A program made the translations under genes and the position numbers. Positions 1 through 64,000 of a DNA stretch of 64,000 nucleotides are shown here, in pieces. This DNA comes from Chaetoceros tenuissimus. Its lineage: Eukaryota > Bacillariophyta > Thalassiosirophyceae > Chaetocerotales > Chaetocerotaceae. The notes under the pieces are model-generated. The model was not told where the DNA came from, made no database searches, and worked only from the letters and a program-made list of their open reading frames with translations. Each line of letters opens with the position of its first letter. The stretch's first letter is position 1. The DNA lies in the NCBI GenBank assembly GCA_021927905.1, contig BLLK01000075.1, forward strand, positions 186,001-250,000, written 5' to 3'.

Positions 1-518
1 AGCGATTGTAGACCTTGTATTTCATTGAGGTCTTGTTAGCTACATGTACAGTGTTCACTAAGAAGCAGAAAAGAGAGAACTGTCTACAATCGCGTCTACA
101 AATTCAAATAGCAAACTCTTTTACCCTCCCATCCATCCGTTTCAAAATTGAGTATTTAGAGTAGCAGATAATGCTGTTCTTTTATCAACGACCTCTTGAA
201 AAGGAGAACAACAAATAAATGTGAGCTAGCTAGCTAGACGATCATCTCGCTCCTCGTAGTATGGCTTCCTCATGCGTTTCAACTGCTACTGAGCTTGCTT
301 CAGACATTGTTGCTCCGATGGACATGATTGAGAGGTGTTGTAAAGAGCGAAAGAGTCAATAATGATGATGATCTTTTGCTTGATGCTTGATGATTCTTGT
401 CGGTTGTCGATGTTGTGTTAATCATGGCCTTCTGGTCGATCGCACTGTACGTACTAATCTATAGATTCTGAGACAATACATACCAGGCCAAAGTACGTAC
501 AAAGAGAAATCTTTTCTG

Positions 519-775
519 TCGGTGACGTCATGAGACCACGTACTTGCTGAACTTCTTGGAAAGTTTAAAGAGATTTGATTGACTTCCACAGCCAAACACA
601 AAACAAAACTTATCATGGATGATAATAAGTTCTAGTAGACGAGGAATACACGCAGTATATCCAGAGAGCAAGCAAAGAAGCTTTAGCGTCTGCATTAAGT
701 CCACCAGTGGCATGATGGCATACAAGTCGCGTGCAAGAATATTCTTCTTGTGGTGTTCTACGAAAGAAATATGAT
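519..775. repeat. Dispersed repeat R1 carrying a CRE-like site
   Basis: Read by eye, this block aligns with 3863-4130 over most of its length. Both start with a TGACGTCA site followed by AGACCACGTACTTGCTGAAC. Both share the stretch with GTTCTAGTAGACGAGGAAT and end in a GTCGCGTGCAA...TTCTACGAAAGAA segment. It behaves like a duplicated upstream region. No terminal inverted repeats or target duplications were recognised. Confidence 0.7.
523..530. promoter_or_regulatory. CRE-like palindrome TGACGTCA in R1
   Basis: A perfect TGACGTCA octamer is followed by GAGACCACGT. TGACGT cores are known bZIP-bound CO2/cAMP-response elements in diatom carbonic anhydrase promoters; a role here is inference. Confidence 0.4.
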
Positions 776-777
776 GG

Positions 778-915
778 ATTGGGTCAAAACCGGAGAAACG
801 GAGCAACTTGGTTCAAAGATAGGTTCAAAAGTGGGTCAGTTGATCGTGGACATTGGTTCAAAGATTGGGTCAGAACCGGAGAAACAGAGCTAGGTTCAAA
901 AGTGGGTCAGTTTTC
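778..915 (+). repeat. Imperfect tandem repeat
   Basis: Two units share GGGTCA.AACCGGAGAAAC, an AGGTTCAAAAGTGGGTCAGTT segment and a GGTTCAAAGAT motif. The second unit, from about 867, lacks a short internal piece of the first. The open frame across it is a product of the repeat and is not called as a gene. Confidence 0.6.
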
Positions 916-2213
916 CCATCTTGGACAGAGGAGAATTGTAAACTCCTTTTGTCTTGATTGTTTGCCAATTTTTCTCTTTTCCTCGAGAAGATGATTTTCG
1001 TTCTCGCAACTATATCCAGAAAACATTCCAAGAGTGTTTGAACTTATTGTTTTTCTATCATCCTGTTGCACATGACAGTAAATCTCATAGACCCAGAGCA
1101 GAAATGAGATGAATTGGCAAGAGATCCTTTGAACCATATTCCACTCTCTTCACCACAATCAATCAATCGAATGAAGGTTTTCTTCGGAAACCAGATTTCA
1201 ATGAGGATTTAAGCAAAGTATGACAGACCTTGAAGACGACTTTCTGGCTGTTCCTTAACGAAAAGAACGATGAATTGACACTACCTTCGCAAATGTATCT
1301 TTTTCCCTTTGTATTGCGTTTTCATGCTTTGTGGAGATAATTTAATGCTCTCTAGAAGTTTCTTGATCAAAATTAACATAAGGAAACAGAGGGTTAGCTA
1401 CATTTCATCGCTCGCTCGATGACAACACACAATCATCTCAATTCGTCTACTCCTCTTCTTGTTAATTACATATCTTTTCCTCAAACTCCTCATCGCTCAC
1501 TTTCGACTTTTTGCATATCCAAGTCCTTTTTTTGTTTGGTAATATTCATAATCAAATTGTACCCTAATCCTTAACACACAGATTATCCTTTCTCCATGCT
1601 GTCATGGTACAAGGAGTGGCTGCTGCGAGCGAGCGAGAAGACGAATACTACTCCTCCTGCTGCTTCTTTTCTACAAGCGTCAGGGGCTGCCTTGACTGAC
1701 TGCTCTCCTGTCACTTCTTCTCCTACTATTTCTTGCTTTGATATCTTCTATATTAGTTAATGTATTCACTTCATCAATATCATGATGAGTATTGCCGTGA
1801 CTGCGTATTTGCCTGGTAAATAGAAAAAACGGGAGAATACATACGTAGCTTCCTATTTCTCTCGTCCTTCTTCTTCTTGGCTGAAAGAAAAAAGGAGAGA
1901 TGAGATGATGAGATGTTGTGATGATGATCGATCGTGATGATGATGATGGTGTTTTGCTGTTTGGCTAGTTAGCTAGGAGGGAAAAGGGGTAAATTCCCAA
2001 AAAAAAGTATTTTTTATTTTTTTATTTTTTTTATTTTTTTTTGGAGGAAAGGAAGCCACAGACCACGACAGACGATGACGTATCTGACGATAACAGACGC
2101 CACAATATCACATACAGCGGAGGAACTTTTACTCGTAAAAATTGGGATCTTTCACAGAAGTCGCACCAGTAATAAAAGTGACGATCTCATTGTTAGACAG
2201 CAGGTTCATAACA

Positions 2214-3671
2214 ATGGATAATACCAACAACAGCACCAAGCGTAAGAAGCATTATATGTCGCCTTTTCAAATGGCAAAGGAACATAAGAGTTCTCGTACA
2301 CAAGAGCAAGAACATCTCTTTGTTCAAGACCAGCTTCATTTGTCGCCCACCATTGTTTTATCCCCATTATTAACACTACCACCTCCTTTGGATCCTGTTA
2401 TGACTATTCAGGGAAGAAGAGACTCTCAAGAATACACAACTGCGAGATTTACATGGGAACCTCCTACAATTGAGCTTGCTGGCGAACCTTTAATCGTCAG
2501 AGAGCAGCAAAACAGAATCAATTACAACTCACCTCCTTCAAAACGTATTGTCACTGGCTGTTCTAATCAAAGTACTAACGAATCCAGCATCTCTAGCAAG
2601 GATTTCTTTCATTATAACAACATCAATCAAGGCCCCTCCTATGCACCCCAGCAGTTGTTGAATCTTCATCAAAAGAAGATTACGACAAATTTATCTCCCC
2701 GAGTTCCTGAAGTATCAGAGTTTGATTGGTCTACATCTAGCCAACTGAATACAAGTGTCGCAAACAACAACAAAACATTTGTTTCTCAAGAAGCTGCAAA
2801 AGAAGCAGCATTTTTTGATTCAAGTTACCTCGATCAGCCAATTTTGAATAACAGAAAGAAATCCTCTTTCTCTGATATCAATCAATTCGGTACAACAAAT
2901 GCATGTGGGTTCCTAAAGCCAGCTTCTTCTCCCAATCAGAAAGGTGGCAGCAGTATTGACAATAAAAACTTGTTCAAGCCGATACCATTAACCCGCACTA
3001 CAGTTCGTGAGAACCATATGTTTTGTCTCCCTGCTATAGAAAAGGATAACCTATCTGATGAGGAGGTAAAACTATTTTTACATAAAATGACTACCGAACA
3101 AAAGTTTATGGTTTACGAGGAGTTGAATGATGAGTTTTGTAAAATGATGTGCAACTCTCATTATCAGAAAGGTGAGGAACTAAGGAACTTTTTAGCATCC
3201 ACAAAATTCAACTTTGCAGCGACGAAAAATCAGAAAGAAGAATGTGCCCTCTTGATGCCACTTCTTGATTATGATCTACAAGGAATGTTTGAAAAGAATA
3301 ATAATATCACAACGCATGAGAATAATACAATCGACAAAGATGCCAATAACAAAACTTTTGTCAAAGAATGTTCTTTTCGTCGAGGAACAGAAAGTCTTGA
3401 AGGCCGATCGTACTTTAAATCCCTATCGTCACTGGCTTTTGAAGCAAAACTCAATTGGATTGTACAAACAATTGAAACAGTGTCCAGAAAAATAAATGTT
3501 GGATATGTTGAAAAGGATCGCACGTTTCTTCTTCGAATCTGGAACGTCTACAAATGCTTTACCAGCCATTGCAACTGTGATTGGAAAGTATTCGCATCCA
3601 AATATGGAAAAGTTTCTCATACTAAATTTCAGTGTACTTGTCAAGAAACAGTAGATAGTGATGACAAATGA
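2214..3671 (+). CDS. Hypothetical disordered protein with Cys-rich tail
   Basis: This is an intronless frame of 485 residues. The frame is open upstream of 2214 but has no ATG there, so the ATG at 2214, in an AACAATGG context, is taken as the start. Residues 1-275 are rich in Ser, Asn, Gln and Pro and look disordered. Around 280-350 is a charged, probably helical segment (NLSDEEVKLFLHKM...). The last 40 residues hold a cluster of cysteines (CFTSHCNCDW...FQCTCQE) that could bind metal. There is no signal peptide or membrane segment. I do not recognise the family. The downstream fragment at 4210-4449 has a similar VLVQDQ string and may be a relic of a related gene. Confidence 0.6.
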   Translation: MDNTNNSTKRKKHYMSPFQMAKEHKSSRTQEQEHLFVQDQLHLSPTIVLSPLLTLPPPLDPVMTIQGRRDSQEYTTARFTWEPPTIELAGEPLIVREQQNRINYNSPPSKRIVTGCSNQSTNESSISSKDFFHYNNINQGPSYAPQQLLNLHQKKITTNLSPRVPEVSEFDWSTSSQLNTSVANNNKTFVSQEAAKEAAFFDSSYLDQPILNNRKKSSFSDINQFGTTNACGFLKPASSPNQKGGSSIDNKNLFKPIPLTRTTVRENHMFCLPAIEKDNLSDEEVKLFLHKMTTEQKFMVYEELNDEFCKMMCNSHYQKGEELRNFLASTKFNFAATKNQKEECALLMPLLDYDLQGMFEKNNNITTHENNTIDKDANNKTFVKECSFRRGTESLEGRSYFKSLSSLAFEAKLNWIVQTIETVSRKINVGYVEKDRTFLLRIWNVYKCFTSHCNCDWKVFASKYGKVSHTKFQCTCQETVDSDDK

Positions 3672-3862
3672 TTAAGATAAATATAAACACTAAACATAGC
3701 TCTTCGTTGCTGCTAGGTCAATTACTCTCCGAAATGCACATGATTATGTGATGTTTTTTCTTTCTTGAATTCATTTCACCATCAAGCCTATCGGAGAAAC
3801 TACTATGATAATAAGACAGAAGGTGCAGGACAAAATGATTAGACGGTATCGGGTTCTCTTCT

Positions 3863-4130
3863 CTGGTGACGTCATTAGACCACGTACTTGCTGAACTTAT
3901 AATTCGGAAAGTTTCAAGAGATTTGCTTTTGTTCTTTTTCACACAACACAAAACAAAACGTTTCATGGATGATAATGAGTTCTAGTAGACGAGGAATACA
4001 CGCAGTATTAAAGAGCAAGCAAAGAAGCTTTCTCAGGGTAAAATGCTTGACAGTTTTCTTTTTATTCGTCATGAATATGTGCATAGCGTCGCGTGCAATA
4101 TTCTTCTTCTTGTCTTCTACGAAAGAATAA
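3863..4130. repeat. Dispersed repeat R2 carrying a CRE-like site
   Basis: This is the second copy of R1 (519-775), in the same orientation, with small indels. It lies about 350 bp upstream of the broken hydrolase gene and may be its old promoter. Confidence 0.7.
3867..3874. promoter_or_regulatory. CRE-like palindrome TGACGTCA in R2
   Basis: A perfect TGACGTCA octamer is followed by TTAGACCACGT, as in R1 and, with one mismatch in the core, R3. Confidence 0.4.
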
Positions 4131-4477
4131 TGAACCATCATGTGGTCACTACAAATTGAAGTCAATCCGTTTAAATAGGAAAAGAATATTTGAACATGAG
4201 AAACTGTATATGAAGAAATCAAGTCAAGAAGTTCTCGTGCAAGATCAAGAACCAATACTACAAACCACATCTGCTAAGAAGAATACTCTAGAGTCAAGCG
4301 TACAGAATTTACAAAATCAAACAACAGATGAATGCAATACATCTGCAGAATCCGATACATTATTGGCCTTTCACCATATCTACAAAAGTAAATATGAGAC
4401 AGCGACATCTTACGATCAGTCATTCATCTTTGAACTCGTACAGTATTAGGCCCAGCATTCAATCTCGAGAATCCAAA

Positions 4478-5485
4478 ATGTTTTCCACAATTTATAAGAA
4501 TATCGGAATATCCACATTTCTTGGCTGTAACTTGCTTGTAGCTACATCTTGCAACTATTCAATGTCAAAGATGACACGTTTGAGAATGTAAAGTGCGATG
4601 TTAGATCGAATGCAAATGAAACAGGAATAGAGAATGTGTTTCGAGTAAATTTTGAAAAAGTAAGGTATCATTCTCAAGGCAAAGATTTTCAACAGAGAGC
4701 GCAAGTGATGGTACGACAAGAGTTACTGGATTCTAAAAAAGAGGATGAGATACCACTCATGATCTTTATGCATGGTGGTACATTTGGAAGCGGTTTTGGA
4801 ACAATGTATCGTCTCATTTCACTGCCGTTTTTAGAACGAGATTATCGAGTTGTCATTTTGAAATTATCGTACATTTCCTGATGGAAATATGGAGGAACAG
4901 ATGGAGGATTTGATGCAGGCTGTAGATTACTTCAAGGAAAGGTATCATGAAAATGGGGCTACTAGTGTAGGCGCTAGTATGAGAGATAAAGCAGCACCGG
5001 TTGTTTTGTGTACCCATTCGTCAGGTGCACATATTGGCATGATGGCAGCTTTGAAGAATCGTAATTTGAATGAAAAAGTTGATGGCATGATTTGCATGTC
5101 GGGAGTGTACAATTTAGAAATAGTAAGAAAGTTTGAAATCAAAAATGGTTTTCAATTTATTTCTCCCATGGGACCCGCGTCGCAAGAGAAGCTGAAGGAG
5201 TATTCACCCTAACTGTTGGAATCCACCATAACGCAGCAAGCAGAGTCGACTCTAGACTCTTTACCCCCTTTGCAGTTGCTACATGGAAAAGATGATGAGG
5301 TGGCACCGTATCATTTCTCTAATGAGCTATATTCTGTACTCGAGAAATACCATCCACATATTGTTGTTGAATTGGGAAATCAAGATACAGTACTGGAAAC
5401 TTGTTTAGGAAAGGGAAGAACTCAATCGGCCATTTTTGATTGGCTAGATGATCGCTTATGGAATAGTAGAAAGTATCAATACTAA
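4478..5485 (+). pseudogene. Broken alpha/beta hydrolase, isoprenylcysteine methylesterase-like
   Basis: The parts of one hydrolase are spread over two frames. An N-terminal hydrophobic segment starts at ATG 4478. The oxyanion-hole motif FMHGGTFGSGFG lies near 4765-4800 and the nucleophile elbow THSSGAHIG near 5017. The acid-residue loop LLHGKDDEVAP lies near 5275. This layout fits the isoprenylcysteine/prenylcysteine alpha-carboxyl methylesterase group. Lesions are a frame change near 4549-4590, a one-base shift near 4858-4865 just before YRTFPDGN, and an in-frame TAA at 5210-5212. The first Gly of GxSxG is Thr, and the expected HTD motif with the catalytic His near 5390 reads NQDT. Several independent lesions plus a lost catalytic residue argue for a true pseudogene rather than a sequencing error. 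Confidence 0.7.
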
Positions 5486-5696
5486 GTCAATTCGTAAAAG
5501 GTATCAATCCTTCATATTGCGATAATGATAGCTGTTTATTATTTCCAACGCCTCTGTTTCAAATCATTTCTTCGTATGTATGTAAAAAGTAAAACGGATA
5601 AAATTCCAATATTCCAATACAACTATGAAGTTTACTACACACCGCCTATTTGCAACTGATGCGCATTATTTTCTATTCCATGTTGCATCTTTACCA

Positions 5697-7975
5697 CTAA
5701 TAGCCAAAAGAACGGATTGCTGTAGCACCATTAGCCATTCCAACAATGTCTGCTTTACCATCTCCATTCGTGTCAGCTATGAATCTTGGATGCCTAGATA
5801 CCAACCATCCAGTATTAGTTGCGAAAGAAGTTGAGACTCTGACTGCAGAATCCCAACCACCATTACCATTGGAAAAGGATACGTAGACACCATCAGCATA
5901 ACAACCAATAATATCTTTCTTTCTATCTCTATCTACATCTGCAAGAAAACGAGGATGTGAAGTAACTCTCCATCCGCTCCCGTACACAAAGAAATTACTG
6001 ACAACTGCGATTTTTGCATCAAAACCATTGCCATTTGAGTATGCAACAAAGACATCAGCACCACCAAACCCAACGATATCTGCTTTGCCATCTCCATTCA
6101 TATCAGTCACAAATCTTGGATGCATATCTTCTCTCCATCCATTATTAGTTCCAAAATTATCAATCACTCTCTTTGGCGCATCAAAACCACCATTAGCATT
6201 CGAGTAGGATACATACATGCCATCATCATAAAAACCAATGATATCTTTCTTTCCATCTCCATTCACATCTTCAAGGAAGCGAGGATGCTTATCAACAAAC
6301 CATCCGGTACCACTTAATCTTGTAAAGAAATTAGTGACGATTTTTTTTTTGCACCAAAGCCATTGTCATTTGCAAATGCAACATAGACATCATAATTGCC
6401 AAATGCAACAAGATCTGCTTTGCCATCTCCATTCATGTCAGTCACAAATCGTGGATGATCCTCTACCGTCCATCCAGTACTATTTCCAAAATCATTATAC
6501 ATTTTCACAGGTGGCGTAAAACCAGTACTCTCGGAATACGATACGTAAACACCATCATTATAGAAACCAATGATATCAGCTCGGCCGTCTCCATTCACAT
6601 CTTCAACAAAGCGAGGATGGTACTCGACTCTCCAGCCATGATCATATCCCATAACACCTGTTAGCATATATGTTGGGGTTTCAAAGCCGTAGCTTGGAGT
6701 TGAAAGGGTAACCACAACTCCTGAGTTAGGGAAGCCAACAATATCAGGCTTTCCATCACCATTCACATCAGCAAGAAGACGTACATGTTTTTCAATTCTC
6801 CATCCTCTATTGTAATTATAGTGATCCACTGTTAGATCGGGAACTTGCGTTGGAGAGAGACTGAGCGAAGGCAAATTAGATGGACTTGAAGAAGGACTGA
6901 GCGAGAGGGAAAGTGATGGCGAATCGGACGGGCTTAAAGAAGGACTGAGCGAAGGTAAATTGGAATGGCTCAAAGAAGGACTAATTGATGGTAAATTGGA
7001 TGGGCTCAAAGAAGGAATTGTGGAAGGACTGCTTTGTGGCTCCAAAGATGGTTCATCTGTAAAGATATTGGAAGACATTATTCGTCGAGAGATTGTGAGC
7101 ATTCTTAACAAATCGATTCAATCAGTTTATCATGGTTACATTCACTTACCACTTCCAATCACAAAGCTTATTTGTTTAGCAATGACATTGGTTAAATCGC
7201 CAATAATGTTTTGACTATCAATTGTTGAACCATCTCCAAATGTACCTCCTCTGTTAGTACCCACGGAATGCACGGATTTGTCGTCGAATATAGCATGCCC
7301 AGTGTATTCACCAACTTGCATTGATAGAAGAGACTTTACTTTTGTTGAATCTTCTTCTGTGATTACACACGTGGCACTCATCGAAAGTGCCATTTGTACA
7401 GTCTTCTTCCCAGCTGAGCTTCCATCCATGATGCTATTCATTCCAAGCTGTCCATCTGCATTGAAGCCCCAACAATACATTGCTCCATTGTTCTGAATCG
7501 CACAATTATGATATGCTCCGGCTTCAATATCAATCACATCTACAAGAAGGACAGAGCCTTTCTTCACTTGTATGGGAGTCGCTGAGTTCGCACTTGTTTC
7601 ATCTCCGAGCTGCTGAAAGCCATTGGATCCATTGCACCAGACATGCCCATCTTGGAATAAAGTACAAGTATGATCGTATCCAGTGACAACTTTTTTAGGC
7701 TTGGCGGTAATACTATTTGGAAAGTTCAATAGAACTGGAGTACCAAAGGCATCGGAAGAAGGTTGTCCAAGCTGCCCATAATAATTGTATCCGACACATT
7801 GAACCATATCATATGCTAGCAAGCATACATGAGCGGAGCTTGAGAACTGAAATGGTTGATCCTCATTGAGATATCTACTAGCAGGACGACCATGGGTGCT
7901 TTCCGACAATACTTGTAAAGGAGGAACTAGTACAGAAGCAGATACTATAGCTAAAGCATAGTTCTTGAACTTCAT
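5697..7975 (-). CDS. Secreted RCC1-like / SPS-linker / VCBS-repeat fusion protein
   Basis: The gene reads from ATG 7975. Exon 1 (7975-7150) encodes a signal peptide and about four RCC1/BLIP-II-type repeats with motifs such as HTCTLFQDGHVWCNG and MYCWGFNADGQLG. A GTAAGT donor at 7149 and a TTTACAG acceptor ending at 7057 define a 93 bp intron; splicing keeps phase (codon G|AT). Exon 2 continues with a Ser-Pro-Leu linker (PSLSPS units, about 50 residues) typical of diatom secreted proteins. It then has seven VCBS/FG-GAP-like repeats of about 55-60 residues, each with D-x-NGDGK-x-DI, a likely calcium-binding loop; one is degenerate (DVDRDRKKDI). In the reference sequence the frame breaks at a T10 run (6341-6350); one base fewer would restore it. 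Likely an extracellular or cell-surface adhesion-type protein. Without splicing, a TGA at 7144-7142 would end a 277-residue RCC1-only form. Confidence 0.7.
6341..6350 (-). other. Homopolymer T10 that shifts the VCBS gene frame
   Basis: Ten T bases (A10 on the coding strand) fall between the third and fourth VCBS repeats. Upstream frame ends soon after; downstream repeats continue in the -1 frame. Either an assembly/sequencing indel or a real frameshift. Confidence 0.75.
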
Positions 7976-8528
7976 GGTAAATTCTATTTAGAAATGATTT
8001 CTACCTGGATATATACTATTTTTTGCAATTGTTTGTATTTCTAGTGTTTCTATAGTACTAGAGTTGATGATATGAGGATAAAATTTAGTGCATCGCTTCG
8101 CAGTCATAAACCAAATGGGTGGTCTGTGTTGATTGTTTTTGTGTTTGCATATAGGTTCGTGATTTCATAATTACTCCGAAGTAAATAATAAAAAGTCGTA
8201 CAAGATGTTCTTATTTAAGCCCATTTTAGTCCCATAAAATCACATCTATTTCTCATGCTCACACGTATCGGCGTTCCCGTTTTCAGGATACATGAAAAAA
8301 TTTTTGGTACATCATCATGGCCAAGATAGTACATCTCTTTTCAAAGCCTTCGACAGTCATTAGAAATTTGCTATGAAGTTAACATCAGCCAGTTGGGATG
8401 CTAAAGCATCAAATGTTTAATTGTCTCCTCATATTCTGTATGACATGGGAAAATATAATAATTGATCTGTCTTGAGAATTATCACCTATGACGGTACGTC
8501 CTAGTACATACGAGAGAAGTTTTCTTCG

Positions 8529-8625
8529 AAAGTGACGTAGTGAGACCACGTGTAAGTACCACATTCACTTTCGTACTGGTACTTCTGAATTCGCTACACT
8601 TTTTCACACAACAGAAAACTAACGC
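8529..8625. repeat. Dispersed repeat R3, diverged copy of R1/R2 head
   Basis: It shares GTGACGT.GTGAGACCACGT with R1 and CTTTTTCACACAACA.AAAAC with R2, so only the proximal part of the block is recognisable. It sits where a core promoter upstream of 8717 would be. Confidence 0.5.
8533..8540. promoter_or_regulatory. CRE-like half-palindrome TGACGTAG in R3
   Basis: A TGACGT core with an altered right half, followed by TGAGACCACGT as in R1. It lies 184 bp upstream of the start at 8717. Confidence 0.4.
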
Positions 8626-8716
8626 CTTCACAGTGGTGAGTGAGGTGGATGAATAGCAAGCTCGTTGCAAAGCCCAATCGCATACAACTTCTCTCGCGAC
8701 ATTTCCCTTTACAAAA

Positions 8717-10323
8717 ATGTCTAGTACCTTGGAATTTGATTTCGGTTTTCTTGTAGGAGGTCTACTTACATTTGGATTCTTATATGGAAACTATGTAACT
8801 TGGGTGAGTTGCCGTTGTTCTGCGTGGTTGCATCATAGCTCATCTCGCTCTTAGTTCATGACTATTACGACATGATTTACTAAATAGTCCATCATTCTTC
8901 TAAACCTTTGTATCGTACATATTACTAGGAGGCACACTTTGGAAAGAATCGTGTGCCTAGACATCACAAAGCGTCTCCATCCTATGGAGCTCCTCCAAAA
9001 CTTACATCTACATCCGAATTCAAGCAAATTAATATGGAGAGAGCAAACAAGCATCCAGAAGCATTTCATGATATAGATACATATAAACCAGATCCACCTT
9101 ACCCTCATAAAGTCCTGAAGAAAGCTCAGGATTCAGACAAATCCGTAGCAATCTCTTCCGAGTCTGACAAACTCTTAGATTCCACCAATGGAGGCGTTGT
9201 CTATGGTCAACCTGATGATGATGCTATTCCTGCACCAAGATTTGATATGGATCATCAATACTTGTCCTTTGGTCAATATCTGTGGACGCAGTTCTCTGTA
9301 GGACCGTCTGCGATGGCATTATGGTTGAAAGGAGTAGCCAGATTGATCTATCGTACCTATGCTGAAAAGCGTGGGTGGATTGAAGCAAAGCCTTTGGATG
9401 CAGCAGCTGTGGTTTCAAATCTTTTGCTAGAATCTGCGATATCTATCCACTATAGAGGAAAGAAACAGGATGAGGATGGAAATCTTATCGCGACATTTAT
9501 TTTTCCAGACTTTCCTTTGATCGATCAGACAACAGGTGACTTTCAAACTGCTGATCTTTTGCAAGTCAATATTGACTTGGAAAAGAAGAGAATGGTTAGT
9601 GCTAACCTAGATGGTAGAGAATTGAAGGCGAAAGAAGCCATCATTCTTCTGTTTCATTATACCATTTCGACCTTTCATGTGAAACTTCATTCTTATGCGA
9701 ATTGGGGATTGAATCTTGAAGAGGAACAAAAGAAAAAGAATCCAATTCCTTTCCGTAGCGCTTTAGTTACCATCATTTACAACTACTTTGGATTTACTTC
9801 CTATACCACCTTCTTTCCTTTCTGGAGAGCTATTGGAGTCATTAGTAAGCAATTTCAAGAAGATACTTGGAATTCGACTGCTATTCATGGCGTTTCTCTT
9901 GGTTCTATTTGCCATCCTGATATTTACGATCTTATGCCGTATTCCAAGTTTGTATACTTTACTTGCAAGCTTAAGCCTTTCTTCCTAAAAGAATTTGCAA
10001 AGGATGGGAAAAAGTATTTTCCAAAATGCTATGGAGATGCTTTGTTTTATGGAACATGTATTCATTCTCTCGACCATTGCCATATGAATTGGAACATTGA
10101 AGATGTGCTTTGGCTTGACGTTGATCATCCAGACTTTGGACTCATGGCTGAGATGGGGAGAGTCATTAAAGTTGGGTTCGTTAGTGATATTCCTGGTTTG
10201 TTATTTGATCGCCACTATAAGGACTTCGAAGGAAAGTATCCATTCTATGATAGAATCTACAAGAAGGCGAAGGAGTTGAATCCATTTCTTGCAGATCACA
10301 TGGATGTTTGTATCGTTAAGTAG
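8717..10323 (+). CDS. Unrecognised membrane-anchored protein, two exons
   Basis: Exon 1 (8717-8803) begins at ATG in an ACAAAAATGTC context and encodes a 29-residue hydrophobic start ending VTW. The intron is 8804-8928 (GTGAGT donor, TACTAG acceptor). Exon 2 runs in phase 0 from GAGGCACAC to the stop at 10321-10323, giving 493 residues. The N-terminus could be a single membrane anchor or uncleaved signal. The remaining ~460 residues are globular, with conserved-looking His and Trp clusters (FHVKLHSYANWGLN, CIHSLDHCHMNW). These could be metal ligands, loosely recalling lipoxygenase or oxidase helices, but I do not recognise the family and assign no function. The first exon is too short to appear as a separate long open frame; splice sites and phase support it well. 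Confidence 0.75.
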
Positions 10324-10675
10324 GAACGGAAGCACGTATGTCCGTTCGAAAGAGACGATCATTTGGATATTCCTCGTTTATGTTACTTTCTAGCACACAA
10401 TAACTCAAGATTTAGGCTATGAATAATAACTTTTAACATTATCTACTCTACAAAGTTCCAATTCTTGTTTAGGAGAGACACAATTCTACTCTTTTCGACA
10501 ACAATAGATCGTGAGTAGCAATCATTTACACCATAACAACAACAACAACTCAATGATTTAATTTATTTCTAAATTGCCAGTGCGGCATGTACTATTCTGG
10601 GATCGCTATTAAGCTAATCCTATCAGTTAGTGACATATACGTCGTGGGAGGTATATTTGTTTGTTTGTAGTAAGA
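10324..10675. other. Convergent intergenic region and LINE 3' flank
   Basis: This is the 3' flank of the gene ending at 10323 and the probable 3' untranslated end of the minus-strand LINE fragment. A short CAA repeat (about 10533-10550) is present. I found no clear poly-A tail or target-site duplication. Confidence 0.5.
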
Positions 10676-12679
10676 TTACCCGTCTCCTTTGTGCAGATAG
10701 TTTGATGGCATAAAATAGCTTCGCATCATTTTTACTGATTTTCTTTCGTTGCCCTTCTCGTATTTACTCATTATCGCTTCTGCGTTTCTTACCCATCTTT
10801 CTTTTCTTTTAACCTTCATTCTTTTGATCTTATCTTCCTTGCTTTTGAATATTCTCGCATCCTGTCCTAAATATGTGTTCGGTATCTTTTCCTTCTTCTT
10901 AAATATCGCTGTTATTCTTTTGTTCAAATCCTCATGCTTCCTTTTATTTTCTATACTTTCTTCATTTCTATGAATTTCTTCATTTCTAGTTTTCCATGTT
11001 GCTTTAAGTAACGACTGGCATCCTCGTATCATATGTCTAATCTTCGTGGTTGCGTAAGTTTTTGTATTTATCCGCTTGTTGTATTTTTCTTGCAATTCGA
11101 ACCATTCTTCTCTCCAGAATCCCATGAAGAATGCCCTTTGTCCCCTAACCCATTGGTCGGTCACTACGTTCTTCGTCTCTTCCTCCCAATCATCATTTGG
11201 CCTTGGTTCCTTATCCTCTGAAAAGCATTCTAATAGGTGCATTATTGCGTCTCGTATTTGTTTGCTGGTATGCTTTTTTAGTTCTTTCTCCAGCTCCTCT
11301 AGTTCGTCTTGCAATGCTAGCTTCCTCTTGCTACACTTGCATGTTATAAGATGGTCGTTGTTTTCCACCTCTTGGCAGCTCGGGCATCTGTCGCTATCAT
11401 CGTGTTTTCTTCTTTTCATATTCTTCTTAGTTGGTAAAATATTCATCCCGTATTTGAACAGGAACAGTTTGCTCTGTTCTGGCTGTTCCTTGCATAATTT
11501 TTGAAAGTTCATCCATTCTTTGTCAGATATTGTGATATCATTGCACTTCCTTTCCCATATCATCTTCATTTCATTCTCGTAGCATGCTGCTCTTATCTCT
11601 TTCTCGATGTTGCCCGTAATCCATGTTCTTAATCTTATTGAGTAGATTTTCCAACTTTGCCCTTTGAGTATTCTTTCTTGTGTGACTTGTATGTTCCTTC
11701 TCAGTTCCTCTTTTGCCATTTTGTCGACATCAACGTTCGCTTGTGCCATCACATCCAGCTTATCATACGGTATCTTCTTATCTTGGTGCCCTTTAACATG
11801 TTTTTTGGTCCACTTCAGTGGTGAGATGCTCAGATGGTACCTGATCATGCACAATAAATCGTAACATTGCCATCTTGAATTAATCTGTCTCCAACCAAAC
11901 GAGGCATCCAATGCCCCTTTGTTGTCGCATACCATGGTCGCTCTTCCTTGTATATTCTTCTCCTTTGCAACTTTATTTGCATATATGATAGACGCTAATA
12001 TCCCTCCTAGCTCTCCTCTATAGGAGCTCTGGTTTGACTTGTTCCCTGGAACCGTAGTTGATATCTTTATTTTCTTCCTTGGAACTGTGGTTACTGCTGC
12101 ACTGGATCTGTCACCTTTGTATGAACCGTCACTTACAAATACTGCTGTTCCTTGCCTCATTTCTTCTGCTAAAATCTCTTTCTCTTGTTCATTGTCCTCT
12201 ATGCATCGAAGGATCCATCCTTCCTCGTCTTGCTCTTCTTCTTCAAATACTCCCACTTGTCCTTGGCATTTGATGTATATGCCTCCATTTTCTTGCTGCA
12301 CCGATATCGGTTTTATGCTTCTGTTTACCTCTTCCTCGCTTCTGTCGTAGAAATATGCTTTTCTTCTCACCCTTAAGTTCATTGGTTTATATACCCTATA
12401 CTCATTGCCGATCTTTTCATATATTTCATCATTCTCGTGATCGTAGCTCCATTGAAGGTATTTTTCTATTTTGCTATCCCATACAAGTGATGCCTCCATT
12501 CCTAGTTTTCTATTATGTTCTGTTATCGTATATTCTTGGCACAATGCATTAGTCCATAGCTCTTTTTCTTTGCGCGTCGGTTCATCTACGTTTGGCCATA
12601 AGTAGGCAGTTGCTGAGGGGGATGGGGATGTGCTTTTGTTCCCAGTTAGAATATTTTCGTCAATCTCCTTTCCATCAGT
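10676..12679 (-). mobile_element. 5'-truncated LINE fragment: RNase H plus CCHC zinc knuckle
   Basis: The frame is open from 12679 to the stop at 10676, with no ATG at its start, as expected for a 5'-truncated non-LTR element. Numbering from the codon at 12544, an RNase H domain occupies about residues 133-280. Acidic catalytic residues fit D139 (VSDGSY), E178 (YRGELGG), D207 (VCDNKGALD) and D274, with H249/H253 in KKHVKGHQDK. About residue 400 is a C-x2-C-x8-H-x4-C knuckle (CPSCQEVENNDHLITC), typical of the C-terminus of LINE ORF2 proteins. No reverse transcriptase remains. The rest is Lys/Glu-rich and helical. The truncation point lies within a few dozen bases of, or overlaps, the stop of the adjacent gene at 12675. 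A domesticated RNase H gene is less likely because no start codon is present. Confidence 0.75.
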
Positions 12680-14378
12680 TTACACCATATGAAATAACAG
12701 CATATCTGGGGTCTTTTTGGTACTCGATAATGCCCGATAAGAAAGATATCTTTGGACAATCATATTTTCCTAGCCTCTTCTTATCTGCGAGGACATAAAT
12801 TTGAGAGTCTGCATTCCTATCACGTTCTCTATTCACAAATCCGAGGCAGAATGGACCTGACAATGCAATCAACTCAAATGGTGGATGTTTAGCATTAAAT
12901 GCATAGAATCGGGACACGTATTCATAATTAGATGATGAATGCGAAATGCCTACTTTGTATGTTTCAGTTTTTCTTGCATTGGAATCAGAGACAACTTGTA
13001 CCTCTACATCCATACAACAAGCAGTACCTCGTCCATCCCTTCCACGCTTTTGCTTCAACCACGATATATCATTCTTTCCATGGAATTGTTCTCTGATGAT
13101 CGACTTAGACTTGATTACATCGCTTTGATTTCTCATGTGCATACGAAATTTTGCCCACATACCAATCGGATGTCCAGTCGCATTGGGGTCATTGCCTCTC
13201 CATTCATCATTTTCGACCAGGGACCGATCTTTGAACTTGGCAAATCCTCCAAAAAAGTTTACTTTTCGAACTCTTCGATTCCAATGAGGTCGTAGTTCCA
13301 TATATGTATCTAGAATTCCATTTTCATCCATTCCTTCAAATACATGATAGTTCTTATTTCTATCAGCAGCCCGATGAGCCCACATGCCTTGACAATAAAA
13401 GAGATATTCAGCATCTGGAGGACGAAGTTCGTCCATGAAGCGTACTTGTAGTCCAGTACCATAAAACAAACTCTTTTCAAACTTTTCCCTTGCAATCATT
13501 GGAACTGCTTCTGATACCATTTTTGTATTCCAATCACTCACATTGTTCGTCGGAGCTGGAACTCTCCTAATGTCGATTGGGAAGATATAGGAGGCACCTT
13601 CCGATGTGTACAAAAATAATTGATCCTTTTTCGTATTGTATTTGGTTGATCTAGCTACAACCAAGCTATAATCCTGGTAAACACTCATTTGATCTACAAA
13701 AAAACATCGAGGTGATTGAGCCCAAGCAGGAGGAAATGCTACAGATGCTTTTGGAATCGGATTCAAGTCTTTGTCAAGTAAAACGAGACTAAGCATAGAA
13801 ATCTCTCTTGTTGGGTGATTCAATTTCTTTGTATTGTTGAATCCGCACCCATGCAAATTTCCAGATCTTGATACTTGAATATATTTGACTCGATCTGCTT
13901 CTTCCTTGCTGAAATCAGGGTGGTATCTTCCAGTAATGTCGTCTAGAAGGTTTTGATCCCAATCATCAAAAGATAAAGGTAGTATACTTGGATTGTAATC
14001 CACTAAAGCAGTTCTTGAGCCAGTTCTTGGTCCCTTATCTCTTCGATCGCGAATATATGCATCATCACCAGCTTTATGTTTCGGTATCCTTCGATTCTTC
14101 GGTATAGCATCGTTTGGCAAATGAATCATTGTGAACAAAGATGAGCTTTCGAGGTATCTACCTATTTCATCAATGTCGCATTTTTTGCTAGAATTATCCA
14201 TACACTTGGGTCTATCATTACTATGTTCCGTTGACGAGGATGATACTTTGCGATTATATCTTTGGTTGGATTCTTTCTTCTTCATATTTTTAAACCTTGC
14301 GAGAACAGATTGAGCCATAGAATCTTCTTTTTCTTGATGTACTTCTTGTTCTCCAGATGCCATGGCACTAAATTTCAT
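12675..14378 (-). CDS. Hypothetical protein, possible beta-propeller
   Basis: Intronless frame of 567 residues from ATG 14378. Residues 1-110 are polar and probably disordered. From about 120 on, the sequence looks globular and beta-rich, with repeated Trp/Tyr/Phe-rich segments such as FYCQGMWAHRA and ELRPHWNRRVRKVNFFGG. This could be a propeller or glycosidase-like fold, but no catalytic motif is recognisable. There is no signal peptide or membrane span. The stop overlaps the region where the same-strand LINE fragment starts, so the C-terminus may have been altered by the insertion. It is divergent from the TIR-like/TPR gene at 15043. No function assigned. Confidence 0.65.
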   Translation of the reverse strand: MKFSAMASGEQEVHQEKEDSMAQSVLARFKNMKKKESNQRYNRKVSSSSTEHSNDRPKCMDNSSKKCDIDEIGRYLESSSLFTMIHLPNDAIPKNRRIPKHKAGDDAYIRDRRDKGPRTGSRTALVDYNPSILPLSFDDWDQNLLDDITGRYHPDFSKEEADRVKYIQVSRSGNLHGCGFNNTKKLNHPTREISMLSLVLLDKDLNPIPKASVAFPPAWAQSPRCFFVDQMSVYQDYSLVVARSTKYNTKKDQLFLYTSEGASYIFPIDIRRVPAPTNNVSDWNTKMVSEAVPMIAREKFEKSLFYGTGLQVRFMDELRPPDAEYLFYCQGMWAHRAADRNKNYHVFEGMDENGILDTYMELRPHWNRRVRKVNFFGGFAKFKDRSLVENDEWRGNDPNATGHPIGMWAKFRMHMRNQSDVIKSKSIIREQFHGKNDISWLKQKRGRDGRGTACCMDVEVQVVSDSNARKTETYKVGISHSSSNYEYVSRFYAFNAKHPPFELIALSGPFCLGFVNRERDRNADSQIYVLADKKRLGKYDCPKISFLSGIIEYQKDPRYAVISYGVN

Positions 14379-15042
14379 TTACAAAATCATTTGAGAAAAG
14401 AACGTCAATAGAATTAGCACATATACAGCTACCCTAACAACAGAAAACTTTCTCTTGCTTTTCACACCTGTTGACACTGAAATAGTTGGGGTTCTTCCAG
14501 TACCACCACTATTCTTCTTGTAGTAGATAGTCATGAGGATAGTACTGCTGTGTTGTGCGGCCGTTCATCAGCGCAAGGAGGAAATACTTTCTTCTTTTTC
14601 CATAAAGCGAGCACAGTCACTCGTACAGTCAGAGATTTTATTCAAATGAGACGATTGGGTCTCTTCTTCTTCTATTCCAAGTTTCAATTGACTGAAGTGA
14701 AGCAGCTACATCAGAGACATCAGACCGGATCTTGACATAGCGGTTAAGATAACATTAACGGCGTTCTCTTTGTCAATTACATTATTTTAGCTGACTAAAC
14801 AAAAAGAATTGTGTTGTTCTTCCAACCACTATTCTTCTTCATGTAGTAGATAGCCATGGACAGTAATGCAGTGTTTCTAATCACAAGAAGGAAATACTTT
14901 TCTCCTTTTCCATAAAGCTCTGCAATAGAAAAGCTAATTCTCTTTGTCGAAAAAGGTGACAATGTGTCGCAGGTTGACTAGTCGTTCATTCGTGTATGTA
15001 TCCCGCTAAATTGCAATATCAGCGATAATTGGTTTGAAAAGC
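14379..15042. other. Divergent intergenic region with a ~110 bp direct repeat
   Basis: The segments 14491-14610 and 14816-14919 are alike. Both contain ACCACTATTCTTCTT, then GTAGTAGATAG.CATG, and end with GGAAATACTTT...TTTTCCATAAAGC. They are in the same orientation about 325 bp apart, so a promoter segment seems duplicated. No gene is seen. Confidence 0.6.
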
Positions 15043-16337
15043 ATGAGAAAATACCGTATTCATTTTGTAGATCGCTTGGTAGATCTAATTAAAAATTTGC
15101 CTCGCAAAGAAAGAAAGATACATCAAAAGATGCGTAATTGCTGCTTTCTGGAAAGAGAAGATCCTGATGAAGCTGAACCATCATTAGAGAAGGAGGGAAA
15201 GGAGGACATAGTCAAGTTTCAGACTGACTCTAATCAAGCGTATAATCAAAATTCTGTTCCTACTGAAACTATTCCATTTTCAAAGAATGGGATCAAGCTA
15301 TCATATCTATTGAATGAATTTGTGAAAGAATGCGGAGGATGAGAAGCTTTACAAGGTCTGACAACTAACGATGTTTGCAAGAAATTTATAATATCAAAAA
15401 CAAAGAAGTACGAGCTTTCGTATTGTGATATGATTCTTCTTGAAAAGGCAAAAGCAAGTAGTGAACTCGATGGAGTTGTCAGTAGTGCTTCAGTCTTTAT
15501 TTCTCATGCATGGCAGTACAAGTTCCTCGATGTCTTAGATGCACTTAAAGATCATTTCAAAGATGACCCTGACAAGATTATTTGGTTCGACCCTATGTCT
15601 AATAATCAACACAAAGCTAAGGAATATACATTTGAATGGTGGGCTACTAAAGCCAAGGCAGGTATACAACAACTTGGACATACCGTGATGGTTATAATAC
15701 CTTGGAGTGATCCTATTGCTTACAAGAGGGCATGGAATATATTTGAAGCATATTGTACATATGATGCAAATGGAAAATTTGAGATTGCACTGAGTGCTGA
15801 GGAACGAAAGGTATTTATTGAAGAATGTAAAAAGGGTCCTTAACAAAGTGCTGAGTATTGTGAATGCAAGAAATGGTGAAAGTCGGGATCCTGAGCATGA
15901 AAAACTTATTCATTCCCTTATTCGAGATGAAGTAGGATATGAAAAGATCAATTCAATTTTATTTCAACAGTTGCGAGATTGGGTTCTGACAGTTGGTCTT
16001 GAAGAATTGAAGCAAGCTGAACATGATTCACCTAATGAAATTGAGTTAATGTATCTTGTCGGATGTATTTACAAGGACCAAGGGAACTATAAAGAAGCTG
16101 AACCACTATACTTAGAATGTGTTTCAAAGTGCAAAGAATTACATGGGCCAAATGATTCTCAAACTGTATCCGCAATGAACAATCTTGCTGGCTTGTATTC
16201 TATTCAAGGTAAATATGAAGAAGCTTCGCAACTCTATCGGGTCGCCGCTTTGTCAAAAGATGGAATGAGCCACGAGGTCAATAAATTCAATACCGTCACT
16301 TTGACTTCCATCAAAAGTTATGCAGGATTGTACCAGA
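15043..16337 (+). pseudogene. Broken TIR-like / TPR gene, copy 1
   Basis: Copy 1 of a tandem pair starts at ATG 15043; a TTG nine bases upstream is not used as start. It encodes a leader, a NGIKLSYLLNEF segment, a TIR-like domain (VFISHAWQYKFLDVLDAL near 15495, IIWFD near 15578, RAWNIFEAYC near 15729) and about two kinesin-light-chain-type TPRs. Aligned to copy 2, an Arg codon is TGA at 15340-15342, and a small deletion near 15840 shifts the frame after EECKKGP. The distal TPRs are missing; the reading frame runs straight into copy 2 near 16340, so the copies were fused by a deletion or unequal exchange. Two separate lesions favour a pseudogene. Confidence 0.7.
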
Positions 16338-16342
16338 GCGAC

Positions 16343-18190
16343 ATGAATATAGATCCTCGTGATATTGAGGGAGAGATTTGTTGTACGGATAAGGAAAGGT
16401 TTGAACCAACATTAGACAATGAGGGGAGAGAGAACACAGTCAAGCTTCACGCTTACTCTACTCAAGCGGACAATCAAATTTTGGCTTCTACTGAAAGTAT
16501 TCCATTTCCAACCAATGGAATCAAGCTATCTTACCTACTCAATCAATTTGTTGACGACCGTGGAGGAAGAGAAGCTTTGAAAGATCTAACCACTGAACAA
16601 ATCTGCAATCAGTTTGTGAAACCAGACACGAAAGACTACAAGCTATCATATTGTGATATGATTGTCGAGAAGGCAAAGTACGATCATCACCTGAAGGGAG
16701 TTGTAGAAAAGGCTACTGTATTCATTTCGCATGCATGGAAGTACAAGCTTCTCGATGTTCTTGATGCTTTAGCAAATCATTTCAAAGATGAGCTTGACAA
16801 GATTGTTTGGTTTGACTTGGTCTCCAATAATCAACATAAAGCAACAACTTTGGATTTTAACTGGTGGGCTACAACATTCATGAATGCTATCGGACAATTT
16901 GGACACACTGTGATGATTTTGGCTCCATGGAATAATCCTATTCCATACCAACGAGCATGGTGTATATTTGAAGCTTATTGTACAATCGTTACCGGTGCAA
17001 AATTTGAGATTGCATTGAGTGCTGAGGAAAGAAAGGTATTTATGCAGGAATGTAAAGCAGGTCCTACCCAAGTATTAAATAAAATGCTGAGCATTGTTGA
17101 TTCGGAAAATAGTGACGCTTCTACTCTTGATGAAAAGATACAAATCCACAAAGTGATCAGAAACGAAGTAGGATTTACCAAGATCAATTCTATGTTATTC
17201 AAGCAGATGCATGACTGGGTCCTGAAGGTTAGCATTGGGGAGTTAGCGAAAGCGGAAGCAAGGGCGGACCCAATGGATGAGCTTAATTCAAAGAATCTTT
17301 TCAAGCAGATGCATGACTGGGTCCTGAAGGTTAGCATTGGGGAGTTAGCGAAAGCGGAAGCAAGGGCGGACCCAATGGATGAGCTTGATTCAAAGAACCT
17401 TGTGGCAACTCTTTATCATGATCAAGGGGCGTATAAAGAGGCGTTACCATTGCTCAAAGATTGCCTTGCAAAGAGGGAAGTAATGCTTGGTAAAGATCAT
17501 CCAGATACTTTGGTATCCATGTCTGCCCTTGCTGAGGTGTATGAAAATATAGGGAAGTATGATTTGGCAGAGCCACTGTACAAACACACTCTAGAAAAGA
17601 GAGAGACGATGCTAGGTGACTCACATCCCCTTACTTTAGCATCTATGAGTAATCTTGCTGGTTTACATCATTTACAAGGAAAATTTTCAGATGCTGAGTC
17701 CCTCTACAAAATTTGTCTAGCAAAGATTAAAAAGACTCTCGGATCAGATCATCCAACTACGTTGGCTTGTTTGAACAATCTAGCTCTAGTTTATTACAAG
17801 CAAGACAAATATGATGACGCAGAAAAGCTACTCAACAAATGTCAATCAAAGAAAATAAGTGTACTCGGACCTGACCATCAAGAAACATTGATATCTGAGA
17901 ACAATATTGCATTGCTGTATTCGAGTAAAGGTAAATATGATGAAGCTGAGCAGAAGTACAAGAGATGCGTTGGAAAATGTGAGATGATGTTTGGACCCAA
18001 TCATCCTGACACATTGACTTCTGAGAATAATTTTGCTGGATTGTATTTGAATCAAGGAAGGTATGAGGAGGCAGAGTCATTATATAAAGAAATTCTTTCA
18101 AAAAGTGTGTCACATCTCGGGTCTGATCATCCCCTCACGTTGACAGTCTCAAAGAATCTTTCAAATTGCAAAACTGTTAGTTCCAATTGA
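16343..18190 (+). CDS. TIR-like domain protein with kinesin-light-chain TPRs, copy 2
   Basis: A start at ATG 16343 gives 615 residues. The frame is open further upstream through the copy-1 remnant, with an alternative ATG at 16265. About residues 55-110 carry the NGIKLSYLLNQF and GGREALKDL segments. About 125-215 is a TIR-like domain with VFISHAWKYKLLDVLDAL, KIVWFD and the RAWCIFEAYC motif. From about 355 to 610 there are six TPRs of the kinesin light chain type (LGxDHPxTL...NNLAxLYxxQGKYxEAE), a protein-binding scaffold. Known TIR-like/TPR combinations act in signalling or immune-type responses; that role is inference here. It also carries a fresh 102 bp in-frame duplication (17198-17401). 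A third, decayed copy is at 26418-28685. Confidence 0.75.
   Translation: MNIDPRDIEGEICCTDKERFEPTLDNEGRENTVKLHAYSTQADNQILASTESIPFPTNGIKLSYLLNQFVDDRGGREALKDLTTEQICNQFVKPDTKDYKLSYCDMIVEKAKYDHHLKGVVEKATVFISHAWKYKLLDVLDALANHFKDELDKIVWFDLVSNNQHKATTLDFNWWATTFMNAIGQFGHTVMILAPWNNPIPYQRAWCIFEAYCTIVTGAKFEIALSAEERKVFMQECKAGPTQVLNKMLSIVDSENSDASTLDEKIQIHKVIRNEVGFTKINSMLFKQMHDWVLKVSIGELAKAEARADPMDELNSKNLFKQMHDWVLKVSIGELAKAEARADPMDELDSKNLVATLYHDQGAYKEALPLLKDCLAKREVMLGKDHPDTLVSMSALAEVYENIGKYDLAEPLYKHTLEKRETMLGDSHPLTLASMSNLAGLHHLQGKFSDAESLYKICLAKIKKTLGSDHPTTLACLNNLALVYYKQDKYDDAEKLLNKCQSKKISVLGPDHQETLISENNIALLYSSKGKYDEAEQKYKRCVGKCEMMFGPNHPDTLTSENNFAGLYLNQGRYEEAESLYKEILSKSVSHLGSDHPLTLTVSKNLSNCKTVSSN
17198..17401 (+). 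repeat. Perfect-length 102 bp tandem duplication inside copy 2
   Basis: Units 17198-17299 and 17300-17401 encode the same 34 residues (FKQMHDWVLKVSIGELAKAE...). By eye they differ at only two or so bases, including AAT versus GAT. The period is a multiple of three and the frame is kept. Confidence 0.95.
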
Positions 18191-18665
18191 CTCCAGAAGC
18201 TTCCAAGATATTACATCCCTAGTTATAAAACAAGAACGATTTAGTATCGAACAATTCATTTATATCAATACTTTCTATTTCGATGCCAATTTTCTCAATA
18301 GAAGAATAAATTCATCTTTACCTCCACTATCCCTGTTTTACTGACTCTATTTAGGAATAGACCTATAAACTACTACGATGTGCACTTGATTTTTTCAATG
18401 TATGGTGTATGAAAATACAGTGTCTCTTTTTTGTTCTTTTTTCATTTCACGAAAAAAGTGATTCCATCCATAACAGTTTACTTAGCAACCGTTATGCATG
18501 CGATTATCTGGTTAGTGACTAGCCAAAACGTTGGTACAGATTTTCTTGCAAAAAACAGGCCATTTACATGCAACGGTCAAACTCGTCTCACATTTATTTC
18601 TCACCACACATCTCATTATTCTTTCAACACATCATAAAACACAAACAATAAACCATTCAAACAAA
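18191..18665. other. Intergenic region upstream of the FHA/SAP gene
   Basis: A 3' flank followed by the 5' leader of the next gene. T-rich tracts near 18425-18445; nothing else recognised. The frame of the next gene is open back to 18531, but the ATG at 18666 is preferred. Confidence 0.55.
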
Positions 18666-21600
18666 ATGACATCCATTGGATATTTCAAAACCCTCAAATC
18701 AAATGGAACAGAATCAAAGTCCAAAAAGGAATGGCTCTCGTCTCAATCAAAGTTTGAAATGGGATCCTCCCGTCAATCCGACCTCAAACTGAATCTCCCC
18801 TCCGCCTCGCCAAATCAAGCCTCGTTTGAATTCTGTCAAAAGAGCAATCAAGTGTACATTGTCCATCATGGTCAACCCAATACCACCTTTGTGGGAAACA
18901 AGTCTTTGAACAAGGGTGAGAAAGTGCTGGTAAAGAGTGGTGACGTTATCTCCTTCCAAAATGAATCCTTTTCCAAAAGTTTCAAATTTGAATACTCTCG
19001 AGAGAATCAGGAGAATGTTCATCCGAATAATTTTAAAAAGGGACGCAAGAGTCTGGCTCCTTCGTTCAAGAGTCCTAAGAAGGGATTGAGTACGAGATTG
19101 GTAATGTCAGATCGTAAGACGAGGTCGGCGAGTAAGAAATTGATGGACTTGGAGTCGGTCAAGAATTCTTTCAAGGAGTCACTTGGTAAGAAACTTTTTG
19201 ATAATGAGGTGAAAGAGGAAGTTGAGAAAAAGGAAGAAGAGAAGGGTTGTATTGAGGAGTCTATTGAAGAGACTGTTGAAGTGGAGGAAACAGAGCCAGT
19301 TAAGCAAGCTTCTCCTGCCGAGGCAAGTAAAGAAGCAGCTAAAGACGATGTTTCCATGGAAGCGAGCCTTATCGATCAGATTGAAGCTGTTGAGGATGAT
19401 GTATCCATTGATTCCATCGTCATGTCTACTGGATCCTTGAGTGATGTCAGTGCACCTGCTTCTGTTCAAGAGAATCAACAAATGAATACTGTAGATGAAA
19501 AGGAGTTGCCAAAAGAGATTCAAGTGAATGCTGTTTTAAAGGAAGTTGCTCCTTTGCTAGAGAATCTCGTTGAGGAAGCTAGTGTTGAAATGGACGATGC
19601 TGTTACTGAGGCAAAGGCTAATGTCTCCGCACCCGTCTCTGTCCCTATGAAAGCTCCAAAATCCAAAGCTAGCCTTGCATCGAGATACAACAAGAGTTCC
19701 AACTATGCAAAATCATACAAGAATATTTCTCAAGCATTGAGAGCTAAAGCCAAGACTGAAGCAGTTTCTAAATCATTTGCAGATGTAGCAAAGGTTCCTT
19801 ACAAAAAGAGAGCGATTCAACACATGAAACCCGTTCAAAAGAGTGTCAATGTGCAACAGCAAAAGACGGAATCCAAGGCTATCGAGTCTGTAGAACCATT
19901 CCAAGAATTGACAGTGACTGCAAAAATTAACAAGTGGAAGTCGAGTAATCCTTATGTGCAAATCTCACAGGGGATTCGTAGTATGCCAAATGCTACAGAT
20001 AGAACTCAATCTTTGAATCAAGAAGAAAAGATGAGAAATGAATTGCATGAAAGGGAAGCATTGAATCAAGAACGTGTTGCGAAGCAAAATGCATTGAAGG
20101 CGAAAAAGGCTGCCAAGGAACAAAAGAGACTTGCCAAGGAGGAAAATCGCCGTCGTCATCAAGAAGCAGTCAAGAAACAAGCTGAAAAGAAGGCAGCCAT
20201 GTTGAAAGCTCAAGAAGAGGCTAGACTTTTTTTGGAAAAGGAACAAGCTTTGGAGAAAGAACGTCTTCGTATTGAAAAGGAGAAGCAAATGGAAGCTACA
20301 AAGAAACTTACATTTGAAAGAGAGCAAGAAAGATTGAGACTTGAAGAAGCCAAGAGAGTAGAAGAAGCTAGATTGACGGCTGCAGAGGAAGAAAGACTTA
20401 GAATTGAAGCAGAGGAGAAGGCAGCAGAAGAAGAACGTCTTCGTGTTGAAGCTGAGATGGAAGCTGCTAGACTTCAAACTTTGGAAGAAGAACGTCTTCG
20501 TATGGAAGCTGAGGAGAAGGAGAAACTTAGGATTGAGGCTGAGGAGAAGGCAGCTGAGGAAGAAAGACTTCGTGTTGCTGCTGAGATGGAAGCTGCTAGA
20601 CTTCAAACTTTGGAAGAAGAACGTCTTCGTGTGGAAGCTGAGGAGAAGGAGAAACTTAGGATTGAGGCTGAGGAGAAGGCAGCTGAGGAAGAAAGACTTC
20701 GTGTTGCTGCTGAGATGGAAGCTGCTAGACTTCAAACTTTGGAAGAAGAACGTCTACGTGCTGAGGCCGAAGAAAAGGAAAGGCTCAGAATTGAAGAAGA
20801 GAAAGAAGCAGCTAGACTTCAAGCATTGGATGAAGAGCGTCTACGTGCTGAGGCCGAAGAAAAAATCAGAATTGAAGCGGAAAAGAAAGCAGAAGAAGAG
20901 GAACGTCTTCGTGTGGAAGCTGTGTTGGAGGCGGCAGAGGAAGGAAGACTTCTTGTTGAAGCCGAGCAGAAGAAAGCAGAACGTTTTCGTTTAGAAGCAG
21001 AGGAAAAGGCTTTGGAAGAAGAACGTCTACGTGCTGAGGCTCTTCGTGTTGAAGCAGAGGAGAAGGCAGCAAAGGAGGAACGTCTACGTTTAGAAGCTGA
21101 GAAAGAAGCTGCAAGACTTCAGGCTCTGGAGGAAGAGCGTCTGCGTGTAGAAGAGGAAGAGAGACATCGCGTAGAGGCTGAAATGGAAGCTGCTAGACTT
21201 CAAGCATTAGAGGAAGAACGCCTTCGTTTGGAAGCTGAGGAGAAGGAGAGACTCAGAATGGAAGCAGAGAAAGAAGCAACTAGACTACAAGCCTTGGAGG
21301 AAGAACGTCTGCGAGTCGAAGCTGAAAAGGCAGCAGAGGAGGAGCGTCTTCGTATTGAGGCTGAGAAAGAAGCAGCAGAAAAAGAAAGACTTAGAATCGA
21401 AGCCGAAGAGGAAGCTGCTAGGTTACAAGCTGAGGAAAAGGAGAGATTTAGAGTCGCTGCAGAGGAGAAGGAAAGACTAAGAATTGAGCAAGAAGAACAA
21501 GAGAGACTTTTTGAAACTGAGAGTAGTGTGGAAGAAGAAACTGAAGATGAAAATGTATTTGACTTTTCAGAGCTTAGCTACCAAGAACTTAGAAAAGAGT

Positions 21601-22073
21601 GTTCTGCTAGAGGACTTTCAAGTGTTGGTAAGAAGGCAGTACTTATTGAGCGCCTAGAGCAATCATGTATCAACACCGTTGTCAAAGAGGAAGAACCAAT
21701 TGAAGAAGAAACCGAGGAGAGTTCTAATGATGAATCTATTGATTATACTTCTTTGAAGGTTGCTGAGCTCCGTTACCTTTGTGATGAAAGATCTTTAGAA
21801 TGGAAAGGATTGAAGAAAGCAGAACTTGTTTCCCTTCTCGAGTCTTCTGAAGAAATCTCTGCGAGTACTAATGAAACAGAAGAAGAACTCCATGGATCAG
21901 TCGAGGAGGATGTAACTGTAACAGTTGACGATGTAGAGGGAGAGGTTGAAAATGAAGTAGAAGAAGATCTCAGTTCTTTTTCATACAGAGAATTACAACA
22001 ATTATGCAAAGAACGCAACCTTAGTGCAAAGGGAAAGAAGGCAGAGCTTCTAGCTCGTCTTCAGGAGAATTAA
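18666..22073 (+). CDS. FHA - coiled coil - triple SAP protein, Ki-67-like architecture
   Basis: ATG at 18666 (AACAAAATGAC) gives 1135 residues without introns. About residues 20-105 form an FHA-like domain with FEMGSSRQSDLKLNLPSASP, an NTTFVGNK loop and LVKSGDVISF, close in layout to the Ki-67 FHA. The usual His of SxxH appears as Gln, so phosphothreonine binding may be altered. Residues 110-440 are acidic or Ser/Lys-rich and disordered. Residues ~450-950 are an extremely charged Glu/Arg/Lys/Leu helix of ERLRxEAEEK units, likely a long coiled coil or single alpha helix, with near-identical 43-residue repeats. Three SAP DNA-binding motifs follow (about 965-1000, 1025-1058, 1102-1135; e.g. SYQELRKECSARGL, SYRELQQLCKERNL). 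Predicted nuclear, chromosome-associated; the role is inference from domains. Confidence 0.8.
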   Translation: MTSIGYFKTLKSNGTESKSKKEWLSSQSKFEMGSSRQSDLKLNLPSASPNQASFEFCQKSNQVYIVHHGQPNTTFVGNKSLNKGEKVLVKSGDVISFQNESFSKSFKFEYSRENQENVHPNNFKKGRKSLAPSFKSPKKGLSTRLVMSDRKTRSASKKLMDLESVKNSFKESLGKKLFDNEVKEEVEKKEEEKGCIEESIEETVEVEETEPVKQASPAEASKEAAKDDVSMEASLIDQIEAVEDDVSIDSIVMSTGSLSDVSAPASVQENQQMNTVDEKELPKEIQVNAVLKEVAPLLENLVEEASVEMDDAVTEAKANVSAPVSVPMKAPKSKASLASRYNKSSNYAKSYKNISQALRAKAKTEAVSKSFADVAKVPYKKRAIQHMKPVQKSVNVQQQKTESKAIESVEPFQELTVTAKINKWKSSNPYVQISQGIRSMPNATDRTQSLNQEEKMRNELHEREALNQERVAKQNALKAKKAAKEQKRLAKEENRRRHQEAVKKQAEKKAAMLKAQEEARLFLEKEQALEKERLRIEKEKQMEATKKLTFEREQERLRLEEAKRVEEARLTAAEEERLRIEAEEKAAEEERLRVEAEMEAARLQTLEEERLRMEAEEKEKLRIEAEEKAAEEERLRVAAEMEAARLQTLEEERLRVEAEEKEKLRIEAEEKAAEEERLRVAAEMEAARLQTLEEERLRAEAEEKERLRIEEEKEAARLQALDEERLRAEAEEKIRIEAEKKAEEEERLRVEAVLEAAEEGRLLVEAEQKKAERFRLEAEEKALEEERLRAEALRVEAEEKAAKEERLRLEAEKEAARLQALEEERLRVEEEERHRVEAEMEAARLQALEEERLRLEAEEKERLRMEAEKEATRLQALEEERLRVEAEKAAEEERLRIEAEKEAAEKERLRIEAEEEAARLQAEEKERFRVAAEEKERLRIEQEEQERLFETESSVEEETEDENVFDFSELSYQELRKECSARGLSSVGKKAVLIERLEQSCINTVVKEEEPIEEETEESSNDESIDYTSLKVAELRYLCDERSLEWKGLKKAELVSLLESSEEISASTNETEEELHGSVEEDVTVTVDDVEGEVENEVEEDLSSFSYRELQQLCKERNLSAKGKKAELLARLQEN
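20547..20804 (+). repeat. 129 bp (43-residue) repeats in the charged helix
   Basis: Units from 20547 and 20676 are nearly identical; shorter, more diverged units occur on both sides from about 20400 to 21500. The period is a multiple of three. Recent expansion or gene conversion of the rod is likely, and length may vary between alleles. Confidence 0.85.
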
Positions 22074-22241
22074 ATACCGATAGTCTTCAAACTGAAAGGT
22101 AGCAAATGTCTTGGAGATATTTGCATCCTGAAAATCACTTATTCTTGCTAGCAATCACAACAACCTAATAAACATATTTATCATCAAGTCTATATAACAG
22201 TATCTCTATATATTCATTGACCTCTTCGGACAAAGTAGTCC

Positions 22242-23417
22242 CTAGAATCCAAGCTCTTTCAGTCTTTGTTGATTTCGCTTAATCTTTTCTAGTCGCAACT
22301 TTTCATACGCAGTAAGCTCTCGCTGGGCAATTTCATTTGCATCATCACTTTCTTCTTCTTTCTTGATCTTTTTTGCTCTTTTTGGCCTTGCTTGTTTTAT
22401 TCTCTTTTCCAATTCTTCTGGAGGCAAAGATGCAATTTCTCTTCTCCGTTTTAATCGTTCTTCACGTGTCAGTTTTGGTTCTTTTGTATCTCTATTTGTA
22501 CTTGTATCATTGTCTCCTTCACTTTCATTTTCGTTATCGCTCTCGTCCTCGTCATCATCATCGTCGTCACTCAAAAACTTTTGGCTATCAAAACTATCAT
22601 CACTTTCATAGCCTTGCTCTCGCTGTCTCTTTTTAGCTTTGGATGTTCCCTTTTTAGCTTGACCAATAGCAGTCCTACTCATTTCTTTATACAATTTGTT
22701 TTTCATCAATTGGTCCTTTTCCGAAATCGTAATTGTAGACTTGACAGAAGTGCATCCCGTTTTACTTAAAGTATAAGCCTCTTCCAATCTACTTTCTTCA
22801 TCCTTTGGCTCTTCAAACTTGCCACTCCGAATCAACTTTTTAATATCCTTCATACGACTATGAATCTTTTCATGAATAGTACTTTTACTGACAACTCGCA
22901 TATTAGGGCCTCTAAAAACCCCACCACGTGATTCAACAATTTGTATAATTTCATCTCGAATTGCATATCGATCAATACTCTCTTCTTGAATAGAATCATC
23001 AAATAACTGTGCAAAATACTTAGAAGCAAATGTATCCAATAAAGCACGATATTTGGCATTGCCGGGATACAAATGATTCTGACCTCCTGGACAAAACACC
23101 ACGTCATAATCTCCTATAGAAGAATTAGGAACTAGTTTCGGTTTGGAAATTTGACGAAATCGATCTTTAATTTTGGCGACAATTTGTGCTTCCTTCATTT
23201 TCTTGCCTTGAAGATTATAGAATTTTCCACCGGATTCTGAAATGATGGATATTATTTCTTGAATGATGGATAGCTTTTTGTCTGTCGATGCTGATTTTGT
23301 AAAGGCTTCAAATCTTTCTTCGCATAATTTGTAGAATTTTAGATTTCCCGGATGTGTAGTCGTCTGCGCTTGGCCTCCTTTTAAGGTGATGACATCATTG
23401 GGTGAGTAGTTAGTCAT
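22242..23417 (-). CDS. Protein with two DUF6824-type domains and charged C-terminus
   Basis: The frame is open to 23471, but the first ATG in it is at 23417, giving 391 residues. Two divergent copies of the diatom-expanded DUF6824 domain are visible. The first is residues ~7-92 (DVITLKGGQAQTTTHPGN, ESGGKF). The second is ~103-200 (DVVFCPGGQNHLYPGN, ESRGGVF). Each has the GG...HPGN/YPGN signature and a later GG motif. An acidic stretch (SDDDDDDEDESDNE) and a basic segment with KRAKK-type clusters suggest nuclear location. The end (YEKLRLEKIKRNQQRLKEL) resembles the short helical motif at the start of some WD-repeat nuclear proteins. DUF6824 proteins are often thought to be regulatory; function is unknown. 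It converges on the FHA/SAP gene with only 168 bp between stops. Confidence 0.75.
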   Translation of the reverse strand: MTNYSPNDVITLKGGQAQTTTHPGNLKFYKLCEERFEAFTKSASTDKKLSIIQEIISIISESGGKFYNLQGKKMKEAQIVAKIKDRFRQISKPKLVPNSSIGDYDVVFCPGGQNHLYPGNAKYRALLDTFASKYFAQLFDDSIQEESIDRYAIRDEIIQIVESRGGVFRGPNMRVVSKSTIHEKIHSRMKDIKKLIRSGKFEEPKDEESRLEEAYTLSKTGCTSVKSTITISEKDQLMKNKLYKEMSRTAIGQAKKGTSKAKKRQREQGYESDDSFDSQKFLSDDDDDDEDESDNENESEGDNDTSTNRDTKEPKLTREERLKRRREIASLPPEELEKRIKQARPKRAKKIKKEEESDDANEIAQRELTAYEKLRLEKIKRNQQRLKELGF

Positions 23418-23770
23418 CTTCGAATAATATATATATTTGAATGGGGTGCTTGTAAAGTATGTTCTTATCAAAGCGACATATCCTCATTTAGTTTTTACTC
23501 TGTTGTTGAAAGAGTACTTTGACTGGCTGGGAGGAGCTTTTGGCGATTTTGAATTTTGTGTTGACATGAATAGACGTTACAGCATATAATAACCGTATTC
23601 TAACCTTCACATTTTCTTAGAAAATGTAAAAAGGCAAAATCCTGCACTTTTCGAACTTGGAAAAAGCAGTGAAAATGAACACACATATAATACTAGAATT
23701 AATAATTTTAAGAATTGCAATCTGTTCTCCCCACCAATGTTAAAGTAACTGCAAAGCCGACTTTCTGCCA
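23418..23770. other. Short intergenic region between two minus-strand genes
   Basis: It holds the leader of the DUF6824 gene and the 3' flank of the monooxygenase gene; no further feature seen. Confidence 0.5.
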
Positions 23771-25813
23771 CTATTCAGTAGGAATCGGGTTGCCTTTATC
23801 ATCGAGGTCGAGCCATCGGCCTTTTAAAGGAACTACAAAATGCAAACATCTTGGGTAAGTAATAGATCAATAGAATTTATGAATAAATTAATGGATACTC
23901 ACCTGATTCCATGCCGGTCACATATGATTTGAAAAATTTAGAATCATAATCGCGAAATGTCTTCCAAAGCTTCTGCTCTTCCTTTTCATACTGCAATAAA
24001 GGGCGAAACAAGAGACTATGTACCACCATCTCTGAAAATTGTAACCCCATTGAGCTCAAGTTTCCCTTTTCTCCAAATAACGAACCTATACCTAGATAAT
24101 TCCCAGCATGCATTGATTCAATGATTGAGTCAGTTTCAAAGACTGCATATTCTCTCATGAGCTGTGTGTACTCTTTACTATTCGCATGATACAAGCTGCT
24201 GCTATTGGGCAAGCTATTGTAGGAGGCAATGAAGTTATCATCCATATCGACCCTATAAGTAACTTCGTGCATGAGGCCCAACATTTTCAATTCATTTTGC
24301 TTCCAAATGTCTTCCTTTGACGGAATTGTTTTCTCATTCATAATGTATGCCAGAATTTCCCACGCATTAATGTCAATACTCAAGAGTGGGAATTCTTCAC
24401 TTGTCTCATGTAGAAAAAACATGTTTGGATTGTCAATCAATATCAAATTTCGAAAGGCTGACCAACTCCAGTATTGCTTCTTATTGTAATACCCGAGCTG
24501 TACTGAAGGTGTGACATGACCAATTTCCCTGACATAAGTATTGTCTCTCATTTGCCATTCATTTGTATCTATCCCAAAGTCCTCCAACTTCCAATAATCG
24601 TTATCATCAACTTCCTCAGGTTGCAGATGATCTGCCAGCATGTCTAGATTTGCTTCAAAGCCAGTGCAGAGAACAACAAAGTCAATATTCTCAATATCAT
24701 TAGATGGATAATCATCATTCAATGACTTGAATGTGATTGTCTTTCCTGACTCATCATTTCCAACTCCCTTCACTTGCGAATAGTAAATCATTTCTACTTT
24801 ATCACCAGGCCAGGATCCCATCTCAGATGCTACTCCTTTGGATCTTCTACTTGAAATGTAAATGATTTCTACTCCCATTTTGATACACTGTAACGCCAAA
24901 TCCTCAGCACTATAGGCATCACCGATAAATAGCATCCGCTTGCCTTTTACTGCATTTTCTGCTTTTGTTTCAGTACTGACAGAACCAAACAATGCATCTA
25001 TTTCCGATGAATGGACAATTATTCCTTGATAATTCTTCAATGCTTCAAGAACTTCTTTGGGTTTAAAAGGTTTTCCATTTATACCTACCGCCCATACACA
25101 TTTATCATACATTTCTACATTCACTTCTCCATTTATATCCGTAGATGTGATTTCAAACTTTTTCTCCTCTTCATCAAACGAGACATAGTTGACAGCAGTT
25201 TCAAAGCGTACATATTGAAAGATATCTTCATGTATGGTGACTCTCTTCATAATGTACTCTAGGACTTGTTGTCTAGGTAAAAATACAGGCTGAGGGACGT
25301 TATTGTAATGTTCTTGAAAAGTATAGTCCATAAATTCCATAGCATCCTTATGAGAATTGATCCATAGACCTTCGTACATGGCTGTAGTCTTGATTTCAGG
25401 TGTACATTCATCTTTTGTACTGTTACTATTTGCTGACGCAAGACATGTACCTTCTTGGGTCTTGGACGAAGCACTTTGTTTCTTTGTATGTCGATCTGAT
25501 CTCCAGACGCCACCACAACTGTCTGTAAAAATTTGTATGAAAGAAAAAATATAAATATATATATTTGCTGGAATTTTATAGGAACGAATGATACTCTCGC
25601 TCTCTTACCATGTTTTTCATAAACGACAACTTGAGGCAAATTTTTGATTCCTTGTTTTCTCTTTGTAGCAATTGCATGTAATAGAGACATGCCACTCGGA
25701 CCACAGCCAATCACAGCCACAGTAGGAGGAGCTGCATCAGTGCCGAGGATCTGTTGCACCTTGAAACCAAGTGTAAGAAGAAGCAAGAAAGAATTCCAGT
25801 TCGCAACTTTCAT
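23771..25813 (-). CDS. Flavin-containing monooxygenase-type oxidoreductase, three exons
   Basis: Exons are 25813-25609, 25522-23903 and 23832-23771, with donors GTAAGA and GTGAGT and acceptors TTTTTACAG and TTTTGTAG. All junctions keep phase, giving 628 residues. A signal peptide-like start (FLLLLTLGFKVQQILG) precedes the FAD-binding VAVIGCGPSG at about 32-41. The first junction creates DSCGGVWRSDR, a conserved FMO segment. MYEGLWINSHKDAMEF matches the substrate/NADPH region, and MLFIGDAYSAEDLA the second nucleotide-binding motif. FMOs use NADPH and O2 to oxygenate N- or S-containing or ketone substrates; the substrate here is unknown. The N-terminal leader suggests secretory-pathway targeting. 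The last exon adds only 20 residues (PLKGRWLDLDDKGNPIPTE) and would be missed without splicing. Confidence 0.85.
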
Positions 25814-26417
25814 TTTGATGAATGCGACCGTCCGATAATGATACTTGGAAGACGATACCGTCTATAAGGTGCTTGCTAAATGACTCAACTAGACTAATTG
25901 ACGACGTCTCTCGATTTAGATGTAAAGCTTGTATCCATTTGGCAATAGCTATGCTCCAAAGGCCAAAAGGCATAATGTACTACAAATCTATTAGGGACCT
26001 CTTTTTATTTAACGCACTGCAACTGCTGGTGTCTATTTGTCTATTTTGGTGAAATGACCCGACGACTTTTCAAATAGACGTTATTAACCAATGGTATCTT
26101 TCTCACTTTTTGTAAAATCATATATTGAACAATACATCAACCTTCCTTTCATCATGCTTAGACTACTTTACTTTAGCATACCGTAGTTCAGCACAGATAG
26201 TTCCGCTTTGTTTTTGTGTGGTAGTCGAGCTTGAAGATAGTTTGATTTGCCACTTACTATGTAGGATAGAACATTCATCCGTCATTGTCAATTATTTATA
26301 AAATGGTACAACAACTATCAGTGATGTTCCAAAAAGACACACATTGTATGCATGTCCATTACTAAACAGTGATATTCCAAGAAGATCCATCATTGTATGT
26401 ATGTTCATTATTAAGTG
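25814..26417. other. Intergenic region with a 48 bp tandem duplication
   Basis: Upstream region of the monooxygenase gene and 3' flank of the decayed TPR copy. No gene seen apart from the tandem repeat at 26319-26414. Confidence 0.55.
26319..26414. repeat. Two 48 bp tandem units
   Basis: Units 26319-26366 and 26367-26414 share CAGTGAT.TTCCAA.AAGA, then CATTGTATG.ATGT.CATTA. They lie just past the 3' end of the broken TPR gene. Confidence 0.75.
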
Positions 26418-28685
26418 CTATAGAAAAACCTTCCATTTCTGTTCAGCTAGTTGGGTACGAAGTTTACCAAAGTCCCTACAGACCCAATGACCATAAGCGT
26501 TCTGTTCAAACTTGATATTACTTCTCAGTACTCTTGCAATTACTCGAAAACGCCAAAGTCTGAACATTCTGAAAGGGTGCTTATACCAAGGCTCATGCAG
26601 TTTCGCCTTCACGAATTCAACAAATGATGTTTCTCCCAGAGTTGATTCTTTTTCCTTCATCAATTCAGATAATAAAGTCTCTTCTAGTAGGGAGAGGCTC
26701 TCATTTCCAAGTGAAACAATTGGGCTTTCATGTCGCCGATGCACATAGTCGTCCAACAAAAGCTCAGCATTCTTGTAATCACCTAAACTAAACTAAAGAG
26801 AAGCCATGACTGCTACGACTATGATTATCGCCAATGGATCATGCCGTACAAGCAGTAGCTCACTCCGAAGGAGACAAGAAGCACAGAGACAGTAAGCCAT
26901 ATTAAGTAAATCTTGTTCTTGTATGTGCAATACTAGACTGATCTGAGCTTCTAAGCTACCACGACAATTAAGTCCATTTTCGTTCACCTTCTCTAAGAGA
27001 TTGGCAATTTCTATTTCATCTAGGGTCATGACATGACTGTCTTTCAAACATTTTTCGTTCAAAGTAAGCCTAGCTTTGCAACTTCGAGTGATAGCATGGT
27101 CAGATCCGAGGTGTTTCTCACACTTTGCTAAACAATCTTCAAAAAGGATGCCAGCATCCTTATGATTGCCTCGAGAGCCTTGTAACCTAGCAAGATTTAG
27201 CAAAGACATCAAAGTTTTGGGATGTCCAGGTTCGAGATACTTCTCGCATACTAAAAGACAATCTTGAAAGAGCGGCTCTGCCATTTCCGTCTTGTTTTGA
27301 TTCCGATAAACAGCACCAAGATTGGACATTGTTTCTAACAAAAGAGGATTTCCAGATTCAAGACACTGCTGACATCTGCAGAGGTTTGCTTCGTAAATTA
27401 TCTCTGCTTTGCCATATAAACCTAGTCTACAGTACACTGAGGCAAGATCATTTATTGATCTCAAGGTATCAAAATGAAATTCACCTAAGAATTCCTCTCT
27501 CATCGAAGAACTTTCTCGAAAGAAAGATTCAGCCTCGTCAAATTGTTTCTTTTCCATGCATATGGACCCTAACATTGACATCAAATCCATTTCATCTTTT
27601 GAGTTGTGCTCAACTTTTTCTAGCTCTGGCCGTCCAATATTTTCAATCCAATCACGAATTAGTTCAGATAATTGTAAATACTTTGATGCAAGCGTATTTT
27701 CGATGAAGACATCATGAGCTGCTTCCAATTCTTTCACCTCTTCATTATTTTGTAGATCATAGAAATTCAACATTTTACGAATGACTTTGGAATAATTGTT
27801 TTTGCATTCATTCAAAAAGGATCGAAATTCATCATCAGTCATTGCGATCTCAAATTTTGCTCCTGTTGTTTCGTATGTATGTAGACCTGCGTAGAGCTGA
27901 GGTATGCCTGCGAAAAAGGTAGGATCATTCCATTGAGGCATGACCATTACTGTATGATTCAGTTTCTCTACAACCTCATCTGAAAAAGTTCTCAACCACC
28001 ATTCAGGTTCTGGATGTTCCATAGTCATTAATTGTGCTTGATCTAGTGAAAAGATATCAAACCAGATGACTTTATTTGGTTCATCTTTGAAGTTTTACGC
28101 GAGAATATCTAGAACATCCAGAAACGTGTGATCTAACGAAGATGAGATCAAAACATCTGCATCTGAAACAGCATTACGTGCTTTCAATGTTTGGTTTGTG
28201 AGGATACTATCGCAGTAGGAAAGTTTACATTCTTTTGATAGGAAATGCTGAAATACATTTTCTAGATCAAGTTCTCCCTGAAGGCTATCTTCGGCTGGGT
28301 TGCGAAAAAGATACAACTTAGATTCTTTCGTTGTTGTTGGCAATATGAACTGTTCAAAGACATCTTTTGTAGACAGTCCTTGTAAGGCCACTCTTCCTCC
28401 ACACTCATCAACGAATTCATTAATAAGATATGAAAGTCTAATTCCTTTCGTGGTGGAAAGAGACCTTGCTTCGTTCAAAGATGCAGCAATATTCTCCAAT
28501 GGTTTCTTGAATAATTTTTTGAACGTCCATTTAATGAAGGCTCTTTTTACAGGGTTTGATCTTGAGTTAGAAACTGAGTTAATTTCTTCTTGTAGAGGTA
28601 GAGATACACATGAAGTTTCTTTGACATCAGATGCCTCAACATTAGCTTCTTGATTTAGAGTACTTAGCAAGGCAGTATATAACAC
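26418..28685 (-). pseudogene. Broken TIR-like / TPR gene, copy 3
   Basis: A single minus-strand frame from 28685 to 26418 is interrupted only by TAA at 28097-28095 and TAG at 26795-26793. It encodes the KGIRLSYLINEF and CGGRVALQGL segments shared with copies 1 and 2. A degenerate TIR-like domain follows (VLISSSLDHTFLDVLDIL: His and Trp of ISHAW lost; the RAWCIFEAYC motif is unrecognisable). Then come VIWFD and about six TPRs. TAA falls beside the conserved NHFKDE segment, and TAG replaces the Tyr of ASLYxxxGDYxxAE. No ATG opens the frame. A signal-peptide-like frame at 29138-28875 shares a 20 bp repeat and phase with the start, so the original 5' exon may lie there. All this fits a pseudogene of moderate age. 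Confidence 0.75.
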
Positions 28686-28961
28686 AAGATTACTAAGATT
28701 ATGAATACCTAAAAAGGTTTCGTCTTACAGCCAAATGGTATCTTTTAAAATCTCACTGTTGAAATACGGCCCTAAGCGATCATGCGCTAAGTGTCCGCAC
28801 TTCTAAAGAAGAGAGCTAGATTCCCGCTCCTTCAGCAACCTATGTTGCCGAACAAGAGGAGTCTGAGCATGCTATCAAAGCCTATGTCCTTTTGATTGGA
28901 TCGAGACCGATCCATTCTCTGAGTATGTCATTATGTGAAAAAGAGTACTTAGCAAGGCAGT
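28657..28961. repeat. 20 bp perfect direct repeats, 285 bp apart
   Basis: The 20-mers at 28657-28676 and 28942-28961 are identical (AGAGTACTTAGCAAGGCAGT). The offset of 285 is a multiple of three. In both places the minus strand reads TALLSTL in the same phase, so removing the segment would join the 29138 frame to the broken TPR frame. Confidence 0.8.
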
Positions 28962-29652
28962 TGCACAAGGCAACATAATTGGAAACATATTATTTGGATT
29001 AATGTTTTTTCTCGCGTCAGTTTTTACATGGATTAAAGCTCGTGGACACGATCTAGTAAATGCTGCTACTGCATAGTTTTTCCAATTTTGCAGAAGCACC
29101 ATTGATAATAATAGAATCGTAGATGTGAACATATTCATTCTGTCTCATTTATTAAAAGTTTTCGTGTTTGTTTTCATTAATCGTGGATAGTTAAAGCGTT
29201 AGTTTAGAGCTTCATCTCTGGTTTATTTGTCCCACATTTGAACATAATTCTCTCACATCAAAAAACAGAAGCCTTTCGAAATTTTGACAAATGCGAAGCA
29301 TAAAAACTCCCGCGTGTTGATGCGAACACTCAGAAGAAACAAGTTTTTCACCTAAAATGCTTCCAATTCCAATGACATAACCCCAGCTAAAGATATGAAT
29401 ACTCACAAACCTCTAACGAGAATACAAATGGTATCTTGCACATTTCATATCATGTTGCTTGACTATGAATGTACGAGTAGGAATTTAGTGACAGCAACCA
29501 CAAGCAGAATGAGATAACGAACACTTTTTGAATTATTTTTACGAATATGCTTTCTCTTGAACTGATAAGACCTTCTAGAACAACAGCACATCAATAGACA
29601 TGGTCGATACATGATCCTTCAATAACTAAATACACATAATAGAAAGTATAGT
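28686..29652. other. Intergenic region with a possible displaced 5' exon
   Basis: A minus-strand frame from ATG 29138 to 28875 (MNMFTSTILLLSMVLL...) looks like a signal peptide and may be the former start of copy 3. A short minus frame at 29406-29212 has GIGSILGEK, faintly like GIGSLFGEK of the monooxygenase, and may be a relic. Neither is called as a gene. Confidence 0.4.
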
Positions 29653-29727
29653 CTAGCTTTTCCAGCTTTTACGATACCTCGACTCTCGGATGACTTCATT
29701 TTGAAATGTGGGCAATAGCTCACCACA

Positions 29728-31422
29728 TTATTCTCCAGTATATCCTACTTGTTCCATGCAGGATAGTGTAAATTCATCGAATTTAGCGTTGAAGCGTTTG
29801 AAGGCAGATTCAAGCCGTGGGGATGATGTTTTGATGGTACTGTCATCATCCAAGTCATTAGTTCTCTTGTTATGTCTTCTTTTCCTTTTTTTCTTTCTCT
29901 CTTTTCTTTCTTCAATATGATTCTTCCCACTACAATTATGTTCAACGTGACTAGTACTTTTTCGTTTAGATGGATTCTTCTGAGCGTCCTGAGGTTGATC
30001 TGTGCTGTTGCTGCTTTTAATTCTCTTTCCTTGTTTACGACGAAATTGTTTTTCATTATTCCTATGTTTACGATGCTGTTCTTGATGTAGTCGAAAGCCA
30101 TCTATAATTCTTTTAAAGTTTTCATGCAAGTCATTTATTTGGTTTTGTATTTGCTGATAAGTAAGCATTGCATGATGATGTTCTTCATATAGCTGAGCAT
30201 TGATTTCTTGTGACAGCACAGAGCTTATCCAGTTTTGTAGTTCATCTGGCAACTGCTGATATTCTGGAATGGTGCTGTAACTATTTGATACTTTCTGCTG
30301 ATGGTTCATTTGCTGCTGGTGCAATATTTGAAGTAGAAGTGATGCAGAAGGTAGAAGAAAGTCCTGGGACGAAACATTATTTCCGGAAACTTCTAAAATA
30401 TTTGAAAGGAAGGAAGGATGATAGAATTCAGTAGATGGTCGTGCGAAATAACTTTCTGAAAGCTGCTTCAGTAACATTGATACCAGCATTTCATTATTTG
30501 CGAAAGCAGAGGTTGGAGGTACATTGTTAGTAGCGGCATCACTCGTAGAAGTATCATTGGAAGCAATTGGCGATGCACTATGATTTGTATCCTCTTCTTG
30601 AGGAATAGTCAAACCTGATAATGATCGCGCAAAATCTTTACCATACATTGGAATATTGACATTATCAGCATTACTTTTTTCAACAGTATTTGTTTTGTTT
30701 TCTTCGGTTTTGGTAGAACTTTGGAAAGTATCTTTTCCGTCCATGATGTCTTCTGAAGTACCAGCAAATATTGTACCTGGCAGTCCACTCTTTCTTCCTT
30801 CCAATTGATTCTTGTATTCATGATGCAAACTAATTCCCTCATTATCTTGACGGGAAAGTCTCTTTGCATACAAAGAATCATTTGTATGTTGCGGATAATT
30901 TTCTTGGAACTCGAATTTGTCTCTTGGAAGTAGATCACCTGGCAGTAGAGACATGGCAATAGGGTTAGCTAGCCTCCGTCTTTCAAAAGTTTCATTCATT
31001 CTTCTAGGGCCTCCTATTTCTTGAAAGCGGCCATACGAAGAGATGGAATTAAAAGATATTGCGCTAGAAGACGATTCACTTGTATCGCAATACCGGCCTC
31101 TATAAGTTTCTGTACTGCTGCTATTACTGGCCGTTTCATCTCCGGTAAAGTTTCGGTACATTCTCGCTTTACTTCCTTCAATTGCCGATAACAGTTTTAC
31201 CACTTTATCTTGCTGGCAGCTTTGCAAATGCGTAGCATAGCTTTCATCATTATATTGTCTACTATGGTACATGTTTTTCAAATTGTATCTATTCTTCAAA
31301 TTCGTCAAGCAGTCAATGTGTAATGATTTTATAGAAGTTTTCACATTAGACTTTCGAACTTTCATTATTGTGTAATAGTATATAGTGATGAAGGCCTCGA
31401 TTCTGGACTGCACGAGAATCAT
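29728..31422 (-). CDS. Unknown family, copy A; C-terminally truncated by a stop
   Basis: Frame of 564 residues from ATG 31422; homology with copies B and C is clearest from Met51 (31272), an alternative start. The protein is low in hydrophobic segments and rich in Ser/Asn/Gln. It has a conserved N-terminal block (LLSAIEG), a middle block (VPPTSAFANNEMLVSMLLKQLSES), a Gln-rich helix (about 410-450), a very basic RKxxRR tract and a C-terminal block DDDSTIKTSSPRLES..FNAKFDEFTLSCME. Relative to B and C, where GAAGAATGT follows, copy A has GAATAATGT: a Glu-to-stop change at 29730-29728. The homologous frame stays open 24 more codons to TAG at 29653. Unknown function; perhaps nuclear given the basic tract. 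It is divergently arranged with copy B. Confidence 0.6.
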   Translation of the reverse strand: MILVQSRIEAFITIYYYTIMKVRKSNVKTSIKSLHIDCLTNLKNRYNLKNMYHSRQYNDESYATHLQSCQQDKVVKLLSAIEGSKARMYRNFTGDETASNSSSTETYRGRYCDTSESSSSAISFNSISSYGRFQEIGGPRRMNETFERRRLANPIAMSLLPGDLLPRDKFEFQENYPQHTNDSLYAKRLSRQDNEGISLHHEYKNQLEGRKSGLPGTIFAGTSEDIMDGKDTFQSSTKTEENKTNTVEKSNADNVNIPMYGKDFARSLSGLTIPQEEDTNHSASPIASNDTSTSDAATNNVPPTSAFANNEMLVSMLLKQLSESYFARPSTEFYHPSFLSNILEVSGNNVSSQDFLLPSASLLLQILHQQQMNHQQKVSNSYSTIPEYQQLPDELQNWISSVLSQEINAQLYEEHHHAMLTYQQIQNQINDLHENFKRIIDGFRLHQEQHRKHRNNEKQFRRKQGKRIKSSNSTDQPQDAQKNPSKRKSTSHVEHNCSGKNHIEERKERKKKRKRRHNKRTNDLDDDSTIKTSSPRLESAFKRFNAKFDEFTLSCMEQVGYTGE

Positions 31423-32631
31423 CTTAGCGGAACATTTGCTTCCGGTGCTCGTCTTCGTGATAGGACATCACGTTTTCTGAAACTTCGAATACTTGGAAAA
31501 GAAAAATCGTGAATAGAGAAGCTAACGTCGACTCAGTTGTTTTCAATTAAGGGCATCATCCATTTGAAACGATTCATTCTATCACAGTTGTGCTCCTTCG
31601 GAGAAATATCATCGTTTGGATATGACTTCCAATAGAGGTCTGAGAAAAAAGCAAATAGCTCGAAGTACATTGGTATGGCCGATTGTCCGGAAGGAAGGTA
31701 GTGCGACAATGTATTATCGCATCAGCTTCTTCTACATTTCGAATACGAAAGTCATTTTCTTCCAGTTTCTTATGCTTCCCGTACGGAAAAATATATAACG
31801 TACAAGCTTCCGAGGATTCGTGAGGATTTTTTATTTTGTGTAAGTAAGTAATGAAGAGGCTTGTTTGAGATCACTTTTTTTTATGACAGCATCGTTAGAA
31901 TGCTTTTAGGCCATTTCTTTGATGTGTTCGCATCACTTCGCGGAATTTACCTCAAAGTAGAAAAACGAACAAATGGAAAGCCTTGTTGTGCATCAAACAT
32001 TCATAACCTACACTTACATTAATTAATGCAAAGAAAGGGAGTCGTCATAACTTCTCGGAACTTTGTTTGTAATCGATCTGTCCGAACGTTTTCTTATGGT
32101 GCGTAGAATGGAGAGAAGGCTAGAGAAGGATATGGCTTAAGCAGTTTCCTGCGATAATACATTGTCGCAATGCCTTCGTTGCGGATGATGAGTTCATGCG
32201 CTATATTTAATCCTTACTTCGATGAATATTTCTTTCTACTACATTTTGCTTACAATGCAAAAGAGTTCTTTCTCGCATTCAATAAATAGTACTTGAGTAA
32301 TTTTAGGTAAACAATGATAGTGATGCATATCGTTTCAAAGCGTTAATACCTTCATTCGAAACTATTTTTCCGTAAGTTAAATTCTTCATTTCTGTTCGAA
32401 ACTTCTGATATGATTCTCACCGTCATACTATACACATTTTCCTTCCAGAATCGCATATATTCAGAAAACGTGAAGTCCTTTCCCAAAGACGAGAACGGAA
32501 GCGGGATTTCCTCTAAAAGTTTGGTTCTTGTGCAGTCCAGGACTTTCGTCATTATGTACATTAATGAAAATCTAGTGAGTTGGTGTTCAAATCAATTTGT
32601 ATATGTGAAGAATAGATACAATTTGAAAATC
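31423..32631. other. Region between divergent copies A and B
   Basis: The segment 31465-31800 is a diverged relative of the upstream modules at 36168-36610 and 37450-37890. Upstream of copy B, 32515-32631 also resembles DNA upstream of Met51 of copy A (TGCAGTCCAG..., AATAGATACAATTTGAAAA). No independent gene is seen. Confidence 0.5.
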
Positions 32632-34244
32632 ATGTATAGTAGAAGATGTAATGATGGATGCGATACTGCGCCTTTACAAAGCTACCAAGATCAATTGGAA
32701 AAACTGCTATCGACAGTAGAAGGAACAAAAGCGAGTATAGACCAAAACTTCGCCGAAGTTGTGACGGCTATAGATTTGCAAAATTGTAATAGCAGTGATA
32801 GCAGTAATACAGAGCTTCATGGAACAAATAAGGAATACTGTCTGAACCACCGGCACTTCGATGCAAGTGAATCATTATCTAGCACAATGTCTGATAATTT
32901 TATCAGTTTCAATGGAGCTATTGATACACAAAGGCATGTAGGCCCTACTGCTACTTCTCTACTGTACTGCTGAATGGAGATGCTTTGCTTGAAGAAGGCA
33001 ATCTCGAGTTCCCAGGAACCCACCCACAACACAAAAATGATTCTTCTCATGCAAAGGTATTGTCCCATCATGATAATAAGGTATTGTCCCATCATGATAA
33101 TAAGGGAATTACTTTGCATGATAGACAGAATCAAATGAAAGGGAGTGGACTGCCACGTACAATATTTGCTGATACGTCAGAGGGCGCCATGGAGATAAAT
33201 GGTATTTTTGAAAGCGATACTAATACAAAGAAAGAGGAAGAAAAAAATTGGGAAGACAGTTGTGGCAATCATGGTGTTGCACGATCATCACTGAGTTTGA
33301 CAATTTCTCAAGAAAAAGAGGCTACAACTCATACTAGTACACCACCAATTGTTTCGAATGCTACTACTTCGAGCGATACTTTTACTAACATTTTACCTCC
33401 AACCTCTGCTTTCACCAATAATGAAATTTCCATACTGAGCTTGATGAATCAGCTTTCAGAAAGTTATGCAACATCACATAATGATTTCTATTGTCCTTCC
33501 TTGCTTAACGATATTTCGGGACTTGCCCGAAATAATGTTTCGTCCTCGGACTTCCTTCTAACTTCTGCATTACTTCTAACACAAATTGAGCGGCAGCGGC
33601 AAATGGACAATCAATGCAAAGTATCAAATACGTACAGCATATTTTCAGGGTTTCAACTATTGCCAGATGCTCAAAAAGACTTGATAACTTCTACACTGTC
33701 ACAGCATATCAATCTTGCACTCGAAGAACAACATCGTCGCTCAATGGATATTTATCAACAATTGCAACATCGAGTGAATGAGTTGAAAGAAAACTATGAA
33801 AGAATCATAGATAACTTTTGACTACATCAGGAACAGCGTCGTAAACGTAGGAGTGATAAAAGAAGATTACGTCGTACAAAAAGAAACAAAAAGAGATGTA
33901 GGGGTAGCGTCAACGGCACAAATCAACCTGAGGACCATTCTAACCGAAAAAGTTCCAGGCAAGAGCATAATTGTAGTTGGAAGAACCGAATTGAGGAAAG
34001 GAAAGAGAGAAAGAAAAGGAGGAAACGAAGATACAAAAAGGCAACTGACATGTTGGATGATGATAGTACCATCAAAACATCACCTCCACGTCTAGAATCT
34101 GCCTTGGAACATTTCAATGCTAAATTTGATAAATTGACACTATCCTGTATGGAAGAAGTAGGATACAATGAAGAAGAATGTGGTGAGCTATTGCATACAT
34201 TTCAAAATGTAGTCATGAGAGAGTCCATATATCGCAAAGGTTGA
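32632..34244 (+). pseudogene. Unknown family, copy B; frameshift and stop
   Basis: Homology begins at ATG 32632 (MYSRRCND) and covers the same blocks as copy A. A 5-base tandem insertion near 32958-32968 (CTACTGTACTGCTG) shifts the frame; the product continues from about 32970 in the frame reaching 33821. There an in-frame TGA (33819-33821, TTT TGA CTA) replaces the Arg codon CGA of copy A. The following 141 codons to the stop at 34242 remain open and homologous, with the basic tract and DDDSTIKTSPPRLES block. A 24 bp in-frame duplication occurs at 33057-33104 (VLSHHDNK twice). Either a young pseudogene, or a gene read through the TGA; the frameshift favours the former. Confidence 0.65.
33057..33104 (+). 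repeat. 24 bp perfect tandem duplication in copy B
   Basis: Two identical 24 bp units (33057-33080, 33081-33104) encode VLSHHDNK twice. In-frame slippage product. Confidence 0.95.
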
Positions 34245-34521
34245 AAAAGCTAGACTATACTTTCTATGATCTGTATTGAATTATTGTAGGATAATGCATC
34301 TTGTTGAGGATCTTATCAGGTGAAGAAAAGGCACATTTGTAAATATAATTAGTTGTCTCATTTTTGTGGTATGCTGTCACTAAATTACTACTAGCACATT
34401 CATATTAAAGCAATCTTGAAGTTGCTGCTGGAGCAACTTATTTGATTAGAACCTAGCAATTGGACAACTTGGCAGCGACCATTGTCGGCATTGTGAATTG
34501 TGAAATGCAAATAGTAGCTCT

Positions 34522-36038
34522 TCATCTCCTTCGATGCATGCACTCTCTTATGACTTCGTTCTGAAATGTAGGCAAGAGCTTATCACATTCTTCTCTATGA
34601 TAACCTACTTCTTCCATACAGGAGAGTGTAAATTCGTCAAATTTAGCATTGAACCGGTTTAAAGCAGATTCTAGACATGGAGATGATGTTTTGATGGTAC
34701 TATCATCATCCAACATGTCAGTTGCCTTTTTGTATCTTCTTTTTCTATTTCTCTTTTTTCTTTGATTGATCTTGCTGCTTCCATCGTGATTAGATGAAGC
34801 TTGATTAGATCTTTTTCCATTGGATGAATCCTGAGGGACCTCGAGTTGATCTGTGCTAGTACTGCTACCTCTTTCTCTTTTCTCAGTGAGAGAAGTACTT
34901 GTGCAATTGATCTGACTTTCACCACTCTCATTACTAGCGCTTGTACCGGTTACAGCTGTCTCCTGGCGCCTCAGTCAAATTTGTTCAATCATTCTTATAT
35001 AGTTTTCGCGAATGTCAATGACTTGGTTTTGCAATTGCTGATATATTTGCATTGAGTTCATATGTTGCTCTTCGAGTGCAAGATTGATTTCTGAAAACAA
35101 GGAGCTGCTTCTATTATTTGAAATTTCACTATTTATATCTTCCTTTTGAGCGGTTTGTTGTAAAAGTAAAGACGAAAGTAGTGGGATGTCGGGGGATGGA
35201 ACATCATGTCTGGGAAATCCGATGTATTGTATGGCAACAAAGCATGGAAAAAATCATGAGATGACGTTACGTGACTTTCCAAAAGCTGCTTCAATAAGTT
35301 TGATATCAGGATGTCATTATTGATGAGGGCTGAGGTTGATGTCATGTCAGTGAAAGGGTTATTCCAAGCAATGGCTGGTATACTACTATTGGCTTCTTCT
35401 ACTTGAGAAGTAGTAGTCAAACCGAGCAATGCTGCTCTTATGAAATCTAGACTTGAATTTGAAATGTCATCACGTCCGTCATTTGTATTTTCAGCACCAG
35501 TACATTCAAAAGAAATACCTTTTACGGTGCTGTCCTCTGGCATATCAGCAAATATTGTACGCGGTGGTCCTATTGTTCTCAACCTCCTTGATTTATTCTC
35601 CCGCTGATGTAAAATACTCTCCATATCATCATTTTGGAACAATCCCTTTGCACCATGTTGGAAAGAATCATTTTTTGCACTTTGTGGTGATGGTGAGTGT
35701 TTTCCTAGAAACTCGAAACCGCTCCTATTGACCGGGGCATTTAGTAGAGAAGTGGTAGTAGGGTCTGCTGAATGGTGTTGTGCAGCAACGGGTGCATTCA
35801 TGAGACACTGGCCTTTGTTTAATGGTTCCTTATGTATTCCGTGAGGCGATTTGCTGCTACTATTACTACTCATATATCCATTCAGATGATGCCGACCTAT
35901 TGCCGTTCCCACTTCGGCAAAATTTTGATCCATTTTTGATGTTGTGGTTCCTTCTATTGCCGACAACAGTGTTTCTAGTTTGTCTTGGTTACTTTCTGCA
36001 TGCGAAGTATCGCTATTATTATTGAATTTTCTATACAT
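34522..36038 (-). pseudogene. Unknown family, copy C; frameshift and stop
   Basis: Starts at ATG 36038 (MYRKFNN), matching Met51 of copy A. The frame diverges near 35215: homology to the NVSSQDFLLPSASLLLQ block continues in another frame (DVPSPDIPLLSSLLLQ), so about one base was lost or gained. An in-frame TGA at 34977-34975 (ATT TGA CTG) lies at the same place as the TGA of copy B. After it, about 151 codons stay open to 34522, including the DDDSTIKTSSPCLES and FNAKFDEFTLSCMEEVGY blocks. Copies B and C are tail to tail with 277 bp between. Probably a pseudogene. Confidence 0.65.
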
Positions 36039-36167
36039 GATAAGATTTTTTTTATGATTTCATTTTCTTAGTTGTTGTTGAAATGTGTTAGGTGGTTGGG
36101 TTCACTCGTAGTAGTTTTTTTCGGGACAATAAGGAAGTGTGCAGGACGCATCCTGGTTTGAAAGCTC

Positions 36168-36610
36168 GGAAGAGAATTGACTTTGATGTGGTACACATGA
36201 GGGACTAGATAAGCTGTCGTTTTCTGAAGAATCGAAGGAAGGAAAGAAAAATGAGTACGTATGATGGTAGAAATATACAGATTTCAATCGTTTCAATTAA
36301 GGGTATACAGATAATTTCAATCGTTTCAGTAAGGGGCTCTGAAATTTGAAACGATTAACATTTCAAAATGTTCGGAGAAATATCTTTATAGCCTTCATAA
36401 AACAACATTGAGATTTCATGTATTTGGAAAAGATCAAATCTGTATTGCCAATAAAAGAAGGAATTTCAATTGTTCGAAGTAGATAGCTAAAGCCATTTTG
36501 GGAAGACATCGTGCGAAATTTTATATGTTTTGGATACTTTAAGCTATGTACTTTGAAGTCATTTTCTTTCTGACTTCTCTATCTTCTCTACTTCAGAAAT
36601 AAGACACCTA
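36168..36610 (+). repeat. Upstream module P1 (~440 bp)
   Basis: It aligns by eye with 37450-37890. Both run from a GAGAATTGACTTT segment through CGTTTTCTGAA, AATTTCAA, GTTCGGAGAAATATC and CATTGAG.TTT to TTTTCTTTCTG.CTTCTCTA. The remainder of 36039-36816 has no gene; it is the likely promoter region of the gene at 36817 and, on the other strand, of copy C. Confidence 0.65.
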
Positions 36611-36816
36611 CGTATGCGTACCTTACCTTCCGAGAAGAAATTCTCCTACCAACGAAGTATGTACGAGCGAGATCCTTCTAAATTTCCGTACCACCAGCTG
36701 CTTGACAGTTAAGGAAGGAACAACTTCACTTTCCTAAAAAATCAATGTAGGTATGCATACGACACTAATTTTGATTTATTCCGCTTCTACTCATAATACA
36801 TTAAAACTTAACAACG

Positions 36817-37167
36817 ATGAACATCTCGCCTTCCTTTTTTGAATCTAGAACAACACCTATTTCCAAACATATTCGGCCTAGCAATACTTTGAATGATGAT
36901 TCACGAAGAATGAATCATATAGGACGTATTAACGAGGAAAATGAGCGAGTTACTGCCATGTATTGGAGTAGTTCTATTTCTCAAGAACATTCCATTGCTA
37001 GGAGACCAAGACAAGCTTCAAGAACAATGGACTCTGCTAGATGTTCTGCTAGCACAACCACTTCAAGCATCTCGAGAAGTAATGGAGAGAATCATTATTC
37101 GAGCATTACTATCGAGCCTGATATTCTGTCAATTCTCACAGCAGCATATGAAAAATTAGAAAAGTGA
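36817..37167 (+). CDS. Small Ser/Arg-rich protein of the MNISPSF pair, member 1
   Basis: A 116-residue frame from an ATG in an AACAACGATGAA context. It pairs with the gene at 42388: both begin MNISPSF[F/Y]ESRT, share RRI-type basic stretches, a Ser/Thr-rich middle and an end with ILxxAYExL. The upstream DNA is also similar (CCTAAAAAATCAATGT...GCATAC), which supports real duplicated genes. No domain, signal or membrane span is recognised. The Ser/Arg content would suit a phosphorylated regulatory protein, but that is speculation. Confidence 0.55.
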   Translation: MNISPSFFESRTTPISKHIRPSNTLNDDSRRMNHIGRINEENERVTAMYWSSSISQEHSIARRPRQASRTMDSARCSASTTTSSISRSNGENHYSSITIEPDILSILTAAYEKLEK

Positions 37168-37449
37168 ACACGATGAAACAGAGACCAAAAATAAAAAGGT
37201 AGGGTTGGATGAGAAACCCAACTAGCCAGAATTTAGCAGTGTAGAATTAGAAAGTGAAGGGACTGGAATAATATAGCAGATTTAAAGTATAAATAGTATG
37301 ATTGATTCTTTCACCGTTTGCCTTCATAAAATTAATCATCTGTTATGCGAGAAAGTCATGATTACAATATAAATGGGACAACTTCTCCTAGATATCGTTT
37401 TGAAACTGGAAAGGAAAGTTTATTCGTTACAAAGTCCTTTTTTGAACAC

Positions 37450-37890
37450 GAGAATTGACTTTAGTTGCGGTGCATGTGGGACAAGAAGTTCACGTTTTCT
37501 GAATAGAATGACTGAAAGAAAATTCATTTTCTTGTAGTAAGATATACATTACACAATCTTCGAATAGAAAGAAATACAGTCCTATGTTGTTCAATCGTTT
37601 CAAATTTCAATTAAGAGCTACACATTGAAAAGAAATGGTACATGCAAAAATGTTCGGAGAAATATCCAGTATGCTTTATAAAAATACATTGAGGTTTATT
37701 TGTTTGGAATAGATAAAATTTGTATTTTGGAATGAAAGCAATAGCCCATTTGTCAAAGGAATACAGAACGACAATGCAAACGTTGTTCAAACTTCTATAT
37801 TTTGAATACTTGTAGTAGGTACGTAAGTATGCGCCTACGGAATTTTCTTTCTGGCTTCTCTAACCTTCTCTACCTTCTCACCTTCAGAAA
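37450..37890 (+). repeat. Upstream module P2 (~440 bp)
   Basis: Direct repeat of P1 (36168-36610), ending about 130 bp upstream of the gene at 38017. The rest of 37168-38016 holds no gene. Confidence 0.65.
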
Positions 37891-38016
37891 TGAGGAATCG
37901 TGGATTAGAGAAGCTAAAAGGAGATCATCTATCTTGTAGTAGTAAGTACTGCCTTGCTGCTGTCAGCTGTACCGCTATTTTCTTGAAGTTATACATTAGA
38001 TTATTACTTTTCAATT

Positions 38017-38669
38017 ATGAAGCAACTAACAACAAAGGAAACATATCGGTGGTACCAAAGAACTCATCACCTTGAGACCATACAGAGCATGGAAGAACAA
38101 TCTAAACAACGGAAGACCATAGAACAAGAGTCCAAACAACATGGTATCAACACCGATGATCTGTTTGAAGAAATGGTACTCTTAAACAAGAGCAATGTAT
38201 CATTGACAGTCTAAAAGGTTTCAAGAGAACTGGGTTGCTTACCTCTGCTCTTTTAGAACACATTGAAAAAGATTTGATATGGCTACAGGACTTTGTCACA
38301 TACAATATCAGTTTGTTTCAATTGGCAGTCTCTAAGTTCGATGCCGAACATCATGTTGATACTTACGAGGAAGAGATGAAGTACTTTGAAGAAACATATC
38401 CCTACACAAACAGGAAGAGGCTATCTAAAATACTTGATGCTATTCACATGTTTTTGTTTGATCTTGGTGACGACTCTCCACAAAAGAAGTTCAACAGATG
38501 CAATAGCAAAAGCAGACCAAGTAAACAAAGTAAGATGAAAGAAACAAGAAGTAGGAGTGAAATAAAAAGAACCAAAGATGCAATGAGACGTCTCAGTGTA
38601 ACTGATGAGAAAAGTATGCAAAAGAAGAAGAAAGGAAGCTTCCTTCGCTCTATTTTCAGTCGGTGGTGA
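38017..38669 (+). pseudogene. Hypothetical protein with one frameshift
   Basis: The frame opens at ATG 38017 (MKQLTTKETYRWYQRTHH) and reaches DDLFEE near 38170. There the coding frame appears to move to the one running NGTLKQEQ...GLLTSALLEHIEKDLIWLQDF and on to the stop at 38667-38669. The change is consistent with one base missing in a short A run (GAAGAAATGG). The rejoined product would be about 217 residues: a helical charged N-terminus, a mixed middle and a strongly basic C-terminus (MQKKKKGSFLRSIFSRW) that could bind membranes or nucleic acid. Family not recognised. Without the frame change, only an N-terminal 65-residue peptide would be made from this ATG. Confidence 0.5.
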
Positions 38670-39136
38670 TAATTGGATTTATTTTTATTGCTATTAAATT
38701 AATAAAAGTCAACCAGAGCTAATTAAAGAACGCCAGTGTTGTTCTGGCGGACCTTCAATGTATCAGCAACGGTGAAGTGAAGAGTTACATATAACTTCTT
38801 TGTCCGTGCATGATATATAGTCGCTACGTCTAGTTACTACGTTTTTATTTAAATAATATAGGTTCAGTAACTAGTGTACAAATGAATACTATGTCTATCT
38901 TGAAGAAAGGATACGCCATGTAGTAATGGATCAGTAGATACAAATAATTACTCTGAGATAATCTCTGTTATCTGATCTCTGAGGGACTTTCTCATGTCAA
39001 ATAAAAATTGCGCGCCTAAATCCGAACCCCCTCAAGAACGTTCTTCCAACTAAACGGCCCAGCCACAGAAAAGATCCAAAAGATTTAAGTTTCGACATCA
39101 AATACAATCATAAAATCTTCATGAAACGAAATAACA
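38670..39136. other. Intergenic region upstream of the CobS-CobT gene
   Basis: AT-rich; no gene, and no cobalamin riboswitch-like structure that I can recognise by eye. The last 100 bases are the likely 5' leader. Confidence 0.5.
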
Positions 39137-41747
39137 ATGGCACCAAATAATGGACTTGCAAATGCCAAGCCCAAAAAAAGTGGCTCAACTACAATCCTCG
39201 AATCTGGGACAGTAGAAGGAAGAGGAATGGGAACAAACATCAACTCAAGACAAGTTATTTCCAAGCAAATTCAAGAGTTTCTAGAGGGAGAAGGTAAACT
39301 CTCTCCTAAAGCTGAATTCAGAGCTTTCTTCACAGTATGGTCTTTTGTCACTCGTTTACCAAGTCCTACGTGGGTTGATCATCATCCTGGATACTTGATG
39401 AGGGGGTGAGTCTCTTTAGTTATTTTTTATTGGAGAAATCTTGTCGTTGCTTCATCCGATGCTTTTCCTAATTTATAAGTTTTTCCTTTTTGTTGCGACA
39501 GTATGGCATACTTTCCTTTGAGTGGACTGTTGATTGGAATGTTTGTATCTTCCTTTTTTGACTTTGCACATGTAGCACTAGCTTTGCCATTGACCATCTC
39601 GAGTGTTTTAGCAGAAGTAGCTTCTATTTGGGTCACAGGCTGTTTCCATGAAGATGGATTAGCAGATTCTGCAGATGGAATAGGAGGAGGATGGAGCCGA
39701 GATCAAATTTTGAAAATCATGACTGACACTCGACTTGGCACATATGGGTGTACTATACTTTTATTGTACATGATTGCAAAAGTGGAGTTGATTGCCGTAG
39801 CTGGTGCTTCAGTTTGGACTTTGGGTGCATGTTCTGGTGCAGGTCCAAGTATATTGGTGACACAAATGATGGCAAGGTTGACAGCGCCCATTTTGATTCG
39901 CACTAGAGATTATGTTGATGAACAAGGGCCAAAATATAAATTCTATTCCTTTATGGTGAAGGCAAAGCATCTTGTATCGTGGCATAGACTCATATTTGCA
40001 GCCATGACTTCGTTTGTAGTTGCAGCTTTGGCTTATGGTGCCGAAAAGGGTTTCATTTTGACTACAGCTGTAATCATTGCTTCTGGATTTGCTGGAAGAT
40101 ATGGGGAATATCTTTTAGGTGTAAGTGATTCCATTGTAAACAAGCTTGAATTGGTCGTTCCTTCTCGACGATACATACAATGCTTCTCGACGAACATTCA
40201 ATTCTTACTCCAAGAATCCATGCCTAACTTTATCTTTCGTTTCTCACAATTAGGGAGTAATGGGCGACTTTCTAGGTGCAACTATTTGTGTTACTGAAGT
40301 ATTTCTATTGATAGTTCTTACTTTAATTCAGAAATTGAACGAGGAGGGAGACTTCTTTTCCTACTTGATTGCACAAGCATATGATGTTGGTGTAGGTAAA
40401 ATGACACTTCAAGACTTGATGAGAAACGAAAGGAATATTGCACTTCTACAATTCGTTTTGGTTGTACTTTTGACTGTCATTTGGTGCAGTAATGTTGGTC
40501 ATCCTCCCGTATTTGTAAGGGAGTCTGTAGTTGCAACGAAAGAAGATGACCAAATTCGTATAGCTCTAGATAGTGATTCAAGCAACAAGAATGAACTTTC
40601 TCCACTCGATCAATCTCTAACATGTCCAAGCAAAAGCTTCAAGAGAAAGTATGAATCAGCAAGGGATTACTTGGATACTTTGGCTAAACCAAAGGGAAGT
40701 TTAGGCACTTTAGAAGATTGGGCAGCTAGGATTTCAGTTTTACAACAAAGTTCAAAACCAAAAATAGAAAAAGCATCTTGCTTGATTTTTGTTGGAGACC
40801 ATGGTGTAGCAAAAAGTAAAGAAGAAGGAGGCGAGCAATGTTCAGCATATCCTCAAGCTGTCACTCAAAAAGTTGTCGAGGGCTTAGAAAATGGACTTGC
40901 AGGCGCATCTGTATTGGCCAAATGCAACAATGTCAGTTTGAAGGTAATCGATGTTGGAATGAATGCTGATTTTGATGAGGGCGAAGTTGTCATTGTTTCG
41001 CCTCATAAATTGCACGGAGGTACAAAGAACTTTTGTCTCGGCCCAGCCATGTCAAAAGAAGAGATGGATAAGTGCATCGAGGCTGGTGAAGAATCCACGA
41101 AGCAATGCATAGAAAAGGAGAAACCTGATGTGCTAATTTTTGGAGAAGTTGGTATTGGAAATACAACCACAAGTTCTACCTTGCTCGCTGCCCTAACAGG
41201 TGTAGCTGTGAAAGAACTTTGTGGTTATGGAGCGACAATGACTCGAAACGGCGAGAGTGAAATAGTCTCAAATAAAGTCGCCATTGTTGAAAATGCTATG
41301 AAGTATCATCAACAGCTAGGATCTTTCGACCCACGATTTGTTGATCTTGCACTTCGAAGTGTGGGTGGTGCAGAAATTGCTTCTATCGTCGGTGCATTGT
41401 TTGAAGCATCTCATCATAGTATACCAGTTTTGATAGATGGATTCATCGTCACGACAGCGGCAATGGTAGCAACTATAATGAACCCTGAAGTTAGTAGAAT
41501 TTTACTTTTTGCAACAAAGTCAACAGAGAAGGGCCAAGCTGCAGCATTTGAAAAAATAAATGAATATACGAGAGACCATGGATTACCAGAGCACGTACCA
41601 GCAGCATTGGATATGAATCTTCGCATGGGAGAGGCTACTGGTGCATTGATGTGCGTGCCTATATTAAAAAGTGCTGCTGCAATGATGAAGGACCTAGCTA
41701 CCTTAGATACTGTTTTGAAACTTGAAAGAAAATCTTCTTCTTGCTAG
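39137..41747 (+). CDS. CobS-CobT fusion: cobalamin lower-ligand assembly enzyme
   Basis: Exons 39137-39405, 39502-40120 and 40254-41747 (donors GTGAGT, GTAAGT; acceptors GCGACAG, AATTAG) join in phase to 793 residues. About residues 60-390 are CobS (adenosylcobinamide-GDP ribazoletransferase): several membrane helices, MAYFPLSGLLIG, the metal-binding HEDGLADSADG at 139-149, TRLGTYG, and GGVMGDFLGA created by the second splice. About 430-793 are CobT (nicotinate-nucleotide:dimethylbenzimidazole phosphoribosyltransferase): YLDTLAKPKGSLG, GDHGVAKS, GEVGIGNTT near 593, DGFI and RMGEATGA with the expected catalytic Glu at about 756. CobT makes alpha-ribazole phosphate from dimethylbenzimidazole; CobS attaches alpha-ribazole (phosphate) to GDP-cobinamide. 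A fusion could channel the intermediate at a membrane. The first exon has no obvious signal or plastid transit sequence. Confidence 0.9.
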
Positions 41748-42387
41748 TTTCTATTCATAAAATAGTTTATCATTGCAAAACACTCTTTTTCCATCTATTC
41801 TTTAACTCATTCAATTAGAGCTGCATTTATGGTTCGCGTCTGAGACAACAACCAGCCACGTAACATCAAGATTGATTCGTTTGTTTTTTAGGACGCGAAG
41901 TGTGGTACTGTATGCATAAACGCGTTTTGTGTCTTTGAGAACTACAAGAACCACGAAAGAGCTTCCCTCGACAAGTAGCGTTGGATACGGATAGACAAGA
42001 TACCTATGACGACGACTAGCTACGTTAGTCTACATGGCTACGCAGTAGCAACCTTTTGAATTGGCGATTCTTGCACAAACCGCCAATACACAAAGCTGCA
42101 CACATGCTCATACATATTTTTTGGAGTTGTAGTAAAGTCTAATAGAGGACTTTAGAATCAATAAGTAATCCGGTCGTGTTTCTTTGATATTTTTTGTCTT
42201 TGAACCACATCTGCCTTCTAAAATTGATATTTTCTTGTACTCTTCCCAAAAATCTGCCGCACATATTCCTAAAAAATCAATGTCTGCATACAAATCGAAA
42301 TAATTTGATTTTCATACACTTTCCTAAAACATCATCCGACTTGATCTGCTTCCGCTTTTCTGCTCATTAACAAACATTCAAGCAACG
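41748..42387. other. Intergenic region with promoter similar to that of 36817
   Basis: No gene. From about 42268 the sequence resembles 36730-36816 (CCTAAAAAATCAATGT, TTTCCTAAAA, CTTCCGCTT, AACGATGAACATCTCGCC), which is the shared upstream region of the MNISPSF pair. Confidence 0.5.
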
Positions 42388-42714
42388 ATGAACATCTCGC
42401 CTTCTTTTTATGAATCTAGAACACCATCAACTTCAAATCATAGTCGGAATATGAGAAGAATGACTATTAGACGCATTAGTGAAGACGACGAGCAGACCAT
42501 CGCACATGATAGAATCTTTCGAAACAACTATATTTCCCAAGCACATTCTTCTGAAGCTAGAGCATCAAGAACAATCTCTACATGTTCTACTAGAATCTCT
42601 TCAACCTCAAAGACTACCTTCTCTCATTTGTACTTTAGCGACTCTGATGTCAAGTCAATTCTCAAATCAGCATATGAAGCTTTGGACAATGAAAAGCAAG
42701 AAATAGAGGAATAA
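42388..42714 (+). CDS. Small Ser/Arg-rich protein of the MNISPSF pair, member 2
   Basis: A 108-residue frame from an AGCAACGATGAA start. It shares MNISPSFYESRT, NMRRMTIRRISE, a Ser/Thr-rich centre and VKSILKSAYEAL with the gene at 36817. Coding and upstream similarity 5.6 kb apart indicates a dispersed duplication. Function unknown. Confidence 0.55.
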   Translation: MNISPSFYESRTPSTSNHSRNMRRMTIRRISEDDEQTIAHDRIFRNNYISQAHSSEARASRTISTCSTRISSTSKTTFSHLYFSDSDVKSILKSAYEALDNEKQEIEE

Positions 42715-42896
42715 ACAAAAATTTACAACGCTTTGCATTTTCTTCTCTCAAGTTCTAGGTCTAACCATAATTCTAATCATTTAATTTATACTATTTTCAT
42801 TTCAAAATGTATGCACTCTTCTTTTACATTGTATCTTCAGTCCTCACTGATTTCAAGTTTATACTAGAGATTAATGAGTTTACTCAATAATGTTGC

Positions 42897-44009
42897 TTAC
42901 GCACTGATTGCAGTGTAACTGTCATCAGTTGCAATAGACGCATCCTTTTTCACAAAAACTGTTGCAACATGTTCTTCATATGTTTTGAACAAGTATGCAA
43001 ATGCAAGATATCCCAAACCCATAGTAAACAATGCAATGGACAAAAACATAGATCCCATAGGTCCATCCTCCATCATTTGACGATTCATATCCCATTCCTC
43101 TCCAATTGGAATGTAAAACCCAGATATGATGGTAGCGCCCACCAAGCATGTGATTCCAAAAAAGGAAAGGAATGCAGTAAACGCTCCAAACTTGGTTTCA
43201 CATACATTACTGTTTCCATTCATAATCTTGGTTCCAACAATGTAGACTCCAATGGCTACAGACAAGAGGAATAGACTCGAGAGTAACATATTCCAGATAG
43301 ATCCTTCTTCACGCATACGTTGACCTTCCTCCGTAAAGGAGGAAACGATACAAAGAATCAAAGGCAGAGCAATTCCAACAATGGAATAAACTGATAAGAA
43401 CTTGAAGAGACTCTTGAAAATATCTACAGCGGTAGATGCAGATGTAGCATCTACCTCTGCCTTTTGCCCACCAGCAGTATAAGCAACATATTTCTTTTGA
43501 GCAAAGACCGTTCCCATCGCCAAAAACATGAAGGAAAGTGCGAATGCAAAGGAGATGGCACTGACTAGGTATTGAATGTATCCCTCTGGCATTTCATTGT
43601 TTTCATTATCCTGATTATTTTCCTCTCTTTCCTCTCTTGAAAAATTGATGATATGTAAGCAGGCCATCATACACAAAGTAGCATAAGCAGCATAGGATCC
43701 AGTCATGCGACCAATCATGGAACTCGAACTTGTTTCATTTTCATTTTTGTAAATTTTATAAATGACGACAGAAAAATATGTCAAGCAGGCCATAAGTGCT
43801 ACAACTGTGAATAGAACTGAACTATTTTCTTCCGCTCCTGGTCCGTTCCATTGACGTTGTCCTTCGTTGTTGACTTGCGTGTTGAGAAACATTTGAACGA
43901 GGATTGTAATGTAACTAATGAAGTTGACAGATGCGATGAAGCTGTAAAGTCCAAACAGGACTTTGAGTGGATCAGCTGCCACCAGAGATTCGGTGATCTT
44001 TGCAATCAT
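42897..44009 (-). CDS. Multi-pass membrane protein, unknown family
   Basis: Intronless frame of 370 residues from ATG 44009. About eight hydrophobic segments are visible, for example VLFGLYSFIASVNFISYITI, VLFTVVALMACLTYF, YLVSAISFAFALSFMFLAMG, YSIVGIALPLILCIV and MFLSIALFTMGLGYLAFAYL. Loops are acidic (REEREENNQDNENNE). The halves look similar (paired hydrophobic hairpins), hinting at an internal duplication. No transporter signature recognised. The short soluble tail ends TAISA. Confidence 0.65.
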   Translation of the reverse strand: MIAKITESLVAADPLKVLFGLYSFIASVNFISYITILVQMFLNTQVNNEGQRQWNGPGAEENSSVLFTVVALMACLTYFSVVIYKIYKNENETSSSSMIGRMTGSYAAYATLCMMACLHIINFSREEREENNQDNENNEMPEGYIQYLVSAISFAFALSFMFLAMGTVFAQKKYVAYTAGGQKAEVDATSASTAVDIFKSLFKFLSVYSIVGIALPLILCIVSSFTEEGQRMREEGSIWNMLLSSLFLLSVAIGVYIVGTKIMNGNSNVCETKFGAFTAFLSFFGITCLVGATIISGFYIPIGEEWDMNRQMMEDGPMGSMFLSIALFTMGLGYLAFAYLFKTYEEHVATVFVKKDASIATDDSYTAISA

Positions 44010-44368
44010 TTGAGTTCTTTAATTTGCAAGGTAATTGAGAAAATTTCAATTTTTTAATTTATGCATTGGAGATTTGTGTTTATTTTCACTCTAGCTTTGC
44101 GAGTTGGCGAGTGTGGCTAAAAATGTTGAGACACCACAACATGAACATGCGACATGTGCTCGCCAAAATCACAATCCGATGCACTAACGGTAGAAAAACG
44201 TTTATAATTTTTGTTATATTTCCAAAATTGTCGTTCATTCTGAAAAATGAATTCGATTGATGAATATATTCTTGATCAGTTAAAAGTACAAATAAATTGA
44301 ATTTAATATAATTATTTATATTCAAATTACTATCACTTAGTGCTTAGAAATAATCTCACTCTGCTGTT
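44010..44368. other. Intergenic region between two membrane-protein genes
   Basis: Promoter of the 42897-44009 gene and 3' flank of the LNR gene; AT-rich toward 44368. Nothing else seen. Confidence 0.5.
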
Positions 44369-45853
44369 CTACATGAAAATGATGCAAAAAACAATGACGG
44401 ACAAAAGCACAGATTGAATCGAGAGAGAAATGCTCTTTCCTGCATCAGTTGGCGGGGCATTTAGTGTAATGCAATCCTCACCGTCCCATCCACACTCTGT
44501 TGTATTGTATTCAATATCACAATGTCTATCTCCAATATACGAAGGGTACTCAACATTACAATCTGGATATTTTATCCACAATTTTTCATTCTCTTCATCA
44601 CAGTCACTCCCGTCCCACCCACAGACTTCTGTGTTATACTCACCTCCATCACATACTCCATCTTCAATATAACTAGGATACTGTACTGTGCAATTAGGAT
44701 ATTTTGCATTGAATTCTTCACAATCTAGGCCATCCCAGTTGCATTCAATGGTATTATACTCGCCTCCGTCGCACTTGCCATTCCCAATCAACAATGGGTA
44801 CTCTACTTTACATTTGGGATAGCATTGATTATGGTCCTCACAATCTCCACCATCCCAGCCGCATTCTTTTGTGTTATATTTTCCATCGCAGACGCCATTT
44901 CCCACATCGTAGTATTTATCATTTGATAACATGTAATAGTATACTTGATCACTCTCCTCAACTGTACATGATGGATATTTGTGATTGAAAAAGTACCCCA
45001 AGTCTTGAAGATATGCTATCCATGTGATTGTGCTGAGAACAATAGCTGTAATGAGTTCAATTATGCTACTGCGAAGAAAAAACGAGTTGGAACATTTTTC
45101 ATTTCTTCTTTTGCATTCTTCGAATTCAATTTCTTCAATCTTGGCAGCGGTCCTTGCAAAATGAAAGCATGGGAAGAAACCTCTTCGGATAAATTTGAAT
45201 ATCACATTGTCTACCTCCGAAATCACATATAAAGCAGTGAAGTTCATTAATAAGGCTAGGAAATTGTTGTTCCTTACAATCAATATCGTAATCATGGTCA
45301 AAGTAAACACTCCTTGAAGGAATCGAAGTGCATTTGGAAAGTACACAGCACGTAGCATACTGAACCTATTGAAACATATTTGATTCTCTTGCAAAATTTT
45401 CAAACTTTCTGTACCTGCTCTCAAAAGTGAAAGGTATTGAATTGCCACTTGGATATCACTTTGAAGTGCAATGGATAAGATCGCTACCAAGTACTGTCCA
45501 ATTCTCGCCGGTAGATTAACACGAATGGGAATATTGAATGTGGTATCGTACATATCGTAACCAATATTCTTGAAATCGTATTGACTTTCTCCATTCATAT
45601 CGAGAAGTAAATACAGAAATAACATTAGTACAAGCAGCGCTTGAAATAGGAATGTAATGATTCCAATGAAGTAGAGGTTGCTACAAAATGGACTAAACAT
45701 CATCAGAGAAAAGGTATCCTCTTCGACGCTCACTTCAATCATATCTGTTTCATTAGTATCTTCGTCGTCAGTGAATTGTTCAGCCTTCTCTGACATGTAT
45801 TTACTCTCTGTAGTGTTTGGATTGAATGTCGATTCTTCTTCTATTGTTATCAT
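44369..45853 (-). CDS. Multi-pass membrane protein with four Lin12/Notch repeats
   Basis: Intronless, 494 residues from ATG 45853. An acidic N-terminal tail (about 60 residues) precedes about five hydrophobic segments between residues 55 and 290 (e.g. YFIGIITFLFQALLVLMLFL, IGQYLVAILSIAL, IIELITAIVLSTITWIAYL). Then follow four LNR modules (about 315-460) with the CDG-x(1,2)-YNT-x2-CGWDGGDC pattern; each keeps Cys and acidic calcium-binding residues. A C-terminal hydrophobic stretch (SIQSVLLSVIVFCIIFM) may be a last helix or GPI signal. LNRs bind calcium and stabilise extracellular parts of Notch; here they probably form a surface or lumenal domain. Role unknown. Confidence 0.8.
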   Translation of the reverse strand: MITIEEESTFNPNTTESKYMSEKAEQFTDDEDTNETDMIEVSVEEDTFSLMMFSPFCSNLYFIGIITFLFQALLVLMLFLYLLLDMNGESQYDFKNIGYDMYDTTFNIPIRVNLPARIGQYLVAILSIALQSDIQVAIQYLSLLRAGTESLKILQENQICFNRFSMLRAVYFPNALRFLQGVFTLTMITILIVRNNNFLALLMNFTALYVISEVDNVIFKFIRRGFFPCFHFARTAAKIEEIEFEECKRRNEKCSNSFFLRSSIIELITAIVLSTITWIAYLQDLGYFFNHKYPSCTVEESDQVYYYMLSNDKYYDVGNGVCDGKYNTKECGWDGGDCEDHNQCYPKCKVEYPLLIGNGKCDGGEYNTIECNWDGLDCEEFNAKYPNCTVQYPSYIEDGVCDGGEYNTEVCGWDGSDCDEENEKLWIKYPDCNVEYPSYIGDRHCDIEYNTTECGWDGEDCITLNAPPTDAGKSISLSIQSVLLSVIVFCIIFM

Positions 45854-46245
45854 GGTGCTTACTGCCAGTAGTACTGGGAAGACAAATCAAGAAAGATCTT
45901 TGTGGAATTCAGTTTTCTATTTCTAGTTTCAGTCTAGATCTTTATCTACATATCTTTTATTCGTGCTTCCATATGTAATTTGTTGGTTGTAGGGGAGGAG
46001 GGAGGAGGAGTTTGGTTCTGGTAGCGAGAAGGGTCGAATAAACACTGAACACTGCAAGACTTTCAGATCCTTTGATTTGATGCCTCAAGCAACCAAAAAT
46101 GCTAAAGAGAGATCCTTTTTGAAGTATATGTAAAAGATTTAGTAATTCTAACTGCTGTATACATGCATAAGCATAAGAAATGTATTTCTAATAAGTAATT
46201 GTTGTTAGAATTTAATTATTTTGGTCTGCAACTTTATGGCCAAAT
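45854..46245. other. Intergenic region and 3' end of the Copia relic
   Basis: Promoter of the LNR gene plus sequence past the truncation of the retroelement. I see no second LTR here. Confidence 0.5.
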
Positions 46246-49200
46246 TTAATGATTTTCAGACGAAAACTTTACAAACCCTAAGTTGACCCACCATTTAAAG
46301 GCAGGTTCATCTTGAACTTTCAATACTACAGCCAATTCAGCCAGGCCAAGTGGATCACCTTCCTTCACGTTCTTTAGTGAGATCCAACTTGTAGACTTAT
46401 CTCTCCATTTCACTTGAACTTCCCAACCTTTGGTAGTTACAATGTTCCTCTCAACACCGGCATTATTGAAGTACATGCCCCTTTCTTTGGGAACGGCAAT
46501 AGAGTCATCCTTTCGGATGTCCAAGAATTCCTCGATGATACCACTATCCCATCCATGCTCATCTGCTTGTTCAAACAAATTCTCAGCAATCATATTGACA
46601 GAATACTCTTCAACTCTCCCATCAGGGAATTCGAGGTCATAGACTCTTGTATCAAGGATAGGATTCTCATTGGCATCTCCTACAGGATTACCTGCTGCAT
46701 CACGCTTACGACTCTTGACTTTGGTCAGTACAGGGATACCATCCTTGTCTGGCACAACAACTTTGGCATTGATATAGTTATCCAATGCTTCCAGGTATTT
46801 ATCATCAACATTCTCCAGCTTAGCCTCATGCAACTCTGCTCCATATGGTAGCTGACACTCATCATCCTTGATAGGGTCTTCAAAAGCATCGTAGTAGATT
46901 CGTTGAGGGTAGATGTTATTATAAATGGGCTCCTTAGTATTTCCAATCTTCTCATGTATACAGTCCATGAAGACATTCCTGCGTCTCTTCATATCATCAG
47001 ATTCAAGTTCATGATCGGGAATTGGAATAACGGATGAGCGAGCTATGTAGTTACCATTGCTTAGGAGCACCCAATGACAAAAGGATTGTCCCACTTCGTG
47101 TGCAGGACCCAACCAGCGGCAGATCTTCTTGCTCTTGGAATCCTCGTCAAAGTAGTAACACCATTGGAACCAGCCAAAAGAAACATACTCTGAAATATCG
47201 GGGGTATAGTGCATTATCATCTCATAAGGTGTTCTCCCCTGGAGATCAAACCGTCCAGTTGCAAGTAATGACAAGAGATCCGCAGTGTACTCATAACAGA
47301 AGCACCATGAGAGAAGATCCGACCGGATCATCTTGTACTGAATCAAGTATGCTGGATGAAGTAGAGAACACAGATCTCGGCTGAGAGAAGAAACCTCCAG
47401 GTATACTAGGATCCCAAGGAAACTTAGCAGACATAACAAGCCTTTGACAGCTGTGAATTTCATCAGCAGTAGGACGACGGATTGGTATGAATGGCAATCC
47501 GCCATCATATTCAACTGGAAGCACAGTACAACAAGGAAAGCTTATTGTTTGTGCGTGCGGATCAGAATAATATCGCCTAGGTCTCGTATCAACCCTCACA
47601 TCAGACTCCTCCGCCTGTATCGGATTCATCAAAGAGTCATCCATCCTATCACCAAGGTATATTGAATTATTACATTCGATGATGTATGTCTTGCTATCAT
47701 CGTTGTCATATGCATAAAGAACATTTGCAATGGGTGAATCCGGAATAGTTCCAAGTGAAGCACTGAATCCACCAGCAGTAACAAACTTGTCAACAACAAA
47801 CTCAACTCCTCGACATAGGCATGTTTTCCAGCACAATTTGTATCTGCCCAAGAGTCGATACCAAGTCTCGTACCACGCTGATGTTCATTGGTAGTCAAAG
47901 TAGGATGCACAAAAGATTCAACATCAAAAGATGATCTAGTTGCAGAGATTGTAGTTGTAATGAATGCTCTAATTGTATAAGTTGGAGTGCAAGTGGAACG
48001 AAGTGATAGTCTCTGAAACAGTCTACGGGACATGAGAAATAGGCCAGCCATCAGTAACAACTGGCATATAAGTCAAGAGATTCGATTACCATTCGCATCG
48101 TATACATGTCCAGAATATGATCGACCATTTACCATAGAAATAACACTAGAAGCATCACCATTACCTCCCCTTGATGCAGACAAGCCAAATGCTTGACCTG
48201 CATTATTGGTAGTGATGGTTCCAGGGATAGGAGGAGCAGCTGGAGGAGACGGTGGTGGAAGTGGTGTACCAGCACCATGGGTCTGTACCTGCTGGAACTG
48301 TCTAATATTCATTTGAGACTGAATCGCAGCAACAATGCTTGGAGAAGGAATAGCGTTACCATCACTGTTAACTGTAAAACCATCAGGTGGTGTACAGCTG
48401 TCTTTCCATCCATTATCGATTTTAGCTTGTTGTACAGCAGCTTTCTGCATTCTAGACATTTTGGAAAACATTTCCTGAGGGTAGTTTCTGGCTTCTGCTG
48501 TAAAGTTAGGAAGACCTGGAGGGTTGTGGTAAGGATTATTGTTCTGGTAAGAGCTTCTACCTCTACCACGCCCACGACCACGGCCTCTGCCACCTCCTCT
48601 TCCAAATCATCCACCACGTCCTCTTCCTCTACCTCCTGTATCGACATGATTGATTCGTCTATTGTCGGTATGTGATCCATCTCCCCTTAAGGTACAATAT
48701 TGTTGCAGCTTGGAAGAAAACAAATTATAATAGGTATCAAAGTCTTTCGGTCCTTGAATATTATCCCAGGCCTGTTTTGCATCCACATGGTATTTGATTG
48801 CAGTGTCGTTCTTTAATCCCTGACAGAAACTCTGGATCTTCTGATGATCATTCAGCGCATACTGGGCACCACCATTTGCTGAGTCATTAAAACACTGTGT
48901 CATACGATTATAATAGTCCTCCAGCTTGAAGCGGAGCTTGTCTCCAGAGTAATTCAGCTTAGCCAAGTCTGTTGCCGCTTGGGATGCCTTGTTTTGGAGG
49001 TATGTATCATTTGCAAAGTGATTGGTGAAAGCAAAATGAAGGTTATAACCCTGTTTTCGGGGCTGAAATTGTTTCACAATGTTTGCTCCATTTCCGGAAG
49101 TTCCAATGTACTGAAGATACAATCCAAAGAGAGTCTGTTGATCTTCTTGAAATTTTGGTCCTCTCCTTGACAAGCATGCTCTAAGCTTCAATTTCCTAGT

Positions 49201-49947
49201 CTGATGGATATCATTGAAATTTCCATCAGCTTCACGAACAATGTAATCGATTGATACACCATGTACACTCTTTGTACGTGAGACGACAGTTAGGAATTTT
49301 GCCATAAAATCATCATAGTTATCCGAAGTAAATTTGGGCACAGTAATTTCTGGAAGAGTTATAGACTCATCATTGGCTTTATCCTGGAGCGCTTGATCAC
49401 AATAATTCTTCATAAGATTTAGTTGAGCCTGGTCTAGAGCAGCAAGACCTGCAGCATCATAAAGGGCATTACAATTTGCTCTATCTTTAAGAGTGAATGA
49501 CAGTGCCTTGAGATTGGCATGTAGAAATTACGCTGTGCAGCAGCACGACCAGAGTTGGAAGAATGGACTTGCTTGATGAATTCATCGATGTCAGATGCTG
49601 AAATTGTCATCAATCGTCTAAACGTTGGAATATAGGCAACCAGTTCTGTGTGAGCTCTAGCAACAGCTACACCTAGAACATTCTGCACAAATGCAGTGAA
49701 AGTCGGGGTATCGTCCATTCTATTTATTTGGAAGATATGGAAAATTTAATTAGCAAAATACTTTGATTTCATTCCATAGGAATGCTCACACGGTTACTTG
49801 CTCCATAGGCTTCTGCTGAGCTCCCGACCATAACTCCAGTTGATCAGACTGAGTTCTAATAATATTGGTCGGGCTCTCTATAAACATAAGGTTTAAATAG
49901 AGAGGTTCTTTCCATCTGTGAGCCGAGGTGTACTATGTTGTATAACA
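46246..49947 (-). mobile_element. Degenerate Ty1/copia-type retrotransposon (diatom CoDi-like)
   Basis: Reading from a candidate 5' LTR (49947-49783), a Gag-like frame starts at ATG 49718. It changes frame near 49520, continues at 49413-48607 and ends in a Gly/Arg-rich RNA-binding tract that contains an in-frame TGA (about 48608). The same frame resumes to 48073 (FTAEARNYPQEMFSKM...). A protease-like core GIDSWADTNCAGKHA follows near 47880. The region after FVTAGGFSASLG, VLYAYDNDDSK and RYYSDPHAQTISFP (47800-47390) is joined directly to the C-terminal part of integrase (RFDLQGRTPYEMIMHYTPD, 47250 to 46246). The integrase catalytic core is therefore missing. The frame ends shortly after FKWWVNLGFVK, with no reverse transcriptase, RNase H or 3' LTR. 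A dead element with at least one internal deletion, several frame breaks and a 3' truncation. Confidence 0.8.
49783..49947 (-). repeat. Candidate 5' LTR of the Copia relic
   Basis: On the minus strand it starts TGTTATACAACA, contains a TATA-like CTCTATTTAAACC, and could end ...GTGAGCA, about 65 bp before the Gag start. The TG...CA ends fit an LTR, but without a second copy the borders are tentative. Confidence 0.4.
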
Positions 49948-50448
49948 CAAGTACTTTCCATTATCCGATTCTATGCAGACCTCGTTTTATGTGTCATCAG
50001 TTTGTGCACCTTTATTGCAGAGGCCGAAGCAGCATGCAAGGTATAATCACACCAAACTGAACTCGTCAAACAAATATTCACTTACTTGAATTTCTTTCTT
50101 GGTTAGAGCTATTGGGTTTTGATAAACTGAAAAGATATAGTTGTTACGTATCAAAATAGTAATTATGTTATTGTGTAAATATGTAAAGTTCTGATCATCG
50201 AAGTAGAAGAATTCTCCAAAGAATTCGGGAAAGAATTCGGGTTCTCATAATCTACCAACCTAACAGTGGGATTTTCTCAAGAGAATGTACGTACGTATTC
50301 ATCTCCCTAAAGAAAACAGTCTTTTAAAACATCGACATTCGACATTCACATAGGAAGTTTGGACTGCATGATGTTATACTCCTTCGTGTACATCACATAA
50401 ATAAATTCGGAACACCCCAGCATAAACTTCATTATTGATTCGAACAGG
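49948..50448. other. Intergenic region upstream of the SDR gene
   Basis: No gene recognised. Contains a short palindromic-looking AGAATTC cluster near 50208-50240 (three AATTC-type repeats) and the SDR promoter. Confidence 0.45.
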
Positions 50449-51474
50449 ATGACATTCGTTATTCCTTCTACGATCCTTGTGACTGGGGCTAGTGCAGGTG
50501 TTGGATTTGAAGCTGCAAGGCAACTTGGAATGAAAGACTCAACAAAAAAGGTGATTTTAGGTGAGAGCTCATAAAAGGGATATTTCGTTGAGGGACCCTA
50601 GTCTAGTATAATGATTTTATCATATCAACTCACCAAGTATTCTTTCCAGCATGTCGAAATCAGGAACGTGCAGAAGCAGCAAAGGCTAATCTAGAAGAGA
50701 TGTGTTGTAAGACCGGGACGACCAAATTCGAAATTATAATTATTGACATAAAAGATTTCAAAAGCATCAAGGGTGCGATATCTTCATTGAATAAAATTGA
50801 TGGAGTTATTCTTAATGCAGGAGGTCCAGGTGGCATTGCTCCTAACAAAGATGGCATTTGTGATATTGCAGCTCTAAATGTTACAGGGAATGCATTGCTT
50901 GTAGATGAGTTGCTCAAGAGCAATAAACTTGCGAAAGGGTCTACAGTGCTCTACGTGTCCTCTGAATATGCAAGGGGTTTTAAGGAAATGGGAGTACCTC
51001 AACCAACAATTGGATCTGGAACTGTGGAAGAGATCCAGGATATTCTTAATGGCTCCAAATTCGTAAAATTGAAGGGTAAGAGGAGCTTCAATGCAACATA
51101 TACACATGTCAAGCTTGTTGGGACAATGTGGACTTCTGCTATGGCTCGCAAGTTTCGAGAAATAAGGTTCATTTCAATTTCACCAGGATACACAGCGGGT
51201 ACGAATATCATGACTAATTTGTCGGGCCTTCAGAGATATGTGTTCTCGTGTATGACTCCGATCATGCAATGTTTCAAAATTGCTCATAGCAGCAATGATG
51301 GTGCAAAGAGATATTTGGATGTCCTATATGATTGTGAAAAGTTTCAAAGTGGAAAATTTTGCCAGTACCAATGCTGCTACAGGTGAGATTTGTGACCAGA
51401 CAGCTTTCTCAGATATTTTTGCCAATGAAATGTTTCAAGACAATGCATATGAAGCGATCCATTCCTTCTTTTAA
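50449..51474 (+). CDS. Short-chain dehydrogenase/reductase, two exons, one frameshift
   Basis: Exon 1 (50449-50560) begins MTFVIPSTILVTGASAGVGFEAARQL with the TGxxxGxG dinucleotide-binding loop. The intron 50561-50649 (GTGAGA donor, TTCCAG acceptor) is phase 1 and creates ILACRN, a typical NADP-preferring SDR segment. Exon 2 shows NAGG, YVSSEYARG and a YTHVK (YxxxK) catalytic pair, then SPGYTAGTN. Near 51355 a one-base surplus in AAAATTTT moves the frame; ASTNAATGEICDQTAFSD continues to the stop at 51472-51474. As read, the protein would end at 51386 after KFCQYQCCYR. The family fits protochlorophyllide-reductase/retinol-dehydrogenase-like SDRs; substrate unknown. The frameshift may be an assembly indel. 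Confidence 0.75.
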
Positions 51475-51521
51475 TCTTCTTTTTGATGTTGATAAGTAGG
51501 TACATGTATAAAAGTTATGAA

Positions 51522-53997
51522 TTATGCATATTTAGCTTCTGCTTCCGGAATAACAGAGAGTCGTAATGGAATTAGATCCTTTAAAGAGTCTCTCCGATTT
51601 TCATAATGTGTTTGTTCATCCTCCTGTTGGCTGTTTTTGTCATGAGAAGTAGATGAAATATAGCTATCATCTTCATCGTCCGCGATATCCTCTATCCCTT
51701 CATTATTAGATATTATAGAGTCTTCTAGACCATCGTCGCTGATATCATCGTCTTCACTTTCTTCAGCATTAGTCTCTGCTTCTTGACTAGCTGTTTCATC
51801 ATAGTTCTCTTCTTTGTCATCGGAATGTTGATCATCTAAGTCGTCATCAACGATCATTTCTTCACTATGATGACTGGTGCTAGAATTGAGATTGTAAAGT
51901 CCATTCTTATTGTACACTTCACACAGAAGCCTTTGTTCTTCCGACGCGCTCTCATGATTTGCCTGAAAAAATCTGTGCAGATCTTCTTTGCTCTTGGAAG
52001 AATCTCCCATCAATGGTGAATCACTATTCCTTATCTTTGGAGTCCTACGTCCAGATTCGTCTTCATCACATTCGTCACTGTTGGCAGTATCAGCTGTTTC
52101 TCGCCTTGAGAACTTTGGCTGTGAAGGTGCAGTATCTGCACTTTCTTCATCTCTCTCGATTAGAGTTTCAAACGCATTGTTGACAATTTTCTCTTTCTCT
52201 GACGGCAGCATTGCTCCTCTGGCAAAGAACATCAAGATTCCCAAGATGTAAATAGTAATCAATGTGGCAAAGATCCATACTAATGTCGTAGGAGTACTTG
52301 TACATAGCGAATTGTAGTAAAGATCTTCAAATATTGCATTGAATTTCTGGCAATCAATGCTTTCAAACACTTGATCTACTAGACCGAAAAAGTTTTGAAA
52401 AGCTTGAAATGTATGACCGAGAATCAGGCTGAGTGAATTTAGATCTTGTGGTTTGCACATTAGTTCTATAGCGTCTTTATTCATGACTATTTCACTTTCA
52501 ATAGTGTACAAGTCATTTAGTGTCGTAGATAGATGAGAAAGGAAATAGTCGATGCTTGATTGAAGTGGAAAGTCTCCTGTACATTTCTAGCAACAGAGTA
52601 TCTTGTTCAGAAATATATCTAGATAGGAGATGAAATATTCATTGAACTTGCTTACCTCAAGAACAAAGTACTTTACAGTTTCTGAAATGTCTCTATTCTC
52701 CATGAACTCAGATTGATCCATCACTGCTTTTACAAACCCTTCAGGCGTTTGACTAGTACCTCCCATGCATACATCTGAGTTGACGACTAGAAGCGTTCCA
52801 GTGAAAGCAACTGCAATTGCACAAATCACCAAAGTCATGAAAAAGAAAGGCATGACAATATCACTTTGAAAAATGGCATAATGCCTCGACTTGAGTCCAA
52901 GTATGGCAATGATTGTTCCTATGAACATCATGATTGCCACGATTATGATAGGTACGGCGAGGTAGATGAATAGAGTTCCGAAAAGCACCGCTATCCCAAA
53001 GAACATAGTGGGTAACGCAACAAATGCTGCCATTGCCGAGATCTGTGTAGAATCTAGGCGACGTTTCAGTAGACCACTTGATTTATTTGATAACATAGTT
53101 TTCATGGATATCAAGGCACCTCCAAAAGAGGAGAAATCCATTGTACTCATGATGAATTTTAAAAGTGCTGTAGCGAACACAGTATTGACAATAGACGTAA
53201 AACTGTTGATGGCATACACTACGTCCACAGACTTTACTGCATCTCGCATCTGGACAACAGTAGCATTGAATTGATCTTGAAAACCACCTGATCCATCCGC
53301 TTCACAAATTTGTTGACTTAACTCGGTCAAAAGTGCTTCATTCAAATTAGATATCGATTCTCCAAATTCTTGCAATTCATGCGAAGCCTGAAGTACTTGA
53401 TCTGCTAAACCTATCAATTCACTTGCTGCTCCTTGTATATCATCATAGGAACCATCTAAACTACCTCTTCCATTTCTTAGTAGCAATATACCTGATATCA
53501 ATATACCCAAAGATGAGCATAACATCAAGACCCGAAAAGCAATATGCTTTGCTTTTATCCTTTTACTATAGTCACTTGGTTCAATCTCTCTCCTGACTTT
53601 TTGAAATGGATGGCCACCTATTATTCCACTTTTGTTTGGATCCATGCATTTGAAAACTAAGACAGCTATGATCCATAATAATAAAAGTATTAGGCAAAAT
53701 ACAGCAATGAATAAGGTTCCTTGAATATAGTCCACCTTGTTACTGCCCAAAAGAAGCGATGCATCACTGGAGTGACCAAATCTGGGAGAGTTATGAAAGG
53801 ATCTGACAGCTTTTGGCTATACATAAAAAAGAAATGAAAAAGAAATGAGATGAAACAAATTGAAAATATTTGCAGGCTCTGTGTTCGTGACTGGACCAGT
53901 GACCCATGAATGACCGACACATTTCCTTCTTCTACTCTATAAAACTCACCGCTTCATAATCAGATACAAGTAGTCTTCTTTGTTCGTTAACTTCCAT
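51522..53997 (-). CDS. Membrane protein with prominin/tweety-like layout, three exons
   Basis: Exons 53997-53950, 53816-52656 and 52586-51522 (donors GTGAGT, GTAAGC; acceptors GTATAG, TGCTAG), all phase 0, give 757 residues. The 16-residue first exon reads MEVNEQRRLLVSDYEA. About residue 50 is TM1 (LFIAVFCLILLLLWIIAVLV), then TM2 (VLMLCSSLGILISGILLL). A ~150-residue helical loop follows, then a hydrophobic block of two to three helices (FFGIAVLFGTLFIYLAVPIIIVAI...), another helix (MPFFFMTLVICAIAVAFTG), a second large loop with paired Cys, a last TM (LVWIFATLITIYILGILMFF) and a 230-residue very acidic, Ser-rich cytosolic-type tail. The topology recalls prominin/tweety proteins, but I see no diagnostic motif; relationship is speculative. 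Confidence 0.75.
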
Positions 53998-54144
53998 CTT
54001 GAAAAATGAAGTAAAGGATTAAAATTTTGAAAGCCCCAATGAATTTTCTCAGTGCCACTTTTTGATTGTTTTGTGTTTTGCTTTGGTTTAGAGCGCGGCG
54101 GTTTCAACTTTATCACATTTCACATTTGGAAGAGAAGCTCTCAT

Positions 54145-54160
54145 GAGATGACGTCATCTC
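54145..54160. promoter_or_regulatory. 16 bp perfect palindrome with CRE core in a divergent promoter
   Basis: GAGATGACGTCATCTC is its own reverse complement and contains TGACGTCA. It lies in the 328 bp between divergent starts at 53997 (minus) and 54326 (plus), close to the centre, so a bZIP dimer here could serve both genes. The TGACGTCA core is a known bZIP/CRE site; control is inference. Confidence 0.5.
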
Positions 54161-54325
54161 AGAAAATGTATCTTTTGCTCTTAGTCGGTAGGAAACATCT
54201 ACGTACGTAATCTTTTTGTTTTCTACTACGAGTACAACTCCTTGAAACTCGACAACACATTCTGAAGTGGCTTTCGCAGAGTAGATGCATGAGGATTACG
54301 TTCATCTTTCATTTGAACCGATAAA

Positions 54326-55066
54326 ATGTGTCGATTACTACTTACAGTATTTATTGCAGCGCTGCAGTTGTCAGCAGTTTTAGGTTTCAGCAGCAAGCAT
54401 GTCGAGAGGAGATCTTTCTTACAAAAGTCCACATCATCTGCAGCAGTACTAGTCGGCTCGACCTTTCTCATTTCATCTCCTCAAAAATCAAATGCAGCTC
54501 AGTCCAATGGAATTAAACTCACAACTTCTGAGAGTGGATTAAAATATGCTGATCCAAAAGTTGGTACTGGACAACCATTGCAAATTGGTCAATATGCTTC
54601 TATAGACTATTCTTTGGCTAGTGTGAATGGGCGCTTCCCAACAATTTACTCCACAAAAGATAAAGGAGCGCCTTATAGATGGAAACTAGGAGATGGTACC
54701 ACTATTCAAGGAATTGAAATGGCAATTCTTGGAACAGATGATATTCCTGCAATGTTACCAGGCGGGATTCGTAGAGTGATTATACCTGCTTCTTTAGGAT
54801 ATGAAAAGTTAATGACAAATGCGAAATGTATCGATGGCGAGGAAGGAAGTGTAAGTAGTAGTATATACCACAGGTATTTTCATTACTTTGTTTATCGTTA
54901 TTGGCTCACATAAAAATATAATTATTTAATCTTGAAGATTGGTCCAATCCCTCCCAAGGCTGAAGAATTTGAAGGCTATCAGCGATGGTATTCTTTTTAT
55001 TGCAACCCTCGTATTCCATATCAACCTGATCTAGTAGTGGATATTAAGCTTTATGGAAAACGATAG
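54326..55066 (+). CDS. FKBP-type peptidyl-prolyl isomerase, probably thylakoid-lumenal
   Basis: Exon 1 54326-54850, intron 54851-54937 (GTAAGT / CTTGAAG), exon 2 54938-55066; phase 0, 217 residues. The leader (LLLTVFIAALQLSAVLGFSS) looks like a secretory signal followed by a Phe at the expected plastid cleavage site of diatoms. A second hydrophobic stretch ending SNAAQS may be a lumenal-targeting peptide with AxA-like cleavage. The FKBP core shows KYADPKVGTGQPLQIGQYASIDYS, WKLGDGTTIQGIEMAILG, MLPGGIRRVIIPASLGY and, in exon 2, IGPIPP and LVVDIKLYGKR. FKBPs catalyse cis-trans proline isomerisation; many plastid-lumen FKBPs have poor activity and act as assembly factors. It shares a divergent promoter with the gene starting at 53997. 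Confidence 0.85.
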
Positions 55067-55257
55067 AGGAACGAGAAGTGAAATAGATGGTTTTCTTTAT
55101 TTAAGCATATATTATGTTCTTCTTTATATCTTTTTCCATCATTCAAAACTTGAGGCAATCGTGAGGGTTCTCATTTTTCTTTTTCGACACTTCCATCAAA
55201 CGAACTCACTCGCAAGCACGATCACTATGCATTCGTGATGCAAGCATAAAATGAAAT

Positions 55258-56160
55258 ATGAAACAAATGAAATCAGTTCCAAAAGCTTTTAATAAACAGC
55301 AATATGACTTGCTCTCTATTCTTGCATCCTTTGCAAAGATGAATCCTCTCTGGAGTTACTTTGGACTCACATTTTTAACTTCATGGGGAGTGATGTTTCT
55401 ATTCGTAGGTCCATCACATTTCCCATCCACACCAAGCGAAGCAGAAGATTTGTTACCATTGATGGTGGCTCTCACATTGCTTGGTCCGAGTGTGGCAGGG
55501 CTATTAATGAGGTATATTCTCGATGGCAACGTCAAACAAGTTACATCACGACTTGACTGGAAATTTTGGTATTGTGCACCTTTGATCTTGATTCCTTTCA
55601 GTGTAGGCATTGCTCTATTGTGTATTTACTTTCTGACAGGATCAACGAATTATATTCCTATTATTTTCTTTCAAAGTAGTCATGAGATTTCTTCATTACT
55701 TTTGATCGGAGTAATTTATGCGACTGCTGCTGGATTCTTTGAAGAAATCGGTTGGAGCTTCGCAACAGTATATTTGCGAAAAACGATGAACACTTTCTAC
55801 GCTGGGTTGACTTTGGGAATCATTTGGGGTCTATGGCACTTTCAAGTTGCAGTCATAGGAAGTGGCACAGAGAATGGAGAGTTTTCATTTGAATTATTTC
55901 TACCTTGGTTAGTTTGGAACATTCTCGTCTTACCAGCGTATAGAGTTCTAATGTTTCATGTACATGAAAGATGCAATGGGAGTATTACAGCAATGGCAAT
56001 TATGCATGGTAGCCTCACAGCCAGTTTACCTTTGATTTTGGCACCGAAGGCTCAAGGTCGGCATTTGGCTACATTTTACTTTACTTATGGAATAGAACTC
56101 ATATTGGTGAACATGGTGATTGCTTTGATTCCGAATCATGTACAAAGGAGAAAGATTTAA
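55258..56160 (+). CDS. CPBP-family (CAAX-like) intramembrane protease
   Basis: Intronless, 300 residues from ATG 55258, with about seven hydrophobic segments. Motif 1 is FFEEIGWSFATVYL, the EExxxR glutamate pair with Ser where Arg is usual. Motif 2 is IIWGLWHFQV, matching the FxxxH-type histidine, and motif 3 is AMAIMHGS with a third His. This layout is that of CPBP (Rce1/CAAX-like) glutamic intramembrane proteases, which cleave prenylated or other membrane proteins. The Arg-to-Ser change in motif 1 leaves the catalytic Glu pair and His residues. Cellular location is not clear; there is no obvious transit peptide. Confidence 0.8.
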   Translation: MKQMKSVPKAFNKQQYDLLSILASFAKMNPLWSYFGLTFLTSWGVMFLFVGPSHFPSTPSEAEDLLPLMVALTLLGPSVAGLLMRYILDGNVKQVTSRLDWKFWYCAPLILIPFSVGIALLCIYFLTGSTNYIPIIFFQSSHEISSLLLIGVIYATAAGFFEEIGWSFATVYLRKTMNTFYAGLTLGIIWGLWHFQVAVIGSGTENGEFSFELFLPWLVWNILVLPAYRVLMFHVHERCNGSITAMAIMHGSLTASLPLILAPKAQGRHLATFYFTYGIELILVNMVIALIPNHVQRRKI

Positions 56161-56286
56161 TGAAGAGGATTTAGGTTGAAGTAGCATAATTATGTAATCT
56201 TATAAACCACTTATAAATATGCAAAGTCAATATCATTACTCAGATTTCCTCTCAAAAGCAGCAAGAAAAGTAAGGTCGAATGTAAT

Positions 56287-57795
56287 TCATCTTTGCTGGC
56301 GCATAACGCTGAACAAACTTTGCCCTGATTCCTTCATCCGTTTTAATAACTCAACTTCACTAGAAACATCCAAATCATATGATATCAAGCTATCATTCGA
56401 AGAATAAGAAGGATCCGAAATGGCATCTTCTGAACGGTAATGCCATCTATCATCTTCAAACTGTCCTTCCTGTACTTCTCCCTGTAATTCATCGCCATGA
56501 TGGTGTCTACTTGCAGTTATTGCTTGTAGTAAATCTGCCATAGATGGTATTTCGCCACCTGAAAGAACAATCACTGTGAGAAGCTCGAACGTGGATGCAT
56601 TCGGGAGGGTTTCCTTCAACTTCAAGACCTTTGGACGAGTATAAATCAAAATATTGAATACTCCAGTGAGGGGGGTTAACAAAGCTGATAGCCAAAACTT
56701 CCACATTGGACTTCCTTTCTCATTTGCAAATCTCCTTAGTATCAATCCAGTCAAAGGCGGTGTATAAACCAAGATGAATGCCAAAACGTAGAGTAGAGAT
56801 TGAAGAAAGGCTTGCTTCGTAAGGACCAATCTGTTCTTGGCTTTTCGGTTTGCTCTGACAGCATCAATCTCCTCAGTTTCGTTTACATTCTCCTCAATTT
56901 CGTTTACATTCTCCTCAGTTGCGTTTACATTCTCCTCGGCCTGTTCCACCTCGACACTTTCTTCGTTCCGGTCTTCATTTACATTCTCCTCGGCCTGTTC
57001 TACCTCGACACTTTCTTCGTTCCGGTCTTCATTTACATTCTCCTCGGCCTGTTCTACCTCAACACTTTCTTCGTTGTGGTAGTCTCTGCTGCGATCAACT
57101 GTCCTTCCAATTTCTCTAGCTGGAATTGTGAATGTCCTTTCCTCTCGGTACACATGATGTGTAAACAATACAAGTATCACAATGAGGGTAATAAAAGTAA
57201 CGATGACACTAGCGCCAAAGATTGTCAAAAGTACTTTGGTTGCCTTGCCATCTCCCCTTTCACACACCATATCAGGAGTATAATCGCATACTGGAGGATA
57301 AGTTCCTAACCCGCATATGTTTCCTTTTCCTTGAGGGTTGATGCTTCCTGTAACTACAGCAGCTATTGCTAGAGTCAAAGCAATTAAAATAAAAATTACA
57401 TGAAAGAATTTCTCTTCCTTTTTTGCAAAGTTTTGCGGAGTAACCTTGTACTTGACCCTTCGCATGAAATAATAGGTCAAGAACAATGTGTAAAATAAAA
57501 GACATTGAAAACCTATTATGAAGATGAATCCAATAGCTTCACATGTCTCTGTTGTTCCAATGGCAAAGAGAGCATCTGAGTTATCTTTTGGACCTAAAAA
57601 TGGTGATAGTAAATGTCCTAATGAAAATAGAATATCGGAGATACTCAATGCAAATATAATTCTAGAGTACGGAGAAGCCAGTCCAGTTTTAGGTTCCGTG
57701 AGAATCATCAACATAATGAATGTTGATGCAATACATGATACAAATGCATTGATGCATTTGATGATTTGGGCAGCTTTGTAACTTGCAATACTCAT
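56287..57795 (-). CDS. Seven-transmembrane GPCR-like receptor with repeat in loop 3
   Basis: Intronless, 502 residues from ATG 57795. Seven hydrophobic helices are visible: five between residues 10 and 225 (e.g. IIFALSISDILFSLGHLL, GFIFIIGFQCLLFYTLFL, VIFILIALTLAIAAVV, ILVLFTHHVYREE) and two after about 325 (SLLYVLAFILVYTPPLTGL, FWLSALLTPLTGVFNILIY). The last helix ends NILIYTRP, reminiscent of the NPxxY region. The long third intracellular loop carries NEESVEVEQAEENVNEDR repeated three times plus shorter EENVNE units. Extracellular loop 2 has Cys pairs. The ~110-residue tail is acidic and Ser-rich. Resembles cAMP-receptor/rhodopsin-like GPCRs of protists; ligand and G-protein coupling unknown. 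Confidence 0.75.
   Translation of the reverse strand: MSIASYKAAQIIKCINAFVSCIASTFIMLMILTEPKTGLASPYSRIIFALSISDILFSLGHLLSPFLGPKDNSDALFAIGTTETCEAIGFIFIIGFQCLLFYTLFLTYYFMRRVKYKVTPQNFAKKEEKFFHVIFILIALTLAIAAVVTGSINPQGKGNICGLGTYPPVCDYTPDMVCERGDGKATKVLLTIFGASVIVTFITLIVILVLFTHHVYREERTFTIPAREIGRTVDRSRDYHNEESVEVEQAEENVNEDRNEESVEVEQAEENVNEDRNEESVEVEQAEENVNATEENVNEIEENVNETEEIDAVRANRKAKNRLVLTKQAFLQSLLYVLAFILVYTPPLTGLILRRFANEKGSPMWKFWLSALLTPLTGVFNILIYTRPKVLKLKETLPNASTFELLTVIVLSGGEIPSMADLLQAITASRHHHGDELQGEVQEGQFEDDRWHYRSEDAISDPSYSSNDSLISYDLDVSSEVELLKRMKESGQSLFSVMRQQR
56931..57080 (-). repeat. 54 bp tandem repeat coding for the receptor loop
   Basis: Units start at 56931, 56985 and 57039 (third partial), nearly identical; an adjacent array of ~21 bp units (56877-56930) encodes EENVNE variants. 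Both periods are multiples of three, so copy-number change keeps the frame. Confidence 0.9.
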
Positions 57796-58826
57796 GGTTA
57801 TTATACCTAATTATATTCGTTGATAAAAATATGAGTACCCTTTCTGTGTGATGATACTTATGAACATGTTGATGTGAGAAAACGTAGTACGTACTAGAGC
57901 GAACCTGCCTGGGGGTGGGAAAAAATTCATAAGTCCCCCCACAGTCATTGCTTTTCAACTTTTAGCACGGTTTTGGAAAGATCTCGACGAGCTCTTTCGA
58001 TTGATGTATCATTTCAATAAATTGATAAAACATTTTGGAAGATACATAGGAAAAACTAAAATCTAAACATTTTTGCTCAAAATCTGAAAACCTGACGGTT
58101 TGCCCCGCAGTAAAGCTAGCTAGTAAATGATATAAAAAAGGGGGTTTTATGCTTATTTTTGCTTAATTTAACCCCTATTTGACCCTATTTACTGCTATTC
58201 TTCGATATGAAGAGCCTTTCTATCTATATTATACCATATTTATATTCCTATGGTATATGGAAAGTCTACATTTCATTGTGTCAAAAAAATAGAAAACAAA
58301 CCTACTTTGACAACTTGGCAAGGCGTCATTGTTGAAATATTTCTTTCATATTTCCAAGTGACTTTTTCCATGACTATTCAACAATATCTAAAAATATTGT
58401 TTATTGCAGTGTTTGAGCTATTTCATATGCTATATCAACCCTCATCATTATTTGTTGCATTAGCTAGTATTATTGTAAAAGTTGCTTTTTTCTCACATTT
58501 TTCTATTTCTTTTGACATATTCTACGGCAATGTTCCCCTCTAAGAACCTGAACAGCATCTTTGTCAGGCTGGCACCTTTGTCAGGTTCGGTCTAATCAAA
58601 GCCTCGTTTCAACTTTCCTATCTACGTACATGACAACAATGATAATTTTGACTTTTAGATCAGAGTCTTTTGCCCATCTTGACAATTCCAAGACTTCTCT
58701 CTTTGAGAACGAGTCGAGTTTTTGTTTTTTGATTTCTTTTCTTCACACACACTACTGGGATTGCATCAAATTTGAAACTAACTTTAATAAACTAAAGTCA
58801 ATACTATCCATTTAATTTAAAGTAAA
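57796..58826. other. AT-rich non-coding stretch
   Basis: Upstream of the receptor gene on one side and of the broken LRR gene on the other. A hydrophobic frame at 58250-58543 lies here but has no supporting features. Near 58560-58585 CTTTGTCAGG occurs twice. Nothing else is recognised. Confidence 0.5.
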
Positions 58827-59601
58827 ATGAGGGTTCAGACGGAGGAATGGCGTCGCTTCATTCCCGGTAGTCCAATGTACAAAGGCAAGAGAACACTCTT
58901 TTACAATGGAGAGATACTTTGGAATCTAAATCATACAGAGGAGGAGGTGAACCTTTTTTGATTTACAATCAGGATGAAAGATGGTCTTGGGAGGTGATCA
59001 TTATCTTACCTGGAGTGCAAGTCATTCCTGCTTGTACCTTCTATGTATGTATCAACGTCAAGAAAGTCATAATGGCTGATGGTGTCACTAGAATTGAATC
59101 AAATGCCTTTTACAATTGTAAAGATCTAGTTTACGTTCGACTTTCAAGGAATTTAGAATGCATTGAAAGCGGTGGATTCATGTACTGCAATTCTCTATCC
59201 TCTATATTCATACCACAATCCTGATTGGTCAACACGCATTTCTCAATTGTTGGAAACTGAAAATCTTGAATATTCCCGCACACACTATCCTTGGTGACAA
59301 TGCTGTGAGAAATACAGACTTGTTGAGAGAATCGCCAATCCATACGGATAACTTGGGTAGATACGATAACGAGCAATTTGATCAGTGGATAAAGTCAATC
59401 AATGACGGAGAAAAGTATACTCTTCATCGTGAGTCATGCTCCGAGAATGCATCCATGGAAGTAATTTATACAATGTTGAGAGAGCACGGCCTGCAAATGT
59501 TGAATATCGAAAACAAAAAGGGTATAACTCCTTTGCAATATTTAGTAGTCAATTTTTTTACTGACATTGAAGTTGGTACTATCGAAAAAAAGATTCTCTA
59601 A
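58827..59601 (+). pseudogene. Broken BspA-like leucine-rich repeat protein gene
   Basis: ATG 58827 starts MRVQTEEWRRFIPGSPMYKG, a leader I associate with a large family of BspA-like LRR proteins in Chaetoceros. After GEILW the frame shifts (about 58920-58940) to continue FLIYNQDERWSWEVIIILPG and LRR units of the BspA type (IESNAFYNCKDLVYVRLSRN, IESGGFMYCNSLSSIFIPQS). A second shift near 59220 leads to IGQHAFLNCWKLKILNIPAH and a C-terminal segment ending 59599-59601. Two frame changes and a shortened repeat array point to a pseudogene. Confidence 0.7.
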
Positions 59602-59989
59602 TAGATTTATTCTTGAAATGCTTGGAGAGGCAATATCAGTATAAGTAATAAATATAAGAATATATATTAGAATTGTATAGCTGCTTTGTAAAATCATTAC
59701 TTTATTTACAATTCAAACTTGCCAATCCAATTTCATAAAAGTAATGACATTTCCAGCCACGCCCCTTTTCTTCTCTTTCCCCTTTCTATCTCTTTTGCCT
59801 TCCATGGAGATCCAATTCAACGCCATTCATCAACTAGAAATAAATCAAAAAGCAGCCAAAAGCAGCACATACAAAGATATGTTTTGTTGAATCAAAAGAC
59901 GTCGATCGGATCCTTTCTTTAATTCTAAATACCAAACATTTCTATTAGATAAACTCTAGAGAAAGCAATTCAATACATTTCAAATCAAA
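59602..59989. other. Leader/promoter region of the nucleoporin gene
   Basis: AT-rich 3' flank followed by a C/T-rich stretch (59755-59800) and the likely 5' leader. No gene. Confidence 0.5.
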
Positions 59990-62900
59990 ATGACGTCAAC
60001 CGAGTCAACCTTTGAGACGACGGCAGCCTCCATCGATCCATTTCTTTCCAACGACTTTTATCCCCTCACTCAAGCCAACGCTTCCATTCTCTCTGCTTTA
60101 AGAAAAGATGAATCCGATCCAAATGCAGATTTATACAGAAGAATCGCTTCGTCCAATACTTCCATGCACAACAGTGAAGCACACTCGTACACATCTCATA
60201 ACGGCTCTTCTAACGGTCCCGACATTCATCACACGATGCAATACCAGCAATCCATTCCTTTGCCGCCGTATTTGACAAATATCGTAAAGGAGACCAAATT
60301 GAGTTCGTTAATGGGTATCCTACCAGAAGGGGATATGGTATGGGTCTCTATCGATGATTCACTTTATATTTGGGAATATGGTTCGGTGGAAAAGGGACGG
60401 AAAAAGGAAGATTTTGTCTGTTTTCAAGTTCCGACCGGTCAATGTATCGTCAGTGTGGGAATTGTAAGGCCCAAGCCAGGTATGTTTTATATATGTATAT
60501 AGAAAAAACGCTTGTAAAAAAGTGTTTGACTCATTTTACTTTTTTATTAAAAGGTGTTTTCAAAGATATTGTCGAATGGTGTCTTGTTGTTACTACACCG
60601 GAAGAAGCCATTATTTGTGCTCTTGCACGTGAACATACCAATGATCAATCGGATTCACATCTTGTATTAATTCCAACACGATATGAAATTCCTACTGATT
60701 CTGTACCACTATTGGCAATTTGTGGAACGCCCGATGGAAGAATTTTCATGGGGGGATACGATGGTTGTCTTTATGAAATGTCCTATGAAGCAAATATGAT
60801 GCAGAATGGATATGCTACCAGTAGATTCTTTTCAGGTGATGATGATTATGATTACCCGCCACAGCCATCTTTGACTTCATTCATTGCTTCAGCGGGAAAG
60901 AGGGCTCTTTCGTCATTGGTATTTGGTCCATCGTCACCTAGTGAACAACGTGCGAGAAAGTGTCGAAAAGTCAATCATTCGTCTTTTGCACCACCTGTTG
61001 TTTCTGCTTTTGTTCCGGGATTTGTTTTGAAAGCTAGTTCGGCTGTTTTTGGATCTAGTCCGTCGACTGCTGGTGGACCAATTGTGAATTTGACATATGA
61101 CAAGGATCGAAAGACTATGTATGCTCTTACAGCGAATGGATACATTCATGCTTTTGATTTGGATACTTCTGTGGAATACAAATCCAGCAATGGAAATCTC
61201 ATGACAAAACCTGATGCTCAACCACCGAAATGGGCATGTAGTGTAAACGTTACGAAATCTGTACGCAAGTATTTAGATTCTGTATCACATGGAAGAATGT
61301 ATCCACCGGGGACTATGGGATCAGATGCAGCAATTGCAGCTATAAGTTTTCCAGGAGGCGGAGCGGGTGCAAAAGCTGGAGTTGGAGGTATGGAAGGTGC
61401 GAGATCAATTCTGAAAGCGGCAGATGCAGAAGTTATGAAGAAGAAATCACAAGATGCTTCAAGAAGAAATAATGCAAATACGGGAAGGAATGCAAGAGGG
61501 ATACTTCGATCTGCTATGGACGGATCTCTTCATCCTATTTCGATTCATGTTGTTCCTTCTACAGAATCCAAATTCTTGACATTGGTGGCTATTTCATCTG
61601 GAGGTCTTCGATATTATCTTTCTGTCTTGCCAGATGCTGGCACAAGTTATGGTACTTCAAGCGTCAGACCTGGACGCCGCTTTACTTTATGCCACATCCG
61701 AGCACCACCACCTTTTGTTGCAGCGAATGGAATTAAAATGGATTCCAAACTTTTGAAGGGATGTGAACCACGCATGACTAATAGAAATGGCGAATTAAAG
61801 GGAAGAGCAACAAGGGGTTGTTATAAAGCTGGCGTTTCGATGCTTGCAATTGATTGTGATGATCCAACTAAGGACAGTGTTGGTGATGCTATTCTTTCAA
61901 TCACTCCAGATTATACTCAAAACACGAGCTTAGACCAAACTACCAATCGTACAAGTAGTACAGCTATGGTTCCGTACAATTCCGCAAACAATTCATGCAA
62001 TGGAGTGAAGGAAATGGTTTCTCTTCCAACTATGGACAACTCTTTGGACATATCTGTATTACCTGGTGGCCATGTGTGGGAGCTTAACGTTCGTTCTCTT
62101 TCAAATAAAAAGAACGCTGCCATACTGAGACTTTTCTCTCAATCAACAACACCGTCATCTGCTGGGCAAAATGAAAAGGTGCTTCCTGCTTACTTCCCGC
62201 CATCAAATAGGCGGAATATGAATAGAACTAGAAACTCAAACTTGAGCATTCATTCCGCATCGGCATTAGATACTGCATCTGCAATTTACAGTGGGAACAT
62301 GGTCGCAACTGGTGGAGTTACAGGTTTGATCAAATCATATTTATTGGGAAAGAGAGGTATTTCATCGAGACCTCCAAGTATACCAAAGAGACAAAATCAA
62401 GCGTATAGGTTATCAGAAAATCACGGTTGTGATATGGAAGGATTTTCAGTTCCAAGACAAGTCAAGAATAATATGTTACGCAAAGACTCTGCTCTAGTTT
62501 CTTCCAGGTTGCCAAACTCAATTTTAAAACCTCCTTCAGCACCACTTTCAGAGCTAGCCAAGCAACATCTGCTTGTTGGTTCGGAATGTGATGGAATGCT
62601 TGCATTGAATTCTGGAGGTCTTCACTACTTTGGAACCCAAGCTCCTATTCAGAAACTTCAATTATTGCTGCAAAATTCTCATTCAAGTACTATTGGAAGA
62701 GATGAAAGTGTCAAATCCTTCTTTAAAAATTACGGTTTTGGAGAAGGTTGTGCAATGGCCTTATCACTTGCTATTAATCCGAATATATCTGACAGTACTC
62801 GCAGCAAAGCAGTCCAATCAGCACTGAGTTTCGCTCATAGACCATCTTTGTCCCAAATGCTTCAAACTAGCAGTGGTGTATCAACAACTGCAGAATCAAA

Positions 62901-64000
62901 TGGTTCAAACCCTTTCCTGCCTCAGAATATAAGTGCGAAGTTCGAAGGATACACATTTAAATCTTCATGTCTTCTTGAAGGTTTGACTTCACTTATTTCT
63001 CGTTTGATGCGTCCGATATGGTGTAAACCAGCAGTCGTAGTAAAGGAAGGAAGGATAATTCCACCAAGGCGTAAAGGGGGCTTGTCAGAGCAATTGCCGG
63101 CCAAAGTGGAATTGCTTCTTGACCAACATACTCTTGATGATCTTAGAAAGCCCCTTGTAGCATTGCAAATAATTATGAAAGACATATTTGGGCCTGCTGT
63201 GAAGAATGTTCCTGGAGCTCATGCTGGAGATGCAGATATGATGGACATGACTGATTCTCAGGGGTATTCTTCGGGATATGCCTCTGGTGGCCTTATCAAC
63301 CAGTCTCTTCAGTACCAAAACGATTCTAGATTTCAAAATAATTCGAGAGACCTCCAACCTACAGAAAAGGAAGTAGTTTCTGCTGCAGAGCAGATTGAAG
63401 AGAGGAACATCCACGCTTTGTACAGACTTGTATCAAGAACTGTTCAACTACTTTCACTTTTTGATCACCTTCGTCGAGCGCACTATTCACAATCTTTACC
63501 TGATGTAGAGTTTGGACTACTTCATGGTTTAACCTTCTCTCAACTTGTGACAATGAAGGCTGCACAAGATAGAATTGAAGCTCTACTGACAAATCTTTTC
63601 AGTTCTTCCACGAATGTCCATGAAGAGGGTTCATCAAATTCATCCGTGGAAACAGACAACCTATGCTCCCTTCTATCTCAACAGTGTTATCTATACTTTT
63701 CTGTTGCATCAAGACTTACATTTTTAGGCTTCAGAAATGCAGAGGTTGCTTTGTCAACCACTTCGATATCGAAACAAAATGAGCACACTCTTGCAGCTTC
63801 TAACTATCTACGAGAGGCATCGAAGCACTGGCACAGTTCTACGCACATCATTGGTCAATTGAAAGCAACACCTAAAGTATCCTCGACACAGTCTGCATTT
63901 GATCGCTTCAATGATATTGCAATGAAAGCAATCGAAAACGGAAGTCCACTTGCAAGAGCAATTTCTATTCTCATGGAATTACGCGACGTTGAAGCTGTTG
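59990..64000 (+). CDS. Nup155/Nup170-type nucleoporin, 5' part
   Basis: ATG 59990 opens exon 1 (to 60479). A 74 bp intron (60480-60553; GTATGT donor, TTAAAAG acceptor, phase 1) joins KPKPG to VFKDIVEW. Exon 2 is open to the window edge, so the gene is incomplete: about 1,312 residues are visible. A short Ser/Thr-rich start precedes IPLPPYLTNIVKETKLSSLMG and a beta-propeller with WVSIDDSLYIWEYG, GTPDGRIFMGGYDGCLYEM, RKCRKVNHSS, MYALTANGYIHAFDLD and EMVSLPTMDNSLDISVLPGG, typical of the Nup155 N-terminal domain. A long Ser-rich insert separates it from a helical C-terminal part (FIHRPSLSQML..., LHALYRLVSRTVQLLSLFDHLR...). This inner-ring nucleoporin anchors the pore to the membrane and to Nup35/Nup53. 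The insert makes it longer than usual. Confidence 0.85.

Follow-up and report, generated by a model that had tools for sequence, protein, structure and literature searches.

The main new point of this analysis is that a B12-requiring diatom, Chaetoceros tenuissimus, keeps CobS and CobT in a genome in which no recognisable route to GDP-cobinamide was found; the two enzymes are fused in one chain. A splice reconstruction yields a single 793-residue protein from three exons at positions 39137-41747 on the forward strand of the window, by which we mean the whole 64,000-nucleotide stretch that was analysed. The CobS-CobT fusion is confirmed as a genuine nuclear diatom gene, with its splicing in the cell predicted from the sequence. 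Its features, in window coordinates, are as follows.

39137-39405, forward strand: exon 1, encoding residues 1-90 (codon 90 is split), a hydrophilic N-terminal extension followed by the first part of CobS
39406-39501, forward strand: intron 1, GT-AG, 96 bases, G+C 0.33
39502-40120, forward strand: exon 2, carrying most of the CobS domain with its HxDxxxDxxD motif (PF02654 hit in the whole-genome search, E 9e-30)
39647-39676, forward strand: CobS motif HEDGLADSAD (residues 139-148), fitting HxDxxxDxxD
40121-40253, forward strand: intron 2, GT-AG, 133 bases, G+C 0.38
40254-41747, forward strand: exon 3, end of CobS, linker, entire CobT and stop, in a single open frame
40254-40277, forward strand: second CobS motif GVMGDFLG (residues 297-304), fitting GxxGDxxG
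40428-40493, forward strand: predicted hydrophobic helix at residues 355-376, an addition within the linker (its blocks have pLDDT 59-69)
40494-40622, forward strand: disordered linker (residues 377-419; AlphaFold pLDDT below 50)
40650-41708, forward strand: CobT domain (residues 429-781; PF02277, E 3.4e-89; fold match to solved CobT)
41145-41147, forward strand: Glu594, at the alignment position of the glutamate in the GE(M/L)G stretch of bacterial CobT
41631-41633, forward strand: Glu756, at the alignment position of the glutamate in the GEG(T/S)G stretch of bacterial CobT, and invariant in the alignment

When the three exons are joined, the reading frame is kept across both GT-AG introns. 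An in-frame stop at 39122 lies upstream of exon 1, and with intron 1 retained exon 1 would reach a stop at 39407. For intron 2, four GT/AG choices leave the frame open, and the two that use acceptor 40253, with donor 40121 or 40136, also preserve GxxGDxxG; the donor chosen in an earlier, sequence-only reading of this DNA is GTAAGT. The frame of exon 3 runs for 497 codons, from the GxxGDxxG motif of CobS through CobT, compared with a maximal stop-free run of 184 codons in 20 shuffled windows. Since the second CobS motif, the linker and the whole of CobT lie within exon 3, this portion of the fusion is independent of splicing, and since this exon is unbroken, the claim of a single chain leans on splicing for the first 296 residues only. 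The sequence-only reading had proposed one spliced gene with CobS first, and both the in-frame GT-AG exons and the Pfam placements (CobS at residues 68-315, CobT at 429-781) agree with it. The three stretches it had singled out as active-site motifs, HEDGLADSADG, GEVGIGNTT and RMGEATGA, were found at residues 139, 593 and 753.

A Pfam search of the 793-residue protein returned only CobS and DBI_PRT (CobT) at E values up to 0.1. The CobS match (PF02654) has an E value of 4e-39 and scores 135.4 bits against a family cut-off of 23.2. Its catalytic motifs, whose counterparts in E. coli CobS start at 80 and 225, are intact, and the half would be expected to act as a cobamide-phosphate synthase. In Salmonella CobS, the changes D82A, D86A and D89A in the first motif and D229A in the second are described as abolishing growth on cobinamide plus 5,6-dimethylbenzimidazole (DMB) (PMC8092220). 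Hydropathy predicts several membrane-spanning helices in the fusion, and a structure model of a bacterial CobS homologue (Dyadobacter) is almost entirely helical. Comparison of a bacterial CobS model with solved folds gave no clear match, the best Foldseek E value being 0.3. The best VIA-align result (Z 7.1; 4.9 A over 164 residues) was to a CDP-DAG synthetase and lies in the range that the tool describes as "possibly a common arrangement only," so a kinship of CobS with CDP-alcohol phosphotransferases is supported neither way.

The CobT half (PF02277, DBI_PRT) scores 299.8 bits against a family cut-off of 22.6. In an AlphaFold model of exon 3, the CobT part mostly has pLDDT above 90, and Foldseek matched it to solved CobT structures with a TM-score on the target of 0.86 to 0.91 in the 17 best rows (for 1wx1, TM 0.90 on target, E 1.4e-25). 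We take Glu594 and Glu756 to correspond, by alignment, to E174 and E317 of the Salmonella enzyme (E174A and E317A are named in PDB titles); in E. coli CobT the matching glutamates stand at 175 and 318, one off the Salmonella number. With its motifs intact, the CobT half is a probable phosphoribosyltransferase. Both halves score below the respective equivalog cut-offs, CobS at 94.9 bits against 110 for TIGR00317, a bacterial model built for prokaryote annotation, and CobT at 291.3 bits against 319.3 for TIGR03160, as divergent eukaryotic proteins may do.

The region between the two domains is longer than first described. In seven aligned bacterial CobS sequences, the chain stops about 15 to 28 residues past GxxGDxxG, which corresponds to a position near residue 326 here. 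With CobT starting near residue 429, the linker spans about 100 residues, in place of the roughly 40 given by the sequence-only reading, a figure that matches the disordered second part of the linker alone (about residues 376-419). The linker helix at residues 355-376 has no counterpart in the seven bacterial CobS sequences aligned. The model of exon 3 is likewise of low confidence over the CobS end (residues 297-326), because the alignment contained CobT relatives only. According to passages of PMC8092220, loops 2, 4 and 6 of Salmonella CobS are cytoplasmic and the N terminus lies on the loop 2 side; a helix after loop 6 would thus leave the C-terminal end of CobS on the opposite side of the membrane. 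With the added linker helix, CobT would again lie on the same side as the active site of CobS. Judged by eye, the fusion has a hydrophilic N terminus.

We asked how each half relates to its bacterial counterparts. A BLAST search with the CobS half printed 21 hits at 29 to 41% identity, the first 16 all from Bacteroidota, while the CobT half returned hits at 32 to 36% identity over many phyla with no clear nearest group. In a CobS tree of 69 rows, the diatom sequence sides with Bacteroidota, Vibrio (here V. jasicida and V. splendidus) and some other Pseudomonadota (39 rows, support 99/94), and within that side 37 rows group with the diatom (99/87). The HEDG form of the first motif, which we suggest ourselves, and not as an established criterion, as a marker of remodelling CobS, occurs in 38 of the 39 rows on the Vibrio/Bacteroidota side, counting the diatom, and in none of the 29 E. 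coli-side rows that can be read there (one further row, of 30, lacks the region). An AU test did not reject a tree in which the diatom CobS was held with the E. coli side (p 0.426), and the diatom sequence, on a long branch, agrees with the Vibrio side at only 4 of the 12 columns that separate the two sides. A quick CobT tree gave the diatom a branch of 2.12 with unsure placement. In trees and BLAST searches alike, both halves are on long branches and near-identical to no bacterium. Among the bacterial loci, two from Marinifilaceae (L024 2947-5069 and L032 2920-5067) carry two tandem CobT genes with CobS downstream; in the quick tree, the first copies pair with each other and so do the second copies, as if specialised.

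The pathway inventory was drawn from family searches of the whole genome (41,027,912 bases in 68 contigs; the window is part of contig C59). CobS and CobT have one match each in the 41.03 Mb. Methylmalonyl-CoA mutase (MCM) was found in six pieces, which indicates that the exon-wise search does detect split genes. The sequence-only reading had suggested looking for CobU and for MetE and MetH: MetH is present, the MetE C-terminal domain was not found in the genome, and CobU stayed below its cut-off. The sole CobU match (E 0.038; 19.1 bits against a cut-off of 27) was taken as chance because its 147-residue frame fits leucine-rich repeats better (LRR_5, 1.8e-11) over an overlapping stretch. CbiZ and CbiB had no match in the genome at E values up to 1, and CobY was not above its cut-off (E 0.09 over 46 of 183 positions). 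Nor was BluB found above its cut-off in the genome, where two nitroreductase-family proteins (L098 1114-1842 and L099 496-1248, both on the reverse strand) gave weak matches. Both were rejected as BluB, one scoring 49.6 bits against an NCBIfam cut-off of 150 and the other being assigned by Pfam to Nitroreductase (PF00881); the L098 protein has an apparent EF-hand at its N terminus, by eye. The pathway family searches gave positives in 5 to 14 of 14 control genomes, with CobY above the cut-off in 1 of the 14 and BluB in 3, and a guanylyltransferase that is divergent, non-homologous or located in an assembly gap would escape them, so these absences are not proof. With no match to CbiZ or CbiB and neither CobU nor CobY above cut-off, the textbook supply of GDP-cobinamide to CobS is not evident. 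The earlier description of the gene as two steps of the nucleotide loop pathway therefore stands for the two domains, both of which are present, and is incomplete as an explanation.

We propose that the membrane-anchored fusion of this B12-requiring diatom remodels cobamides, with CobS itself swapping the lower base, a reading to which we give even chances. The CobT half would convert DMB and nicotinate mononucleotide to alpha-ribazole phosphate, and the CobS half, beside it in the membrane, would join this product to the corrinoid. Because no recognisable enzyme making GDP-cobinamide was found in the genome, we further suggest that CobS opens incoming pseudocobalamin by reversed phosphotransfer with GMP and then closes the corrinoid with the DMB nucleotide that its own CobT supplies. 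Overall, the lower ligand would be exchanged and free cobinamide never formed, and holding both activities in one chain would concentrate the DMB nucleotide locally and bias the exchange. In its strict form, the fusion would be a self-contained exchanger in which GMP shuttles on and off, with no call for a cobinamide kinase, a guanylyltransferase or a cobamide hydrolase; this stronger version we put forward tentatively, as rather doubtful.

Reversibility is common among phosphotransferases that replace a nucleoside diphosphate link by a phosphodiester. The remodelling test of V. cholerae CobS by Ma et al. in 2020 was reportedly done in E. coli, which has CobU. Passages of PMC7733943 cite V. 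cholerae CobS as a remodeller that acts on neither cobalamin nor cresolylcobamide, and PMC8092220, in the part bearing on this point, describes in vitro data for CobS remodelling as lacking. Chlamydomonas has CobT, CobS and CobC, and its metE mutant is reported to grow with pseudocobalamin plus DMB and not with cobinamide plus DMB; cbiZ and cbiB were identifiable in no algal genome analysed there, and the main text makes no mention of CobU (PMC4850488). The failure on cobinamide could be an uptake problem. Taken together, the Chlamydomonas growth data, V. cholerae CobS and phosphotransferase reversibility suggest that CobS may open pseudocobalamin with GMP and reclose it with the nucleotide that CobT makes. 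Reversal of CobS with GMP is our own hypothesis, stated in none of the passages of the papers cited here. A remodelling role had already been put forward in the sequence-only reading and is plausible for this fused diatom gene, though the lack of an evident GDP-cobinamide supply was not foreseen there and the linker helix was missed.

A rival account that we regard as possible, while leaning against it, is that the fusion works forwards only, with GDP-cobinamide coming from a guanylyltransferase that is unrelated or escaped detection, once pseudocobalamin has been opened by another enzyme. The forward reactions are the established function of the CobS and CobT enzymes as described in PMC8092220, a non-homologous replacement of CobU exists in archaeal CobY, and genome searches can miss weak matches. 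However, such conventional loop assembly sits poorly with the inventory, in which none of CbiZ, CbiB, CobU and CobY was detected above cut-off though the split MCM gene was found, and with the inability of the Chlamydomonas metE mutant to use cobinamide plus DMB (PMC4850488, as above).

We think it improbable that the fusion mainly scavenges DMB or alpha-ribazole for the repair of damaged cobalamin. Passages of PMC9296465 report that marine dissolved matter contains a compound matching alpha-ribazole in mass formula and that alpha-ribazole supply affects plankton communities. With no BluB above cut-off in the genome, DMB may also have to come from outside. Yet with alpha-ribazole as substrate the CobT half would be superfluous, although its motifs are intact, and GDP-cobinamide would still be required.

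Diatom cultures usually contain bacteria. The splicing model is read from sequence, and an artefact (bacterial contamination, mis-assembly of two genes or a decayed gene) is nonetheless very unlikely, given GT-AG introns, an exon 3 continuous across the CobS end and CobT, intact motifs, long branches with no near-identity to any bacterium, codon use in the CobS and CobT halves that correlates at 0.89 and 0.90 with that of ten other long window frames, and silicon transporters in the same genome; contamination and mis-assembly are rejected on the introns, codon use and long branches, and the sequence-only reading had likewise argued against contamination. The silicon transporter family gave eleven matches in the genome, which mark it as that of a diatom, whereas of 14 control genomes one gave a signal, below the cut-off. 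Three of the eleven lie head to tail at C17:442278-446357, each listed with a 1459-residue open frame, the third with two stops inside the match. The window has a G+C content of 0.386, and Rfam found nothing above its gathering scores there. Among the ten neighbouring frames, six have a Pfam family match, including TPR, FKBP, Notch-type LNR and a zf-RVT match below its cut-off, and four have none. The zf-RVT frame, 622 residues at 10676-12544 on the reverse strand, may be a retroelement remnant. Also on the reverse strand of the window, 46246-49413 has a retroelement-like appearance by eye, and adjoining frames at 5697-7975 with repeated NGDGK/NGDGR-type and Ser-Pro-rich stretches could, also by eye, be pieces of one repeat-rich gene.

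If the proposed lower-ligand exchange by the fusion is true, the exchanger would be a minimal cobamide-remodelling machine, and it would account both for the lack of CbiZ and CbiB in the remodelling algae studied and for the inability of the Chlamydomonas mutant to live on cobinamide. Marine Synechococcus make pseudocobalamin, described in PMC4850488 as hardly usable by most algae tested, and the fusion may let the diatom turn this poorly usable cyanobacterial B12 into usable vitamin. It predicts growth of the diatom on pseudocobalamin plus DMB. In 2020, passages of PMC7733943 still called the algal remodelling genes unidentified; COBT and COBS were candidates, and the fusion ties both candidate activities to one locus. 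A single protein would suffice to test whether CobS alone swaps the lower base.

We then asked whether the arrangement occurs elsewhere. No frame with both CobS and CobT was found in 91 loci (80 genome, 10 plasmid and 1 viral, the last being the only viral relative), left from 96 after excluding five from the diatom genome itself. These loci, some of which are truncated by contig ends, held 68 CobS frames and 91 CobT frames, and the genome loci are the best 80 of at least 582 relatives found with the CobT alignment, a sample thus selected by CobT likeness. Single-sequence scans of viral_contigs and genome_contigs returned no relative. In 49 whole prokaryote genomes, drawn from those behind the 80 genome loci, the 52 CobS matches lie in open frames of at most 458 residues, too short for the fusion. 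A literature search at the level of titles, abstract beginnings and passages found no CobS-CobT fusion, and the word "fusion" is absent from the main text of PMC4850488. The screen covered prokaryote, plasmid and viral loci, and the fusion may well be shared by other diatoms.

Other fusions of CobT were seen, in each case with a partner other than CobS. In Flavobacterium palustre (L029 2299-3981), CobT shares a 561-residue frame with a BluB-type DMB synthase domain (155.7 bits against a cut-off of 150; Nitroreductase by Pfam). Loci L036, L037 and L067 have CobT frames of similar length (561 to 564 residues). A Chloroflexi locus (L062 75-1796) has a frame joining CobT to CobC, the alpha-ribazole phosphatase, this being a stop-to-stop frame in which a start in between is possible. 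With the bacterial nucleotide-loop enzymes the diatom protein has in common the two domains, the motifs and the catalytic residues, whereas the screened bacterial loci encode CobS and CobT as separate proteins; the diatom has them fused, its linker contains an added helix, and its genome showed no CobU above cut-off. The CobS of V. jasicida and V. splendidus has the HEDG motif as in the diatom but is separate from CobT. The CbiZ and CbiR pathways likewise replace the cobamide lower ligand, although as described in passages of PMC7733943 they rely on a dedicated hydrolase, after which the loop is rebuilt, and CbiZ was not found in the diatom genome. Also close are the algal COBS and COBT of Chlamydomonas reinhardtii and Pavlova lutheri (PMC4850488), eukaryotic homologues that, like those of the diatom, occur with CbiZ and CbiB lacking. 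As described there, the presence of COBS and COBT in algae correlates with use of pseudocobalamin plus DMB, and another diatom, Thalassiosira pseudonana, is listed as negative for both. That paper names the algal COBS and COBT as separate proteins, in contrast to the one chain of the diatom. Algal COBS and COBT have thus been known since 2016, and the CobS-CobT fusion is a new arrangement of them.
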